A stretch of DNA of 64,000 nucleotides from Hydrogenovibrio sp. SC-1 (lineage in GTDB: Bacteria; Pseudomonadota; Gammaproteobacteria; Thiomicrospirales; Thiomicrospiraceae). Position numbers and translations under genes: made by a program. Location of the stretch: assembly GCF_002848135.1 (NCBI RefSeq), contig NZ_PKGB01000003.1, forward strand, positions 62,001 to 126,000. Reading direction: 5' to 3'. Positions 1 through 64,000 of the stretch are shown piece after piece. Each line of letters starts with the position of its first letter. The stretch's first letter is position 1. The notes beneath the pieces are model-generated. The model had not been told where the DNA came from. It saw only the letters and a program-made list of their open reading frames with translations, and did not search any database.

Positions 1-388
1 TTGTGATGAAGCTTTGTTATTAGACACTGAAGGCTATGTTTCGGAAGGCTCTGGCGAAAACTTTTTTATGGTTAAAGACGGTATTATTTATACACCTGAA
101 CTGACTTCTGCCTTGGATGGCATTACCCGTAAAACGATTATGAAGTTAGCCAATGAAGCAGGGTATGAAGTGCGAGAAAAACGTATTACACGTGATGAAG
201 TCTATATTGCAGATGAAGCCTTTTTTACGGGCACAGCAGCAGAGGTAACGCCGATTCGTGAACTGGATAATCGCGTGATTGGTGAAGGGTGTCGTGGCCC
301 TATAACTGAAGTATTGCAAACAAAATACTTTGATGTGGTTCACGGCCGTTCTGCGGCTCATTTGGATTGGTTAAACACGGTTGCCTAA
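1..388 (+). CDS. ilvE: Branched-chain amino acid aminotransferase, C-terminal part
   Basis: This is the 3' part of a class IV PLP-dependent aminotransferase, which transfers amino groups between glutamate and the 2-oxo acids of valine, leucine and isoleucine. The reading frame is already open at base 2, and the gene continues upstream of the window. Visible family marks are SEGSGENFF, ALDGITRKT and the C-terminal TGTAAEVTPI, which line the cofactor and substrate pocket. The PLP lysine would lie upstream and is not seen. The TTG at 14 is not a real start. A small zinc-finger gene follows after 53 bases and is probably co-transcribed. Confidence 0.9.
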   Translation, partial: CDEALLLDTEGYVSEGSGENFFMVKDGIIYTPELTSALDGITRKTIMKLANEAGYEVREKRITRDEVYIADEAFFTGTAAEVTPIRELDNRVIGEGCRGPITEVLQTKYFDVVHGRSAAHLDWLNTVA

Positions 389-441
389 TATATCAATCTG
401 TTTGGCGGATTGTACGATAGTGATTAGAATAAGGAAGGATT

Positions 442-630
442 ATGACACAAGAAACTATTGACGTGACTTATGATGATTTGCCGCTCACCTGTCCGATGCC
501 AGGGGAGGCTCAATGGAATGCGCATCCAAGAGTGGCTTTGCCAATTGAAGAACAAGGTAACGCAAAGTGCCCCTATTGTGGCAAAGAGTATGTATTAAAA
601 GACTGGGATCCAAATCATTCGGCACATTGA
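442..630 (+). CDS. Zinc-finger domain protein, CHCC type
   Basis: A 62-residue protein with the zinc-ligand pattern C17, H28, C43 and C46 (CPYCGKEY near the end). This matches the zf-CHCC family, related to the zinc-binding end of the NDUFS6 subunit of complex I. It starts at an ATG behind the good ribosome site AAGGAAGG. Small proteins of this family often follow ilvE in gammaproteobacteria; their cellular role is not established. The gene ends just before a large inverted repeat. The family call is firm; function is unknown. Confidence 0.8.
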   Translation: MTQETIDVTYDDLPLTCPMPGEAQWNAHPRVALPIEEQGNAKCPYCGKEYVLKDWDPNHSAH

Positions 631-639
631 GTCGCGTGA

Positions 640-671
640 GATGAAAACAACCAGGCCTGGTTGTTTTCATC
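640..671. terminator. 32-bp perfect palindrome with CCAGGCCTGG core
   Basis: A perfect inverted repeat of 16+16 bases centred at 655/656, with CCAGGCCTGG at 651-660. It starts 10 bases after the zinc-finger gene stop. As RNA it would fold into a long hairpin, but it has no loop and no clean U-tract of its own. A classical terminator follows at once, so this element may have another job (see the findings on the iterated palindrome). Confidence 0.6.
651..660. repeat. Iterated palindrome copy, intergenic
   Basis: Exact CCAGGCCTGG in the extended form ACCAGGCCTGGT, at the centre of the 32-bp palindrome after the zinc-finger gene. It is one of 13 exact copies in the window. Confidence 0.9.
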
Positions 672-683
672 GATTGTAGATAT

Positions 684-711
684 AAAAAAACCCGCAAAAG
701 CGGGTTTTTTT
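684..711. terminator. Bidirectional intrinsic terminator
   Basis: Seven A, the stem CCCGC, loop AAAA, the stem GCGGG and seven T. The A and T runs let it work on both strands, serving the convergent ilvE/zinc-finger and glnA transcripts. Confidence 0.9.
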
Positions 712-729
712 ATGGAATGCAACTTTGCC

Positions 730-2136
730 TTATGCAGAGTAGTACATATCAAACTCAATTGGGTGAGTTGTCGCACGCATACGAGTAACTTCTTCCATTT
801 TAAGGTTGATGTAGGCATCAATCGCTTCATCTGTAAAGACACCACCTGCTTTAAGGAAGTCGCGGTCTTTATCTAATTCATCAAGTGCTTCTTCAAGTGA
901 TGCACAAACAGTTTTATACGTAGCTTCTTCTTCAGGAGGAAGATCGTATAAATCTTTCTCAGCAGGCTCGCCTGGATCAATTTTATTTAAGATTCCGTCA
1001 AGGCCGGCCATTAATGAAGCTGAGAAGGCTAGGTATGGGTTGGCTGTTGGATCAGGGAAGCGTAATTCAACACGACGAGATCTTTCTGAAGGCGCATACG
1101 GAATACGAATAGACGCAGAACGGTTTGAACCAGAGTAAGCTAATAAGATAGGCGCTTCGAATCCTGGGACAAGGCGCTTATAAGAGTTAGTTCCTGGGTT
1201 GGTGAATGCGTTTAGTGCGCGTGCATGCTTCATTAGACCACCAATATACCAAAGTGCTTCTTGGGATAGGCCTGAGTACACATCACCCGCAAAAATATTC
1301 TTGCCATCTTTAGAAAGAGACTGGTTAATGTGCATCCCAGAACCATTGTCACCTACGATAGGCTTAGGCATGAACGTTGCTGTTTTACCCAATGCATGAC
1401 AAGTATTATGTACGGCATATTTAAGAATTTGTACTTCATCAGATTTTGCAGTCAAGGTGTTACCGGCAACAGCTAGTTCACACTGACCACCTGAAGCTAC
1501 TTCGTGGTGATGGGCTTCTAGTTTTAAGCCCATTGCTTCTGCCATCGCGCAGATGTCAGCACGGACTTCATGAAGTTGGTCAACAGGCGGAACTGGGAAG
1601 TAACCTCCTTTAACCTTAGGACGGTGTCCAATGTTCCCGCCTTCAAATACTTTCTCTGAGTTCCAAGAGGCTTCGTTACCGTCAAGTTTTACAAAACAAC
1701 CAGACATGTCGGCACCCCAGCGTACATCATCAAAGATGAAAAATTCAGGCTCTGGACCAAAGAAGGCGCTATCGGCAATACCCGTTGAGGCTAGGTAAGC
1801 TTCTGCTTTTTTAGCGATACCACGAGGATCTTTTTCATAAGGTTCCATGGTTGAAGGTTCAACAATCATGCAACGGATAATTAAGGTTGGATCGTTAGTG
1901 AAAGGATCAAGGACAAACCCGTCTGTTTGTGGCATTAAAATCATGTCAGAATTGTGGATGTTTTTCCAGCCTTGGATAGAAGAGCCATCGAAAGTTTCAC
2001 CATCTGAGAAAAAATCCTCATCAACGGATTCAGCAGGGATGGTAACGTGTTGTTCTTTACCTATGGTGTCGGTAAAGCGTAAGTCTACCCATTTAACGTC
2101 ATTTTCTTTGATTAGATCAAAAATTTCTTGCGACAT
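730..2136 (-). CDS. glnA: Glutamine synthetase type I
   Basis: Makes glutamine from glutamate, ammonia and ATP in the cytoplasm, as a dodecamer. The protein has 468 residues, the usual GSI length. It begins [13 protein letters not shown] and carries [23 protein letters not shown] and [13 protein letters not shown], which form the metal, ATP and glutamate sites. Tyr397 in LYDLPPEE is the adenylylation site, so control by GlnE is expected. The ATG at 2136 is preferred over the ATG at 2193 because it has an AGGA ribosome site and the family N-terminus. A sigma-54 type promoter and an NtrC-like site lie upstream. Confidence 0.97.
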
Positions 2137-2326
2137 AATAGTGTCCTTTTCGATAGTTTCAGAATTCAGTGGAGTTAAGTGTTTTGAGTGCAAAAAAACA
2201 ATTCAATGTTTAAATAAACTTGTTTGAAAGTCAATAGCAAAGAATTGTTGCTCATTATCTTCCTAAGATGTGTTTTTATTTTGGCTAACATAATAGGAGA
2301 CAGGCCACTTTTAAACCCTATGATAA

Positions 2327-2343
2327 TAGCTTGAACCGTGCCA
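2327..2343 (-). promoter_or_regulatory. Candidate sigma-54 promoter of glnA
   Basis: On the minus strand: TGGCAC, five bases (GGTTC), then AAGCT. The invariant GG (-24) and GC (-12) are present with exact family spacing; the usual TT before GC is AA. A start near 2317 would give a leader of about 180 bases. glnA in proteobacteria is commonly sigma-54 dependent. Confidence 0.5.
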
Positions 2344-2439
2344 AAATACCAATATTTTTTAAAACAAATGTAACTAATTGAAACGGTTTATTTTTTTGTT
2401 AGATAGTTTAGCAGTGACACTGGCGCGACATTTCATTAA

Positions 2440-2456
2440 TGCTTTATTATGGTGCA
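2440..2456. promoter_or_regulatory. Candidate NtrC binding site
   Basis: TGCTTTATTATGGTGCA resembles the NtrC consensus TGCACC-N4-TGGTGCA. The right half is perfect and the left half keeps TGC. It lies about 100 bases upstream of the candidate sigma-54 promoter, as expected for an enhancer. Confidence 0.45.
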
Positions 2457-2516
2457 ATATCGCTTTTTTTTAGTGAATAGGTACTCGTGTATTTTGCCAT
2501 TTTAATTGGTTTATGA

Positions 2517-2534
2517 GTTTCATTTAACTGTCAT
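2517..2534 (+). promoter_or_regulatory. Pho box upstream of pstC
   Basis: GTTTCAT-TTAA-CTGTCAT matches the PhoB direct repeat CTGTCAT-N4-CTGTCAT, with one perfect and one 5-of-7 half site. It ends 49 bases before the pstC start. PhoB coded in the same operon would give autoregulation under phosphate limitation. Confidence 0.7.
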
Positions 2535-2583
2535 ATTGTTGCTGTATGATTGCCAGCAATCAGTATATATTGGATGGAATTGA

Positions 2584-4851
2584 ATGGAACAGCAAACGCA
2601 GAAGGCGCTCGATCAAGCTCTCAAAGGGCCTCGATTTGAGAAGCGTATTAAGCGCCGTAACTTGGTGGATAGAAGTTGGGCTTCCAGTATCTCCGTTGGC
2701 GGTGTCGGGGTTATTTTTTCAGTATTACTGATCATGTTCTTTTTAGTCTATGTGGTGGCACCTTTATTCGTTTCAGCTAAAGTTGAGCCCACAAAAGTTT
2801 ATGCTTTGCCAGGGAGTCCACAAGCCCAAACTTTATTTTATGGTATGGATGAATATAAAGAAACGGCAATGCGGATTACCGATGAAGGTGATTTAGTCGG
2901 GTTTACGATTGAAGATGGCTCCTTGTTAAAACAAGATGGGCTGCCGCTAAATGGTGCTCGCATTACCAGTTTTGCAAAGGTGAGTGAGAAAGATAACATT
3001 CTGGCATTCGGACTGTCAGATGGCCGCTTACTTTTAACTCAGTATGATTATGATGTTTCCTATCAAAATAATGTGAGAACGATACACCCTAAATTAAGCT
3101 ATCCTTTTGGAAAACAGGGCGTTGAGCTTGCAGAAGAAGCCATTTGCCAATTAGCAGCTAGGGTCGATGATTCACAGTTGGTTATAGTGTATCGACTTGA
3201 AGGCCAGGATGAAATTCAAATTCGTCAGTTTGATAAGGTAGAATCGATGTTTTCGGATGAAACGGTTCTAGAAGAATACGCAGCAGGTCAAATCCCGGTT
3301 ACCGACTCAGTTGAATGGTTGAAGTTGGGCGGCTATATGCGTAACTTGTATTTAGTATCAAAATCTGGCGAGGCAAATTATTACGATATTCGAAATGCCA
3401 GTACGCCGATTCATTTACAAACTGTTCAGTTGGTTCCAGATGGGCAAAACATTAGGTCACTCAACTTTTTGCTGGGCGAGTATTCTCTGATGGTTGGAAC
3501 GGATGACAGCCGTGTTTTGCAGTGGTTTCCCGTTCGAGATGAGCAGAATGAATTTAGTCTACAACTCATCAGGTCGTTCGAAGTCGAAGGTGAGAGCGTC
3601 AGCTTTGTCGGGATTGAGCATAATCGCAAAGGGTTTGTGACATTAGATGATTCAAATCAGTTTAATTTATTTCATTCGACAGCAGAGCGTCATTTGGCGT
3701 CAGTGAACTTTTCAGACCCTTTAACATATATTGAAATGGCACCACGAGGCAATGGCGCTTTGGTGGAAACGGCCTCTGGCCAATTGCATGTGTTAGAGAT
3801 TGAAAATGAACACCCTGATGTATCGTTTTCAAGCTTATGGGGTGAGGTTTGGTATGAGGGCTATGAAGCGCCCGATTATGTTTGGCAATCTTCATCTGCC
3901 AGTACCGATTTTGAACCCAAATTTTCGATGGTGCCTTTGACGTTTGGTACCATTAAAGCCGCTTTTTATGCCATGTTATTTGCTGTGCCGATCGCGGTAA
4001 TGGCGGCCATATATACTGCCTTTTTTATGGAAGGGAAAGCCCGACAAACGGTTAAGCCTGCCATTGAGTTAATTGAAGCTTTGCCAACGGTGATATTAGG
4101 GTTTTTGGCGGGGCTTTGGCTTGCACCCTATATGGAATCACATTTGGCGGGCTTTTTTTCCATTCTACTGGTCTTGCCGGTGGGTATCCTATTGTTTGGT
4201 TATGGTTGGTCAAGGTTGCCTGAACCGATTAGGTTGTTAGTGCCAACAGGGCAAAGAGCGATTTTAATGTTGCCAGTTGTGGTTATATTAGGTTGGATGG
4301 CGCTATCAATGAGTGGCCCGATTGAACATCTGTTCTTTAATGGTGATATGCGTCATTGGTTAACCTTTAATGCTGGAATTGACTTTGATCAGCGTAATGC
4401 CTTGGTGATTGGCTTTGCTATGGGGTTTGCACTCATTCCAACCATTTTTTCTGTTTCAGAGGATGCCATTTATAACGTTCCAAGCTATCTAGTGAATGGA
4501 TCCTTGGCATTAGGGGCCAGTGGTTGGCAAACATTAGTCGGTGTGGTCTTGCCAACCGCCAGCCCAGGTATTTTTTCGGCGATTATGCTTGGTTTCGGCC
4601 GGGGGATTGGTGAAACTATGATCGTGTTAATGGCGTCTGGAAACACTCCATTAATGGATGGCAACCTTTTTCAAGGGATGCGCACCTTATCGGCTAATTT
4701 GGCTGTTGAAATGCCAGAAGCCGAAATCTATAGCTCGCATTACCGTGTGCTGTTTTTGTCTGGATTAATCTTGTTTATTTTTACGTTTGTGCTCAATACC
4801 TTAGCGGAAGTTGTCCGTGAGCGTATGCGCCGTAAATACGGATCACTATAA
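2584..4851 (+). CDS. pstC: Phosphate ABC transporter permease PstC, long form
   Basis: A 755-residue inner-membrane permease of the high-affinity phosphate importer. One membrane helix lies near residues 37-62. About 400 mostly soluble, WD-like or beta-rich residues with no assigned function follow. The permease core then runs from about residue 455 to the end, with the conserved EALPTVILGFLAGLW segment and the ATPase-contact loop LGASGWQTLVGVVLPTASPG. E. coli PstC has about 320 residues; this long form is known in Pseudomonas and relatives. It is first in the pstCAB-phoUBR operon, behind a Pho box. pstA starts 10 bases after its stop. Confidence 0.93.
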   Translation: MEQQTQKALDQALKGPRFEKRIKRRNLVDRSWASSISVGGVGVIFSVLLIMFFLVYVVAPLFVSAKVEPTKVYALPGSPQAQTLFYGMDEYKETAMRITDEGDLVGFTIEDGSLLKQDGLPLNGARITSFAKVSEKDNILAFGLSDGRLLLTQYDYDVSYQNNVRTIHPKLSYPFGKQGVELAEEAICQLAARVDDSQLVIVYRLEGQDEIQIRQFDKVESMFSDETVLEEYAAGQIPVTDSVEWLKLGGYMRNLYLVSKSGEANYYDIRNASTPIHLQTVQLVPDGQNIRSLNFLLGEYSLMVGTDDSRVLQWFPVRDEQNEFSLQLIRSFEVEGESVSFVGIEHNRKGFVTLDDSNQFNLFHSTAERHLASVNFSDPLTYIEMAPRGNGALVETASGQLHVLEIENEHPDVSFSSLWGEVWYEGYEAPDYVWQSSSASTDFEPKFSMVPLTFGTIKAAFYAMLFAVPIAVMAAIYTAFFMEGKARQTVKPAIELIEALPTVILGFLAGLWLAPYMESHLAGFFSILLVLPVGILLFGYGWSRLPEPIRLLVPTGQRAILMLPVVVILGWMALSMSGPIEHLFFNGDMRHWLTFNAGIDFDQRNALVIGFAMGFALIPTIFSVSEDAIYNVPSYLVNGSLALGASGWQTLVGVVLPTASPGIFSAIMLGFGRGIGETMIVLMASGNTPLMDGNLFQGMRTLSANLAVEMPEAEIYSSHYRVLFLSGLILFIFTFVLNTLAEVVRERMRRKYGSL

Positions 4852-4861
4852 GGAATTTGAC

Positions 4862-6505
4862 ATGAAAGCATGGTTTAAAGAAGGCGAACATTGGGTTTGG
4901 TTTAGTGCAGCATCGGTCAGTATTAGCGTGGTACTCGTAGTTGGGTTGCTATTAATGATCTCGATTCGCGGGCTAGTCCATTTTTGGCCACATGAAGTCT
5001 ATGACTATCAGCTTCAATCTGAAAATGGTCAGACAGAGCAGATAGTTGGTGAATTACACGATACCAAGTTGAAAGAGATTAAAAACTCAGAGTCAGGAAT
5101 GATTGAAAAGATTCCTCAGTTCCTGATGAAGGTTGGCAACCGTGATATTTATGGAATTGATTTTCGGTGGATTAATACGGCAGATATTATTGGAAGACAG
5201 GATCGCCTTGATAACGGAGTCACTGTTATTGAGCGCTTTGAATATGGAAATGTGTATGGCCATCTTCAAACAATTATTCAAGAAGGTCAAGTAGTCGCTG
5301 AACAGAAGCAGGTTTTGCCAATGATGCATCAACTGGTAGAGGCCTCTCAAACACTTTACCAACGAATTAACCATATTGAAAAAGTTACTTTAGGCGGTAT
5401 CAACTATCAACTAGAACAATTGCGCCTTGAACAAAAGAAACTCCAAGCAGAAGATCAATACGATACAGAAGCCGAGTCGGCACTCAACCAACAACGAGAT
5501 GAACTCAATGCAGAGTTTAGAGAACAGCAAGCCGTATTAAAGGGTCTCTACAGTCAGCTCAACCGGATGGGAGAAGTTTCGTTGAGTTTAGCTGGCGGAC
5601 AGGTTATTCAGGTTCCTTTTAAGTCGATTGTACGCTTTTGGCAACCCAACAATATGTCGGTTTTTGAGAAGACAGGGTTTTTCTTTAATTCCATTGGTCA
5701 CTTCTTATTTGGCGAACCGCGTGAGGCCAATACTGAAGGAGGTGTTTTCCCTGCAATTGTCGGAACCATCACTATGGTTATATTAATGGCTATTTTTGTT
5801 ACACCGATGGGCGTGATTGCGGCAGTATACATGAGCGAATATGCCAAGGAAGGTTTGGTGCTTAAGATCGTGCGTATCTCTATTAATAATCTTGCGGGGG
5901 TTCCTTCCATTGTTTTTGGTATCTTTGGTTTAGGTTTTTTTGTATATATTATCGGCGGTTCAATTGATGATCTGTTTTATGAATATGCCTTGCCAAGCCC
6001 AACCTTCGGAACGCCAGCATTATTGTGGGCGTCTTTAACCATGGCATTATTGACTTTACCGGTTGTGATTGTCTCAACGCAAGAAGGGCTTTCTAGAATC
6101 CCGACCGCATTGCGGGAAGGTGGTCTAGCCCTTGGCGCTACACAATCAGAAACCATTATGAAAATTGTATTACCCATGTCAATGCCAGCAATTATGACAG
6201 GATTGATTTTAGCCGTTGCACGAGCGGCCGGGGAAGTCGCTCCCTTAATGTTGGTTGGGGTCGTTAAGTTGGCGCCAGAGTTACCCATTGATTTTAATGC
6301 GCCATTTATTCATTTAGATCGAAAGTTTATGCACCTAGGGTTTCATATTTATGATGTTGGCTTTCAAAGCCCCAATGTGGAGGCATCGCAACCACTTGTT
6401 TATGCAACCTCATTATTGTTGGTATTGATTATTGTCGGTTTGAACTTGGGTGCGATTACCATTCGTAATAGATTGCGTGAAAAATATAAAGCGCTTGGAA
6501 ATTAA
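4862..6505 (+). CDS. pstA: Phosphate ABC transporter permease PstA, long form
   Basis: Second membrane subunit of the phosphate importer, 547 residues against about 300 in E. coli. After a first helix (about 14-36) there is a long soluble insertion. This includes a Gln/Glu-rich stretch, likely coiled coil, at about residues 175-235. The permease core follows, with the contact loop LGATQSETIMKIVLPMSMP. The start is the ATG at 4862, behind AAGGA; the longer frame opening at 4811 lies inside pstC. The extended PstC and PstA probably pair on the periplasmic face, which is inference. Confidence 0.93.
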   Translation: MKAWFKEGEHWVWFSAASVSISVVLVVGLLLMISIRGLVHFWPHEVYDYQLQSENGQTEQIVGELHDTKLKEIKNSESGMIEKIPQFLMKVGNRDIYGIDFRWINTADIIGRQDRLDNGVTVIERFEYGNVYGHLQTIIQEGQVVAEQKQVLPMMHQLVEASQTLYQRINHIEKVTLGGINYQLEQLRLEQKKLQAEDQYDTEAESALNQQRDELNAEFREQQAVLKGLYSQLNRMGEVSLSLAGGQVIQVPFKSIVRFWQPNNMSVFEKTGFFFNSIGHFLFGEPREANTEGGVFPAIVGTITMVILMAIFVTPMGVIAAVYMSEYAKEGLVLKIVRISINNLAGVPSIVFGIFGLGFFVYIIGGSIDDLFYEYALPSPTFGTPALLWASLTMALLTLPVVIVSTQEGLSRIPTALREGGLALGATQSETIMKIVLPMSMPAIMTGLILAVARAAGEVAPLMLVGVVKLAPELPIDFNAPFIHLDRKFMHLGFHIYDVGFQSPNVEASQPLVYATSLLLVLIIVGLNLGAITIRNRLREKYKALGN

Positions 6506-6542
6506 GCAGCTGCCATCGGATTAACAGAAATAGGAATCAAGT

Positions 6543-7361
6543 ATGAGTGAACAAAATATGAGTGTCGCTTTAGATCGAGATCATAGAGGAATGACGCTTG
6601 AAGGTGAAGAAATCGCCATGGAGGTGAAGGATTGGAACCTCTATTACGGTAGTAAACAAGCATTGCAGAATATTAATATGCAACTGCCCAAAAACCGAGT
6701 CACAGCGTTTATTGGTCCCTCTGGTTGTGGTAAATCGACTTTATTACGCTGCTTTAACCGTATGAATGATCTGATTAGCATTGTTCGTGTCGATGGCGAA
6801 ATGACACTCTATGGTGAGGATATGTACGCCAAGCAAATGGATGTTGCCGCCTTGAGACGTCGAGTTGGGATGGTTTTTCAAAAGCCAAATCCTTTTCCAA
6901 AGTCGATTTATGAAAATGTCTGTTACGGGCTGAGGCTACAAGGGCTGAATGATAAAGCGGTGTTGGACGAAACGGTTGAATGGGCTTTAAAAGGCGCTGG
7001 CCTTTGGGAAGAAGTGAAAGACCGGTTGGATGAAAACGCGTTAGGTATGTCTGGGGGCCAGCAGCAGCGTTTATGTATTGCACGGGCGATTGCGATTAAA
7101 CCGGAAGTGTTGTTATTGGACGAGCCAACATCGGCTTTAGACCCAATTTCAACCTTAGCGATTGAAGAATTGATTTTTGAACTTAAAAAAGAATTTACGA
7201 TTTTAATCGTCACGCACAATATGCAACAAGCAGCACGTGTATCAGATTATACTGCTTTTATGTACATGGGAGATTTGATCGAATATACCGATACTGACTC
7301 TCTGTTTACCAATCCACAGTTCAAACGAACTGAAGATTATATTTCAGGGCGCTATGGCTAG
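6543..7361 (+). CDS. pstB: Phosphate ABC transporter ATPase
   Basis: A 272-residue ATPase that powers phosphate import. The order of motifs is complete: Walker [10 protein letters not shown] at 58-66, Q-loop Q113, signature [11 protein letters not shown] at about 167-177 and Walker [13 protein letters not shown] at about 190-201. [24 protein letters not shown] is typical of PstB. It lies 37 bases after pstA and 53 before phoU in the same operon. In the family it also takes part, with PhoU, in signalling phosphate status to PhoR. Confidence 0.97.
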
Positions 7362-7414
7362 AGCAAAGCTGAGCAGTTGATTGGATTAAATTAAAAATTT
7401 AGGGAGTGGGTAGT

Positions 7415-8158
7415 ATGGAAAAAAAGGAATTTGGAACACATATTTCTGAGATGTTGAATCAGAATCTTGAAGCACTGTTTAACCATATTCTTGCAATGGG
7501 CGGCATGGTTGAGCGTCAAATGGATAATGCTTTGCAGGCACTGGGTACATCGGATGTGGCAAAAGCAAAAGAAATCATTCTATTCGATAAGATGATTAAT
7601 GATGCCGAAATGGAAATTGATCGCTTATGTGCTCGTGTCCTTGCTCGACAGCAACCGACTGCTTCGGATTTACGACTTATTTTGGTTGCCATTCGGGTCG
7701 CTATTGATCTAGAGCGAATGGGCGATGAAGTGGTTAAGTTGGCTAAAATGGTTATTGCTTTTGACCAGATCAATCAAGTCAAATGCTCAGATGTTGAAGG
7801 GTATATTGAGCTGGTTGATATTTCGAATCGTTCTAACCAGATGCTGAAAGGTACACTGGATGCCTTTGCTCGGGTTTCAACCGATGGCGCGAGTCAAATA
7901 GTTGCTGAAGAAGAATCGATTGATCGAGTTTTTTCCAACATTATGGATCAATTGAAACGATCAATGCAGAGTCAACCTGATTGCTTTGAGTGTCTAATGG
8001 AAATGATTATTGCGCTGAGAGCGGCAGAACGGGTTTCGGATCATGCCAGAAATATCGTAGAAAGCATTGTATACTTAGTCAATGGTCAGGATGTGCGAAA
8101 TATGGATGAAGATCGATTGCAGGCCTTATTAACAAAGTTGCAAGCTGAAGAAGGATAA
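7415..8158 (+). CDS. phoU: Phosphate signalling protein PhoU
   Basis: A 247-residue all-helical protein made of two PhoU three-helix repeats. The metal-binding E/D motifs appear around RMGDEVVKLAKM in the first repeat and RAAERVSDHARNIVE in the second. PhoU links PstB to PhoR and keeps the Pho regulon silent when phosphate is plentiful. The ATG at 7415 is chosen because AGGGAG sits 8 bases before it; the GTG at 7406 overlaps that site. The stop is 3 bases before phoB, suggesting translational coupling. Confidence 0.95.
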   Translation: MEKKEFGTHISEMLNQNLEALFNHILAMGGMVERQMDNALQALGTSDVAKAKEIILFDKMINDAEMEIDRLCARVLARQQPTASDLRLILVAIRVAIDLERMGDEVVKLAKMVIAFDQINQVKCSDVEGYIELVDISNRSNQMLKGTLDAFARVSTDGASQIVAEEESIDRVFSNIMDQLKRSMQSQPDCFECLMEMIIALRAAERVSDHARNIVESIVYLVNGQDVRNMDEDRLQALLTKLQAEEG

Positions 8159-8161
8159 CTG

Positions 8162-8857
8162 ATGGAAGACGCACAGTGCATATTGGTGATAGAGGATGAA
8201 GCAGCCATTCGAGATATGCTGAGCTTTACGTTAGCGGCAGCGCATTATACCGTTATTGAAGCGCCCAATGCTGAACAAGGCTGGCAGTTGCTTTTGGAAC
8301 ATCAGCCAGACTGCGTGTTGTTGGATTGGATGTTGCCCGGTGTATCGGGCGTTTCTTTAGCTCGGCGGATTCGTCAACATGAGCAAACTCGTACAACCCC
8401 AATCATCATGTTAACGGCAAAAGGGGAAGAAAATGATCAAGTCCAAGGCTTTGAAGCCGGTGCGGACGATTATGTTGTAAAGCCCTTTTCGCCGCGAGCG
8501 CTGGTGGCAAGGGTTCAAGCCATTTTAAGGCGGCAGTCGCCAGATAAAATGCAGTCAGAACTTATTCAAACTGGCAAACTAAAACTGGATTTGTCCAGCT
8601 ATCGTTTCACGGTTGATGGTCAGGAGGTTAAGCTAGGGCCTACTGAATTTAAACTGGTCCATTTTTTTATGACACATCCGAACCGAGTGTATACTCGGCT
8701 ACAGTTATTAGACCAAGTCTGGGGGGAATCGGTCGTGGTTGAAGAACGAACGGTTGATGTTCATATTCGCCGTCTTAGAAAACTGTTGGATCCGGTTAAT
8801 GCTGCAGACGTCATTCAAACGGTAAGAGGTGCAGGTTACCGGTTCTCGGCAGAATAG
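8162..8857 (+). CDS. phoB: Phosphate regulon response regulator
   Basis: A 231-residue OmpR-family regulator. The receiver domain (about 5-120) has the acidic pair E11/D12, phospho-acceptor D55, T85 and K107. A winged-helix DNA-binding domain (about 135-230) contains TEFKLVHFFMTHPNRVYTR and VDVHIRRLRKLL. It would bind the Pho boxes upstream of pstC and pstS. It lies 3 bases after phoU and 12 before phoR in one operon. The context makes PhoB far more likely than another OmpR-family member. Confidence 0.96.
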   Translation: MEDAQCILVIEDEAAIRDMLSFTLAAAHYTVIEAPNAEQGWQLLLEHQPDCVLLDWMLPGVSGVSLARRIRQHEQTRTTPIIMLTAKGEENDQVQGFEAGADDYVVKPFSPRALVARVQAILRRQSPDKMQSELIQTGKLKLDLSSYRFTVDGQEVKLGPTEFKLVHFFMTHPNRVYTRLQLLDQVWGESVVVEERTVDVHIRRLRKLLDPVNAADVIQTVRGAGYRFSAE

Positions 8858-8869
8858 GGAAAACAATTC

Positions 8870-10171
8870 GTGTCGAATGGCGTTTCCCGAGAATTAACCT
8901 GGATTGTGACCAGTTTATGGGTCGCCCTATTTCTAGGCTGGATAACAGAACAGTGGATCTGGGTATTGGTTGGATACCTTGTTTTTTATATAACGCGCCA
9001 ATTATTCAGTATGGTTCGCTTTGAACAGTGGATGCGTGGAAGTGCAAAAGTTCCTTATCCGCCCACATCAGGGTTATGGGGCGAGCTCGGTTATTTAGTC
9101 TCTTATAAACAGAGGTTGCTGCAAAAACATGCCGATATGCAACTGGCAAAATCTGAGCAGTTTTTGGCGGCTTCAATGGTGGTGCCGGATGCGATTATCT
9201 CAATCGATGGCGACCATCAAATTGAGTGGTTTAATGCGTCTGCCAAAAAACTGTTTAAGCTAAAACAAAGCGATACAGGACGTAAGCTCGAGACCTTACT
9301 GCGCCATCCGGATTTTATTCAATATCTTAAAACTTTTCAGCCGAGAAAAGGGCTGATCCTCACGACACTGAAGGGCAATTCAAGGGCCTATCAGCTTAGA
9401 CTGTTTCGTTATTTCGAAGACCATAGTTTACTCATTGTTAAAGATATTCATGAGCTCTATAGTTTGGCACAAATTCGCCGTGATTTTATCGCCAATGCCT
9501 CTCATGAATTACGTACTCCTCTAACGGTTCTGAATGGCTATATTGAAGTCATGCAAGACTCTTTGACAGAGATGTCTCTCTGGACAAAGCCCTTGAAGCA
9601 AATGGCGCAGCAGTCTCATCGTATGCGTTCGATTATTGATGATTTATTAACCCTTTCTGCCATGGAATCCGAAACGCTGACCGAAAAACCACAAAAAGTC
9701 AGGATTGCAGAGGTGTTGCAAATGCTACAACAAGATGTCGCACAGATGAGTCAAGATAATCATCAATTTGTATTTAATATAGATACGAATTTGGTCATTA
9801 AAGGCTATCTAGAGCCTTTAAAGAGTGTCCTAACGAACTTGGTTTCAAATGCAGTTCGTTATACGCCGGATGGGGGCAAAATTGAAGTTAATTGGTATCA
9901 AGACGAAAAAGGTGCCCACTTCAAGGTAACCGATACCGGAATTGGCATCGCCTCGGAACATCTTAGCCGTCTCACTGAGCGATTTTATCGAGTGGATACG
10001 GCGCGTTCACGGGATACAGGCGGAACAGGGCTTGGGCTGGCCATTGTCAAGCATGTTCTTGAACGGCATCAAGCGAAGCTTTATGTTTCCAGTCAACTCG
10101 GGAAGGGGTCTACCTTCCGTTGTGACTTTCCCAAAAGCATTGTTGTTTCAGACTTGATTAAGCCATCATAA
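8870..10171 (+). CDS. phoR: Phosphate regulon sensor kinase
   Basis: A 433-residue membrane histidine kinase. Two N-terminal helices (about 10-45) anchor it without a large periplasmic domain. A PAS domain (about 95-195), a HisKA domain with H212 in ANASHELRTPLTVL, and a HATPase domain with DTGIGI and GGTGLGLAI follow. It begins at a GTG 12 bases after phoB. It senses phosphate through PstSCAB-PhoU rather than directly, according to the E. coli model. Its last 14 bases overlap the convergent pit gene. Confidence 0.95.
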   Translation: MSNGVSRELTWIVTSLWVALFLGWITEQWIWVLVGYLVFYITRQLFSMVRFEQWMRGSAKVPYPPTSGLWGELGYLVSYKQRLLQKHADMQLAKSEQFLAASMVVPDAIISIDGDHQIEWFNASAKKLFKLKQSDTGRKLETLLRHPDFIQYLKTFQPRKGLILTTLKGNSRAYQLRLFRYFEDHSLLIVKDIHELYSLAQIRRDFIANASHELRTPLTVLNGYIEVMQDSLTEMSLWTKPLKQMAQQSHRMRSIIDDLLTLSAMESETLTEKPQKVRIAEVLQMLQQDVAQMSQDNHQFVFNIDTNLVIKGYLEPLKSVLTNLVSNAVRYTPDGGKIEVNWYQDEKGAHFKVTDTGIGIASEHLSRLTERFYRVDTARSRDTGGTGLGLAIVKHVLERHQAKLYVSSQLGKGSTFRCDFPKSIVVSDLIKPS

Positions 10172-11729
10172 AGCTGTGAATAAGCGTGTAAAGCAATGCG
10201 GCTAATAACGCAGATGCGGGTACGGTAATGATCCAAGCCGCGACAATTTTGAGGAAGGCGGAGCGTTTTACCAGCTCTTTTTGGTACACTTTATTTAAAG
10301 ATTTACGATCCTTTTTACTCAGCTCAATTTCTGCTTTGTTTTGCTTAAGTTCCGATAGCATGGTTTTTTTCTGGTGAAGACTGGCTTGGCTAAATTTTTG
10401 GATAAATTGTTCAATTTCTTCCGAGTCAGACCCTTTGTGATGTTCGCGAATTTTTTGCAAGGTTTTGGCGTAGTTTCGTTTTAAATATTCTCTTAAAAAG
10501 CCAACCCCAAAAATTCCCCCAACGGCTATGTGCGTTGAGCTGACAGGTAAGCCTAATTGTGAGGCAATAATGACGGTGATCGCTGCTGCCATGGCAATTG
10601 AGAAGGCGCGCATTTGGTCAAGTTCTGTAATTTCAGAACCGACGGTGCGAATAATTTTCGGACCATATAGCAACAATCCAATGCTGATACCCAGTGCCCC
10701 AATTAAAAGAATCCAAAAAGGAATCGTCGCTTTTGTGGAAACGCCATGAGATTGAATAGCATCATTAATAGCAGCTAAAGGCCCAACGGCATTGGCAACG
10801 TCGTTAGCACCATGTGCAAAACTCAATAAGGCAGCGGCAAAAATAAGCGGAATAGTGAACAGGGTATTGATACTAGATTTATCATTATCAAGTTGTTCTG
10901 CTTGTCGACTTATACGAGGACGAATCAGTAGGTACAGTGCGAAAGCAATCAAAAATCCAATGGTTAGAGCCGTTAAAAAATCTGTTTTCCAAATATGTTT
11001 GAGACCCTTTAAGATTAAATAGGTCGAAAAAGCCCATGCCATAATGGCAATCAAAATCGGAACCATGGTTTTCGCGGCGCGAATCATGTCACTTTGATAG
11101 GTGATACTGCGTTTAATCCAAAAGAGGAAGGCGGCTGCGATGGCTCCCCCAATGAGTGGCGAGATTACCCAACTTGCAGCAATGGCGCCCATTTGATCCC
11201 AGTTAGCGACTTGCCAGCCAGCCGCCGCAATCCCGGCGCCTAAAACGCCACCGACTATCGAGTGAGTAGTTGAAACAGGTGCTCCTAACGCCGTTGCTAG
11301 GTTCAGCCAAAGTGCTCCTGCTAGCAGTGCGGACATCATTAGCCACATAAAAACTTCACTGTCATCAATTAAGGCTGGGTCAATAATGCCCTTCTTGATG
11401 GTGCTAATGACTTCACCGCCTGCAATAATGGCTCCGGATGATTCAAAAATGGCAGCCAGAATAATCGCACCTGTTAAGGTTAGGGCTTTAGAGCCGACCG
11501 CTGGTCCGACATTATTGGCGACATCATTGGCACCAATGTTCATTGCCATGTAACCACCAATCATTGCTGCAATGACTAGTTCAACACTGAAATCAGCTGT
11601 ATCGGGTTGCAGTTGTGTTGAAAAGAGCATTATTGCAATGATGAAAAGCAATGCGGTTCCAAACCGAAACATCTCTTTGCGGCTTTTGGTGGTCGCCGTT
11701 TCAATGTCATTGATATCTCTAAATTCCAT
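10158..11729 (-). CDS. pit: PiT-family inorganic phosphate permease
   Basis: A 523-residue membrane permease of the low-affinity, cation-coupled PiT family. The two family signatures are present as inverted halves: GANDVANNVGPAVGSKALT near residues 66-84 and GANDVANAVGPLAAI in the second half. A soluble charged loop of about 90 residues separates the last helices. The ATG at 11729 has GAGAG upstream. It lies between phoR (convergent, 14-base overlap) and pstS (divergent). The window thus has both high- and low-affinity phosphate uptake in one block. Confidence 0.93.
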   Translation of the reverse strand: MEFRDINDIETATTKSRKEMFRFGTALLFIIAIMLFSTQLQPDTADFSVELVIAAMIGGYMAMNIGANDVANNVGPAVGSKALTLTGAIILAAIFESSGAIIAGGEVISTIKKGIIDPALIDDSEVFMWLMMSALLAGALWLNLATALGAPVSTTHSIVGGVLGAGIAAAGWQVANWDQMGAIAASWVISPLIGGAIAAAFLFWIKRSITYQSDMIRAAKTMVPILIAIMAWAFSTYLILKGLKHIWKTDFLTALTIGFLIAFALYLLIRPRISRQAEQLDNDKSSINTLFTIPLIFAAALLSFAHGANDVANAVGPLAAINDAIQSHGVSTKATIPFWILLIGALGISIGLLLYGPKIIRTVGSEITELDQMRAFSIAMAAAITVIIASQLGLPVSSTHIAVGGIFGVGFLREYLKRNYAKTLQKIREHHKGSDSEEIEQFIQKFSQASLHQKKTMLSELKQNKAEIELSKKDRKSLNKVYQKELVKRSAFLKIVAAWIITVPASALLAALLYTLIHSFMMA

Positions 11730-11871
11730 AAGTGTCTCTCTAAATATTTACTCACTATTGCAGGAGCTGGAATTGTATAAAAAATGGCAGCAATATTGTG
11801 ATTATATGTCACTTTCATTGCAATGAAGAGGGGCAAAATTGAGTGAGTTCAAGAAATCAAGCAGATGAGTA

Positions 11872-11900
11872 CTGTCATATAACTGTCATTTTTGTTTCAC
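11872..11900 (+). promoter_or_regulatory. Strong Pho box with three half sites upstream of pstS
   Basis: CTGTCAT-ATAA-CTGTCAT-TTTT-GTTTCAC. Two perfect PhoB half sites at 11-base spacing are followed by a third, weaker one in phase. A possible -10 (CATAAT, 11922-11927) lies downstream. This fits activation of pstS by PhoB. Confidence 0.85.
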
Positions 11901-11973
11901 TTGGTTGTTACAGCTGGGCGGCATAATATGCCGAGTCGATAACGATCCTTTTAATTTTTTGGAGAAGAACGTA

Positions 11974-12945
11974 ATGAAAAGCAAACTTTTAATGGCAATG
12001 GGTCTCGCAGCGACCGTCGTCTCTACACCGGTGTTGTCCGCAGCGCAAGTTGATGCAGCCATTCCTGCATACGAGAAAGTTTCAGGGGTATCCGGTAAGC
12101 TATCTTCGGTTGGTTCTGATACTTTAGCAAACTTAATGACACTATGGGCTGAAGAGTTTAAGCGTACCTATCCGAATGTAAATATCCAAATTCAGGCAGC
12201 AGGGTCTTCAACTGCGCCACCAGCACTTTCAGAATCTGTTTCAAACGTAGGGCCTATGAGCCGTAAAATGAAAGCCAAAGAATTGGCTATGTTTGAAAAA
12301 GCACAAGGATACAAGCCAACTGCTATAGGCGTGGCGATTGATGCACTTGCTGTTTATGTTCACAAAGATAACCCAATTAAAGGTTTAACGATTCCACAAG
12401 TGGACGCAATTTTTTCAAGCACACGTAAGTGTGGTGCCAAAGATGATATTACCAAGTGGGGGGAAGCTGGCTTAACGGGTGACTGGAAAAACAAGACGAT
12501 CCAGCTTTATGGTCGTAACTCTGTTTCTGGGACCTATGGCTACTATAAGAAAAAAGCCCTATGTAAAGGGGATTACAAGTCTTCTGTGAATGAACAACCC
12601 GGTTCAGCGTCTGTGGTGCAATCGGTTTCTTCTTCATTGAACGGGATTGGTTACTCAGGGATTGGTTATAAAACAGCGGGTGTAAAAGCCGTTGCGTTAA
12701 CGAAAAAAGCCGGAAGAGCTTTTGTTGAAGCCACGCCTGAAAATGCGCTGAATGGAACCTATCCATTAGCACGTGTACTTTATGTTTATGTAAATAAAGC
12801 GCCGAATAAGCCATTAGAGCCAGTCGTAAAAGAGTTTATGAACTTAGTTCTGTCACAAAAAGGTCAGCAAGATGTAGTCAAGGACGGTTATATTCCGCTA
12901 CCAGCGAAAATGGTTGAAAAATACCGTAAGATGATCAATGACTAA
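11974..12945 (+). CDS. pstS: Periplasmic phosphate-binding protein PstS
   Basis: A 323-residue substrate-binding protein for PstCAB. The N-terminus [22 protein letters not shown] is a clear signal peptide, with cleavage expected after the last Ala. Phosphate-contact regions are seen in [21 protein letters not shown] and [18 protein letters not shown]. The ATG at 11974 has GGAGAAGAA upstream; the frame extends back to 11905 only by chance. It is separated from pstCAB by phoUBR and pit and has its own strong Pho box, allowing much higher expression than the permease. Confidence 0.95.
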
Positions 12946-12977
12946 TTGATGATTAAAATGTAGTACCCTCGTTAATA

Positions 12978-13006
12978 AAAAAAACCAGGCCTGGCCTGGT
13001 TTTTTT
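12978..13006. terminator. pstS/ferredoxin bidirectional terminator with CCAGGCCTGG
   Basis: A 12-bp stem (seven A plus CCAGG, paired with CCTGG plus seven T) and a CCTGG loop. The iterated palindrome CCAGGCCTGG lies at 12985-12994 and runs into the second stem arm. It lies between the convergent pstS and ferredoxin genes and looks functional in both directions. Confidence 0.88.
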
Positions 13007-13026
13007 ATAGCTGAAATAAGGCTTTA

Positions 13027-13278
13027 TTAAACCAGTTCAATCACAATATCTTCTAAAGGAATGACGCTACACGTCAAAATATTGCCTTTTTCGGCTTCAA
13101 ACACGGGCTCCTGGATCGCTTCAACTTGACCAGAAATCAATTTGACTTCACAAGCACCGCAATTTCCGCCTCGGCAGCTATAAGGCATATCAAATCCAGC
13201 ATCATCTAACGCATCTAATAATGAGAATTGGTCATCAAAATCACATTCGCCTTGACCCACCACATGAACTTTTGGCAT
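13027..13278 (-). CDS. 2Fe-2S ferredoxin, plant type
   Basis: An 83-residue electron carrier. Cluster ligands C35, C40, C43 and C70 follow the chloroplast-type spacing C-x4-C-x2-C (SCRGGNCGACEV). There is no transport signal, so it is cytoplasmic. Possible partners include the 2-oxoacid:ferredoxin oxidoreductase coded at 24503-27108, though those enzymes more often use 4Fe-4S ferredoxins, so this is only a suggestion. It is a single gene convergent with pstS. Confidence 0.9.
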   Translation of the reverse strand: MPKVHVVGQGECDFDDQFSLLDALDDAGFDMPYSCRGGNCGACEVKLISGQVEAIQEPVFEAEKGNILTCSVIPLEDIVIELV

Positions 13279-13413
13279 TTTTAGTCCTTTTTTTAAATTA
13301 ATAATCTTGATTATTTTAACAATTCAATTGGAATATTATGCAGTAAAATATCGCCACATTATAAAATCCATTTATTTGTTAGTTATTTTTTTATTTATAT
13401 AAGAGTGATTGTC

Positions 13414-14253
13414 ATGGCAACATCTCCATTCCAAGTGAAATTTCAGGCTATTCGCGATAATAAGGCGTTTGAACTGTTTGTCATTACCATTATTATTTTG
13501 TCATCTTTGATGATAGGAGCGAAAACCTACGCGTTACCCGAAACGTTTGTGTCGGTATTGTGGGTCATGGATTATGGGGTGACCCTGTTTTTCTTAATCG
13601 AAATTCTTATTCGAATGGCTGCAGAAGATCGTCTAACCGAATTCTTTAAAAAGGGCTGGAATGTTTTCGATTTTGTCATCGTTGTGGTGAGTCTTATTCC
13701 ATTAGACGATGCCGAATATGCCTTAATTGCTCGGATGTTACGTCTGTTCCGGGTGATGCGTTTGATTTCGTTTATCCCAGAGTTAAGAGTCTTGGTAACG
13801 GCGCTCATTAGCGCTCTGCCGAGAATGGGGTATGTGGCACTGCTGATGTTTATTATTTTTTACCTCTATGCCGTGGTTGGCAGTCTGCTGTTTGGTCATA
13901 TTAATCCGGTATTATGGGGAGATCTTGGTATTTCACTGCTAACCTTGTTCCGTGTGGCAACCTTTGAAGATTGGACTGATGTGATGTATGAAACCATGGC
14001 GGTTTATAGCCTCAGTTGGATTTATTACATCACCTTTATCTTTTTTTCGGCGTTTGTATTTTTGAATATGATGATTGGCATCGTGGTAGAGGTGTTGGAT
14101 GAAGAGCATAAAAAAATGCAGATAGAACAGGAAGGCGATTTACAGGCTGAATCGATGGCGAATCAGGATGAATTGGCACATCAAGTCGCTGATTTGCACC
14201 GTAAACTCGATGTGTTGCTTGCCGCCCAACAAACGTCAGACAGCAAGCGCTAA
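13414..14253 (+). CDS. Voltage-gated-like cation channel, single-domain
   Basis: A 279-residue six-helix channel of the bacterial NaV-like Ion_trans family, working as a tetramer. S1-S4 span about 18-130, with S4 arginines in RMLRLFRVMRLISF (107-120). S5, the pore loop and S6 span about 138-230. The selectivity filter is TFEDW (183-187) followed by TD, where well-studied sodium channels have TLESW. The tail (about 255-279) has a heptad-like coiled coil. The start is the ATG at 13414 with AAGAG upstream, not the GTG at 13405. Ion preference cannot be told from sequence alone. Confidence 0.85.
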   Translation: MATSPFQVKFQAIRDNKAFELFVITIIILSSLMIGAKTYALPETFVSVLWVMDYGVTLFFLIEILIRMAAEDRLTEFFKKGWNVFDFVIVVVSLIPLDDAEYALIARMLRLFRVMRLISFIPELRVLVTALISALPRMGYVALLMFIIFYLYAVVGSLLFGHINPVLWGDLGISLLTLFRVATFEDWTDVMYETMAVYSLSWIYYITFIFFSAFVFLNMMIGIVVEVLDEEHKKMQIEQEGDLQAESMANQDELAHQVADLHRKLDVLLAAQQTSDSKR

Positions 14254-14261
14254 GTAACAGG

Positions 14262-14789
14262 CTACCAAACCAACAGTTTAAAGCCTTCTTCCTGTAACTC
14301 CATTAAGGCGGCAGCGCCCACTTCGGTGTACTCCGCAAAGGGGCGCATGTCTTGATCCGTCCAGTGCAGACTGTTCATGGTGTTGCCACAGGCAATCCAG
14401 CGGACATTATAATCCTTCGCAAAGCTGGCAATGCGTTCGTAGGTGAGCGACTCGACGGGTCTTTGGGGCTTTTGACTGAGCACATGAATACCAGGGCCAA
14501 TGGCCACCACAGCAATTTCCACATTATCGCCATACTTGCGAATCATCGCTTGGATAGAATTCAATATACTGGTGTGATAAGCGGCATCTGCTTGGTTCCA
14601 CATATAAACGGCTTTATGTTCAGCAGGATCTCCCGGGAAACGGTCAGAAGGCGGATCTTGTAATTCGGGCACCCGTTTCAATTGAATGGTTGAATCGGTG
14701 GTGCTATTTGCAGTAGCCGCCAATAAAGCGGGGCTGACAAATAAGCTAACCAATGCTATGAAAAAGGGTGGAATCAAAAATCGAGACAT
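14262..14789 (-). CDS. Periplasmic DsrE-like protein
   Basis: A 175-residue protein with an N-terminal signal peptide (FLIPPFFIALVSLFVSPALLA). A DsrE/DsrF-like alpha/beta fold follows: KAVYMWNQAD, VEIAVVAIGPGIHVLS and VRWIACGNTM. One cysteine remains, in IACGNTM, at the place where sulfur-carrier relatives have their reactive cysteine. DsrE-like proteins occur widely in sulfur oxidisers, but this exported type has no proven role. It is convergent with the channel gene and divergent from bolA. Confidence 0.7.
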   Translation of the reverse strand: MSRFLIPPFFIALVSLFVSPALLAATANSTTDSTIQLKRVPELQDPPSDRFPGDPAEHKAVYMWNQADAAYHTSILNSIQAMIRKYGDNVEIAVVAIGPGIHVLSQKPQRPVESLTYERIASFAKDYNVRWIACGNTMNSLHWTDQDMRPFAEYTEVGAAALMELQEEGFKLLVW

Positions 14790-14886
14790 GCTGTTCTCCT
14801 TCGCGAGCGCTTCGAACCAAATGGGTTACACTGAAATGTAAGTGATGAACGTGTGGCAATCATTATAACGAGTTTAAAGGAAGTTT

Positions 14887-15204
14887 ATGAACGACAATCA
14901 AGCATCCATTGCACAGCAGATAGAAACAGCAATACATCAAATATTTGAGGTGACCGAGTTTCAACTGCAAAATGAGAGCCATATGCACTCAGGGCCAGCC
15001 ATCGAATCCCATTTTAAATTGACTTTAGTGAGTGATGACTTTGACGGGGTGCGAAAGGTCAAACGACATCAATTGGTTTATCAAGCTTTAGCTGATTTAA
15101 TGCCACAGTTTCATGCATTGGCACTGCATACCTATAGTCCAGCAGAGTGGTCGCAATCGCCGCAAGTTGTTGAGTCGCCACTTTGCCAAGGCGGCGGAAA
15201 ATAG
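14887..15204 (+). CDS. bolA: BolA-family protein
   Basis: A 105-residue BolA-like protein. The conserved segment SHMHSGPAIESHFKLTLVSDDF and the RHQLVYQAL helix match the family, whose members bind [2Fe-2S] clusters with monothiol glutaredoxins and affect cell shape and stress response. The start is an ATG behind AAAGGAAG. It is divergent from the DsrE-like gene and convergent with tesA. Confidence 0.88.
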   Translation: MNDNQASIAQQIETAIHQIFEVTEFQLQNESHMHSGPAIESHFKLTLVSDDFDGVRKVKRHQLVYQALADLMPQFHALALHTYSPAEWSQSPQVVESPLCQGGGK

Positions 15205-15225
15205 GGCGAAAGTCGTCTAAGGTGC

Positions 15226-15235
15226 CCAGGCCTGG
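15226..15235. repeat. Iterated palindrome copy, intergenic
   Basis: Exact CCAGGCCTGG in the 36-base gap between the convergent bolA and tesA genes. Here the symmetry does not extend beyond 10 bases, so it is a poor terminator. It is one of 13 exact copies. Confidence 0.9.
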
Positions 15236-15240
15236 TTATT

Positions 15241-15960
15241 TTAAGGCGCAAGCAGATCCTTGCCAATCAGCATTTGAATGCGAGGCCAAAGTCGTTGCAA
15301 AATTTTAGGTTGTGCTTGAGCATTCGGATGAAGGCCATCGGCTTGTATCCATTGCGGATCAAGCGCCAATTCGGCTAAAAAGAAAGGGTCAAACAACAGT
15401 TGGTAGCGATCTGCTAAGTCTTGATACAGTTGGCTTAATGCCTCGTCATAGGCCGGTCCATAATTGGTCGGTAAACGAATACCTAGCAACAGCACTTCAG
15501 CGCCCGCTTGTTGGCCCTGTTCGATGATGGTCGTCAGATTCTTTCGTAAGCTTCGGAGTGATTGGCCGCGCAAAGCATCATTCGCGCCCAGTTCTAAAAT
15601 CAGCCAATTGGGTTGATGTTGTTTTAACAAGGCAGGCAATCGATTTTTACCCCCGGAGCTGGTTTCGCCGCTAATGCTGGCATTGACGATGGTAATCGAA
15701 GGGTGTAGTTTTTGAGAGAGTAGGGCAACCCAACCCTGTTCCACGGCCATGCCATAAGCGGCACTGAGACTGTCACCGAGCACTAAGAGTTTGGCGGGGG
15801 AATTTGTGTCTTTAGCCGTTATTTCAGTCGATTGCGCCTGTGTTACACTGAGCGGGTTTAATAAAGCCGCCATTGACACCAGTAGAACCCATTTTTTGAA
15901 GGGGTGGTTGGTTAACCGTAAAAACTTTAAACTCAAGATGAGACCTTTAAAATGATTCAT
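15241..15960 (-). CDS. tesA: TesA-type arylesterase/acyl-CoA thioesterase
   Basis: A 239-residue secreted SGNH/GDSL hydrolase. Block I GDSLSAAYGM supplies the nucleophile Ser; SGETSSGG and GANDALRG supply the oxyanion-hole Gly and Asn; DGLHPNAQAQ supplies the Asp/His pair. A signal segment KKWVLLVSMAALLNPLSVTQA precedes the domain. With the ATG at 15960 the start overlaps the divergent ybbA start by 9 bases. A TTG at 15936 has a good AAAGG site and would remove the overlap. The tesA-ybbA-ybbP arrangement is the same as in E. coli. Confidence 0.9.
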   Translation of the reverse strand: MNHFKGLILSLKFLRLTNHPFKKWVLLVSMAALLNPLSVTQAQSTEITAKDTNSPAKLLVLGDSLSAAYGMAVEQGWVALLSQKLHPSITIVNASISGETSSGGKNRLPALLKQHQPNWLILELGANDALRGQSLRSLRKNLTTIIEQGQQAGAEVLLLGIRLPTNYGPAYDEALSQLYQDLADRYQLLFDPFFLAELALDPQWIQADGLHPNAQAQPKILQRLWPRIQMLIGKDLLAP

Positions 15961-16659
15961 GACGCGCCTGTTTTGTCTTTAAATAACGTACATTATCGCA
16001 TTGCCTCGGATGAAGAGACCTTGTCTATCATAAAGGGCTGTGATTTAACTGTCCAGTCGGGTGAGTCGTTGGCCATAGTCGGTCGATCCGGTTCGGGTAA
16101 ATCCACTTTATTGTCGTTAATGGCGGGGCTTGAACGCCCGACAGACGGCGATATTCTATTATTAGGTCAGTCGTTAAAATCGCTCAACGAAGATGCCCGA
16201 GCACAAATTCGTGCCAAAGCAGTTGGCTTTGTGTTTCAAAACTTTCAACTTATGCCCAGTATGACCGCTTTGGAAAATGTGTTGATGCCTTTAGAACTGT
16301 TTCAATTTCCCAATGCGCTTGAAGCCGCCACCGAAGCCCTGCATAAGGTGGGACTGGATCATCGGTTAAATCATTGTCCTGCGGAACTGTCTGGGGGAGA
16401 ACAACAAAGGGTTGCTTTGGCGCGCGCCTTTGTCACGGAACCTAAAATCCTATTTGCCGATGAACCGACGGGCAATTTAGATGAAACCACTGCGCAACAG
16501 GTTCAACACTTGCTTTTTGAATTAAATAAAGCCTACCGCACTACCTTGATCTTAGTCACGCATGATAGTCAATTGGCTCAACAGTGTGATCGAACGCTCA
16601 CCCTTCAGCATGGACGGTTAGAGCACCTAGAAACAGAAAATGAGCATCGGTCAGAATGA
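15952..16659 (+). CDS. ybbA: ABC transporter ATPase YbbA
   Basis: A 235-residue ATPase of the MacB/LolD-like class. Walker A is GRSGSGKST near residues 43-51, the signature is [16 protein letters not shown], and Walker B is [11 protein letters not shown]. It pairs with the FtsX-like permease coded next, overlapping it by 4 bases (ATGA). Proteins of this class move or release lipid-linked or periplasmic molecules by mechanotransmission, but the substrate of YbbAP is not settled. It is divergent from tesA. Confidence 0.92.
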
Positions 16660-19139
16660 AAGCGTTTAATGAAATGGTGACCGCGCAACGCTGGTTTTTC
16701 CGAGCCTTAAAAAAGGGGGATTGGTTGTGGTTATTATTGGCTATTCTAATTGCCAGTGCGACGGTCACCTTTGTTGAAACGCTGGGTAGTACTTTGAAAA
16801 CCAGTATGCTGCGACAAGCGGCCAATCATCTTGGTGCCGACTTGGTGATTCGCAGTTCTCGCGAAATCCCGGCAAAATGGCAGACTTTAGCGAAAAGCTT
16901 AAATCTTGAAACCGCTCAGGCCCAAAGTCTGACGACCATGGCCGGTCACCAAGGGCAGTTTCAACTAGTACAACTCAAAGCCCTGTCGGAGACGATGCCA
17001 CTCCGACAGTCACCGACCCAACAATCACTCGATTTTACCCCCTCAGGGCAACCAGGCCTGCCAGTCGTCTGGGTTGAAGATGCGTTGATGCCACTAATGA
17101 ATCTTAGCGATAACAGTGTGATTACTTTAGGTAAATCACAGTTTCGTCTTGCAGGCGCCTTTAAAGCAGCAGGGGGCTTTTCCGGCATGGGCGGTTTTGC
17201 CTATCAAATGCAAATCCGGCTGAGTGAGTTGGCAGCAACAGCATTAAAAGGGCCTGGTAGTCGTATTCGATATGAACTGGCCGTGGCGGGCAATGCTGCT
17301 GCATTACAACAGTTCTCCCAACAACTGGCGGCAGAAAACAGTCCCCATCTTCAAGTGATTTCGGCGCAGGCGCCTTCACAAGATTTGGCAAAATCGTTGG
17401 ACACGGCTTGGTTGTTTTTAGAATTAGCAGGCTTGTCTGCGGTATTGGTAGCCGGACTTTCCATATTGATTGCCAGCCGCTTTTATTTGCAGCGTTGGCA
17501 AAATACCATCGCCTTAATGCGAGCATTTGGTGCGACTCAAGCGCAAATGAGTCGATTGTTTGGCTATCAAATGACGTTATTGGCCATTTTGGGCAGTGGC
17601 CTAGGCGTATTGTTAGGGGCGGTGCTTTTACAGTTGAGTGTGCCCTTTCTCCATCAGTACTTTGAGGACTTGGTGTTGCCCAGTTTTCATTCGGCTTACC
17701 TTCAAGGATTTTTGATGGGTGGGTTGGTCTTGTGGAGTTTTGCTTGGCAAGCCTTCCGTCAAGCGGTGCAAACTTCTCCAATGCAATTGCTTAAAAACAC
17801 GGTGATTGCCCCGAAAATGCAACCTTGGCTCATCAGTCTCGGACTGATTTTGTTGTTGGTGATTTCGATGACCAGTGCGGTGACATGGATTTTGTTAGGG
17901 CTAGTAGTGGCGGCAGGCGTGCTTTATGGTGCATCACAGCTATTGATTCATTTTCTGCAAGTGTGGCAAACTCAAAGTCGGGGCTGGCTGAAATTGTCGT
18001 TGGCCGCACTGACAAAGTCACCAGGCCTGGTCAAAATTCAACTGATTTCCATTGGCTTAGTGTTATTTGTGTTGATGGTGATGACCTTTGTGCGTCAAGA
18101 TTTGATGCAAAGTTGGCAAGCCGCTTTACCGGCGGATACACCGGATACCTTTTTAATCAATATTCAACCAGATCAAAAAGCGGCTGTTGAAACGCTCTTG
18201 GAAAACCATCAGATTGAAACCGAATTGGTGCCAATGGTTCGAGGGCGTCTAGTTGCCATTAATGACACGCCCATCCAAGCGCAACAACAAACCGAAGATC
18301 GGGCGCGTCGCTTACTGGAAAGAGAAGCCAATATCGCTGTGCTCCCCAAACCGCCTAATTACAATGAAATTGTCGAGCAGGCAACTGTGTCCAGTTTAAC
18401 GGATTCAATGCAAGTGCTGCCGACGGTTTCGGTGGAGCAGAGTATTGCAAAATTATTTAATTTACAGCTCAATGACCGTCTAACGTTTAGTTTGAGTGGT
18501 CAGCAAAGGCACTATCGATTGGATACCATTCGCCAAGTGGAATGGCAAAGCCTGCGACTGAATTTCTTTTTTGTGATACAGCCAGAAGCGGATGTGGCTT
18601 TGCCTATTTCTTATATTGGTAATTTTGCGCTCAAGCCGCGCGCCATTCAAGCCAATGAACTGACCCAACAATTGGCCGAAACAGCACCTGGCGTGCTATT
18701 GATTGACGCCGAAAAAATTCTGGCGCAGATTCAAACCATTATGACCCAAGCCAGTTGGGGCGTCTCTGCGCTCTATGGTTTTACGCTGATGGCCAGCCTA
18801 ATTGTATTGTTTACTGCGACGCTCGCTAGTCAGCAAAGTCGGGTGCAGAGCTGGATGTTGCTGAGAACTTTAGGTGCTAATCAGGCTACCTTGGTGAAGG
18901 TTGGGTTGACAGAATTTATGATCCTTGGGGCCTTGGCAGGGTTTTTAGCCGCAACGTTAGCACAGTTCGCCAGTTTTTTGATTAGCCAATGGCTATTAGA
19001 TTTGCCGCTGCATTTTAACCCATTGCTGTGGTTGACCAGTCTGCTGGCAGGTGTTTTGATCTTATTGACGATCGGCTGGCTGACTCAGCGGCGCTATTTA
19101 AAACACTCTTCTCGTCACATGGCGCAAAAATGGACTTGA
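16656..19139 (+). CDS. ybbP: FtsX-like ABC permease YbbP
   Basis: An 827-residue membrane protein, close to E. coli YbbP in length. It has an N-terminal helix (about 22-44), a large periplasmic domain, two four-helix FtsX blocks (about 250-450 and 685-815) and a second soluble domain between them. It is translationally coupled to ybbA. It contains one exact iterated palindrome at 18021-18030 (coding SPGLV) and a one-mismatch copy at 17052-17061. Its stop codon lies within the -35 region of the following tRNA promoter. Confidence 0.9.
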   Translation: MKAFNEMVTAQRWFFRALKKGDWLWLLLAILIASATVTFVETLGSTLKTSMLRQAANHLGADLVIRSSREIPAKWQTLAKSLNLETAQAQSLTTMAGHQGQFQLVQLKALSETMPLRQSPTQQSLDFTPSGQPGLPVVWVEDALMPLMNLSDNSVITLGKSQFRLAGAFKAAGGFSGMGGFAYQMQIRLSELAATALKGPGSRIRYELAVAGNAAALQQFSQQLAAENSPHLQVISAQAPSQDLAKSLDTAWLFLELAGLSAVLVAGLSILIASRFYLQRWQNTIALMRAFGATQAQMSRLFGYQMTLLAILGSGLGVLLGAVLLQLSVPFLHQYFEDLVLPSFHSAYLQGFLMGGLVLWSFAWQAFRQAVQTSPMQLLKNTVIAPKMQPWLISLGLILLLVISMTSAVTWILLGLVVAAGVLYGASQLLIHFLQVWQTQSRGWLKLSLAALTKSPGLVKIQLISIGLVLFVLMVMTFVRQDLMQSWQAALPADTPDTFLINIQPDQKAAVETLLENHQIETELVPMVRGRLVAINDTPIQAQQQTEDRARRLLEREANIAVLPKPPNYNEIVEQATVSSLTDSMQVLPTVSVEQSIAKLFNLQLNDRLTFSLSGQQRHYRLDTIRQVEWQSLRLNFFFVIQPEADVALPISYIGNFALKPRAIQANELTQQLAETAPGVLLIDAEKILAQIQTIMTQASWGVSALYGFTLMASLIVLFTATLASQQSRVQSWMLLRTLGANQATLVKVGLTEFMILGALAGFLAATLAQFASFLISQWLLDLPLHFNPLLWLTSLLAGVLILLTIGWLTQRRYLKHSSRHMAQKWT
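18021..18030. repeat. Iterated palindrome copy inside ybbP
   Basis: Exact CCAGGCCTGG within ACCAGGCCTGGT, read in phase 0 as Pro-Gly-Leu. One of 13 exact copies. Confidence 0.9.
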
Positions 19140-19163
19140 TAAAAAACAGAATCCCCCTATAAT
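19136..19163 (+). promoter_or_regulatory. Promoter of tRNA-Pro
   Basis: TTGATA (19136-19141), a 16-base spacer, then a perfect TATAAT (19158-19163), 18 bases before the tRNA. The -35 box overlaps the ybbP stop codon. Confidence 0.75.
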
Positions 19164-19180
19164 ACGCCTTTCAATGGTTT

Positions 19181-19257
19181 CGGGGCATGGCTCAGCTTGG
19201 TAGAGCACCGTCATGGGGTGGCGGGGGTCGTAGGTTCAAATCCTACTGTCCCGACCA
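19181..19257 (+). tRNA. tRNA-Pro (anticodon GGG)
   Basis: 77 bases with a full cloverleaf. The acceptor stem CGGGGCA pairs with TGTCCCG (one G-U). The D arm has GCTC/GAGC. The anticodon stem CCGTC/GGCGG holds the loop ATGGGGT with anticodon GGG. The T arm is GTAGG-TTCAAAT-CCTAC, followed by discriminator A and an encoded CCA. It reads proline codons CCC and CCU. Confidence 0.96.
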
Positions 19258-19306
19258 ATCTTTCAAATGCTCGGCTAGAGCGTTATCTTTTGATTATCCT
19301 GCTTTT

Positions 19307-19323
19307 TCAAAAATAATTTTTGA
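19307..19323. terminator. Possible weak terminator after tRNA-Pro
   Basis: TCAAAAAT-A-ATTTTTGA is a 17-base A/T-rich inverted repeat, followed shortly by a T run. The stem has little GC, so termination would be weak. The rest of the 187-base gap before the mltF-like gene shows no gene. Confidence 0.3.
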
Positions 19324-19444
19324 TCTGGTTTTTACACAGATTAATATCGATTTTGACTGTCCAATTTTGTTCTATACTTTTAAGCATTCGTTCAGAAAAT
19401 TGCTTTACAATTTGAACTCGAAAATACTGCATGAAGGGTTGGGT

Positions 19445-20914
19445 TTGAAAAACGTTTTGACAAAAGTTTGGCTACTAATCTGTCTTGCTTTTTTAAGTGT
19501 GTCGTCTGTCTGGGCGAATGCGACAGTGCCGCAAAATACTTCAATAAACAGTCGCATTTTAGATAAGTTTCAAGGCGACCTGCCAGAGCTTAGAAAGCGT
19601 AATATGATTCGAGTGTTAGTCAGCTATACTCGCACCAATTTTTTCCTATCGGGTAAGGGCTTTCGCGGGTTGGAATATGATCTGTTAAAAGCCTATGTGG
19701 ACTATTTAAATCGTGGTCCCCGCAAAACTCGTTATCAAACGCATCTGACTTTTATTCCTGTGCCCTTTGGCGAAATTCTTGAAAAACTCGATGCCGGTTA
19801 TGGCGATTTGGCTGCGGCAGGATTGACCATTACCCCTGAGCGAGAAAACCTAACCGACTTTACCAAACCGTATATTGAGCATGTGAACGAGATTCTGGTC
19901 TCTAGTCGACAGGCCAAACCGATTCGTCGTCTTGAAGATTTTTCAGGAAAACGGGTTGTGGTAGTAAATAACAGTAGTTATGTGATTCATTTGGTGGCCA
20001 TTAATCAGTCATTGGGACAACTGGGGTTGCCGCCAATGGAAATTGTACGTGCCGATCCGATTATGGAAGCGGAAGATATTTTAGAGTTGGTGAATGAAAA
20101 TATGATTGCCTACACCGTGGTGGATGATCATATTGCGCATATTTGGAAGCGGGTATTAGACAATATTGTCTTGAATGAAGAAATCGTGGTGCATCATGGC
20201 GGTTCCATTGGTTGGGCGGTTCGTAAAGGCATGCCTAGATTTAGGCAATCACTCAACCGTTTTATCCACGATTATGCCAGGCCGGGTCATTTTTTAGGCA
20301 ATATGGTCTATAAAAAATATTTTGAGGATGACTATTGGATTAGAAACCCACCTGCACATGATTTGCTCAATAATGTCAGTACCTTGAAAACCTATTTTAA
20401 AAAATATGCCGATCTGTATGATTTTGACTGGAAGCTCATTGCTGCATTGGCCTATCAGGAATCACGCTTTAATCATAAAAAACGCAGTCCGGCAGGGGCG
20501 ATGGGCGTTATGCAGATTAAACCGTCCACTGCACGAGATCGTCAAGTCAATTTACCGAATATTAAAGATTTGGAAACTAATATCCATGCAGGCGTAAAAT
20601 ATTTGGCCTTTTTACGAGATCGCTATTTTAGTGATCCGAAATTAACCCGTGAAGAACAAGAAAATTTAACCTTAGCAGCTTATAACGCAGGGCCAGCAAA
20701 AGTGCGAAAGCTTCAGAAAAAAGCGGAAAAGATGGGATTAAATCCACATAAGTGGCTTTACAATGTGGAAGTTGCTGCTCGTCAAATTATCGGATCTGAA
20801 ACGGTTAATTATGTCACCAGTATCCAGAAGATGCGTATCTTTTTGGACGCGTCTAAACGGTTTGATAAAACGAAACGCCAATTTCTTCAAAATACGGTAG
20901 CGACTAATCCATGA
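19445..20914 (+). CDS. mltF: MltF-like membrane-bound lytic transglycosylase
   Basis: A 489-residue periplasmic murein hydrolase. A signal peptide (NVLTKVWLLICLAFLSVSSVWA) is followed by a solute-binding-protein-like domain (about 50-290) and an SLT domain (about 320-460). The catalytic Glu339 is in AYQESRF, and GAMGVMQIKP and LAAYNAGPAKV are typical of family 1 transglycosylases. The TTG start at 19445 has AGGG 6 bases upstream and puts the signal peptide at the N-terminus; the frame runs back into the tRNA but is not a gene there. It overlaps the next gene by 4 bases. Confidence 0.87.
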   Translation: MKNVLTKVWLLICLAFLSVSSVWANATVPQNTSINSRILDKFQGDLPELRKRNMIRVLVSYTRTNFFLSGKGFRGLEYDLLKAYVDYLNRGPRKTRYQTHLTFIPVPFGEILEKLDAGYGDLAAAGLTITPERENLTDFTKPYIEHVNEILVSSRQAKPIRRLEDFSGKRVVVVNNSSYVIHLVAINQSLGQLGLPPMEIVRADPIMEAEDILELVNENMIAYTVVDDHIAHIWKRVLDNIVLNEEIVVHHGGSIGWAVRKGMPRFRQSLNRFIHDYARPGHFLGNMVYKKYFEDDYWIRNPPAHDLLNNVSTLKTYFKKYADLYDFDWKLIAALAYQESRFNHKKRSPAGAMGVMQIKPSTARDRQVNLPNIKDLETNIHAGVKYLAFLRDRYFSDPKLTREEQENLTLAAYNAGPAKVRKLQKKAEKMGLNPHKWLYNVEVAARQIIGSETVNYVTSIQKMRIFLDASKRFDKTKRQFLQNTVATNP

Positions 20915-21984
20915 GTGTTGTGATGTATCGTGTTGTGAACAAGCCTTTGCTAAAAAACATAACCGCTTGGATCGGGTTTTTGTGGCTAGCAGGGTTGTTA
21001 TCATCCTGTAGTCTGCTCGAAAAAGCACCTGAAGCCCCTAAAACACTTCCTGATAAAGATACCGAAGCACCGAAAATTCAATTGAATGGCGGGGATTTGG
21101 TCATAGAACGCCATCAATATTTTACTGATCCGGGTGCAACCGCAACCGATGATTTTGATGGTCAGGTGGCGGTGAAGGTGTCAGGTAAGGTGAAGTCCCA
21201 TGCTTTGGGAAGCTACACCTTGACCTATACTGCAACTGATCAAGCTGGGAACCGTGCTGAACGGCAACGTCAGGTGAAAATTGTCCCCTATTCAACGGTG
21301 CCCCCTTTAAATGATACCGGTATCGCTTGGGCAGCCAACTATCCTCAAGGCAATGAAGAAAAGTGTCGTGGCGAATTGGCAGCTATGCAAGATTGTGCTC
21401 ATGGCCGTGATGGGTTTAATTTTACAAAATTAGACGCGGAGGGGCGACCTTTGCCTCGCTCTGCAAAACGTTGGTCTTGTGTCAAAGATAATCATACCGG
21501 CTTAATCTGGGAGGTGAAGACCAGGCAAAGCAAAAGAGCGGGTTTGCATTCCCGAGAAGATCAATACAATTTGCGCAATCTCATTTGGGCTAGTAATGGT
21601 GGTGCAACGGGATATCGCAATCATGATGGACATATTTGTACTGGTTTTATCGCGCGCAAACAAGATACTTACTGTAACACCCATGCGTTTGTTCAGCGAG
21701 TGAATAAAAAGGGACTGTGTGGTGCGCATGACTGGCGCTTACCCAATATTCAGGAATTAACATCACTCTTAAAGCTGAGAGAAAGAGGCGCTAAAATTGA
21801 TCGACGGTATTTTCCTAATACTCGTCGGGGCGGTTATTGGTCAAGCACGCCAGTTGCCTTTGATAAAAGTATGAACTGGCAGTTAGACTTTAGCAATGGC
21901 CGAGATACCGTAACGGCACGAAGAGATGAACTTTATGTGCGGCTGGTGCGCACAGCCTTGCCTGGAGGGGCAGATGCAAATTAG
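20911..21984 (+). CDS. Lipoprotein with DUF5011 and DUF1566 domains
   Basis: A 357-residue predicted lipoprotein. The hydrophobic segment ends in the lipobox LLSSC, with Cys33. An immunoglobulin-like DUF5011 repeat (about 55-125) has DPGATATDDFDG and YTLTYTATDQAGN. A DUF1566 (Lcl C-terminal type) domain (about 185-350) has HTGLIWEVK, WRLPNIQEL and YWSSTP. It is coupled to the upstream transglycosylase gene by ATGA and overlaps the next gene by 11 bases. It is probably a surface or periplasmic binding protein; its ligand is unknown. Confidence 0.75.
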   Translation: MSVVMYRVVNKPLLKNITAWIGFLWLAGLLSSCSLLEKAPEAPKTLPDKDTEAPKIQLNGGDLVIERHQYFTDPGATATDDFDGQVAVKVSGKVKSHALGSYTLTYTATDQAGNRAERQRQVKIVPYSTVPPLNDTGIAWAANYPQGNEEKCRGELAAMQDCAHGRDGFNFTKLDAEGRPLPRSAKRWSCVKDNHTGLIWEVKTRQSKRAGLHSREDQYNLRNLIWASNGGATGYRNHDGHICTGFIARKQDTYCNTHAFVQRVNKKGLCGAHDWRLPNIQELTSLLKLRERGAKIDRRYFPNTRRGGYWSSTPVAFDKSMNWQLDFSNGRDTVTARRDELYVRLVRTALPGGADAN

Positions 21985-22513
21985 GCCAATCATTTCAGTC
22001 TGGATGCCGTTAGTATGGGCTGTGAGCCTCGTCCCCAGTGTCGAGGCACAAACCTGTAAGCACAAAAACACTTTGCCGCTGACGCCGACGAAGGATTTTA
22101 AATCGCATCAAGATGGCACGGTGACGCATCTTAAGACGGGATTGATGTGGCAAGTGTGTAGCCTTGGTCAAAATTGGCAAAAAGGCAAATGTGTCGGTAA
22201 AGCCAAGGCTATGACTTGGCAGCAAGCCATGTTGACAACGCAACAACAGAATCAACAAGGCGGTTATGCAGGGCATTCAGATTGGCGGTTGCCAAATTTT
22301 AAAGAACTGAAGTCGATTGTTGAGTATCAATGTTTTGATCCGGCGATTAATCAGCGCGTTTTTCCCAATACCCCCAGTGAGTATTATTGGTCGTCAACGC
22401 CGGATGTGGATAGCCGATACGGTGCCTTCGGGATTGGCTTTGATCGCGGTGAGAGTTTCAGTGATTACCGGGATGATTATTATTTCATTCGCCTCGTCAG
22501 AGAAACCCATTAG
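21974..22513 (+). CDS. Exported DUF1566 protein
   Basis: A 179-residue protein with an N-terminal signal peptide (IRPIISVWMPLVWAVSLVPSVEA) and a single DUF1566 domain. HLKTGLMWQVC, HSDWRLPNFKELKSIVEY and YYWSSTPD repeat the pattern in the gene before it, so the two probably arose by duplication. The ATG at 21974 has GGAGGGG upstream; the frame opening at 21926 lies inside the previous gene. It is the last gene of the three-gene operon and is followed by the palindromic terminator. Confidence 0.75.
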   Translation: MQIRPIISVWMPLVWAVSLVPSVEAQTCKHKNTLPLTPTKDFKSHQDGTVTHLKTGLMWQVCSLGQNWQKGKCVGKAKAMTWQQAMLTTQQQNQQGGYAGHSDWRLPNFKELKSIVEYQCFDPAINQRVFPNTPSEYYWSSTPDVDSRYGAFGIGFDRGESFSDYRDDYYFIRLVRETH

Positions 22514-22524
22514 TTGAGTGTTTT

Positions 22525-22548
22525 AAAATGACCAGGCCTGGTCATTTT
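22525..22548. terminator. 24-bp perfect palindrome terminator with CCAGGCCTGG core
   Basis: AAAATGACCAGG followed by its exact reverse complement, 11 bases after the DUF1566 stop. A and T runs at the edges suit convergent use with the exonuclease gene at 22564. The iterated palindrome is at 22532-22541. Confidence 0.7.
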
Positions 22549-22563
22549 GACAGCCGATTTTTG

Positions 22564-23463
22564 TTATTGCGCTCGAATCGAAAAACTATCGGTGGCTTTG
22601 AGTTTGATGACTTCTGGTGATGGCACATTTTGATCCTGAAGCCAGGCCAGTTCTGATTGTTGTTCTGAGGCGTCAAACACCTTTTGCCAAACCCTCAGTT
22701 TGGCTTGCCAGCGATAGCCTCGTTGTTTTAACGCATCTTTTAGATCGAAAGGCGCGCCTGTCGCTTTGATTAATACCTTTTGCTGACGCACGGTTTGCAA
22801 TAAAAAATGCAATGCAGGTTGGGCTGTCTCAGAAATCGGTTGGCTTAAAAGGTGCGTCAGAGCCTGTACATCATCTAAAGCACGGTGCGCTTCATAATAA
22901 AAATGCCCAACTTTCCAGCACAAAAATTCCTGGCTACGTGAGCCAACTTTAGCCAAATGAAACCAGTCAATTTGGCTGGCTGAGCAACCCCAGACCTTAT
23001 CGACAAAACACGAATGGTAACGTTCTAAAATCGGTCGATCAAACCCTGCATTATGGGCGATGCAGAGCTGAACTTGGCTGATATCGGCAACCACTTCATC
23101 CCAGGGAATGCGGTGACCTTTGACATCATCAAAGGTCAGTCCTGTCACTTGGGTAACTTCAGCGGAGATGTCTCCTTCCGGTTCATTCAAGAAGTTTTTG
23201 GCACAAACCACTTTGTAGAAGTGGCCGTTCGAATCAAACTCAACCAATTGATAACCCAATTCAATTATTTCACAACTGTCGGTATTGAGCCCAGTCGTTT
23301 CAGTATCAATAATACAAACTAAGTGGTGTGCAATCTGCGGATCGTCCGGGAGATATTGGGAGATGGGTTGAAACTTCTTTAAGACTTGATATTGGCCAGA
23401 GGCTTCGAGTTGCTGTGCAAGCTGCTCCAACTCCGCAGGCGCGGCCGATTGCGATAAAGGCAT
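22564..23463 (-). CDS. DEDDh 3'-5' exonuclease, DnaQ/ExoX-like
   Basis: A 299-residue protein with an exonuclease domain at about 48-215. ExoI motif IIDTETTG (Asp53, Glu55), the ExoII region IAHNAGFD, and ExoIII HRALDD with the catalytic His are all present. The tail (about 220-299) matches nothing I recognise. It resembles the exonuclease X/DNA polymerase III epsilon-like group used in repair, rather than the replicative epsilon subunit. The ATG has GGAG upstream. It is a separate minus-strand gene just downstream of the HIRAN gene. Confidence 0.85.
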   Translation of the reverse strand: MPLSQSAAPAELEQLAQQLEASGQYQVLKKFQPISQYLPDDPQIAHHLVCIIDTETTGLNTDSCEIIELGYQLVEFDSNGHFYKVVCAKNFLNEPEGDISAEVTQVTGLTFDDVKGHRIPWDEVVADISQVQLCIAHNAGFDRPILERYHSCFVDKVWGCSASQIDWFHLAKVGSRSQEFLCWKVGHFYYEAHRALDDVQALTHLLSQPISETAQPALHFLLQTVRQQKVLIKATGAPFDLKDALKQRGYRWQAKLRVWQKVFDASEQQSELAWLQDQNVPSPEVIKLKATDSFSIRAQ

Positions 23464-23498
23464 TTTTTCTCCAAGGATTGATGTGGAATAAAGCTATT

Positions 23499-23969
23499 TT
23501 AACGGTTTTTTGACCGATGTTTGGGGCGTTTTAATAAGGATAGACGAAGCCTTTGCCAAAGATTAAGGTGCGTTTGAATGAGGATAAATAAATGTAAACG
23601 TTGGTATTGCCGATAACCATTAAACAGTTTGATTGTCATGGGGGCTGTTAGATGCGTCTCGTTTAGCAACCAAGTGAGCGCTCGGCTATGGGTATATGGA
23701 ATATAGCCGATTAATGCGGGTGGATTGCCCTGGGCAAGCGGTAAGTATATTTGGATGGCCTGGGAATCATATGGGTTGTCCGATTCAGGACTCAGCCGCA
23801 GTTCCTGACCAATAACCAGCCAACCCGCGGCTTCAGCCAGTTCAGCATCATAATAAAAGTGGCCTTTAATCGGTAATATCCAATGCCAAGGCTTTGGTTG
23901 AAAAAGGGATGTGAATCGTTGAAAGAACGCATTAATCTTTTGAGTGAATGTCATTCGACCATTTCGCAT
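23499..23969 (-). CDS. HIRAN-domain protein
   Basis: A 156-residue protein with a HIRAN-like domain at about 33-105: GHFYYDAEL, LRLSPESDNPYDSQAIQIY and LIGYIPYTHSRAL. HIRAN domains in larger proteins bind DNA 3' ends at stalled forks; stand-alone ones are poorly understood. The rest is basic and aromatic. It begins 3 bases after the ferritin-like gene and is probably the last gene of the 2-oxoacid oxidoreductase operon. A second ATG at 23954 is possible. Confidence 0.65.
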   Translation of the reverse strand: MRNGRMTFTQKINAFFQRFTSLFQPKPWHWILPIKGHFYYDAELAEAAGWLVIGQELRLSPESDNPYDSQAIQIYLPLAQGNPPALIGYIPYTHSRALTWLLNETHLTAPMTIKLFNGYRQYQRLHLFILIQTHLNLWQRLRLSLLKRPKHRSKNR

Positions 23970-23972
23970 GGT

Positions 23973-24506
23973 TTAGCTCTGTGCAACAGGCGCATCTAAA
24001 TCATCAATGGGATCTTGTGGGTCATCGCTTTTTGTTGGCACTCTTTTGGTCGCGCAAATCTTTTCACACTTTAAGCAGTGTGTTTGCAAAGACGTAATCA
24101 GATCAATCACTTCTTTTTGTGAGCTATTCGCAATTAAATCGCGATAGAAACAATGGTGCACTTGGATCATATCGGTCACGATTTGCCAGGCTTCATGCTC
24201 TGTCATTAAATAATGTGCCTGCATCAAGGCATTGGCCGGATGCTCATAGTCTTGGTGCGGAATTTCCCATGGGGGAATGGCCGGTAGATTTTGTTCGGGT
24301 AGTTTCGCCAACACGATTTCTTGCTCGGATTTAAAATAAGGACTTAACGCTGAAAAAATAGCCGCGGCCGTTTCATTATGGTGAGCTTGTAAGGTGTGAG
24401 CAAAGGTATCGCAGTAATAGATCGATTCTTCAATCATTTCATTAACCGCCGCTAATACCCAAGCCAAGTGTTTGTTATGGGTTTTTAAAAAAGGATGTGT
24501 TTTCAT
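23973..24506 (-). CDS. Predicted helical, ferritin-like protein
   Basis: A 177-residue protein that I do not recognise firmly. It looks like a four-helix bundle. Acidic/His clusters that could hold a metal pair occur in NEMIEESIYYC (22-32), SEQEIVL (60-66), and TEHEAW with VHHCFYRDL (102-124), recalling rubrerythrin/bacterioferritin relatives. The tail has C144, C147 and C151 (CLKCEKIC). Its ATG overlaps the stop of the oxidoreductase beta gene (ATGA), so the two are translationally coupled. A role in protecting or maturing the oxygen-sensitive oxidoreductase is speculation. Confidence 0.5.
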   Translation of the reverse strand: MKTHPFLKTHNKHLAWVLAAVNEMIEESIYYCDTFAHTLQAHHNETAAAIFSALSPYFKSEQEIVLAKLPEQNLPAIPPWEIPHQDYEHPANALMQAHYLMTEHEAWQIVTDMIQVHHCFYRDLIANSSQKEVIDLITSLQTHCLKCEKICATKRVPTKSDDPQDPIDDLDAPVAQS

Positions 24507-25357
24507 ACCAAAAGCGCCTTTTCAATGATGTCCATTTGTTCTGAGGCAGTGCCGTTTTTTTTGCTAGAAGCTTCTGATCTATAAACCGGTGAGTCCGCCT
24601 GGTAGTAAATACCTGTGTCAAACCCATCACTGCCATAAATGGCCTGTGCAGCTTCCATCGGATTGGCGAAAGGCGTTACATTCATCAAACGCATCGATTT
24701 ATGCCAATCCTTTTGCTCAGGCCGAAAGGTCACACAGGGGCTTTTGATTTCGACCAGTGAAAAGCCTTGGTGTTGAATGGCTTCTGTTAAGATTTTAGTG
24801 AGTCCATTGGGGTCACCGGAAAAGCCGCGGGCAATAAAACTGGCACCAGAAGCTAAAGCGATGCCCATTGGGTTAAAACTGGATAACCCCGTGCCATTCG
24901 GAGCCAATTTGCTGTGCCATTCCGGATCGGTCGTCGGAGAGGGCTGGCCTTTGGTCATGCCATAGACTTCGTTGTCCATCACAATATAGGTGATGTCCAT
25001 ATTGCGTCGACAAGCATGAATAAAGTGATTGCCGCCAATTGAATAGCCATCGCCATCACCTCCCGCGGCAATAACCGTTAAATCAGGCCTGGCCAACTTT
25101 AAGCCGCTGGCCAGTGCCAAAGCTCGGCCATGAATGCCATGAAAACCATAGACATCTAAATAAGCAGGTAATCGCGATGAACAGCCAATGCCGGATACCA
25201 ATCCAATATCCTGTTTAGATATGTTCAGCCAGGCCAGTGCTTTGGTCAGTGCGCGTAAAATAAAGAAATGGCCGCACCCAGGACACCAAACCGGATGCTC
25301 ATTGGAGGTGTAATCATTGGGGCGTGCTTTTTTAACGGGAATTTGTTCAAGGCTCAT
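24503..25357 (-). CDS. korB: 2-oxoacid:ferredoxin oxidoreductase beta subunit
   Basis: A 284-residue thiamine-diphosphate subunit. CPGCGHF near the N-terminus, GIGCSSR, and the TPP/Mg motif GDGDGYSIGGNH followed by NEVYGMTKGQPSPTT are the 2-oxoglutarate-type signature. The enzyme decarboxylates a 2-oxo acid to an acyl-CoA and reduces ferredoxin. The start is the ATG at 25357, with GGAGG 7 bases before; it overlaps the alpha-subunit stop (ATGA). The ATG at 25375 is less likely. 2-oxoglutarate is the most likely substrate, but 2-oxoisovalerate or pyruvate cannot be excluded. Confidence 0.88.
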   Translation of the reverse strand: MSLEQIPVKKARPNDYTSNEHPVWCPGCGHFFILRALTKALAWLNISKQDIGLVSGIGCSSRLPAYLDVYGFHGIHGRALALASGLKLARPDLTVIAAGGDGDGYSIGGNHFIHACRRNMDITYIVMDNEVYGMTKGQPSPTTDPEWHSKLAPNGTGLSSFNPMGIALASGASFIARGFSGDPNGLTKILTEAIQHQGFSLVEIKSPCVTFRPEQKDWHKSMRLMNVTPFANPMEAAQAIYGSDGFDTGIYYQADSPVYRSEASSKKNGTASEQMDIIEKALLV

Positions 25358-27108
25358 AACTGACCCTCCATCCAAGTTTGAATACGGGGCATTAAATCCG
25401 TGGGCTTAAACAATAAGGGGCCGGGTTCTGCCAAGGCATCACTGTCAATGGGGATGGCTTTTTGCGACAGTAGATAATGGTATAGCTGCGCGGAATCGTT
25501 TTGTTCGATGACCAATACCTTTTGTTGTTGGGTTAATTCTATCAAGGTCTCAGTGCGTAACGGCATAATTAATCTGAGCCCAATTAGGCTAATGGCGGCT
25601 CCTTGTCGGTTTAACGTTTCGACCGCTTCCTTAACAGCTTCGAAACTGGACCCCCAAGTGATAATGGTGAATTTTGCCTTGGCTGTTGGTATCGTGCAGG
25701 CCCATCGATCGCCATATTCAAATTGGCTGAGTTTATCGGCACGCTTATGGAGTTGTTGTGCATGATCCTCAGCCCGTGAAGAGGGTAGCCCCGATTCAGA
25801 ATGAGTGAGTCCATCGGCGGTGTATTGAAGCGCCGTCATTCCGGGAATAGACATGGGGGAAATCGCAGTCTCCGTGAGTTGGTAACGCTGATAGGATGTC
25901 TCTTCGTTCGCGGCACTCGGTTGTGAGCGCTGTAAATTCAAATCCAAGGCTTCAACAGGATTCATAATCATCCGTGTTTGTCCCAGATGTTGGTCTGTCA
26001 CTAAAATAACGAGCGTTTGAAGTGCTTCTGACAGCCTCAACGACCATTGGCTAACCGTTGCCGATTCTTGGATATTGAGGGGAGCAATGACCAGATGCGG
26101 GGCATCGCCATGCAAGGCATAAAGTGCTTGGTTCAAGTCGGATTGTTCTGATTTAGTGGGGATGCCGGTAGAGGGGCCGCCACGCATAACCGTTACCACC
26201 AATGCTGGAATTTCGGCGGCAACAGCCAATCCCATCGCTTCGGTCATGAGTGATAAACCAGGGCCGGAGGTCGAGGTCATGCTGGGGACGCCACCAAAGG
26301 ACGCACCAATTACCATATTCATCGCTGCCAGCTCATCTTCGGCAATGAGCAAGTTGCCACCGGTTTGTGCCAGTGGCTTGGCCAAATATTCGACAATATC
26401 GGTGGCAGGGGTGATCGGATAAGCGGCCGCGAACTTTAAGCCGCCACGAAGTGCTCCTAGCCCACAAGCCTCATTTCCACTAATGTTCCAGCGAGGCGTT
26501 TGAGTAGGATGCCAGTCAGCTAATCCAGGTAAGGGGGTGTCTGTCAGCAATGTCATGCCTGCTGACACGGCGGCCATTGAGGTTGTCACCACTTCTGGGC
26601 CTTTTCGTCCCAAAGTTTTTTGTAGGGCAGCTTCAATAAAGTGACTGGCTAAACCGATTTGTTGAGCAACAACGCCCAATGCCACCATATTGAGGCGACT
26701 GCCTTTCAAGGTTTTGACGATGGCCTGCAAATCGAGTCCAATGAGCGTTGCCCCTGACTCTTTGACTAGGCCTGGTGGTTTTTCACGGCTATTATCATAA
26801 ATAACCAAGCTTGACGAAGTGAGTGGAATTTCGTCTTCAAATCGATCAAATTTTACCCAGTCTAAAGCGAGATGTAGTTCAGAAAACTCAGCCAGTGTTT
26901 CGATGGGCTGATCAGAAAAATGCAGCATGACGGCCGATTCACCACCGCGAATCTGAGGGCCAAAGGCACGGGTCATATTGCCATAAAACCCCGCTTTGGC
27001 AACTGCATCTAATAAAATGAGTCCGACTGTGACCGCACCGGTTCCACCCGATCCAGAAATAGAAAGTGCTAAACGGTGTTGATCCGTTTCAAGCAAGCTG
27101 TTAGCCAT
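25354..27108 (-). CDS. korA: 2-oxoacid:ferredoxin oxidoreductase, fused gamma-alpha subunit
   Basis: A 584-residue protein. The N-terminal gamma domain (about 10-185) has SGSGGTGAVTVG and FGPQIRGGESA. The alpha domain (about 205-584) has GNEACGLGALRGGLKFAAAYPITPATDI and MTSTSGPGLSLM. It forms the KorAB-type enzyme with the beta subunit coded next. Such an enzyme can stand in for 2-oxoglutarate dehydrogenase, as reported for Thiomicrospira crunogena. It is first in a four-gene minus-strand operon. A near copy of the iterated palindrome, with one mismatch, lies at 26767-26776. Confidence 0.88.
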   Translation of the reverse strand: MANSLLETDQHRLALSISGSGGTGAVTVGLILLDAVAKAGFYGNMTRAFGPQIRGGESAVMLHFSDQPIETLAEFSELHLALDWVKFDRFEDEIPLTSSSLVIYDNSREKPPGLVKESGATLIGLDLQAIVKTLKGSRLNMVALGVVAQQIGLASHFIEAALQKTLGRKGPEVVTTSMAAVSAGMTLLTDTPLPGLADWHPTQTPRWNISGNEACGLGALRGGLKFAAAYPITPATDIVEYLAKPLAQTGGNLLIAEDELAAMNMVIGASFGGVPSMTSTSGPGLSLMTEAMGLAVAAEIPALVVTVMRGGPSTGIPTKSEQSDLNQALYALHGDAPHLVIAPLNIQESATVSQWSLRLSEALQTLVILVTDQHLGQTRMIMNPVEALDLNLQRSQPSAANEETSYQRYQLTETAISPMSIPGMTALQYTADGLTHSESGLPSSRAEDHAQQLHKRADKLSQFEYGDRWACTIPTAKAKFTIITWGSSFEAVKEAVETLNRQGAAISLIGLRLIMPLRTETLIELTQQQKVLVIEQNDSAQLYHYLLSQKAIPIDSDALAEPGPLLFKPTDLMPRIQTWMEGQL

Positions 27109-27249
27109 GAACTGTCCTTGTTTTTGAGAAAGGTTTACCGTATTCTAGAACAACTTTTAAAAGGGAACAAACCTTTCCGTTGCAAGGGGCGCAGGCGGTA
27201 CTTAGGATCCTTGGCAGAAGAGCGTTTTTTAATTAAGTTGGATGACGAT

Positions 27250-27423
27250 ATGAAAAAATTAATTTTAGTAAGTTGGGTGGCAGCAGCCATCAGCCTAATG
27301 GGATGTAGCTCGGCAGAGAAACAGGCTGAAAAAGCAGCCCAACAACGCGCGGCACAAAAAGAATATCAAAAACAGGCGGCGGATAAAGCCCACCGAGAAC
27401 TGGATCGAGAAGTTGCACAATAA
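27250..27423 (+). CDS. Small lipoprotein
   Basis: A 57-residue predicted lipoprotein. MKKLILVSWVAAAISLMGC is a lipoprotein signal with lipobox LMGC (Cys19). The mature part is short, highly charged, Ala/Gln/Lys rich, and probably a single helix or coiled coil. The ATG at 27250 is used because the longer frame back to 27076 has no signal sequence. It is divergent from korA. I do not recognise a family. Confidence 0.6.
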   Translation: MKKLILVSWVAAAISLMGCSSAEKQAEKAAQQRAAQKEYQKQAADKAHRELDREVAQ

Positions 27424-27477
27424 TCCAGGGGGCGTCTTTTGTCCTATCCCTAATGGACAGTCTTCCAGAGACTAAGG

Positions 27478-28380
27478 CTATCCAAGTCGTAGCGACTCAG
27501 GCAGTTGGTAAGTCTTGAGTGGCTGGTCCGCGTTTGGCAATAGCGTCAGTTTGACTGCCGTTAATTGTAAATCTATATCCTCTGAACTGGCCTGACCATA
27601 AAGGCGATCACCGATAATGGCAAAGCCCGCTTCAGCTAGGTGGATGCGAATTTGGTGTTTGCGGCCTGTATGGAGCTTGATGTTCAATAAACTTCGATTT
27701 TGCTCAGCATCATAGTGGCAACCCTGAACTTCAGTGTGTGCTGGTTTATCCTGAACGGGAGTTTGGATGTGGTGCGGCCATGCCGGAAAGGCGGCGCAAA
27801 AATTTCCTGACACCCACGCCTGATAGACTTTTTGAAGGTATCGTGATTCGAACTGCTGTGCTAATTGCTGTGCGCGCTTTTTGCTATGGGAAATTAACAT
27901 CAGACCATCGGTGGCCTTATCGAGCCGATGCACTGGCCAACAGGGCCTTTGTGGTTGGATTTCAAATGGTTGGTTGCGTTCTATCCAGCGGTAAAGTGTG
28001 GTGTGGTCACCCCATTTTGAGCCTTGTGACAACATCCCTTTCGGTTTGTACCAAACGCTAAAATCGCCTTCATCCGCAATTAATAACGGGGTGGCAACCG
28101 TTGCATTTAACACCTGACTATTGATGTAAACTGACACTTCCGAATTGATGGGTAAGCGCTTTTTAGCACGCCGAAATCGACCAGGCCTGGTTGTTTTTCC
28201 TGTTTTTGGATGCGGTTGTGCAACCCAAACCGCGCCCATTTCACAAAGTTGCTTGAATTGTTGATTGGAGAATGACACCGAACTGGGGCAATGGTTTTGC
28301 AGTGCTGTCAATAAAACGGTATTGGCTTCCGTTATTTTGAAATGATATTCAATGGCTTGGGTGTCAGGAAAAGGTGTCAT
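27478..28380 (-). CDS. RluA-family pseudouridine synthase
   Basis: A 300-residue RNA-modifying enzyme. The catalytic motif HRLDKATDGL contains the invariant Asp; WYKPKGML and HTGRKHQIRIHLAEAG are further RluA-family marks. An unusual N-terminal part (about 1-85) has an S4-like basic stretch (TTRPGRFRRAKKR). The target uridine cannot be told. It contains an exact iterated palindrome at 28181-28190, in the stretch coding TRPG. It is divergent from the ygjP-like gene. Confidence 0.85.
   Translation of the reverse strand: MTPFPDTQAIEYHFKITEANTVLLTALQNHCPSSVSFSNQQFKQLCEMGAVWVAQPHPKTGKTTRPGRFRRAKKRLPINSEVSVYINSQVLNATVATPLLIADEGDFSVWYKPKGMLSQGSKWGDHTTLYRWIERNQPFEIQPQRPCWPVHRLDKATDGLMLISHSKKRAQQLAQQFESRYLQKVYQAWVSGNFCAAFPAWPHHIQTPVQDKPAHTEVQGCHYDAEQNRSLLNIKLHTGRKHQIRIHLAEAGFAIIGDRLYGQASSEDIDLQLTAVKLTLLPNADQPLKTYQLPESLRLG
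28181..28190. repeat. Iterated palindrome copy inside the pseudouridine synthase gene
   Basis: Exact CCAGGCCTGG within ACCAGGCCTGGT. The gene reads it as ACC-AGG-CCT-GGT (Thr-Arg-Pro-Gly), a different codon phase from the ybbP copy. Confidence 0.9.
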
Positions 28381-28449
28381 GGCTCTATTTTAGGCGATTT
28401 TCGTTTGGGACGTTTTGTAGATTTCGACTTGAGTACAATGGAACTGCCC

Positions 28450-28455
28450 TATAAT
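28450..28455 (+). promoter_or_regulatory. Possible -10 box of the ygjP-like gene
   Basis: A perfect TATAAT 37 bases before the ATG at 28493. The nearest -35-like hexamer (TTGAGT, 28429-28434) is at a short 15-base spacing, so only the -10 is clear. Confidence 0.45.
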
Positions 28456-28492
28456 AGTCGCTTAATTTTAAATCGGTACGAGTCAGTAATAG

Positions 28493-29212
28493 ATGGCACA
28501 ACAAATACAACTGGGTGAACACCAACTAACGATTGTTAAAACCTCTCGACGGGGGTCGATTGCATTAAAGGTATCGCCTGATGGTGCTAGTTTGAGAGTG
28601 CCCAAGCAGTTTTCCGATCAAACCATTGCTGAATTGGTGGCTTCGGAAGCTGAATGGTTATTAGCAAGTATCAAGCAGCAACAGGCTGAACTGCCTGACT
28701 CGATGACACGCGAATCCGGTGGTACCGTGCCGCTATTCGGTGAGCCGATTCGTTATATAGAAGACCACACCACACCCGTGCGCAGCTTACAAGTGCGGCT
28801 AGACAATAATCAAGTGTGTGCCTTTTTAAAAACGCACCGCCAGTTGAAATCCCCCAAAGCAACCTTGCAAAAAAAATGGGCCGCTTTTTACACTGAGCAA
28901 TTAGCCGAGTATCTTCTGCCACGATTGGCTGTTTTAGCCGCTGAAATTGGGGTGACACCTGCCGATGTCACCATTCGCAACTATCGGTCTCGGTGGGGTA
29001 GTTGTTACAGTGATGGGCGACTACAGTTTAATTGGCGTTTAGCAATGGCACCTAAGCCGGTTATTGATTATGTGATTCAACATGAATTATGTCATCTTAT
29101 TCACCCGAATCATTCCCCCGCATTTTGGCAGTTGGTTCAGCAATATTGCCCTGATCTGGCTGAACATAAAGCTTGGCTCAAACAGCAGGGCCCAGCGTTA
29201 ATGGCTTTTTAA
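28493..29212 (+). CDS. YgjP/DUF45 zinc metalloprotease-like protein
   Basis: A 239-residue protein of the YgjP-like family (M48/SprT-related fold). The zinc site is HELCHLIHPNHSPAFW, with His197, catalytic Glu198, His201 and His207. RWGSC and RLQFNWRLAMAP are also family marks. The N-terminal half is a small beta-rich domain. No signal peptide is seen, so it is cytoplasmic. The biological substrate is unknown. It is convergent with the GGDEF-EAL gene and overlaps it by 15 bases. Confidence 0.85.
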   Translation: MAQQIQLGEHQLTIVKTSRRGSIALKVSPDGASLRVPKQFSDQTIAELVASEAEWLLASIKQQQAELPDSMTRESGGTVPLFGEPIRYIEDHTTPVRSLQVRLDNNQVCAFLKTHRQLKSPKATLQKKWAAFYTEQLAEYLLPRLAVLAAEIGVTPADVTIRNYRSRWGSCYSDGRLQFNWRLAMAPKPVIDYVIQHELCHLIHPNHSPAFWQLVQQYCPDLAEHKAWLKQQGPALMAF

Positions 29213-31475
29213 AAAGACTTCAAAGTCGGTTTTAGTCAGTGGTTTACTATAATAAAATCCTTGCGCTTCATAGCAACCATAATTAATCAGCATCTCAACT
29301 TGATCCTGGGTTTCGACCCCTTCGGCAATCACGTCCATCTCTAAGCTTTTGGCGATATTAATAATGGCTTTCACCAAGTTCGCATCGTCTTTATCTGTGG
29401 TCATATCATGGACGAAGGATTGATCAATTTTGAGTTTATCAATGGGGAAGTTTTTAAGATAGGATAAAGATGAATGGCCTGTGCCAAAGTCATCAATCGC
29501 TAACGAGAGCCCGAGTTCTTTCAAATGGGTCAAGGTTCGAGTAGCCTGTTCCGGGTTGCGCATAATTTGGGTTTCGGTGATTTCAAAGATGAGATCTTGC
29601 GGTACCATTAAGCTTTGAGCAATCGCATGTTGAACCGATGCCAGAAAATCAACTTGATTGAGTTGAATCAGCGATAAATTCAGGGACAACTTACCGGGTC
29701 TTAGGCCTTGCTGCTGCCAACGATAGACTTGTTTCATCGCCACTTCCATTGCCCAGCGATCCATTTCGACGATGAGACCAATTTCTTCTGCAAAAGGAAT
29801 AAATTGATCAGGCGAGATGAGTCCTCTTTGAGGATGGTTCCAGCGCATCAAGATTTCTAACCCTAAAACCTTCTGCGTGCTCATGTCAATTTGTGGCTGG
29901 TAATAAACTTCCAGTTCATTATGAGTTAGCGCATAGCGCAGTTCACGTTCTAAATTGACACGTTCATAGGCTTGCTTAGTCATGTCATGGTTGTAAAATT
30001 CATAGCGATTTTGGCCATTTTTCTTCGCTTTGTACATGGCTGCATCGGCATTTTTCATTAATGTAGATGCATCCGCGCCATTTTCTGGGAAAGTGGCGAT
30101 GCCAATCCCACAAGTAGAAAAGAGCTGGATTTCATCAAAAATAAAAGCTTGTCTAAATACGGATAATATTTTTTCAACCACAATAATCAAATCATGGGGG
30201 TGATGATATTGGTGAATGAGTATTGCGAATTCATCACCGCCAAAGCGGGCAATGGTATCTTCGTCTCGTAATTGATGTCGAATTTCGATGGCGACTTTTT
30301 GAATGAGTTTATCGCCCATTTCATGGCCAAAAGAGTCATTGACCTCTTTAAACCGATCTAAGTCTAGAAACAAAACGGCCAGCTTTTGATGCAGTCGTTT
30401 ACGAATGGATAAGGTATGTTCTACACGGTCAACGAATAATAGTCGATTAGGCAGTTGGGTTAAGGCATCGTGTTGTGCTTGGTGCTTGGTGCTGGATGTG
30501 GTAAGTTTTTTCATCAAACGCTTGAGCAAGCTCGTCTAATTCATCATACGTGCCTAAAGGACTACATAAAGCAGTCGCATCATTAGTGGTTTCTTTAACA
30601 CGTCTGAATAATTCTAAAATCGGTTGAGTAACCGAATTAGCCACATAATGAGCGGCAAAAAGGGTAATAATCAAGATCATTAGCCCGATAAATATGATCT
30701 TGGAAGTGGCTTCAATAATGGGTTGAAAGAAGTGTACTTTACGAATGCCAATGCCGACGGAAAGCCCTAATTGTTGGACAATATTTTCAGAGTGATGGTC
30801 ATTAGCATGGCTTAAATAGAGGTAATCCTTCTCAGGGTCGATAGTTTTTTCATATAGCAAATCCTCATTATGCGTAATGTGAGTAAAAGCGTATTTTAGT
30901 TTGGATGTATTATTTTTGATAATAGTGAATAAATCGTATTTCACCATTATAGCCCCTTGAGTGGTGTTGTAATATTCAATAGGTGATATGACAAAGAGAA
31001 ACCCTTTTTCAATAAAATAAGACGTCTGAGTCATGATCAGTGCCGTACGTAGGTGCGGTGATTGATTGTATTGAATGTCGCTTTGTTTCGTTGGGAAAAT
31101 CGGATGGCCATCATAATCCAGTAAACTGACGGCAAGGGTATCTTGATGATGCGTAAAGTTGTTAATTAATGGCGGTAGATATTGATCGCGACCCACGCTG
31201 TCGGTTAGAGCATTTACGATCAATTTATTTTTTGCTAGTTGGTGGGCATATTCAATTAAATGGTTAAAATTCTGTTCCAGACGATGATGGAGGGTATCTG
31301 CCTGGTTGAGATAGTAAGCTTTGCCTTGAGAATTCATCTGTTGATAGGTTTGCAGAGTGGCTGTGGTGGTGATAATTAATATACCGAATAGCACCAGCAG
31401 GTTAATCATCCACACAATACGGCTATGAATGCCTTTTTGATGCGTCGTTTTTTTAAAAAAAGGAATAGAGGGCAT
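29198..31475 (-). pseudogene. GGDEF-EAL sensor protein, frameshifted at an A6 run
   Basis: A membrane cyclic-di-GMP enzyme split into two frames. Frame 1 (31475 down) codes two membrane helices flanking a sensor domain of about 240 residues, then a HAMP linker ending GTYDELDELAQAFDE. Frame 2 (from about 30505) continues LTTSSTKHQAQHDALTQLPN, with an intact GGDEF motif (RFGGDEFAIL) and an EAL domain having EIL for EAL, FEITET, DDFGTG and EGVET. Removing one A from the A6 run (30506-30511) gives one 758-residue protein. The alternative TTG start at 30529 would yield a soluble GGDEF-EAL. The gene follows the binding-protein gene by 3 bases. Confidence 0.75.
30506..30511 (-). repeat. A6 homopolymer at the frameshift
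   Basis: Six T on the plus strand (A on the coding strand) exactly where the sensor/HAMP frame and the GGDEF-EAL frame must join. Five A would restore the frame (FDEKLTTSST). Confidence 0.8.
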
Positions 31476-31478
31476 TGG

Positions 31479-33666
31479 CTATTGACCTTCCGTTTCAGTT
31501 TTAACCAAACGGCCATCCGGAAGGAGTTTCACCATGAAAATATCCTTTTCATTAAGGGCATCATGATCTTTGGCCGAAAATGCTTGTTGATAATATTTAA
31601 GCACGCCTTGATACGGTGGCAAATTTTCAAGCGCTTGTTGGATGGCCTGTCTGTCAGTAGATTTTGCAGTCGTGACGGCTAAAGCCAACAGCTTGACGAG
31701 GTCATAGGCTTGAACCATCCCATTAACTGCATAGGGTGAGTCAATGGTTTTATAAGCCTGTAAATAGCGCTGCCATATCGGAGCCTTTTGTGTTTGGTTG
31801 GAAAAAATCCAAGTTTGAATTAAATGAAGGTTGAGTTTGGAAAACAAGGACTTCGTTTGATTAAAGAAGTCACCACTGGCGATCCCCCAATGGGAAATAA
31901 TGGGAAGCAGTGTTTGAGATTGGCTGAGGGATTTGACCAGGCCTGTTGCTTCTTTAGAGTTTGCCACTAGAATGATCGAATCAGCCCCTGATTGTGTTAG
32001 CTGGTGAATAATCGAATCAAAGTGTTGCTGACCTCGATTTAAGGTGACTTCCACGGCAATGGGAATTGATTTTTTAGCGAGATGATTTTTGATTTGTTCC
32101 AGATTGCCGCGACCCCAAATCGAGTTTTCCACAATGACGGCGGGTGAAGCGCATCGCAGCTCGGCACTAAAGTCTGCTAATTTTTTAGCCCCAATGTCAT
32201 CATCGATGGATAATCGAAATAGAAAGTCATGACTTCCATCCAGCTTTGTGATTTCTGATGCGGCAGCCCAAGGGATTAAATAGGGTATTTTCAATTGATT
32301 GATTAAAGGGCGCTCCGCCATAACAACAGCACTATGTACCCCCCCCATGACCGCAATCACCGGTTTTTCATTGGCGAGGTGCTTTAAGTTTTCTTGCCCT
32401 CGGCTAGCGAGGGTTCGGTGATCCATCGGTAGTAACACCAGCTCTTTACCTAATAGGCCGCCTTGAGCATTGATTTCGGCAATGGCCAGCTCCATGCCGC
32501 GTTTTATAGCAAGGCCTGCTTGGGGCGCTTCCGCAGAAAGATCCGCATTTAGGCCAATGGCTAGTTTGTCGGGTGTTGTCAATGCATATTTCTGATTCAG
32601 GTAGGTTTGGGTATAGCTAATAATGTCGCTACCAATGATCGGTTCAAATTGCTGAATGAGGTGAGTTGTTTTTTGAGCCAATGTTTGGCGTTGTGCGGGT
32701 GTGAGTTGGGTAATTTGTACGCCTTCCGCTTGAATCTGTTGTAAGAAGGTGTTTTCGCGCCGTTGGGTTTCTTGGCGTTCCCAGCGGGTTAAATCGCGAG
32801 CCGTTTTTATTAACAGCGTTTTTAAATCTTGTGGTAATTCGGGAAAAGTATGTTGGCTAAAGGCAAATACATAACTGAGATAGCCATGGTCACTGAGAGT
32901 TAAATGAGATTGCTCTTTGTGAAACCCCATGCTGGCAATCGAAACCAAGGGGTTTTCCTGGCCATCGACTACACCATCTTTTAAGGCTTGATAAGTGCTG
33001 TGAAAATCAATAGGGATAGCTTCAGCCCCTAAGGCGTTGAATTGGGATTCAAGCAGTCGGCTTTTCATAATGCGAAATTTTTTGCCCACAAAATCATCGG
33101 GGTGGGTATAAAATTGATTGCCAGTAAAGTGCTTGAAACCATTCTCCCAAAAAGTGATGCCCAGTAATCCGATGCTATTCAATTTCTGTAGCAGTAATTG
33201 ACCTGGTTCGCCATCCAAGAGTTGATAAGCATCTTCTCGCGTCGGGAATAGAAATGGTATGTCCGGGTATTGCATCGAGGGGATGGAAATACTCAATTTA
33301 GCGGAAGGAATCAATAAAATATCAAGTTGGCCCTTGCGGGTCATTTCAATCATTTGATAAACATTCCCCAATACTTGATTGGGAAAAATCTCTACTTGTA
33401 TTCGACCGTGGCTTTCTGTTTGAACCCGTTCAGCAAATCGTAAAACGGCTTGATGAAGCGCAGTGTTTTCCGGGGCGTCGAGTCCCAATTTCAAATGAAA
33501 AACAGAGGGTGTTATGGCAGTCAGCGGGGCTGGCTGGCTGGCTGGTTTGATACCAGCTAGAAAACTCATACAACGTCAGTGCAAATATCGCGAACACACT
33601 CATCGCAGCACTGATGGCTAAAATGGGCACTTTATATAATAGGGCTTTTATGCGGAGCATATCCAT
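31479..33666 (-). pseudogene. DctP-LivJ fused periplasmic binding protein, frameshifted at a GGCT tract
   Basis: The body (33569 to 31479) fuses two binding folds. A TRAP DctP-like domain (about 25-325) has FAERVQTESHGRI and VVDGQENP. An ABC LivJ-like domain (about 340-690) has GLAIKRGMELAIAEINAQGG and VIAVMGGVHSAVV. The ATG at 33569 has no ribosome site and no signal. In another frame, 33666 starts MDMLRIKALLYKVPILAISAAM, a signal anchor. The frames meet at (GGCT)4. With one repeat less, a single 727-residue anchored protein results. It is first in an operon with the GGDEF-EAL gene, so it probably feeds that sensor. Confidence 0.75.
33528..33545. repeat. Tetranucleotide repeat (GGCT)4
   Basis: Four full GGCT units plus GG (AGCC on the coding strand), sitting at the frame break between signal anchor and binding domains. 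Three or six units would put the gene in frame; four (as here) put it out of frame. Confidence 0.9.
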
Positions 33667-33874
33667 ACCTGATATTTATAGACGCTACAAAGTATTCTAG
33701 TATACCCTTGGAGATGCAACAAGCAAGCAAGAAGCTGTTTATGGGGGTGATTATATTTCAGGAGTTGCGTTCGATTAAGATGCGATAGAGTGGTCGCATA
33801 ATTGGATCACTTGTGATTGTTTTTGCTTAGTTTTAGCGCTATGCTATAGCTTGTTTAAATTTGGGGATAGGGTG

Positions 33875-34735
33875 ATGCAGTCCTTAATTGAAAAGGCTTC
33901 TGAAATTTTAAAGAGTCAATCCGTGCCGAATGTGCCGGAAGAAGTGCTGTTATTGCAAGCCGAACTCAATTTTAAATATCCTAATACGGTTAAGGTGGCG
34001 AACTTGATTAGCCATAATCCTGAATTGTTGGCAGGGTTTTTAAAATTGGTTAATACCAACATTACCTCAGAAGATCGTAAAGTACAGGATGCTAAAGCGG
34101 CCGTTAATGTTTTAGGCTTGGATGAGATTAATAATATCTTTTTATCCTCTGGGATGGTGACTGTTCTGGACGCCACGCCATCAGAAAAGCCTATTTTAGT
34201 ACAGGGTGCGAAATGCGGCATTGCAGCAGCCGAACTGTCTTACTGGGTGTTTGATGTCTCTCGTTCTGAGGCTTATATGGCTGGTTTAATGCAGAATGTG
34301 GGTGCTATCTATATGGGGCGCCACGACTCTGAAAAATACATGGAAATTTTTAAGTCACAACAAGCCTATCCGTTCAGTGGTTATGAAAAAGAAATTGAAA
34401 CCTATCATACCAATCATGCTTTTATAGGCTGCCTAGCTTGCAAAAAATGGCATATGGATCCGGATATTTATAAGGCCATTTTGTTTCATCATGATCAGGA
34501 TTTTGCTAAAAAAAATCAAAACAATGACCGCGTCCGTCACTTAACGGCGCTGATTATGCTGAGTAACTATATTGTGGTTGAAGCCGAGGATGATAACTAT
34601 ATTACTCAGCAGTTGAAAACCTGCCGTGATTTAGCTTTAAAGGAATTGGCGTTGCCAGAAAATGCACTAAACTCTGCCCGCGCGGCGGTTAACAAGTGGG
34701 GCAATGGTATGGGATTGGCCATGGGCTCCCACTAG
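33875..34735 (+). CDS. HDOD-domain protein
   Basis: A 286-residue soluble protein, almost wholly an HDOD domain (NLISHNPELLAGFLKLVNT, VLGLDEINNIFLSSGM and AYMAGLMQNVGAIYMG). HDOD is a degenerate HD fold common in signalling proteins linked with chemotaxis and cyclic-di-GMP networks, normally without phosphodiesterase activity. The start is the ATG at 33875 with GGGATAGG before it. It is divergent from the sensor operon, with 208 bases between; that gap shows no other gene. Confidence 0.83.
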   Translation: MQSLIEKASEILKSQSVPNVPEEVLLLQAELNFKYPNTVKVANLISHNPELLAGFLKLVNTNITSEDRKVQDAKAAVNVLGLDEINNIFLSSGMVTVLDATPSEKPILVQGAKCGIAAAELSYWVFDVSRSEAYMAGLMQNVGAIYMGRHDSEKYMEIFKSQQAYPFSGYEKEIETYHTNHAFIGCLACKKWHMDPDIYKAILFHHDQDFAKKNQNNDRVRHLTALIMLSNYIVVEAEDDNYITQQLKTCRDLALKELALPENALNSARAAVNKWGNGMGLAMGSH

Positions 34736-34756
34736 ATCTTTAATTCTCTGTCGTTT

Positions 34757-34772
34757 CAACCAGGCCTGGTTG
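34757..34772. terminator. 16-bp palindrome with CCAGGCCTGG after the HDOD gene
   Basis: CAACCAGG and its exact complement, followed by GATTTTCC. It is a fair terminator for the HDOD gene, though the T run is short. The iterated palindrome is at 34760-34769, here between genes of the same direction. Confidence 0.55.
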
Positions 34773-34861
34773 GATTTTCCTTACGATCTCTTCCCTTTAG
34801 CGTGACATTAATCGGTAATTCTTTTATTATGATTTGCTGATATTTAAGTAAGGATGTGTCT

Positions 34862-35893
34862 ATGCGTTTTATTTGGGGTGTCTTGGTTTTGCTTGGGTGT
34901 TCGGTGACGGTATTTGCGGCTGAACAACGGGCTGTGGTTTCCACCGTTTCGGTACAGCCTGCTAAAGCAAAGACATGGCAAGTCACCGGGCAGGTCGTGT
35001 CGCGTTATCAGCTGCCAGTTAGCTTTCGAGTGGGGGGCCAAGTAGCCCAACGTTTTGTCGAAGTGGGTGAACCGGTTAAGGCGAATCAGTTATTGGCCAC
35101 TTTGGATGCGGCTGATTTGCAATTGGCTGTTGAGCAACATAGAGCCAATTTAGCCTCCGCTCAATCCCGTCTTGAAAATGCTCGTCGAGAGCGCAAACGC
35201 CTTGGTAAGTTGTATGACAATAAACTGATCAGTTTGCAGGATTTGCAACGTGCTGAAACCTTTGAAGTGGAAAGTCAGCAAGCCGTGATTGCCGCTGAAT
35301 CGGCTTTAAAATTGGCGATTAATCAACATCGTTATAGTGAATTACGTGCCCCTGAATCTGGGGTAGTGTCACAGGTGAATATTGAAGCTGGGCAAATGGT
35401 TTCCGCTGGACACCCCGCCTTTCAACTATTGGCTGGTGCAACGGAAGCAGAAGTGTATTTACCTGCGACTGCTTTGCAACAATCTTATCAAACCGCAACC
35501 TTAACCAGTATCGATCAACCGATTCAATGCCAAGCACAACTGCGTTTAAAAAGCCCGATGAGTGATCAAATAACCCAGCAGACCCAGGCGAGATATCGGT
35601 TATCAGACTGCAATGGTACCTTAACCTATGGTAGCGTGATACAGTTAGACTTTACGGAACCCGTTGTGTCAGAGCAACGGCAAGTGCCGATCACAGCGAT
35701 TTTCAATCAAGGCCATCAAGCTTATGTTTGGAAACTGATTGATGGACATGTGAAGGCGACACCGGTCACAGTCGTGCGCATGAATCATGCTTCAGCGGTT
35801 GTGCTCTCAGATGTATTAGCGGTGGGTACTCAAATCGTATTACAAGGGACACATCGTCTGGTCGCTGGACAGTCAGTGAGTGTCTTAAAATGA
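34862..35893 (+). CDS. RND efflux periplasmic adaptor (membrane fusion protein)
   Basis: A 343-residue adaptor that joins an RND pump to an outer-membrane channel. A signal sequence (FIWGVLVLLGCSVTVFAA) is followed by a lipoyl half (VGGQVAQRFVEVGEPVKANQLLATLD), a coiled-coil hairpin (about 85-150), the second lipoyl half (YSELRAPESGVVSQVNIEAGQMV) and a beta barrel. The ATG at 34862, with AAGGA 8 bases upstream, is preferred to the GTG at 34856. It overlaps the pump gene by 4 bases. No outer-membrane partner or local regulator is seen. Confidence 0.9.
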   Translation: MRFIWGVLVLLGCSVTVFAAEQRAVVSTVSVQPAKAKTWQVTGQVVSRYQLPVSFRVGGQVAQRFVEVGEPVKANQLLATLDAADLQLAVEQHRANLASAQSRLENARRERKRLGKLYDNKLISLQDLQRAETFEVESQQAVIAAESALKLAINQHRYSELRAPESGVVSQVNIEAGQMVSAGHPAFQLLAGATEAEVYLPATALQQSYQTATLTSIDQPIQCQAQLRLKSPMSDQITQQTQARYRLSDCNGTLTYGSVIQLDFTEPVVSEQRQVPITAIFNQGHQAYVWKLIDGHVKATPVTVVRMNHASAVVLSDVLAVGTQIVLQGTHRLVAGQSVSVLK

Positions 35894-38800
35894 TGCAGCG
35901 CTGGAATTTATCGGAACTGGCCGTCAAGCATCAAGCCATTACCTTGTATTTTATTATATTATCGTTGCTGATCGGCACTTTTGCGTTTATCAATTTGGGG
36001 CGAGCGGAAGATCCTAGTTTTACGATTAAGGTGATGGTGGTCTCGGCAAAGTGGCCAGGGGCGACGGCTGAACAAATGCAACGCCAAGTTGCTGACCCGA
36101 TTGAGAAAAAACTCCAAGAAGTTGAGTATTTTGATTTTGTGGAAACCACGTCACGCCCGGGTGAAGTGAATTTGTTAATTACCTTTAAAGAATTTACGCC
36201 CGCCGATGAAGTCGAAAATCAATTTTATCAGGTACGAAAACGCATGTTGGATATCCAAGGGTCTTTGCCTTCTGGGGTGTTAGGGCCGTTTGTGAATGAT
36301 GATTTTTCGGATGTCTATTTTACGCTCTATGCATTAAACCCCGGTGAATTGCGGTATCCCGAATGGGTGGCGTTAGCCGAACAAACGCGCGATGCCATTT
36401 TACGCGTCGACGGCGTTCAAAAAGTGAAGCTATTGGGTGAACAGCAGCAGCAAATTCAAATCCAATTTAATGAAGATAAATTGACGCAACTGGGGTTAAC
36501 CCAAGCACAGCTATTACAGACATTAAATGCTTATCAAGCTATTTCACCAGCGGGGTTTATCGAAACCGATGGACCGCGCGTTTATATCAGAAGCCACCAA
36601 CAAGTAACCAGCCTAGAAGCCATTCGCAATATACCTGTTGCTAGCCAGAACCAAGTGATTCATTTGGGCGATGTCGCTCGAATTGAACGTGGGTTTGTAT
36701 CCCCCAGCAACTTTATGATTCGTAATCAAGGTGAAGAAACTCTCCTTTTGGGGGTGGTCATGAAAGCCGGACAAAATGGTTTGAATTTGTCAGAACGGCT
36801 GAATCAGTTTAGTCAACAGTGGCAAACACAATTACCTGAGGGTGTGGCTTTGGAAAAGGTAACCAATCAAGGCGATGCCATTGAACTGGCCGTGAATACC
36901 TTTCAAATGAAGTTTTTAATGGCGGTGGCGGTGGTGATGCTGGTCAGTTTTATCGCCTTGGGGTTGCGAGCAGGTATTGTCGTGGCACTGGCCATTCCCT
37001 TGACCTTAGCTTTAACCTTTTGGCTGATGCAGATGACCGGTAAAAATCTGGATAGGATTACGTTGGGAGCCTTGATTTTAGCATTAGGGTTGCTGGTGGA
37101 TGATGCCATTATTGCCATTGAAATGATGCTCGTTAAAATGGAAGAGGGTCTAGATCGAACGAAAGCGGCAGCCTATGCTTGGACGGTGACGGCTTCTCCT
37201 ATGTTATTTGGAACCCTAGTCACAGTGGTCGGGTTTGTGCCGATTGGCTTTGCGGCTTCCAATGTGGGTGAGTATGCCGGTAATATCTTTTGGATACTGG
37301 CGTTTGCACTATTAATTTCCTGGTTAGTGGCGGTGACGTTTACCCCGTATTTAGGGTTTAAACTATTACCGAATGTGGCAGCCAATCAGCAACATGCATC
37401 CGATTTCGTTCCAGAAAATGTTTTTACTCGCTCTCTATCAAAATGGGTGCATGGTTGTGTCCGGTATCGAAAAACAGTGGTGTTGGCGACACTGGCACTA
37501 TTTGTGGTATCGGTGGTCGGCATGGCTAAGTTGGTCGAAAAGCAGTTTTTTCCCAGTTCAGATCGCCCCGAACTCATGGTGGATATTTATTTGCCTGAGG
37601 GCTCAAGCCAGCAAGTGACTAATCAATTGGCGCACCGTATTGAAAATTATGTGCGTCAACAGCCCGAAGTCAAAACACTGACCAGTTATATTGGCCAAGG
37701 CGCGCCGCGCTTCTTTATGGCGTTGAACCCAGAGTTGCCCAATGCCGGTTACGCTAAGCTGATTATTGTGACCGATAATGCCGAGCAAAGGGATCAATTA
37801 AAAAGTCGGTTACAAGCGCAAATTGATAATGGGCAATTTAATGAGGCCAGAGTCAGGGTGCATGGCTTGCTTTATGGACCACCTGTAGTTTGGCCGGTGA
37901 CCTTTCGTGTGGAAGCACCGACTGTTGATTTATTAACCGAATATGCGGAAAAGGTGCGTCAAGTGATGGCGCAAAACCCTCATATTCGAGACCCGCATTT
38001 GGAATGGGGTGAGCAATCGCCTGAAATTCAACTCAGCTATGATCAAGATCGGTTAGCCTTATTGGGCGTGAGCCCGGTTAGTTTGTCACAACAATTGCAA
38101 ACGGCGTTAAGAGGGCAAACTCAGGCGGTGGTGAGAGAAGGCACACGACAAATTTCGGTAACGCATTTTAGTCAAATTCAAGCGCAGGACCTAATGGCTA
38201 ATTTGGCACAACTGCCCATTGAAATCCAAACAGGGCAAAAGGTTCCCTTACAGCAACTCGCTACTCTAGACGTGGTGTTTTCCGATCCGGTGTTGAAACG
38301 TCGTAATCGAACGCCTTTCATCAATGTAAATGCGGAGGTGGAGGGCGCGCAGCCGCCGGATGTCACTATGGCAATTTGGCAGCAAATGCAGCCGTTATTG
38401 AACGAATTACCGAAAACGGTTCAATTAAAAATTGGTGGATCAGTAGAGCAGTCAGGCAAAGCTCAGGGCTCGATTAAAGTCTTAATGCCGGTGATGGTGT
38501 TGTTAATGATTACCATGGTGATGCTAAATATGCAGAGTTTCTCCGGCACCTTTATGGTGTTGGTGACGGCTCCATTGGGAATGATTGGCGCCGTGGCGGC
38601 ACTGCTATTATTTTCGCAACCCTTTGGCTTTGTGGCCACGCTAGGATTAATTGGTTTAGCGGGCATTTTAATGCGCAATACGCTGATTCTAGTGGGACAG
38701 ATTAACGATAATCAGAAGCAAGGGATGCAGGGGCAAACGGCTTTGATTGATGCGACCTTACGACGTGCTAGGCCGGTGTTATTAACCGCCTTAGCCGCGA

Positions 38801-38952
38801 TGTTGGCATTTATTCCATTAACCACCAATACCTTTTGGGGGCCTTTGGCCTATGTGTTGATTGGAGGGATTGGCGTCGGAACCTTACTGACCTTACTGTT
38901 TTTACCAGCGCTTTATGCACTGTGGTTTAGGCTACCAAAAGCAGTTGGCTAG
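35890..38952 (+). CDS. RND efflux transporter (HAE1/AcrB type)
   Basis: A 1020-residue inner-membrane proton-driven pump. It has twelve membrane helices in the 1+5+1+5 layout with two large periplasmic loops. The TM4 motif LGLLVDDAIIAIEMMLVKMEE carries the proton-relay Asp pair, and GLAGILMRNTLILV is the second-half signature. The length fits the HAE1 group (hydrophobic drugs or solvents) and not the heavy-metal CusA group, whose TM4 has a different pattern. Substrates are unknown. It is coupled to the adaptor gene. Confidence 0.92.
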   Translation: MMQRWNLSELAVKHQAITLYFIILSLLIGTFAFINLGRAEDPSFTIKVMVVSAKWPGATAEQMQRQVADPIEKKLQEVEYFDFVETTSRPGEVNLLITFKEFTPADEVENQFYQVRKRMLDIQGSLPSGVLGPFVNDDFSDVYFTLYALNPGELRYPEWVALAEQTRDAILRVDGVQKVKLLGEQQQQIQIQFNEDKLTQLGLTQAQLLQTLNAYQAISPAGFIETDGPRVYIRSHQQVTSLEAIRNIPVASQNQVIHLGDVARIERGFVSPSNFMIRNQGEETLLLGVVMKAGQNGLNLSERLNQFSQQWQTQLPEGVALEKVTNQGDAIELAVNTFQMKFLMAVAVVMLVSFIALGLRAGIVVALAIPLTLALTFWLMQMTGKNLDRITLGALILALGLLVDDAIIAIEMMLVKMEEGLDRTKAAAYAWTVTASPMLFGTLVTVVGFVPIGFAASNVGEYAGNIFWILAFALLISWLVAVTFTPYLGFKLLPNVAANQQHASDFVPENVFTRSLSKWVHGCVRYRKTVVLATLALFVVSVVGMAKLVEKQFFPSSDRPELMVDIYLPEGSSQQVTNQLAHRIENYVRQQPEVKTLTSYIGQGAPRFFMALNPELPNAGYAKLIIVTDNAEQRDQLKSRLQAQIDNGQFNEARVRVHGLLYGPPVVWPVTFRVEAPTVDLLTEYAEKVRQVMAQNPHIRDPHLEWGEQSPEIQLSYDQDRLALLGVSPVSLSQQLQTALRGQTQAVVREGTRQISVTHFSQIQAQDLMANLAQLPIEIQTGQKVPLQQLATLDVVFSDPVLKRRNRTPFINVNAEVEGAQPPDVTMAIWQQMQPLLNELPKTVQLKIGGSVEQSGKAQGSIKVLMPVMVLLMITMVMLNMQSFSGTFMVLVTAPLGMIGAVAALLLFSQPFGFVATLGLIGLAGILMRNTLILVGQINDNQKQGMQGQTALIDATLRRARPVLLTALAAMLAFIPLTTNTFWGPLAYVLIGGIGVGTLLTLLFLPALYALWFRLPKAVG

Positions 38953-38965
38953 TTTTATTCGAGCG

Positions 38966-38989
38966 AATTCCCCCAGGCCTGGGGGAATT
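38966..38989. terminator. 24-bp perfect palindrome with CCAGGCCTGG core
   Basis: AATTCCCCCAGG and its exact complement, lying between the convergent RND pump and usp genes. It has a strong GC stem but only a short AATTT tail. Together with A5 and T5 runs at 38996-39046 it may stop both transcripts. The iterated core is at 38973-38982. Confidence 0.6.
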
Positions 38990-39019
38990 TGGCATAAAAA
39001 ACCGGATAACTAATCTTGA

Positions 39020-39886
39020 TTAACGAATCAGTAAAACCGGTTTTTGATTGTTTTTCAGCATTTTCAAGGTGAAACTGCCAAAGAATAAGCTACGAAGCTT
39101 GCCATGATTAAAGGCTCCCATCACCGTCATATCCAAGTTATGTTTAGCTTGATAAGCTAATAACTCGGTTTGCGGATCACCAGTTAGCACAGCCGTTTCG
39201 AAGTGTCGACCCGATAGCGATAGCTGTTCACTGGCTTGTTGGAGAATGCCATTGTCTGTGCCGCCTTCTTTGACCGCATGAACACAGTGAATGGTCATGT
39301 CTGCAAATAAAGGACTGCGACAGATCATATCGAGCGCTTTGCGCGCGCCATCGGTATCGTTATAGGCCAGCATTAAAGATTTTGGCGCTGTAAACTCACC
39401 ATTGACGATAAAGATCGGTTTATGCAGAGCGCGAATTGACTCTTCCAGCTGATCACTGATGCCGGCTTCATCTTCAGCGGTGGCTTTGCCACGAAATCCA
39501 ACCACTAACACCCGAATCTCATCTTCCAAATCCATTAAGCACTCACTTAAGCTGCCATGTCGTTGTTTGGTCGTGATCTCTTTGATTGGACGGTCGGTCA
39601 GCCGGGTTTTGGCTTCAGCCAATAAGGCTTTGCCTTCTTGAATATGTTGTTTGTTTTCTTTGGCTTCTTCTTCTGATAAGACCACCATTAAGTTGTCTGC
39701 CATATTTGGCACCAGATTACCGGTTTGATCGATATTAGCTAACAGCAGACTGTGTTCAATGGAGTGAAAAAGTTCTAACGGTGAATTCACTTTTTCAGCA
39801 ATCCAAGCGGCGTAATCGACGATACCGTTGGTTAGGTTTGAACCATCGAGACAAGCCGTGACCCATTGTTTTTCTAAGGACTGCAT
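39020..39886 (-). CDS. Universal stress protein, two Usp domains
   Basis: A 288-residue protein with two tandem Usp folds, about 1-155 and 160-288. The second ends with the nucleotide-binding pattern DMTVMGAFNHGKLRSLFFGSFT (the G-x2-G-x9-G-S/T type); the first is more diverged. Its ATG overlaps the last base of sulP, so the two are coupled. In Thiomicrospira relatives, Usp genes next to transporters suggest regulation of transport, which is inference. Confidence 0.85.
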   Translation of the reverse strand: MQSLEKQWVTACLDGSNLTNGIVDYAAWIAEKVNSPLELFHSIEHSLLLANIDQTGNLVPNMADNLMVVLSEEEAKENKQHIQEGKALLAEAKTRLTDRPIKEITTKQRHGSLSECLMDLEDEIRVLVVGFRGKATAEDEAGISDQLEESIRALHKPIFIVNGEFTAPKSLMLAYNDTDGARKALDMICRSPLFADMTIHCVHAVKEGGTDNGILQQASEQLSLSGRHFETAVLTGDPQTELLAYQAKHNLDMTVMGAFNHGKLRSLFFGSFTLKMLKNNQKPVLLIR

Positions 39887-41379
39887 TAGTGACCTCCCAT
39901 AACTTTTTCAATTTTTTCTGGTTTGTCGTGTACTGCGAATTTATCCACCAGCGTTTCACTGGCTTCATTTAAGCCAACGATTTCAACATCCGCGCCTTCG
40001 CGACGCAATTTAATGACGACCTTATCGAGGGCGTGGATGGCGCTGATATCCCAAAAGTGTGCACGATGGACATCAATGATAATCTTGTCGACCGCTTCTT
40101 TAAAATCAAAATAATTTATAAACTTCTCAGAAGAATTAAAGAATACTTGGCCGACGACGCGATAGGTACGGGTTTGAGAAGCTTCGTCAAATTCGCTGCT
40201 GATATACATGTATTCGCGCAAACGACTGGCCATAAACAGTGCCGCCAATACCACACCGGTAATCACACCAAAGGCAAGATTATGCGTCCAAACGGTGACG
40301 ATAACGGTACTGAGCATGACAATGGTTGCATGAGCCGGGTTAGTACGAATATCGCGAATGGATCCCCAGTTAAAAGTCCCGATTGAGACCATAATCATGA
40401 CCGCAACCAGCGCCGCCATAGGCACAACTTTTAAATAATCGGAGATAAACACGACCAGGATCAGTAGAAAACCGCCAGCAACAAAGGTGGAGAGTCGTCC
40501 ACGGCCACCGGATTTGACATTAATGATCGATTGGCCAATCATGGCGCAACCGGCCATACCCCCAATAAGTCCGGAACCAATATTGGCAATCCCTTGACCT
40601 TTACATTCACGACGTTTATCACTGTCAGTATCGGTCATTTCATCCAGTACCTGCGCGGTCATTAAAGATTCCAATAGGCCAACAATGGCAATAGCAGCGG
40701 AATAAGGCAAAATAATCCATAGGGTTTCAAGTGTGAAAGGGACATCTGGCCAAAGGAAGATGGGTAGGGTATCAGGCAACTGCCCCATATCGCCAATGGT
40801 GCGCACATCTATGCCTAATGCAACCACTAGAATCGTTAACACGATAATCGTGACTAAGGGTGAAGGAATGAGTGTGCCGATTTTAGGGACATAGGGAAAT
40901 AGATAAATAATCGCTAACCCTAATGCCGTGAGGGCATAAACATGCCAAGTGACATTGGTTAATTCCGGTAGTTGCGCCATAAAGATTAAGATGGCTAATG
41001 CATTCAAAAAGCCAACCATGACTGAGCGCGAAATAAAGCTAATGAGGTTGTGGATATTTAAATAGCCAGCGAGTATCTGTAATACCCCAGCAAGAATACT
41101 GGCCACTAATAAATATTGTAAACCATGGTCCTTAACCAGGGTGACCATCAATAATGCCGTGGCGGCAGTAGCGGCTGAAATCATGCCAGGACGTCCGCCA
41201 ACAATGGCAATAATCACGGCAATGGCAAAAGAAGCATAAAGCCCGACTTTGGGATCGACCCCGGCAATAATGGAGAAGGCAATGGCTTCTGGAACCAAGG
41301 CTAAGGCAACAACAATCCCAGCAAGGATGTCGCCGCGAATATTGCCAAACCAATCTTGTTTACGTTGAGATAACAGCAT
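39886..41379 (-). CDS. SulP-family anion permease with STAS domain
   Basis: A 497-residue permease. About ten to twelve membrane helices with [25 protein letters not shown] at the N-terminus are followed by a cytoplasmic STAS domain (about 395-490). Family members carry sulfate or bicarbonate. SulP proteins are among the transporters linked to dissolved inorganic carbon uptake in the Hydrogenovibrio/Thiomicrospira group, so bicarbonate is a plausible substrate, but the sequence alone does not decide. The 213-base gap upstream shows no other gene. Confidence 0.87.
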
Positions 41380-41592
41380 AAAACCCTTTAAAATCCTTTG
41401 TTTTTGACTGGATAACTATTTGATTATTCGAAAAAAATGAGCGCGTATTATGCCGATTTGGATGGCTGAATGCAAGTTGAACCGTTGCGAATCATTATGA
41501 GAGACACCCCAAGTTTGCATTGAATTGAGCTGGGTTTATTAAAGAATTGCATTAGAATAGTTGACTTCAAGGCGTTTAAAAAAGGAAGGTTT

Positions 41593-44409
41593 ATGGCGCA
41601 ACACCTGCATATTGCGGTCAACAGTCGGTTGAGTCAATTGCTCAAACAGCAGCTGCTAGCAGAGGATTGGCAAACCCAAACCGTTGCCAAAACACCCGCT
41701 GTGATGACGATGTCTCAGTGGTGGCAGCAGTGGGAACAGCAATTAGTGTTGCAAGCAGACCTGACTGATTTGACGGCACTGCTGTCGCCAACAAGACTGT
41801 CTGTTTTTGAGGCGGAGATGCTTTGGCAGGATTTATTGGCAGAGAAGATGCAACAGCAACCTGAATTGCGATTATTAAATACCAGGGCGACTGCCAAACA
41901 ACTTTACCAGGCCTGGTGCTTTTTGCTGGAATATGAAGCCGAAGAGGCTTTGCATAATCATTTTAAAACAGCCGAAGTCAGTTTGTTTTTGGATTTGAAG
42001 CACCGTTATCAGGAACGTTTACAGCAACTTCAATTGCTTGATCCGCCATTGTTACAAAGTCGGCGGCTTGATTTGTTAGAACGTTTGGCAACCCATTGTG
42101 AGCAGGTGCATATCTGTTTACATGGGTTTGATGAGTTGTCGCCGTCCGTTCAGCAGTGGCAAACAATCCTGACTAAGTCGGGGGCTAAGATTGAAGTAAT
42201 GGCGGCCTTGCCGTTGGCGAATGAACCTAAACAACAGTTTTGCCAAGCTGAAACGCCTGAGCAAGAGGCACAGCAAGTCGCGCTTTGGTGTGCTGACTGG
42301 TTAGATGGTTGGTTAAAGCAGTCTCAGTCAGCGACGCAGACGTCTTCGGTTCCTTGCTTGGGTGTTGTGGCACCGAATATTGAATCAGTTCAATCTGCTT
42401 TAACCTGGGCATTTGATGAAACTTTCTATCAGCGTTTCGGGCAGCCATTGCCGTTAGCGTCAGGACGACAGACGCTTTACAATATTTCATTGGGGCAGCC
42501 ATTGACACAATCGGCCCTGGTTCAAAATGCTCTTCAAACCTTACAATTGGCGTTGATGCCGCAACAAATCTTACAGTATGAAGCCTGGTCTGATTGGTTA
42601 ACCTCACCTTATACTTTGGGGGATTTGCAATATCGGCAACAAGCCGATAATCGGCTCAGAAAATTACAATGGGCCAGTTTTAAATGGCCGACCTTGCTGG
42701 CACATTTGCAAAAGCGTGCTGAAGAACAGGATGACATGCAAGCAGGCGATAATCTAATTTCAAATCCGTTACCGAAAAAATTAACGAAGGTGTTGCTCAG
42801 CCAATCACAAACACGCTTACCGACTAAGGTCAGTTTGGCGCAATTTGTCCAGCAAGCACTCACTATCTTAAAAACCTTTCAATGGGGGCAGACTTTACAA
42901 CTGGGGGATGCTTCTCGAGCACTGAATACGGTTGAAATGCAGCAGAAAGAGGCCTTTTTGCAGGCGTTAACGCAGTTTGAAAATTGCTTTTTTCAAGCCA
43001 ATCAGGCCAGCTATGCCGATTGGCTGGGGCGGTTTCAACAGCAGTTGCAGGCCACTGTGCATCAACCGCAAACGCAGGGTTGGGTGCCGATTCAAGTGAT
43101 GGGTATGTTAGAAGCGTCTGGTCAACAGTTTGATGCTTTGTGGGTGATGGGTTTGACTGATGAGGCCTGGCCGAGAATGCCCAATCCAAACCCCTTTTTA
43201 CCCATTGCCCTACAACGTGATCTGGCCATGCCACGCTGTGATGCTCAACGTGAATTGCACTATGCTGAGCAGGTGACACATCGGCTAATCGAGGCGGCAC
43301 CCATTCAAGTCTGGTCGTATGCCCGTCAGTTAGAGGATAAAGAAATGTTGCCGAGCCCGTTATTATCGAAGGGCTTAAGCGTGGCCATGGAAGTAGCCGA
43401 TTTTTCAAACCAACCTTACTGTGCTTTGGCTGAAAAGCTGAAGCAACAGGCCAGCCCGCTAGTTTGGGTTGAGGATGCGCAAGCCCCTGCTTTGCCACTC
43501 AATACCCGAGTACCCGGTGGAACAGGGATTTTAAATGCACAAAATAGTTGCCCGTTAATGGCGTTTATTGACTATCGTTTGGGTGCGCGTTATCAGTTGG
43601 AGCCCGTTGAAGAGGGATTGCAGGCCAATCATTTAGGCACTTTGGTGCATCACGTTTTAGAAGTTTTCTGGCAAGAAACGGTGACTCAGACCCAATTATT
43701 AGCATTGGATAAAAATGCGCTGGTGATAAAACTATCCGATTTACTTGAGACGGCAATGACGCCTATGCAATCTCAATATGATGCGCATTATTTGGCGCTG
43801 GAAAAGCAGCGCATTTTGCAGCTGATCTTAGATTGGTTAGTGCTGGAAAAAGCTCGCCCGCCCTTTAAAGTCATTCAAACGGAAGCAGAACATCAATTGG
43901 CCATCGGTGGGTTATTATTTAATACCAAAATTGACCGGGTGGATCAACTTCCGGAGTTTGCTAATCAGAAACTGATTGTTGATTATAAAACCGGACGAGC
44001 CAATGTAGCGGATTTGCTGAAAGAGCCGATTGAAGCACCGCAGCTAGCGGTGTATCTACAGGCCTACACCACATCAGACATCGCCGGACTAGGCTATGGC
44101 ATTTTGCACAGTGATGATGGAGTTAAGCTGGATATGCTCGTGGCAGAATCGGAGGTATTACCCAGTAGTCGACACGCTTTTAGCAAGCTCGCTGAAAAGT
44201 CGGGCGGAGACTATGAAGGTCAGGCCTGGGAGGATTTCTTACAGGCGTTGCAATCTGAAGTGGATACGTTAGCGCGCAGTTTGCAGCAAGGCGATGCTGC
44301 GATGCGGTATCGGGATGAAGCTGCATTAGCCTATGCGGCGGGTCAATTGGCGTTGCGCTTGCCGGAAGTAAAATGGCAGAAAGCCTTGAATTTAGAGGCT
44401 TCGCTATGA
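41593..44409 (+). CDS. AddB-like DNA repair nuclease subunit
   Basis: A 938-residue protein of the family called 'probable DNA repair protein', related to AddB. The N-terminal two thirds are an inactivated helicase-like fold with LWVMGLTDEAWPRMPNPNPFL. The C-terminus is a PD-(D/E)XK nuclease with FNTKIDRVD and LIVDYKTG. With the following AddA-like helicase it would process double-strand breaks, in place of or beside RecBCD. It overlaps the next gene by ATGA. It holds an exact iterated palindrome at 41907 (coding YQAW) and a one-mismatch copy at 44220. Confidence 0.83.
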   Translation: MAQHLHIAVNSRLSQLLKQQLLAEDWQTQTVAKTPAVMTMSQWWQQWEQQLVLQADLTDLTALLSPTRLSVFEAEMLWQDLLAEKMQQQPELRLLNTRATAKQLYQAWCFLLEYEAEEALHNHFKTAEVSLFLDLKHRYQERLQQLQLLDPPLLQSRRLDLLERLATHCEQVHICLHGFDELSPSVQQWQTILTKSGAKIEVMAALPLANEPKQQFCQAETPEQEAQQVALWCADWLDGWLKQSQSATQTSSVPCLGVVAPNIESVQSALTWAFDETFYQRFGQPLPLASGRQTLYNISLGQPLTQSALVQNALQTLQLALMPQQILQYEAWSDWLTSPYTLGDLQYRQQADNRLRKLQWASFKWPTLLAHLQKRAEEQDDMQAGDNLISNPLPKKLTKVLLSQSQTRLPTKVSLAQFVQQALTILKTFQWGQTLQLGDASRALNTVEMQQKEAFLQALTQFENCFFQANQASYADWLGRFQQQLQATVHQPQTQGWVPIQVMGMLEASGQQFDALWVMGLTDEAWPRMPNPNPFLPIALQRDLAMPRCDAQRELHYAEQVTHRLIEAAPIQVWSYARQLEDKEMLPSPLLSKGLSVAMEVADFSNQPYCALAEKLKQQASPLVWVEDAQAPALPLNTRVPGGTGILNAQNSCPLMAFIDYRLGARYQLEPVEEGLQANHLGTLVHHVLEVFWQETVTQTQLLALDKNALVIKLSDLLETAMTPMQSQYDAHYLALEKQRILQLILDWLVLEKARPPFKVIQTEAEHQLAIGGLLFNTKIDRVDQLPEFANQKLIVDYKTGRANVADLLKEPIEAPQLAVYLQAYTTSDIAGLGYGILHSDDGVKLDMLVAESEVLPSSRHAFSKLAEKSGGDYEGQAWEDFLQALQSEVDTLARSLQQGDAAMRYRDEAALAYAAGQLALRLPEVKWQKALNLEASL
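41907..41916. repeat. Iterated palindrome copy inside the addB-like gene
   Basis: Exact CCAGGCCTGG within ACCAGGCCTGGT, read in phase C-CAG-GCC-TGG (Gln-Ala-Trp). Confidence 0.9.
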
Positions 44410-47400
44410 ATCTAACGCCTTCTCAGTATCAAATGATTGACCCGTTGCAGCAATGTCAGCCAGATCGTGATTTGGCAGATGGCCCAGCGCGTTTTCAAGC
44501 TATCTCACCAGCAGACTCCTTTATTGTGCAAGCGCCGGCCGGATCGGGAAAAACCGCGTTATTAACACAACGGTTTTTGGCTCTACTGTCTCAAGTTGAG
44601 CAACCGGAGCAGGTGGTGGCGATGACCTTTACTAAAAAAGCCGCTGCTGAAATGCGTAATCGGATTCTGCAGGCCTTGCAATTTGGATTGCAGTCACCGC
44701 CATCGGCAGCGGCCAGTTTGTTTGAACGCAATAGTTGGCAGCTAGCACAAGCGGCCTTGCACAATAATCAACAGCGCGGATGGCAACTGCTCGATAACCC
44801 GAATCGATTACGCATTCGGACATTGGACAGTATGAATGGTTATTTGGTGCAACAGATGCCATTGCTATCGCGTTTGGGTGCCCAGCCACAATTAGCCAGT
44901 ATGCAGGATCGGCTTTATATTCAAGCAGCACGTAGTGCGTTACAAGATACCGAAACAGCAGAAGCCAGTACCGAACTGCTGAGATTAGTGAATGGCAAGT
45001 TGCGCCGAGCAGAAGCACTGTTGGTGTCGATGTTGAAAAAACGCGATCAATGGATGAGCAGTTTATTGGGTTATGGTGCCGATACACTGGAAGAGTCGGC
45101 GATGGCGAGAGAAGTTCTGGAAGCCGCAGTGGCAGATTTGGTTGCGCAAGAGCAACAGGCTGCTTGGAAGCACATCTCACCTATTGCCGATCGTTTATCG
45201 AAGATGTGTGCGTTTTCAGAGTTTGCGGAAGCCAATGTTGAGGAACCGTTAAAATCAAACTTACAGCAGTTAATAGCTTTTGATCAGTCGGGTCAGTCAT
45301 TGTGTGTCGATACCGATTTGGCGGTATGGCGTGCCTTGACAGATTGGCTTCAGACCAAGCAAGGCACTTGGTTAAAAACAGCCAATAAAAATAAAGGCTT
45401 TCCGCCAGGGAAAGGTGACAATAAAGCGCAAAAGGATGCGTTTTTAGCGGAACTGGAAGCCATTCGTACTGCAGACTTTCAAGATAAGGCGGCTACAGCG
45501 TTTGCACAATTGAGTCAATTGCCCGACGCTACCTATTCGGATGCAGATTGGCACAGTTTGCAACAATTGATTCGATTGTTAAATCGGTCAGTAGGGCATT
45601 TAAAAGTCTGTTTTCAGCAGGCGGGTGAAACCGATTTTATTGAAGTTGCACAAGCGGCTGCGTTGGCATTAGGAGAGGACTCCGCCCCGACCGATTTGGC
45701 GCAGCAGTTAGATTATCAGATTCGCCATTTATTGATTGATGAATTTCAAGATACCAGTGTCGCTCAATTTCGGTTGATTGAAAAACTGGTGACTGCCTGG
45801 ACACCAGGGGATGGCCATACGTTGTTTATTGTGGGGGATCCCATGCAGTCCATTTATCGCTTTAGAGAAGCGGAGGTGGGGAATTTTTTGCAGGCATGGG
45901 AAGATGGCATTGCTCAGGTCGATCTGATTCCGTTACAGCTTTCGGTGAATTTTCGTTCCAGTGCGGGAGTGGTGGATTGGGTCAATCAAACCTTTCAATC
46001 GGTTTTCCCGTCAGACAATCAATTGGAGCTGGGTGCGGTTTGTTATTCGTCAGCGGAAGCTTCGCCTTCGGCTATCAAATCTCATTCGACCAATCAGGCA
46101 GTCTTTAACCATTGGCAATTAGAAGCCTCACAATCAGAGGAAGTGAATGATGTGTTGTCAGTTATTCAGTCTCGCTTGGCTGACAGTGATTTTTTAGCGA
46201 CGGAATCGATTGGGGTTTTAGGGCGCAGCCGCTCGCACTTAATGCCGATTGCTTTTGGGTTAAAACAAGCAGGGATTGCTTTTAAGGCTGTTGAATTGGA
46301 AGGCTTAAAAGACCGTCAGGAAATTCAAGATTGCCAAGCTTTAACTCGAGCTTTGATCCACTTAGGGGATCGGCCAGCTTGGATTGCTTTATTGCGTTCA
46401 CCTTTGATTGGGTTAAGTTTAGCCGATTTAAACACCCTATTAACCGAAGACGGACGTCCTAAAGTAGGCACTGCTTGGCAACAGTTGATGGCTTTTCCTA
46501 CTGATGAAACAGATCAAAATGACCAGGCCTGGGCGGATTTTAAACCGGGACTCAGTGAGGCCGGTCAAATGCGCTTGGCAGAAACCTTGCCTGTTTTACA
46601 GCAGGCTTTGCAAAGTCGCGGTTCGCTTGAAGTTTCGGTTTGGTTACGACAAATTTGGCTAGCATTGGATGGGCCTCAGACCGTTTTAGACGATAATGCA
46701 TTGCAAAATGTCGAGGCTTATTGGCAAATGCTTACCGGTTTGGCTGCTCGTTCATCCTCGTCATCCGGAGGCACCTCCTTATCGATTGCGGTTTTGGAGG
46801 AAACATTAGAACAACTGTTCGCGCAGCCAGATGCCTCACCTGATGCAAAACGGGTGGAATTAATGACCATGCATAAATCCAAAGGACTGGAGTTTGATAC
46901 CGTTATCTTACCGAGTTTAGGGCGTAAGCCGAGAGTGAATGAACCCCCATTGGTATCTTGGTTGTCGTTTAGAGGTGAACAGAAAGAACAGTTGGTGATT
47001 GCGCCATTGGTACAAAAAGGCAAAGCCAATGGCCAAAAATCACCGTTGGTAGAGTTAATTAAGCGTTATGACGCGCAAAAACAGACTTATGAAGACGGGC
47101 GGTTGTTATATGTGGCCTGCACACGAGCGAAACGTCAATTGCATTGTTTTGGATCAGTGGCGGTGAGTGATAAGGTATTGGCGGGAGATGTTGCACTAGC
47201 GGCGACCAACAATAGTTTATTGAGTTGTTTATGGCCATTGGTGGCAACTTCTTTTGAAGGCTTGTTACAGGGCTATCAACCCAAGGAAGCGGAGGGGGGC
47301 GAAAATGACTTTGTCGCTAAAGTAAGTCGATTGCCGCCAACTCGAAAAGGTTTTCATCAGATGCAGCCAGAGTCGTTCATGTCAGCGCTCTTGCCGAAGA

Positions 47401-48050
47401 AAGAAGCGGCTCAGGCTGTGACGCAATTGCCTGCAGAACCTTTGTCAAAGTCAGCGATGGATGTAAGTCAGCAAACGCCTTCCCAAACAGCCGAAATGGC
47501 GAAATTGGTGGGTGTTTGGGTGCATCAAGTACTTGAACAGTGGTCGAAAAATAACCCAATAATCCCTAGTGTCGAAGCCTTAGCATCGCAATCAGAAAGG
47601 CATGCGTTGGGGTTAATGCAATTGGGTTTACGAGGACAGTGGCTGACAGAAGGGATGCGTCGGGTGATGGTGTCGTTACAGAATAGTTTGCAAAATGAGC
47701 TGGTATTGTGGGCCTTGCGCTCTGATCATGCTGAAGCCGCAGCTGAATTGCCGTTAAGTTCACTTGAGTTGCTGCCGCTGGGACAGGTGCAACAGAACCA
47801 TATCGTTGATCGAACCTTTGTCGATGAGGAGGGCACTCGTTGGATTGTGGACTATAAAACCAGTTATGTGGAATTGAATGATGCCAAAGAAGTCGATGCA
47901 TTTATTGAGGGACAAGTTTCAATTTATCGGCCACAGTTACAACGTTATGGTCAGCTATTTTCAGTTCTAGAAAATCGGCCGCAAAAATGGGTGCTGTATT
48001 TTAGTCATTTAGATCGTTGGGTTGAAGTCGCTGATCAGCTTAGCGACTAA
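44406..48050 (+). CDS. AddA-like UvrD/RecB helicase-nuclease
   Basis: A 1214-residue SF1 helicase. Walker [11 protein letters not shown] is at about 41-50, motif Ia [12 protein letters not shown], motif [16 protein letters not shown], motif [18 protein letters not shown], motif [17 protein letters not shown], and motif [14 protein letters not shown]. The C-terminus has a nuclease motif, WIVDYKTSY. The start at 44406 overlaps the addB-like stop (ATGA); the frame from 44373 lies inside that gene. It ends 4 bases inside the convergent yraN. The partner is the AddB-like protein coded just before. Confidence 0.9.
46523..46532. repeat. Iterated palindrome copy inside the addA-like gene
   Basis: Exact CCAGGCCTGG read as Asp-Gln-Ala-Trp, the same phase as the addB-like copy. 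Confidence 0.9.
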
Positions 48051-48418
48051 AAAGCGTCTACGCCAAATGCATTTTGAATCCAGGTGGGTTCGGTTTGCTG
48101 TGCTTCAAAGGTTATGACATCAAACCGTTGTGCATGGTTTTGATACTGGGGATGCTTGAGTAAAAAAACTTGCGCGCTTTTGATGAGGCGGTTTTGTTTT
48201 TGTACTGAGACAAATTCGCTGGCATGGCCATACGCCACTGATTTCCGGTATTTCACTTCAAAGAAAATGAGTGTTTGCTGAGGGTCTAAGCCAATTAAAT
48301 CGATTTCACCGCCTTTAATGCGAAAGTTTTGCTCGAGCAGTTGAATCCCTTGTTGTTGAAGCCACTGAGCGGCAAGCTGTTCCTTTTGCTGTCCGGTTTG
48401 GTGGCTGGTTGTGGTCAT
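48047..48418 (-). CDS. yraN: YraN/UPF0102 endonuclease-like protein
   Basis: A 123-residue protein with a restriction-endonuclease-like fold. [10 protein letters not shown] and FFEVKYRKS give the D-x-(E)-V-K core of the PD-(D/E)XK superfamily. Function is not established. It sits downstream of lpoA on the same strand (5 bases apart), as in many gammaproteobacteria, and overlaps the addA-like gene by 4 bases at the 3' ends. Confidence 0.87.
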
Positions 48419-48423
48419 AAAAG

Positions 48424-49965
48424 CTAAGGAGTGCTTGGCGAGCTAACGGCAGTGGAAAGCGGAATGGCCTGGCCTCGTTCATTATAGCGGGCCCAACTAA
48501 AGAGATGGTCGACTTGGTGATCGTGTACTTTGAGTTGTCCCATTAAGCCAGTGTTTAAGCAAAGCCCAGAGTCAAGGCGATTGAGGTTTTGTACCAGCGT
48601 TAAGCTGTCCCAACCATAAGCTTCAAATGGCGTCTCAACACGGGTAGGATGAGTCACCGCAGGAAAAGTTGGAAAAATGAGCCCAGCTAAGTCCGGATTT
48701 CGGGGTGTTTGAGCTAATTGAGGCGGGGTAATTTTGGATGACCCATAAGTGGGTAAATTCAAGTCAAAAAACTCAAATTGCGGTTTGAAAACTGCCAATC
48801 GACGTTCATTGCCAACCAGGACGATGGCATCCAAATCTTGGCGTAGTCGGGGTGTAAAATGCAGGTTCTGACCGAATAGCCAGCGTAAATTGTTATTGCG
48901 TGCTTGGCTCTGTTTTTCATTAATTAAACTGCCTAGCGCATTGCGTAAATTCGGATTGCGTGTTGGATAGGTTTTTAATATCGCTGTTTGGCTTCGGTTT
49001 TGGCTCTGTTGGCGCCAATCAAATAGGATTTCTTGTGCCAGTCGGGTATCGGCATCCATGGTACTGCTTAAAATACCGATTCGCTGATAGTTTTGTTGGC
49101 AGAGTTGTTGTGTGATTTGGTATGCTTCCGATTCTGATTTGAAGTTGAATTGCCAAATGGAGGCTAAATCAACTTGATTGAGTGCCAACACATTGGAGGG
49201 TGCTAGTGGCGTGAGTTGTTCTATGGCGGCCTTACGCAAGGGTCCTAGCACCCATTCAGCTCCTTGACTCATCGCGGTTTGATAAATTGATTGGATTTGC
49301 GTGAGGTCTGAGCTGTCATAAAAAGTGAGTTCTAGCTCTGAACTTTCTTGCTGACGTTGTTTGAAATAGTTTTTAATAATGCCATCGCGGATTTGTTGGC
49401 TGATGCTGGCATATTGCCCTGTAAACGGGAGCATAACCGCAATATGACGAACAGGCTGGCGATGTGCTAGCTTATTTAATAATGCGGGTAAAAGGTGGTG
49501 ATTGTATAGCGCCTGGGGGTTGTCAGTGCTAAAGTCATGCCAATCTTGCAGGCGTTGTTTTTGCCAAATAGGGTGTTGTTGTGTGACTTCAGTAAAGGTT
49601 ACCCAATCGGCAACTTCCGGTGTTTGTTCTGCTAGGTTGGTTAATGTCTCCGCAGGCAGTTGTTTTAGTGTAAACCAAATTTGATATTCAATCGCAGCTT
49701 GATTGTCTGAATCGCTGAGTTGCCATAATTGTTGGCTAAACTGGATAAATTCTGCCCAGGCCTGGTTGTTTTTTGCAAGTCGTGCTTTATGCTCCAAAGT
49801 TACCATTTGACTTTGCTGAGACTCTGCAACGGGTTGCTCTGGCGGTTGTACTTCTCGTTGTGGTTTTTCTGGTGCGGGTCTAGGTGGTGTGCTACAGGCG
49901 GATAACCCAAGAAAACCACTTAGGATGACAACAGAGATAATCGTTGAAACAATGGATTGATACAT
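48424..49965 (-). CDS. lpoA: LpoA/LppC outer-membrane activator of penicillin-binding protein
   Basis: A 513-residue lipoprotein. The lipobox GLSAC places the lipidated Cys at residue 24, followed by a Pro-rich linker. A helical TPR-like region (about 55-165) precedes a periplasmic-binding-like domain (about 175-500, [22 protein letters not shown]). LpoA activates PBP1A in peptidoglycan synthesis in E. coli. It is divergent from rsmI, as is conserved in gammaproteobacteria. An exact iterated palindrome lies at 49756 (coding NQAW). Confidence 0.87.
49756..49765. repeat. Iterated palindrome copy inside lpoA
   Basis: Exact CCAGGCCTGG; the minus-strand gene reads it as Gln-Ala-Trp. Confidence 0.9.
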
Positions 49966-50059
49966 TTGAAACCATTTCTATAGAATAGGAAACTTATTGA
50001 TGCGGGTCATTATAACGATAAATGGCTCGAGGTTGGTATTGAATTTATGAGAGAAAATA

Positions 50060-50983
50060 ATGCAAAACAAGAACTTTAAGTCGGGCTCGGATGAGTTGCC
50101 GATAGCGGGCGACTCTAATAACGGCGCTGAAGGTGGTGTGCTTTATATCGTTGCGACCCCGATTGGTAATTTAAAAGATATTACCTTACGCGCACTGGAT
50201 GTTTTGGCAACTGTGGACTGGGTTGCAGCAGAAGATACGCGCCACTCTAAACGTTTGTTACAGCATTATGCGCTACATAAGCCAATGGTGAGTTTGCATG
50301 AACATAATGAATTCGACAGGCGGCATGAATTGTTGCAAAAACTGAAAAAGGGTGAAAAAGGCGCATTGATTTCCGATGCAGGGACGCCCCTAATCAGTGA
50401 CCCGGGTTATCACTTGGTGAATTTATTGCGACAAGAAGGCATTCGGGTGGTCCCCATTCCTGGTGCTTCTGCCTTTGTCAGTGCATTATGCGCGGCAGGG
50501 TTGCCGACGGATCGGTTTGCGTTTGAAGGATTTTTGCCTGCCAAAAAGAACAAACGTTTGTTGGCGCTGCAAGCGTTGTGTAATGAAACGAGAACATTGA
50601 TATTTTATGAATCTCCTCATCGGTTACTCGACAGTTTGGCCAGTTTTCAGGCGGCTTTTGGTGGCGATCAGGAAATGGTGGTCGCGAAGGAGATTACAAA
50701 ACAGTTTGAGCAGTTTCAGAGTGGAACCGTGAGCGAAATACTACAGTATTTTGAAGTGCATCCTGACAAGGTTCGGGGCGAATTTGTGTTAATGGTAAAT
50801 GGCACGTTAGCTGAGTCATCGGAAAAATCGAAAAGCGAGTTAGGTGAAAAGGTCGATTCAGCTATCTTAGTCTTGTTAAAACAAGAGTTACCCGTCAAGC
50901 AAATCGCGGAAATTGTTTCACAATGGCAAGACGTTAAAAAGAAAGCAGTTTATGAACGAACCTTGCAACTTAAATCGGATTGA
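50060..50983 (+). CDS. rsmI: 16S rRNA 2'-O-methyltransferase RsmI
   Basis: A 307-residue SAM-dependent enzyme that methylates the ribose of C1402 of 16S rRNA. The family marks are LYIVATPIGNLKDITLRAL, AAEDTRHSKRLL, SDAGTPLISDPGY and IPGASAF. About 29 non-conserved residues precede the core. It is divergent from lpoA and followed by glmS. A weak hairpin (GCGG/CCGC, 51030-51045, then T7) may terminate it. Confidence 0.93.
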   Translation: MQNKNFKSGSDELPIAGDSNNGAEGGVLYIVATPIGNLKDITLRALDVLATVDWVAAEDTRHSKRLLQHYALHKPMVSLHEHNEFDRRHELLQKLKKGEKGALISDAGTPLISDPGYHLVNLLRQEGIRVVPIPGASAFVSALCAAGLPTDRFAFEGFLPAKKNKRLLALQALCNETRTLIFYESPHRLLDSLASFQAAFGGDQEMVVAKEITKQFEQFQSGTVSEILQYFEVHPDKVRGEFVLMVNGTLAESSEKSKSELGEKVDSAILVLLKQELPVKQIAEIVSQWQDVKKKAVYERTLQLKSD

Positions 50984-51029
50984 ATAAAGCAGGATCTCGA
51001 TAAATTATTCAGGCTAAAGAGCTTCAAAT

Positions 51030-51057
51030 GCGGTAAGATACCCGCTGAATTTTTTTG
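51030..51057 (+). terminator. Possible weak terminator after rsmI
   Basis: GCGGTA-AGA-TACCCGC (one bulged C) followed by TGAA and seven T. The stem is short, so read-through into glmS is likely. Confidence 0.35.
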
Positions 51058-51083
51058 TAATAAACTAAAAGAGCCCTCTTTTT

Positions 51084-52970
51084 ATGTGCGGAATTGTTGG
51101 CGGCATTGCAGAACGAAATATTGTTCCAGTTTTATTGGAAGGTTTAAGACGACTGGAGTATCGGGGCTACGATTCTTCTGGTGTGGCGGTTCTGGATGCA
51201 GGGCATACAATTCAACGAACGCGTGCGCTCGGCAAGATTAAAAATTTAGCGGAAAAAATTGATCTCAATCCGCAAACCCTTTCTGGAACTATTGGTATCG
51301 CTCATACTCGTTGGGCTACTCATGGTGTTCCCGCTGAAAATAATGCCCATCCTCATATTTGTAATAATCAAGTGGCCGTGGTTCATAATGGCATTATCGA
51401 AAATTATCAAGCTTTAAAACAACAGCAATTGGCTGCTGGTTATCGGTTTACTTCTGAAACGGATACAGAGGTGGTTGCGCATGCCTTGCATGAGTCGTTA
51501 CAGCATTTGATTGACGCTAAAGATCATACGTCACATCTACTGTTAAATGCAGTGAAGAATGCGATTCAACAGTTTGAAGGCGCTTATGCCTTGGGGGTGG
51601 TGTCGATTCATGATCCTGATACTTTGGTCGCAGCACGTAAAGGTAGTCCGTTGGTGATTGGTGTTGGGATTGGAGAATATTTTATCGCTTCGGATGTTTC
51701 TGCTTTGTTACCCGTTACTCAAAGTTTTATCTTTTTAGAAGAAGGGGATGTCGCCGAAATTAAACGTTCCAGTTTGGTTGTTTATGATTCGGCAGGTAAT
51801 CAGGTTGAAAGGCCGGTTAAAGAGTCCAGTGTAAGTATGCACTCAATTGAATTAGGTGACCATCGACACTATATGCATAAAGAGATTTTTGAACAGCCGC
51901 AAGCGGTTGTTGATACTTTGGAAGGTCGAATTACCCAAGAGCATGTTTTAGTTTCCAGTTTTGGGTATGAAGCTGAAGCGTTATTTTCGGAGATTGAACA
52001 AGTGCAAATTATTGCCTGTGGAACCAGTTTTCACGCAGGTTTAGTTGCTAAATATTGGTTTGAAGATATTGTTGGATTACCTTGTATGGTTGAGGTGGCC
52101 AGTGAATATCGCTACCGCAATCCAGTGGTTCGTAACCATACGTTATTTGTGACAATTAGTCAGTCAGGTGAAACCGCCGATACGTTAGCGGCATTACAGA
52201 AAATTAAGCAGGTTCGAAAAAACGCTACTGGTCAGAGTTTACCAACCTTGACAATTTGTAATGTACCGGAATCTAGTCTAACGCGAGAATCAGATTTAAC
52301 TTTCTTGACTCAGGCTGGGCCAGAAATTGGGGTGGCTTCAACCAAAGCATTTACTACTCAATTGGTTGGGTTGTCATTGTTAGTGACGGCCTTGGGAAAA
52401 TCTTTAGGCCGAATGTCAGAAGCCCAAGAACGTCGCATTGTGTTAGGGTTGCAAAAACTACCCGGTCTGATAAAAAATGCTTTATCGCATGAGGATGAAA
52501 TTAAATCTATTGCGAATGAATTTGCAGATAAAACCAGTGCTTTGTTCTTAGGGCGAGGCACCATGTATCCAATTGCTATGGAGGGCGCATTAAAACTCAA
52601 AGAAATAAGCTATATTCATGCTGAAGCCTATCCTGCAGGGGAGTTAAAACATGGTCCTCTAGCATTGATTGACGAGCATATGCCTGTTATTGCGATTGCG
52701 CCTCATGATGATTTGCTGGAAAAACTCAAATCAAATTTGCAAGAGGTGAAGGCCAGAGGTGGCAAAATGATTGTATTTGAAGATGAAGTAGCGAGTGTCG
52801 GGTCCGGTGAAGGGTTTGATGTGGTTAAGGCGACATCAAATGTTGGCAGAATTACAGCACCTATTGTGTTTAATATCCCTCTACAACTTTTAAGTTATCA
52901 CGTAGCTTTAACAAAAGGAACCGATGTGGATCAACCTCGGAATCTAGCGAAATCTGTTACTGTAGAGTAG
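51084..52970 (+). CDS. glmS: Glucosamine-6-phosphate synthase
   Basis: A 628-residue enzyme that makes glucosamine-6-phosphate from fructose-6-phosphate and glutamine, the first step to UDP-GlcNAc for wall and LPS. The glutaminase domain begins with the catalytic Cys2 (MCGIVGG) and has RLEYRGYDSSG and HTRWATHG. Two SIS domains follow (ACGTSFHAG and FLGRGTMYPIAMEGALKLKE). It ends with the conserved C-terminal tail NLAKSVTVE. It is about 20 residues longer than the E. coli enzyme. No GlmY/GlmZ-like or riboswitch element is evident upstream. Confidence 0.95.
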   Translation: MCGIVGGIAERNIVPVLLEGLRRLEYRGYDSSGVAVLDAGHTIQRTRALGKIKNLAEKIDLNPQTLSGTIGIAHTRWATHGVPAENNAHPHICNNQVAVVHNGIIENYQALKQQQLAAGYRFTSETDTEVVAHALHESLQHLIDAKDHTSHLLLNAVKNAIQQFEGAYALGVVSIHDPDTLVAARKGSPLVIGVGIGEYFIASDVSALLPVTQSFIFLEEGDVAEIKRSSLVVYDSAGNQVERPVKESSVSMHSIELGDHRHYMHKEIFEQPQAVVDTLEGRITQEHVLVSSFGYEAEALFSEIEQVQIIACGTSFHAGLVAKYWFEDIVGLPCMVEVASEYRYRNPVVRNHTLFVTISQSGETADTLAALQKIKQVRKNATGQSLPTLTICNVPESSLTRESDLTFLTQAGPEIGVASTKAFTTQLVGLSLLVTALGKSLGRMSEAQERRIVLGLQKLPGLIKNALSHEDEIKSIANEFADKTSALFLGRGTMYPIAMEGALKLKEISYIHAEAYPAGELKHGPLALIDEHMPVIAIAPHDDLLEKLKSNLQEVKARGGKMIVFEDEVASVGSGEGFDVVKATSNVGRITAPIVFNIPLQLLSYHVALTKGTDVDQPRNLAKSVTVE

Positions 52971-53042
52971 TCATTTTATATAAATAACGGATTGTGTATA
53001 TATTTATTTTAACAAGAATAGTAATAGGGAGTAAATGGGGGT

Positions 53043-54152
53043 ATGGGGTCTAATGACAATGGTGAGTTGTATTCAACAAAAGGCACTAGTATCGTTCATA
53101 GCGATGAAATTGATTTACTTGAAATATGGAATAATCTCGTCAGTGAAAAGATGGTTGTTGGCTTAACGACAGTCGGTTTAATCTTGTTGTCTACCATTTA
53201 TGCGTTCTCGATGAAACCGATTTATAAGTCGGAAGCATACTTTTTCCCCGTCGAAAAGGAGTCAATTCAAGGGTTGGTGGATTGGGACTTGATATTAGAC
53301 CGGCAGAGTAGTTATACGTCATTAGAGTTATTTAATATTTTCAAACAAAATATCATGTCACGAGCTAATTTATGGACTTTTTTTACAAAAAATAAATTGT
53401 ATAAAGTCTATGATGAATCGTTATCGGGACTCGAAAAAATTGTGACATTAAAGGACAGACAAAAAGTTCAAAAAGCTTTTGATCAATTTTATCAAAATTT
53501 TTTAGTTCAAGAGTCTAAAGAAAATGAAATTGGCCAATATCTTTCAGTTGCGCTTGAAATGGCCTTATCTGAAAAGGATGTGCAATTACTTTTAAGTGAG
53601 TATCTTGTTCAGGTTAGGAATAATACACGTCATGAAATATTGGCTTCAATTACTAACGAACAGAAATCAAGACTTCTGCAAGCTCAGAAAAAAATACGTT
53701 CAATGAAAGAAATTGCTGAAGTACAGAGATCTGACCGACTTGCACAACTTGATGAGGCTATTAGCATTGCTCGTAGTCTAGATTTAAAAGAACCTCCTAC
53801 AATTGGTGCAAAGGCAACAATTCAGGGGGTTTCAAATCAGGGCTTGCCTTTGTATTATTTAGGGTATCGTCTGCTGGAAGCCGAAAGAGATGCGTTGGAT
53901 GATCGTAAGTCAAATGATCCATTTATTAATGGGCTAAGAGCGATGCAAGAAAAGGTGGCTTTATTAAGTTCTTATAAGCTATCCATGCAAGATTTTGCAA
54001 TCGTTCGATTGGATCAGGATGCAAATATTGGTGAAAAAATTAAACCTAATAAAGTTCAAATTGTAGCTGTATCAGGAGTATTAGGTTTTATACTAGGGGT
54101 GTTTATTGCTTTGATTAAAGTTTCTGTTGTTAGGCGTAAAGAAAGAAATTAA
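53043..54152 (+). CDS. Wzz-like polysaccharide chain-length protein
   Basis: A 369-residue inner-membrane protein with the Wzz topology: a helix at about 38-58, a large periplasmic coiled-coil domain, and a second helix at about 338-358 with a short basic tail. IDLLEIWNNLVSEKMVV and KPIYKSEAYFFP match the N-terminal Wzz pattern. Such proteins set the length of O-antigen or related chains. No polysaccharide genes surround it. The region is more A/T-rich than its neighbours. The start has GGGGG upstream. Confidence 0.78.
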   Translation: MGSNDNGELYSTKGTSIVHSDEIDLLEIWNNLVSEKMVVGLTTVGLILLSTIYAFSMKPIYKSEAYFFPVEKESIQGLVDWDLILDRQSSYTSLELFNIFKQNIMSRANLWTFFTKNKLYKVYDESLSGLEKIVTLKDRQKVQKAFDQFYQNFLVQESKENEIGQYLSVALEMALSEKDVQLLLSEYLVQVRNNTRHEILASITNEQKSRLLQAQKKIRSMKEIAEVQRSDRLAQLDEAISIARSLDLKEPPTIGAKATIQGVSNQGLPLYYLGYRLLEAERDALDDRKSNDPFINGLRAMQEKVALLSSYKLSMQDFAIVRLDQDANIGEKIKPNKVQIVAVSGVLGFILGVFIALIKVSVVRRKERN

Positions 54153-54210
54153 AGCACTCCCTTTTATTGGAGTTGGACGGTCTACGTTAATGAATATCTA
54201 GGTTGATTTT

Positions 54211-54645
54211 TTACCACTCATGTTGTTCTGCAATGACTGCGAAGGCAGCAATGAAGGCGGGCTCTTGAAATTTCTTTAGGCCTGTTTCGTTAAAGGAAAT
54301 GGGTAGTGGATATTTTTTGAGGGCGGCTTTCTGAGTAGACGCATCTATTAAGCGCACTTTGATTGGAGTGAGCAGTTGCAATGCAGCTTCAAGTTTAAAC
54401 CCATTGGCTCCGCCCGCAAATTTTCCTTTCTTTTGGCGTGCACGTATCACGACTTCATCCACTTGATAATCTTCAATTAGTTTGGTAAATGTTTTCTGAA
54501 AATACTGAAGTTCATGAGCTGAATCAGGATTAATGCAGCTAATCTTCCGAACGCGGCAATCTGGTAGGTTGAAGATATCGGCATCGAAGTGAACCAGACT
54601 AATAATGGCGTCATTGCCAGAGAGTTCTACGCCACAAATCATCAT
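54211..54645 (-). CDS. DUF3010 family protein
   Basis: A 144-residue protein (MICGVELSGNDAIISL, CRVRKISC, RQKKGKFAGGANGFKLEAALQ) that I place in DUF3010, a small gammaproteobacterial family of unknown function. The fold looks RNase H-like, with acidic residues in GVELSGNDA. The ATG at 54645 has AAAGGAAAC upstream. It lies 26 bases after the DUF2062 gene on the same strand. Confidence 0.75.
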   Translation of the reverse strand: MMICGVELSGNDAIISLVHFDADIFNLPDCRVRKISCINPDSAHELQYFQKTFTKLIEDYQVDEVVIRARQKKGKFAGGANGFKLEAALQLLTPIKVRLIDASTQKAALKKYPLPISFNETGLKKFQEPAFIAAFAVIAEQHEW

Positions 54646-54670
54646 GGTTTGTTTCCTTTATATTTTCGGT

Positions 54671-55192
54671 TTAATTACGGTTTGGTTTTTTAGAGGTATG
54701 AGTTAAGAAGTTGAGTCGGAAATAGCCGATGATGACGTAAAACACTGATCCAATGATAATACCTAATAAAAAGTTTCCAAGAAAGAAGGGTTGCCATATA
54801 TAGGGGAATATTTCTATAAACCATTGCTGAGAGGCAATCGGAATATTGGCATTAAGGTTTTCAATGGGTGGGGTTGCAAGTACCCAGGTGCCGAACTGAT
54901 AGCCGCCGTACCAGATAAATCCCATGGTTAATGGGTTGGTAATCCAAGCCAACGCGGTTGCTAGTGGGATATTGGCACGCGCATAATAGGCGATAATAGA
55001 ACCCAGTACCATTTGAAAAGGCACTGGTAGCATCATACAAAAAGCGCCAATAAACCCTGCTCGAGCAAATGAGAGTCGGTCGCCTGCCCAGTAGATCCGA
55101 TCTTGAAATTTTGGGAAGTATCTATTCAAAAAGGCAGATCTTTTTGCTTTGCGACCGATTTGATGGATTTGGAGTTTTATAAATCTTAACAT
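54671..55192 (-). CDS. DUF2062 membrane protein
   Basis: A 173-residue protein with three probable membrane helices (around 43-70, 75-100 and 130-160). SFARAGFIGAFCMMLPVPFQMVLG and WITNPLTMG are the DUF2062 signature. Function is unknown. The N-terminus is basic and cytoplasmic. It is divergent from rnpB, separated by a 68-base gap that contains the rnpB promoter. Confidence 0.8.
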   Translation of the reverse strand: MLRFIKLQIHQIGRKAKRSAFLNRYFPKFQDRIYWAGDRLSFARAGFIGAFCMMLPVPFQMVLGSIIAYYARANIPLATALAWITNPLTMGFIWYGGYQFGTWVLATPPIENLNANIPIASQQWFIEIFPYIWQPFFLGNFLLGIIIGSVFYVIIGYFRLNFLTHTSKKPNRN

Positions 55193-55224
55193 CTTCTAAT
55201 TTTAGCAGGATTTATCGATAATGA

Positions 55225-55254
55225 TTGGACATTTGTTAAGGGTTAGAGTACATT
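55225..55254 (+). promoter_or_regulatory. Promoter of rnpB
   Basis: TTGGAC (55225-55230), an 18-base spacer and TACATT (55249-55254), placing the start near 55261, where the RNA's P1 helix begins. Confidence 0.55.
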
Positions 55255-55260
55255 GCGCAC

Positions 55261-55629
<369 letters not shown>

Positions 55630-55843
55630 TTTTTTCATTTAATTAATAGTCAGCGTTCTGCTGTTTTTTCTTAAAAATTATTATTGAGTTATTGTCATAA
55701 CTTAAATTCAATTCCCTGTTTTATCGATATCATATTGATTAATATCTCTTTAATTTCCAATTTGTTTCTTTGTGTACTTTTTAAGCCTTATCTAAGTTGT
55801 TCATCTGTAACTATAAGTTCATAAAAATTCATCTTAAGACGGC

Positions 55844-55872
55844 TTGACAGACTCTACAAAAGTTAATATAGT
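55844..55872 (+). promoter_or_regulatory. Promoter of the dcw cluster (Pmra)
   Basis: A perfect TTGACA (55844-55849), a 17-base spacer and TATAGT (55867-55872). The MraZ boxes begin at its -10 end and run to the mraZ start. Confidence 0.75.
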
Positions 55873-55910
55873 GGCGACAAGTGGGGTAAAGTGGTGAAAA
55901 GTGGTAAATA
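55871..55910 (+). promoter_or_regulatory. Four MraZ boxes
   Basis: Four GTGG-headed repeats at an exact 10-base period: GTGGCGACAA, GTGGGGTAAA, GTGGTGAAAA and GTGGTAAATA. MraZ binds TGG-type direct repeats of this period to repress its own operon. The last box lies directly before the mraZ ATG, in the ribosome-binding region. Confidence 0.85.
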
Positions 55911-56369
55911 ATGTTGTTCTTTCGTGGCATCAACTCAATCAATATGGATACAAAGGGACGTTTGGCAATTCCCAAGCGCTACCGTGAATCTATTTCAGAG
56001 GCCAGTGATAACCAGTTAGTCGCCACGATTGATTTACAAAGCCCATGCCTGTTGGTTTACACAATGGATGAGTGGGAAGTTATTGAGCGAAAATTAATGG
56101 CATTGCCCAATATGGACAGCAAAGCGCGCTTGGTACAGCGATTGTTACTCGGCCATGCATCTGAAATGGAAATGGATGGTAGTGGCCGGGTTCTATTGCC
56201 CCCTTTGTTAAGAGAACATGCAAAGTTAGAAAAAGAAGCAATTTTACTCGGGCAAGGCAATAAGTTTGAATTGTGGTCTAAATCGGCTTGGGATGCCAGT
56301 CGTCCAGATATGTTGGATATAGCTTCGGTTGGTGATGTCTCAGAATCTCTAGCCAGCTTGAGCTTGTAG
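55911..56369 (+). CDS. mraZ: MraZ transcriptional repressor
   Basis: A 152-residue DNA-binding protein of two AbrB-like SpoVT folds: FFRGINSINMDTKGRLAIPKRYR and EMEMDGSGRVLLPPLLREHA. It forms a ring that binds the boxes before its own gene and controls the division/wall cluster. No strong ribosome site precedes the ATG, which abuts the last MraZ box. It is followed by rsmH after one base. Confidence 0.95.
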   Translation: MLFFRGINSINMDTKGRLAIPKRYRESISEASDNQLVATIDLQSPCLLVYTMDEWEVIERKLMALPNMDSKARLVQRLLLGHASEMEMDGSGRVLLPPLLREHAKLEKEAILLGQGNKFELWSKSAWDASRPDMLDIASVGDVSESLASLSL

Positions 56370-56370
56370 G

Positions 56371-57318
56371 ATGACGCACTCAAAGGAAATTGAGCAAACA
56401 AGTCACTATCCAGTGATGTTGCAAGAGGCTGTTTCAGGTCTGTCAATTTCTGATAAGGGAGTTTACATTGATTGTACCTTCGGGCGTGGTGGACACAGTC
56501 AACTGATTCTATCGCAACTGAGTAAGAATGGTCGCTTGCTAGCCATTGATCAAGATCCAGAAGCCGTTGCTTTTGCCAAAGAATACTTTTTGGCGGATCA
56601 GTTTGAAATACAGCAAGGCAGTTTTGAAGCGCTAGAATCCTATTGTCAGTCACGGAATTGGCTAGGACAAGTCGATGGCATTTTAATAGATTTAGGGGTG
56701 TCATCTCCACAGCTTGATGAGGCCGAGCGAGGATTTAGTTTTATGCGATCCGGCCCGCTCGATATGCGGATGAATCCGCAAAGTGGATTGAGTGCTAAAG
56801 AATGGCTAGTGCAAACGGATGAAAAAACTTTAGCAAAGGTTCTTCGGCAATATGGTGAAGAGAAATTTTCAGGGCGAATCGCTCGACATATTAAAGAGGC
56901 TTTAGCAGAAGGTATTTTGAATACCACATTGGATTTAGCAGCTGTTGTTAAAAAGGCATCACCAAAAACTGAAAAACATAAGCATCCAGCCACGCGAACC
57001 TTTCAAGCTATACGGATTGCGGTCAACCGAGAGCTGGATGTATTAAAAACCGTATTAGAAGCTTCAGTGCGTGTATTAAAACCGGGTGGACGGCTTTCCG
57101 TTATTAGCTTTCACTCGTTAGAAGATCGCATTGTTAAGCAATTTATTCGAGATCAATCTCGAATAAAAGATTTGTTTCCGGATTCACCGATAGAGTTGGA
57201 AGTCGTTAAGCCTGTATTGAAAAAAGTAGGAAAACCGATATTTCCAAGTGCTAAAGAGTGTGAAGAAAATCCGCGTTCTCGAAGCGCGGTGCTGAGAGTC
57301 GCAGAGCGACTTGGCTGA
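56371..57318 (+). CDS. rsmH: 16S rRNA m4C1402 methyltransferase
   Basis: A 315-residue SAM-dependent enzyme that N4-methylates C1402 of 16S rRNA, the base whose ribose RsmI modifies. The family marks are YPVMLQEAV, DCTFGRGGHS, GILIDLGVSSPQLD, RGFSF and KPGGRLSVISFHSLEDRIVK. It is the second gene of the dcw cluster. Confidence 0.96.
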   Translation: MTHSKEIEQTSHYPVMLQEAVSGLSISDKGVYIDCTFGRGGHSQLILSQLSKNGRLLAIDQDPEAVAFAKEYFLADQFEIQQGSFEALESYCQSRNWLGQVDGILIDLGVSSPQLDEAERGFSFMRSGPLDMRMNPQSGLSAKEWLVQTDEKTLAKVLRQYGEEKFSGRIARHIKEALAEGILNTTLDLAAVVKKASPKTEKHKHPATRTFQAIRIAVNRELDVLKTVLEASVRVLKPGGRLSVISFHSLEDRIVKQFIRDQSRIKDLFPDSPIELEVVKPVLKKVGKPIFPSAKECEENPRSRSAVLRVAERLG

Positions 57319-57362
57319 ATCATTATTATTAATTAAATTGTGTTGACTAAGGGGAGTATCAC

Positions 57363-58535
57363 ATGAAGTTTAATTTACAGGAAACCATTTCCGATGAGGC
57401 AGGTATGCCAAAGATTATGGTCATTGGTCTGGGTGGCGGTGGAGGTAATGCCGTCGACTATATGGTGCGCTCACAGGTAGAAGGTGTTGAGTTTATTTGT
57501 GCTAATACCGATGTTCAGGCGCTAAAAAAATCAAAAGTTGCAACTTGCATTCAATTGGGCGCAAATGGTTTAGGTGCAGGCGCTAACCCCGAAAAAGGGA
57601 TGGAAGCTGCTAAGGAAAATATTGAACAGGTCAAGGAAACCCTTAGAGGTGCAGATATGGTCTTTATCACTGCTGGCATGGGTGGAGGGACTGGCACCGG
57701 CTCTGCTCCTGTTGTGGCACAAGCCGCGCGCGAGATGGGTATTTTGACAGTGGGGGTTGTGAGTCGTCCATTTAATTTTGAACGACGTGGAAAAATTGCG
57801 GATGCAGGTATTGAGCAGCTTGCAGAACATGTTGATTCCCTCATTACCGTCCCTAACGACAAGTTGTTAAAAGTGCTAGGACGTGATTTTGTGTTAGCTA
57901 AAGCTTTTGATTATGCAAATGAAGTACTTCATGGCGCTGTTCAGGGGATTTCTGAGTTGGTGACTCGTCCAGGCATGATTAACGTCGACTTTGAAGACTT
58001 AAGAACCGTTATGACGGAAAGAGGCGTTGCAATGATGGGTGTTGGTCATGCAACGGGTGAAGACAGAGCGATCAAAGCTGCTGAAAAAGCGATTGCAAAT
58101 CCGTTACTTGAAGATATCTCCGTATCTGGTGCGCGTGGATTATTAGTGAATATTACCTCTGGATTAGATTTTACTTTAGGTGAGTTTAATGAAGTGGGCG
58201 ATGTCATTGATCAGGTTGCCTCGGAAGATGCAAAAGTCATTATCGGAACGTCCATTGATGAAAGTATGACTGATGAAATTCGCGTGACAGTGGTTGCGAC
58301 GGGCTTATCTGAAGCGGGTGCAGCAAAACGACCAGAAGTTGTTAAACCCAATTTGCAAGCCGTTGAAGCCAGTAAGGCCGAAGAAAAAGCCAGTTTAAAT
58401 AACCAAGCTGAGCCTAAGCCTGAACCTGAAGTGGTTCGCCCGAAGATGGTCGTTAATGGCGGTGTTACCGGGAGCGTGGACTCAAATTCAAACTATTTGG
58501 ATATCCCGGCCTTTCTTCGTCGACAAGTCGATTAA
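57363..58535 (+). CDS. ftsZ: Cell division protein FtsZ
   Basis: A 390-residue tubulin-like GTPase that forms the Z ring. The GTP-binding motif GGGTGTGSAP (107-116), the N-terminal GLGGGGGNAVDYM, the T7-loop NVDFEDLRTVM and the C-terminal binding peptide DIPAFLRRQ (for FtsA/ZipA) are all intact. A strong AAGGGGAG precedes the ATG. It lies between rsmH and ftsL; in the usual cluster ftsZ is at the far end after ftsQA. Whether another ftsZ lies beyond the window is unknown. Confidence 0.96.
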   Translation: MKFNLQETISDEAGMPKIMVIGLGGGGGNAVDYMVRSQVEGVEFICANTDVQALKKSKVATCIQLGANGLGAGANPEKGMEAAKENIEQVKETLRGADMVFITAGMGGGTGTGSAPVVAQAAREMGILTVGVVSRPFNFERRGKIADAGIEQLAEHVDSLITVPNDKLLKVLGRDFVLAKAFDYANEVLHGAVQGISELVTRPGMINVDFEDLRTVMTERGVAMMGVGHATGEDRAIKAAEKAIANPLLEDISVSGARGLLVNITSGLDFTLGEFNEVGDVIDQVASEDAKVIIGTSIDESMTDEIRVTVVATGLSEAGAAKRPEVVKPNLQAVEASKAEEKASLNNQAEPKPEPEVVRPKMVVNGGVTGSVDSNSNYLDIPAFLRRQVD

Positions 58536-58585
58536 TGCCAGTGCAGCGCTGTTATTAATTCCGAACTTGAGCACTTGAGTTAAAC

Positions 58586-58945
58586 GTGTCGGTGCAAAAA
58601 CTCCCCAGCCTTCGCCAGTTTAGACAGTTCAACTGGCAAGGTTTCTTTGTACCTATGTTAGTGGTTATTTTAGTCGCCTCCCTGATTGCAATTGTAGAGG
58701 TCCAGCATCAAGTCAGGCATCTAGAGACTCAAGTCGCTCAATCTCTAAAAAAACAAGTTGCGCTGCATCAAGAATTCGGGAAACTTACCCTAGAAAAACA
58801 CCATCTTACTGCCCTAGCAAGGGTTGAATATTTAGCGAAGACTCAGTTGAATATGACGCTGGAGAAATCGCCAGAACTTCAAAACTTTCAAATCATTTTC
58901 TTGGAAAAACGCAATGCCAACGATGCATCAGAATCCAATCATTAG
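58586..58945 (+). CDS. ftsL: Cell division protein FtsL
   Basis: A 119-residue bitopic membrane protein. It has one helix (about 20-42) followed by a leucine-zipper-like periplasmic coiled coil (VQHQVRHLETQVAQSLKKQ). FtsL joins FtsB and FtsQ to activate FtsWI at the septum. It starts at a GTG without a strong ribosome site, 50 bases after ftsZ, and overlaps ftsI by 32 bases. Confidence 0.85.
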   Translation: MSVQKLPSLRQFRQFNWQGFFVPMLVVILVASLIAIVEVQHQVRHLETQVAQSLKKQVALHQEFGKLTLEKHHLTALARVEYLAKTQLNMTLEKSPELQNFQIIFLEKRNANDASESNH

Positions 58946-60689
58946 ACGAGATTCGATTGTTTTAATCGTGGTGTTGATGTTATTTTTGGCGCTCATTGCC
59001 AAAGCCTTTCATGTCCAAATTGTCCAAGCAGAATTTTTACAAAATGAAGGGAATAAACGTCAAATTCGAACGTTGGATATTCCCGCACCTAGAGGCGAAA
59101 TATTAGACCGAAACGGCAATGTCTTGGCCTTGAGTACTCCCATTGATTCTATTTGGGTGGATCCTAAAACATTATCTTTTTATCTTGATCCAGTTGCTCA
59201 GCAAACGCAATTGCTTTCAGAAAACCTGACCCCAGCCCAGTTGCAAAAGAGACAGCAAACGATAGAAAAGAAATATCGTGCATATCAACAGATGCTGTCA
59301 ATATTGGAATTAAGTCCTTCAACCTTTACGCCGCAAGTCCTTGCGAAGCGTGAACGACGATTTATGTATGTCAAACGTGGTGTACTGCCTGAACTCACCG
59401 AAAAGATTGAATCCTTAGATGTGCCTGGATTGTATGTTCAAAACCAATATAAACGCTATTATCCGGCTGGAGAGGTGGTGAGTCATTTGATTGGCTTTAC
59501 CAATATTGATGATGTTGGGATCGCAGGAATCGAAAAAACCTATGATGCTTGGCTATCGGGACAAGCCGGGAAAAAACAGATTGTAAAGGACAGAGCAGGT
59601 CGAGTGGTCGAGTTTGTAAAAGATCTTCAGCCGGCTAAACCTGGGAAACAAATTCATTTAAGTATCGATAAAGACATCCAGTTTTTCTTATATCATGCGA
59701 TGAAGAAGAGCTTTATTCAACACCAAGCCACTAGCATGATGTCGGTGATTCTAGATGCTAAGACGGCAGAAGTCATCGCCATGGTGTCGCTACCCGCATT
59801 TAATCCAAATGATCGCAGTCAACTCCAAGGTGCGCGTTTACGGAATCGAGTGGTAACCGATGTCATGGAGCCGGGTTCGCCCACTAAGCCATTTATTATT
59901 GCAAAGGCATTGGATTTAGGGGTACTAGATATTCAAGACAAAATTAATACTGCACCCGGCTCGATGTTGATTCAAGGTCAGCGTATTACCGATACTCGAA
60001 ATCACGGGACGATTACCCCCGCTGAAGTTATTCAGTATTCCAGTAATATTGGTGCCAGTAAAATTGCGTTTAGATTGACCCCACAACAGCAATGGCAAAT
60101 GTTCCATGACGTTGGCTTTGGGCAGGACTTAGGTCTGTTTTTACCCGGCGAAACCATGGGGTATATTCGACCTGCGGCAGAATGGCAAAAAATTGATCAA
60201 GCCTCATCGTCATTTGGTTATGGTTTTAATATTAATTTAATGCAATTAGCCCATGCCTATATGGTGATCAGTAACCAAGGTCAGCTTCGCCCTTTGTCAG
60301 TCATTCAACGTCAATCAGACCAAGAAAATATGGGTAAGCAAATCATCTCCGCAGAGGTAGCGCAGCAGGTTCTAGAAATGATGGAGGCGGTGGTGGCCAG
60401 GGGCGGGACCGCTCCACAGGCGAAGGTTGAAGGGTATCGGGTTGCGGGTAAAACCGGTACAGTCCATTTAACCAAGGCCGGAGGCTATGAAGCGAATCAA
60501 TATTTATCGCTATTTGCTGGAATCGTTCCCGTTTCTGATCCTCAATATATTATGGTGACCGCTGTCAATAAACCCAGTAGAGGAATTTATTATGGGGGGA
60601 AAGTCGCGGCTCCTATTTTTAAAGAAGTCATGACCGATGTTTTGCGCCTAAAAAACATCGTGCCAGATGATGTTTGGCAGGGGGGCTAA
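58914..60689 (+). CDS. ftsI: Septal transpeptidase FtsI (PBP3)
   Basis: A 591-residue class B penicillin-binding protein that cross-links septal peptidoglycan. It has one membrane helix (about 15-35), a pedestal domain, and a transpeptidase domain with SPTK (Ser322 nucleophile, Lys325), SSN (376-378) and KTGT (513-516). The usual serine motif is S-T-V-K; Pro-Thr here is a variation that leaves the Ser and Lys. A second ATG at 58923 is also possible. Confidence 0.94.
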   Translation: MPTMHQNPIIRRDSIVLIVVLMLFLALIAKAFHVQIVQAEFLQNEGNKRQIRTLDIPAPRGEILDRNGNVLALSTPIDSIWVDPKTLSFYLDPVAQQTQLLSENLTPAQLQKRQQTIEKKYRAYQQMLSILELSPSTFTPQVLAKRERRFMYVKRGVLPELTEKIESLDVPGLYVQNQYKRYYPAGEVVSHLIGFTNIDDVGIAGIEKTYDAWLSGQAGKKQIVKDRAGRVVEFVKDLQPAKPGKQIHLSIDKDIQFFLYHAMKKSFIQHQATSMMSVILDAKTAEVIAMVSLPAFNPNDRSQLQGARLRNRVVTDVMEPGSPTKPFIIAKALDLGVLDIQDKINTAPGSMLIQGQRITDTRNHGTITPAEVIQYSSNIGASKIAFRLTPQQQWQMFHDVGFGQDLGLFLPGETMGYIRPAAEWQKIDQASSSFGYGFNINLMQLAHAYMVISNQGQLRPLSVIQRQSDQENMGKQIISAEVAQQVLEMMEAVVARGGTAPQAKVEGYRVAGKTGTVHLTKAGGYEANQYLSLFAGIVPVSDPQYIMVTAVNKPSRGIYYGGKVAAPIFKEVMTDVLRLKNIVPDDVWQGG

Positions 60690-60690
60690 A

Positions 60691-62226
60691 GTGACGCTGG
60701 CAGAGATATTAAATGCACTAGGAGGGGTGAAATCGCCTCAACTCAGCCACGTGGATTGGCAATACAGCCCAACGCAACTGGCTGTTGATTCGCGTGATGT
60801 CACTGAGGGTGCTATTTTCATTGCGTTAGCAGGGAGTCAGGCTCATGGAATAAGGTTTGCAGCGCAGGCGATTGATCAGGGTGTAAAGTATATTCTGGCT
60901 GAAAAATCACCAGGCCTGGTTGAAATGGACATGGTTTTTAGTGAATCAGATCATGATCAATTGAATGCCGTTCCGGTCATCTGGGTGGATCAGCTCAGTA
61001 GGCAATGTAAGAGTTTGGCAAGCCAGTTTTATCAGAATCCGAGCCAAAGGGTGAAGGTGATCGGGGTTACCGGAACCAATGGTAAGACGTCTACGGCACA
61101 CTATATCGCCCAGTTGCTTTCAGCCACTGGAGTGAAGGTTGCGTTGTTGGGAACGTTAGGCAATGGTTGGATAGGGGACTTAACCCCATCACAAAACACG
61201 ACACTAGAAGTGGTTGCTTTAAATCGGTGGCTGGCCTATTTTGCTGACCAACAAGCCGATGTAGTGGTGATGGAAGTTTCTTCGCACGCGATCACGCTGG
61301 GGCGTATTGATGGTATTCAGTTTAAAGGTTTAGCGTTGACCCAGGTGACACGAGATCATTTGGACTTTCATAAAACAGAGCAAGCCTACCAGTCGGTAAA
61401 AAAACAGTTATTCCAAGACTATTCGCATCAATTTGAAGTGTTGAACTTAGATGATAAGGTTGGCTTAGAGCTGGCACATCAAAACCGACCTTCAGTTAGC
61501 CAGATTAGTTATGCTAAAGAGAATGCACAAGCGGATATTTTTGTGCCAAAAGCGAAACTTTACCAGCGAGGCATTGCCGGACAGATTCTGCTTTCTCAAC
61601 AACCTATTGCATTTGATGTGCCTTTAATGGGTGAATTTAATTTAGAAAATATGTTATGTGCGATTGGGGTTTGTGTTGGACTAGGACTTACAGTGAGTCA
61701 GCTTGAAAAGGCTCTAAACCAACTCAAGCCTGTAGCTGGAAGAATGCAGTGCCTATCGCATCCTGGGCAGGCAACAGTTGTTATCGACTATGCCCACACT
61801 GCAGACGCTTTGCAGGCGCTCTTGATCGCTGTCAGAGCACATTTGTCATTGCCAAATCAACAACTTTGGGTTGTTTTTGGGTGTGGAGGTAACCGTGATC
61901 AAGGCAAAAGACCCTTAATGGGAGAGGTCGCACAGCGTTATGCCGACAAGGTGGTGATTACCGATGATAATCCACGCGATGAGTCACCTGAGGCAATTGT
62001 TCAGCAGATTACGAATGCCATGGAGACTCCCTTCACCGTGGTTCACGATCGGGCACAAGCAGTTTCATCCACTTTAACGCAAGCGAATCCGCAAGATGTG
62101 GTTGTGATTGCCGGAAAAGGGCATGAATCCACCCAGGAAATCGCAGGGCAGAAAATCCCGATGCAAGATGAAAGGCTGGTTAAGCAGGCTTATGCAGCCT
62201 ATGAAGCAAATAGGAGGCCGCTGTGA
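60691..62226 (+). CDS. murE: UDP-MurNAc-tripeptide synthetase MurE
   Basis: A 511-residue cytoplasmic ligase. The ATP site is GVTGTNGKTSTAHY. DNPRDESP (the DNPR motif) indicates meso-diaminopimelate as the amino acid added. The GTG at 60691 is one base after the ftsI stop and has GGGGGG upstream; the ATG at 60667 lies within ftsI. It overlaps murF by GTGA. An exact iterated palindrome lies at 60910 (coding SPGLV). Confidence 0.94.
   Translation: MTLAEILNALGGVKSPQLSHVDWQYSPTQLAVDSRDVTEGAIFIALAGSQAHGIRFAAQAIDQGVKYILAEKSPGLVEMDMVFSESDHDQLNAVPVIWVDQLSRQCKSLASQFYQNPSQRVKVIGVTGTNGKTSTAHYIAQLLSATGVKVALLGTLGNGWIGDLTPSQNTTLEVVALNRWLAYFADQQADVVVMEVSSHAITLGRIDGIQFKGLALTQVTRDHLDFHKTEQAYQSVKKQLFQDYSHQFEVLNLDDKVGLELAHQNRPSVSQISYAKENAQADIFVPKAKLYQRGIAGQILLSQQPIAFDVPLMGEFNLENMLCAIGVCVGLGLTVSQLEKALNQLKPVAGRMQCLSHPGQATVVIDYAHTADALQALLIAVRAHLSLPNQQLWVVFGCGGNRDQGKRPLMGEVAQRYADKVVITDDNPRDESPEAIVQQITNAMETPFTVVHDRAQAVSSTLTQANPQDVVVIAGKGHESTQEIAGQKIPMQDERLVKQAYAAYEANRRPL
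60910..60919. repeat. Iterated palindrome copy inside murE
   Basis: Exact CCAGGCCTGG within ACCAGGCCTGGT, read as Pro-Gly-Leu (phase 0). Confidence 0.9.
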
Positions 62227-63617
62227 GTTGGTCATTGAATGAGGTAGTGCAAGCCGTTAATGGCGTGTTAATTGGCGATAATTTGGGCGAAGCAGATGTG
62301 GTGTTAGATAGCATCAGTAGCGACACGCGAACCCTAGAGGGCGGAGCCTTATACGTTGCATTAAAAGGCCCGCAGTTTGATGGACATGATTTTATCGACG
62401 CGGCAGTTAGAGAAGGTGCCGTTGCACTACTGGTTTCAGAGCCTGTAACCTCCGCCGTACCTGCCATATTAGTGGAAGATACCCTTATTGCCTTTGGACA
62501 ACTAGCCGCTTGGCATCGCCAAAATATGTCGTTAAAGGGCGTGGTTGGCATTACTGGATCAAATGGAAAAACCACGACCAAAGAAATGATTGCCCATCTA
62601 TTGCAACAACAGGCCTCCGTATTGGCAACCCATGGAAATCTGAATAATGAAGTCGGTGTGCCCAAAACCCTGTTGCAGCTTGAAGAGGAACACGATTATG
62701 CCGTCGTGGAAATGGGGGCGAACCATCTAAATGAAATTGGCTATCTAACGCAATTGGTAAAACCGGATGTCGCTGTTATTACTTTAGCGGCTAACGCCCA
62801 CTTAGAGGGTTTTGGCTCACTGGAAGGGGTGATTGAAGCAAAGGGTCAAATATTAGACGGTGTCCGTGCAGGTGGAACCGCTATCTTGAACATGGATTCG
62901 CCCGGTTTCGATGAGTGGCAACAATATGCAAAGAACTTAGGATTGAACATCATTCGCTTTGGTCAACACCCGGATGCACAGGTCCGGGTTTCGCAAATCA
63001 CTCAAACAATCAAAGGGATTCAATTTGCCTTAGAAGTGACCTATCAACAAACGCATTTTATTGAAAGCGTCGAAATGCCCATTTTGGGGTCACACAATGC
63101 GATGAACGCAGCCGCTGCGGTTGCAGTTTGTTTGGCATTGGGTCAAACCTGGTCCCAAATTCAACCAGGCCTGGTTGAATTTAATGGGGTTACGGGTCGA
63201 GGACAAACGCATGTTTTGCCTCAGGGCGTTTTAATTGACGATAGTTACAATGCCAACCCAGCCTCGATGCGAGTCGCAATTCAAATGTTATTACAGTGTC
63301 CAGGCGAAGGGCTCGTTTGCTTGGGCGCCATGGCGGAATTGGGCGAAAAATCAACTGTTCATCATCTTGATTTAGCCGAATTTGCCAAGTCAGTTGGCGT
63401 GAGAAACTTATTTTTAACAGGTCAATTGACGCAACCGATGGCAGCCAAGTTTGGTGAAGGTGCTCGCTGGTTTGAAACGCCAGAAGTCATGGCTGAAGCG
63501 GCATGGCAAATGATCGCAGATAACAAAATTCAAAATGTTCTGATCAAAGGATCGCGCTCCGCGAAAATGGAGCGCGTCGGTCAGGCAATATTGGCTCAAT
63601 TGGCCTCATCACACTAA
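62223..63617 (+). CDS. murF: UDP-MurNAc-tripeptide:D-Ala-D-Ala ligase MurF
   Basis: A 464-residue cytoplasmic ligase that adds D-Ala-D-Ala to make the pentapeptide precursor. The ATP site is [28 protein letters not shown] and [11 protein letters not shown] are MurF marks. It starts with GTG, sharing bases with the murE stop. It holds the 26-bp perfect palindrome at 63157-63182. Confidence 0.94.
63157..63182. repeat. 26-bp perfect palindrome inside murF
   Basis: AAATTCAACCAGG and its exact reverse complement, with the iterated palindrome at 63165-63174. It is in coding sequence, read as Gln-Pro-Gly-Leu-Val-Glu. Confidence 0.9.
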
Positions 63618-63627
63618 GGAAACCATC

Positions 63628-64000
63628 ATGCTGATTTATCTAACCGAATATCTATCCCAGTATATTTCAGGATTCAGTGTCTTTAACTATATCACCATGC
63701 GCACCATTATGAGTGTGTTGACGGCTTTGGGGATCTCATTTGTGATTGGCCCAAAAGTGATTCGTTGGTTGATTCGCCTCAAAGTTGGACAAAGTGTTCG
63801 TTTGGATGGTCCTGAAACCCATCTGGTAAAAACTGGAACTCCGACCATGGGCGGGGTGATGATTTTATTCTCAGTGTCGATTGCCGTTCTGCTTTGGGGG
63901 AATCTCAGTAATCACTATTTGTTAATCGCATCCTTGACCATGCTGGGGTTTGGTTTAATCGGTTTTGTCGATGATTATCAGAAAGTGGTTTATAAAGATC
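63628..64000 (+). CDS. mraY: Phospho-MurNAc-pentapeptide translocase MraY, N-terminal part
   Basis: Membrane enzyme that moves phospho-MurNAc-pentapeptide to undecaprenyl phosphate, forming lipid I. The visible 124 residues include three membrane helices and the motifs KTGTPTMGG and GFVDDYQK, which holds the Asp pair of the active site. It starts at an ATG behind AAGGA, 10 bases after murF, and runs off the window. Confidence 0.93.

Follow-up and report, generated by a model that had tools for sequence, protein, structure and literature searches.

In the 64,000-nucleotide stretch of Hydrogenovibrio sp. SC-1 DNA analysed here (the window), a conserved operon encoding a solute-binding protein (SBP) and a receptor has probably been knocked out recently by two separate slippage frameshifts, a reading to which we give a probability of roughly two in three. 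Both genes of the operon are frame-broken, both breaks sit at tandem duplications, and each duplication is the sole tract of its class in the 463 kb of the genome sampled, which comprised 399 kb of stretches and the 64-kb window. The SBP gene had previously been put forward as a possible phase-variable switch; a recently disabled nutrient-sensing operon is the more likely interpretation than an evolved on/off switch.

Gene 1 (31479..33666, minus strand) encodes a membrane-anchored fusion of a DctP module, of the TRAP solute-binding type, with a LivJ-like module (Peripla_BP_6), and it is divided between two frames. Frame A (33430..33666, minus strand) opens with ATG 33666 and runs for 78 codons, coding for a hydrophobic N-terminal signal anchor (protein MDMLRIKALLYKVPILAISAAMSVFAIFALTLYEFSSWYQTSQ...); its stop lies just beyond a tract of 18 nt, (CCAG)4CC, located at 33528..33545 on the minus strand and reading (GGCT)4.5 on the plus strand. 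Frame B (31479..33569, minus strand) comprises 696 codons from an internal ATG at 33569 and carries DctP at residues 32-308 (PF03480, E = 1.6e-78), followed by the LivJ-like domain at residues 337-680 (PF13458, E = 7.5e-34). The sequence-only reading had proposed that the anchor frame and the DctP/LivJ frame meet in a tetranucleotide tract, and the junction indeed lies at 33528-33545. With one unit too many, the tract keeps the two frames apart. Since one unit is 4 bp and shifts the frame by one base, joining occurs at one lower or two higher copy number, in agreement with the copy numbers previously given for the ON state. The associated claim that four units mean OFF is correct in that the frames are unjoined, but it goes too far in that frame B has an ATG of its own, upstream of the tract, from which an unanchored 696-residue product could conceivably be made.

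Apart from the tract in gene 1, the 463 kb sampled contained no period-4 tract of 15 nt or longer; a Markov model predicts about 0-0.2 period-4 tracts of at least 16 nt there. (CTGG)4 was found nowhere else in the 12 genomes of the genus that were searched. Given this rarity, both in the genus and in the sampled genome, the tract is not a chance match. At its upstream edge on the coding strand, an inverted repeat GCTGG/CCAGC (33541-33557) could form a small hairpin; the stem is weak, with z about -2, and we did not retain it as a candidate.

The next gene of the operon, gene 2 (29198..31475), lies on the same strand and encodes a membrane dCache-GGDEF-EAL receptor. It is also broken, into pieces of 342 and 443 codons, the first containing the membrane Cache region and the second the GGDEF (E = 6.5e-46) and EAL (E = 2e-81) domains. 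This break was absent from the sequence-only reading, and its presence in the partner gene changed how the break in gene 1 is to be read. In G003, the nearest relative, which is congeneric and syntenic, gene 2 is a single open frame of 783 codons, and alignment with that genome shows exactly 7 bp extra in the window at the break. The site is a 7-bp tandem duplication, (AGCACCA)2.7 (30475..30493, minus strand), and the 463 kb contain no second period-7 tract of 18 nt or longer. The extra 7 bp probably arose, as is typical of slippage, by duplication between the AGCAC copies on either side of the unit.

Relatives show what the intact operon looks like. In G003, genes 1 and 2 are each a single open frame and, as in the window, are flanked by an HDOD and a YgjP gene; both are also whole in three Thiomicrorhabdus-type genomes (G013, G019 and G032), and across these four relatives the open frame of gene 1 has 729-754 codons. 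A scan of GTDB genomes recovered 32 full-length homologues of gene 1, all unbroken, from Gammaproteobacteria, Betaproteobacteria, Magnetococcales and Campylobacterota. A membrane receptor gene lies directly downstream in 31 of them, either overlapping or, measured between stop-to-stop frames, at most about 20 nt away, and the remaining one (L062) is at a contig edge. All six receptors that were scanned gave a weak Cache match, and their C-terminal ends were GGDEF-EAL in three and a hybrid histidine kinase in the other three. Judging from these gene neighbourhoods, the pair is a conserved module. In most gene 1 homologues the N-terminal segment is clearly hydrophobic; the linker that follows the anchor is freely variable, and no period-4 tract of at least 15 nt occurs anywhere in the operon of any homologue, including that of G003. 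A gammaproteobacterial MAG (L070:5866-10636) carries a DctP-only version of 355 codons, without the LivJ half, beside a receptor gene of 1226 codons.

The breaks seem young. The codons beyond both of them have a dN/dS of about 0.10 relative to G003, compared with 0.04-0.12 in neighbouring genes (rough values, with dS near saturation), and thus still show purifying selection. No further stops were seen beyond either break; by our calculation, some should have accumulated had selection on these codons been absent for longer than about 2-4% of the branch. Together, these observations indicate that the breaks are either recent or revert often, and they argue against long-standing decay. Intact MutS and MutL argue against a mutator strain. 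Around 120 protein comparisons with relatives over the 463 kb, which would miss a break in an N-terminus as short and divergent as that of gene 1, revealed no frameshift besides the one in gene 2, and general assembly noise is therefore unlikely.

Slippage in the tract is very likely what broke the frame of gene 1: the relatives are in frame and the tract is one unit out, though G003 itself has no tract at that place from which an ancestral copy number could be read. The closest mutational parallel is the lacI hotspot, with three CTGG units, at which gain or loss of one unit forms the largest class of inactivating mutations (PMC3485313). As in lacI, whether in Escherichia coli or in the Pseudomonas putida test system (PMC3485313), the repeat in gene 1 is CTGG/CCAG, here on the opposite strand, present in 3-4 units within a coding sequence; a one-unit change shifts the frame, and the in-frame copy number would be about the same. 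The lacI repeat differs in being a laboratory mutation target, whereas gene 1 occurs naturally and its partner is broken as well. The strand arrangement also differs. In the P. putida system, insertions of CTGG predominated where the CTGG strand served as leading-strand template (PMC3485313); GC skew is positive, which suggests that the CTGG strand is here on the lagging-strand template, the arrangement that favours deletions. With this placement the strand rule does not favour insertion, which speaks mildly against the analogy.

One extra CCAG unit parts the anchor from the binding modules, which could then not be exported, and one extra 7-bp unit parts the Cache portion from GGDEF-EAL. Once either gene had been broken, the other would have been free to break. 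Each break could be reverted by slippage, and a working operon would require the reversion of both. Sequential loss of an operon that is not needed is simpler than a switch. That a sample of the genome otherwise clean should show two hits so close in time suggests favoured loss or relaxed selection, for example in culture. Having to invoke relaxed or adverse selection for a pair of independent hits on a single operon nevertheless counts against a recent double loss, and preserved codons would be just as expected were the sites still switching.

Two other repeats in the operon were considered as further switches and discarded. An eight-C run (G8 on the coding strand) lies in frame inside gene 1 at 32339-32346; it aligns to GGGCGGGG of G003 without a change in length, and such runs occur in the genome sample at the expected number. 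A (CAAG)3 tract (33720-33731), represented by one unit in G003, overlaps the -35 element of the likely promoter, TTGCTT-16 nt-TATACT (approximately 33698..33725, minus strand). This promoter was read by eye and does not figure in the list from the consensus scan; its -10 element, TATACT, is conserved in G003. By inspection, the (CAAG)3 tract extends upstream of the -35, such that loss of a unit leaves the hexamers and the spacer unchanged.

Frequent gain and loss of units in the CCAG tract, perhaps together with the 7-bp tract and the G8 run, might still toggle the receptor operon, and of the alternatives to recent loss we regard this as the least improbable, though unlikely. The tract lies exactly at the frame junction, in an N-terminal linker, a usual place for such repeats; a change of one unit alters the frame there; period-4, period-7 and G8 tracts coincide in one 4.7-kb operon; and the codons beyond both breaks are still constrained. 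Moreover, the phase-variable mod gene of Haemophilus influenzae has as its unit AGCC, which is CCAG read in a different register; there too the repeat lies within the coding frame and one unit changes the frame (PMC2651432). The tetranucleotide tracts of H. influenzae are, however, long and strain-variable, with 12-32 units in mod (PMC2651432), whereas the window has only 4.5 and 2.7 units at its two sites, no homologue, G003 included, keeps a tract at the corresponding place, and a second lock is present. A published screen required at least five tetranucleotide units as hypermutable length (PMC6321876), which the 4.5 units of gene 1 do not reach; a lower threshold, set for sensitivity, has also been used in a H. 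influenzae study. The unchanged length of the G8 run, and the ordinary frequency of G8/C8 runs, give toggling no further support. Restoring the gene 1 tract alone would leave the operon broken, since both locks must open together; if reversion is assumed to occur at about 1e-6 per generation per site, joint reversion would almost never happen, which would make a poor switch. Of the phase variation put forward by the sequence-only reading, what stands is that slippage very likely broke the frame and that the reversed state corresponds to the anchored fusion of the relatives. Repeated switching does not fare as well, given a tract shorter than those of known switches, the lack of a tract in homologues and the second break in gene 2, and phase variation at this operon is weakly supported. 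A more elaborate version, in which tetra- and heptanucleotide slippage separately switch the anchored double SBP and its c-di-GMP receptor as a two-lock contingency locus, is still less probable; if true, it would give a free-living relative of Thiomicrorhabdus a bet-hedged nutrient-to-c-di-GMP response.

A sequencing or assembly error that created one or both extra units is improbable. The assembly is a draft in 41 contigs, which leaves room for error, but the tracts of 18-19 nt are far below typical read length and are not homopolymers, the roughly 120 comparisons over 463 kb yielded no frameshift other than that of gene 2, and two errors in one operon would hardly arise by chance. Gene 1 might instead act unanchored from ATG 33569, the tract then altering the location of the protein rather than its expression, as the position of that ATG upstream of the tract in frame B, at the head of 696 codons, would allow. 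We consider this very unlikely: by eye, ATG 33569 is preceded by no evident ribosome-binding site and the product lacks a signal peptide, an SBP in the cytoplasm could not reach the Cache domain in the periplasm, and the N-terminal segment of most homologues is clearly hydrophobic. Slimmer still is the chance that programmed +1 frameshifting joins the frames during translation. In its favour, both breaks call for the identical shift and the codons beyond them are constrained; both proteins are nonetheless single-frame in relatives, the extra bases are exact repeat units, and no recognised +1 site was found by eye.

The intact gene 1 would encode a periplasmic protein, anchored in the membrane, that carries two solute-binding modules, of the DctP and LivJ types. 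The product of the intact gene 2 would be a membrane receptor, its Cache domain in the periplasm and its GGDEF and EAL domains in the cytoplasm. The ligand-loaded gene 1 protein probably docks on the Cache domain and thereby sets c-di-GMP turnover. By analogy with SBP-stimulated receptors, one or two ligands of a carboxylate- or amino-acid-like kind would be offered to Cache by the anchored DctP-LivJ protein, and c-di-GMP or a phosphorelay would be altered as a result. Most characterised pairs of an SBP and a kinase are adjacent in the genome, and not all neighbouring pairs interact (PMC11113362). The operon resembles these systems in that the SBP gene adjoins, across lineages, the gene of a membrane receptor whose sensor domain is periplasmic. 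It differs from them in that two SBP modules of different families are fused behind a membrane anchor and in that the receptor ends in GGDEF-EAL or in a hybrid histidine kinase depending on the lineage. In a limited search of open-access papers, we found no description of an anchored DctP-LivJ protein paired with a Cache receptor.

These data illustrate that a frame break at a repeat can mimic a switch when one gene is read alone, while the partner gene and the relatives favour an ordinary loss of function. In itself, the intact pair is of some interest, as it brings together anchored DctP-LivJ proteins and GGDEF-EAL or hybrid-kinase receptors in several proteobacterial groups and in Campylobacterota.
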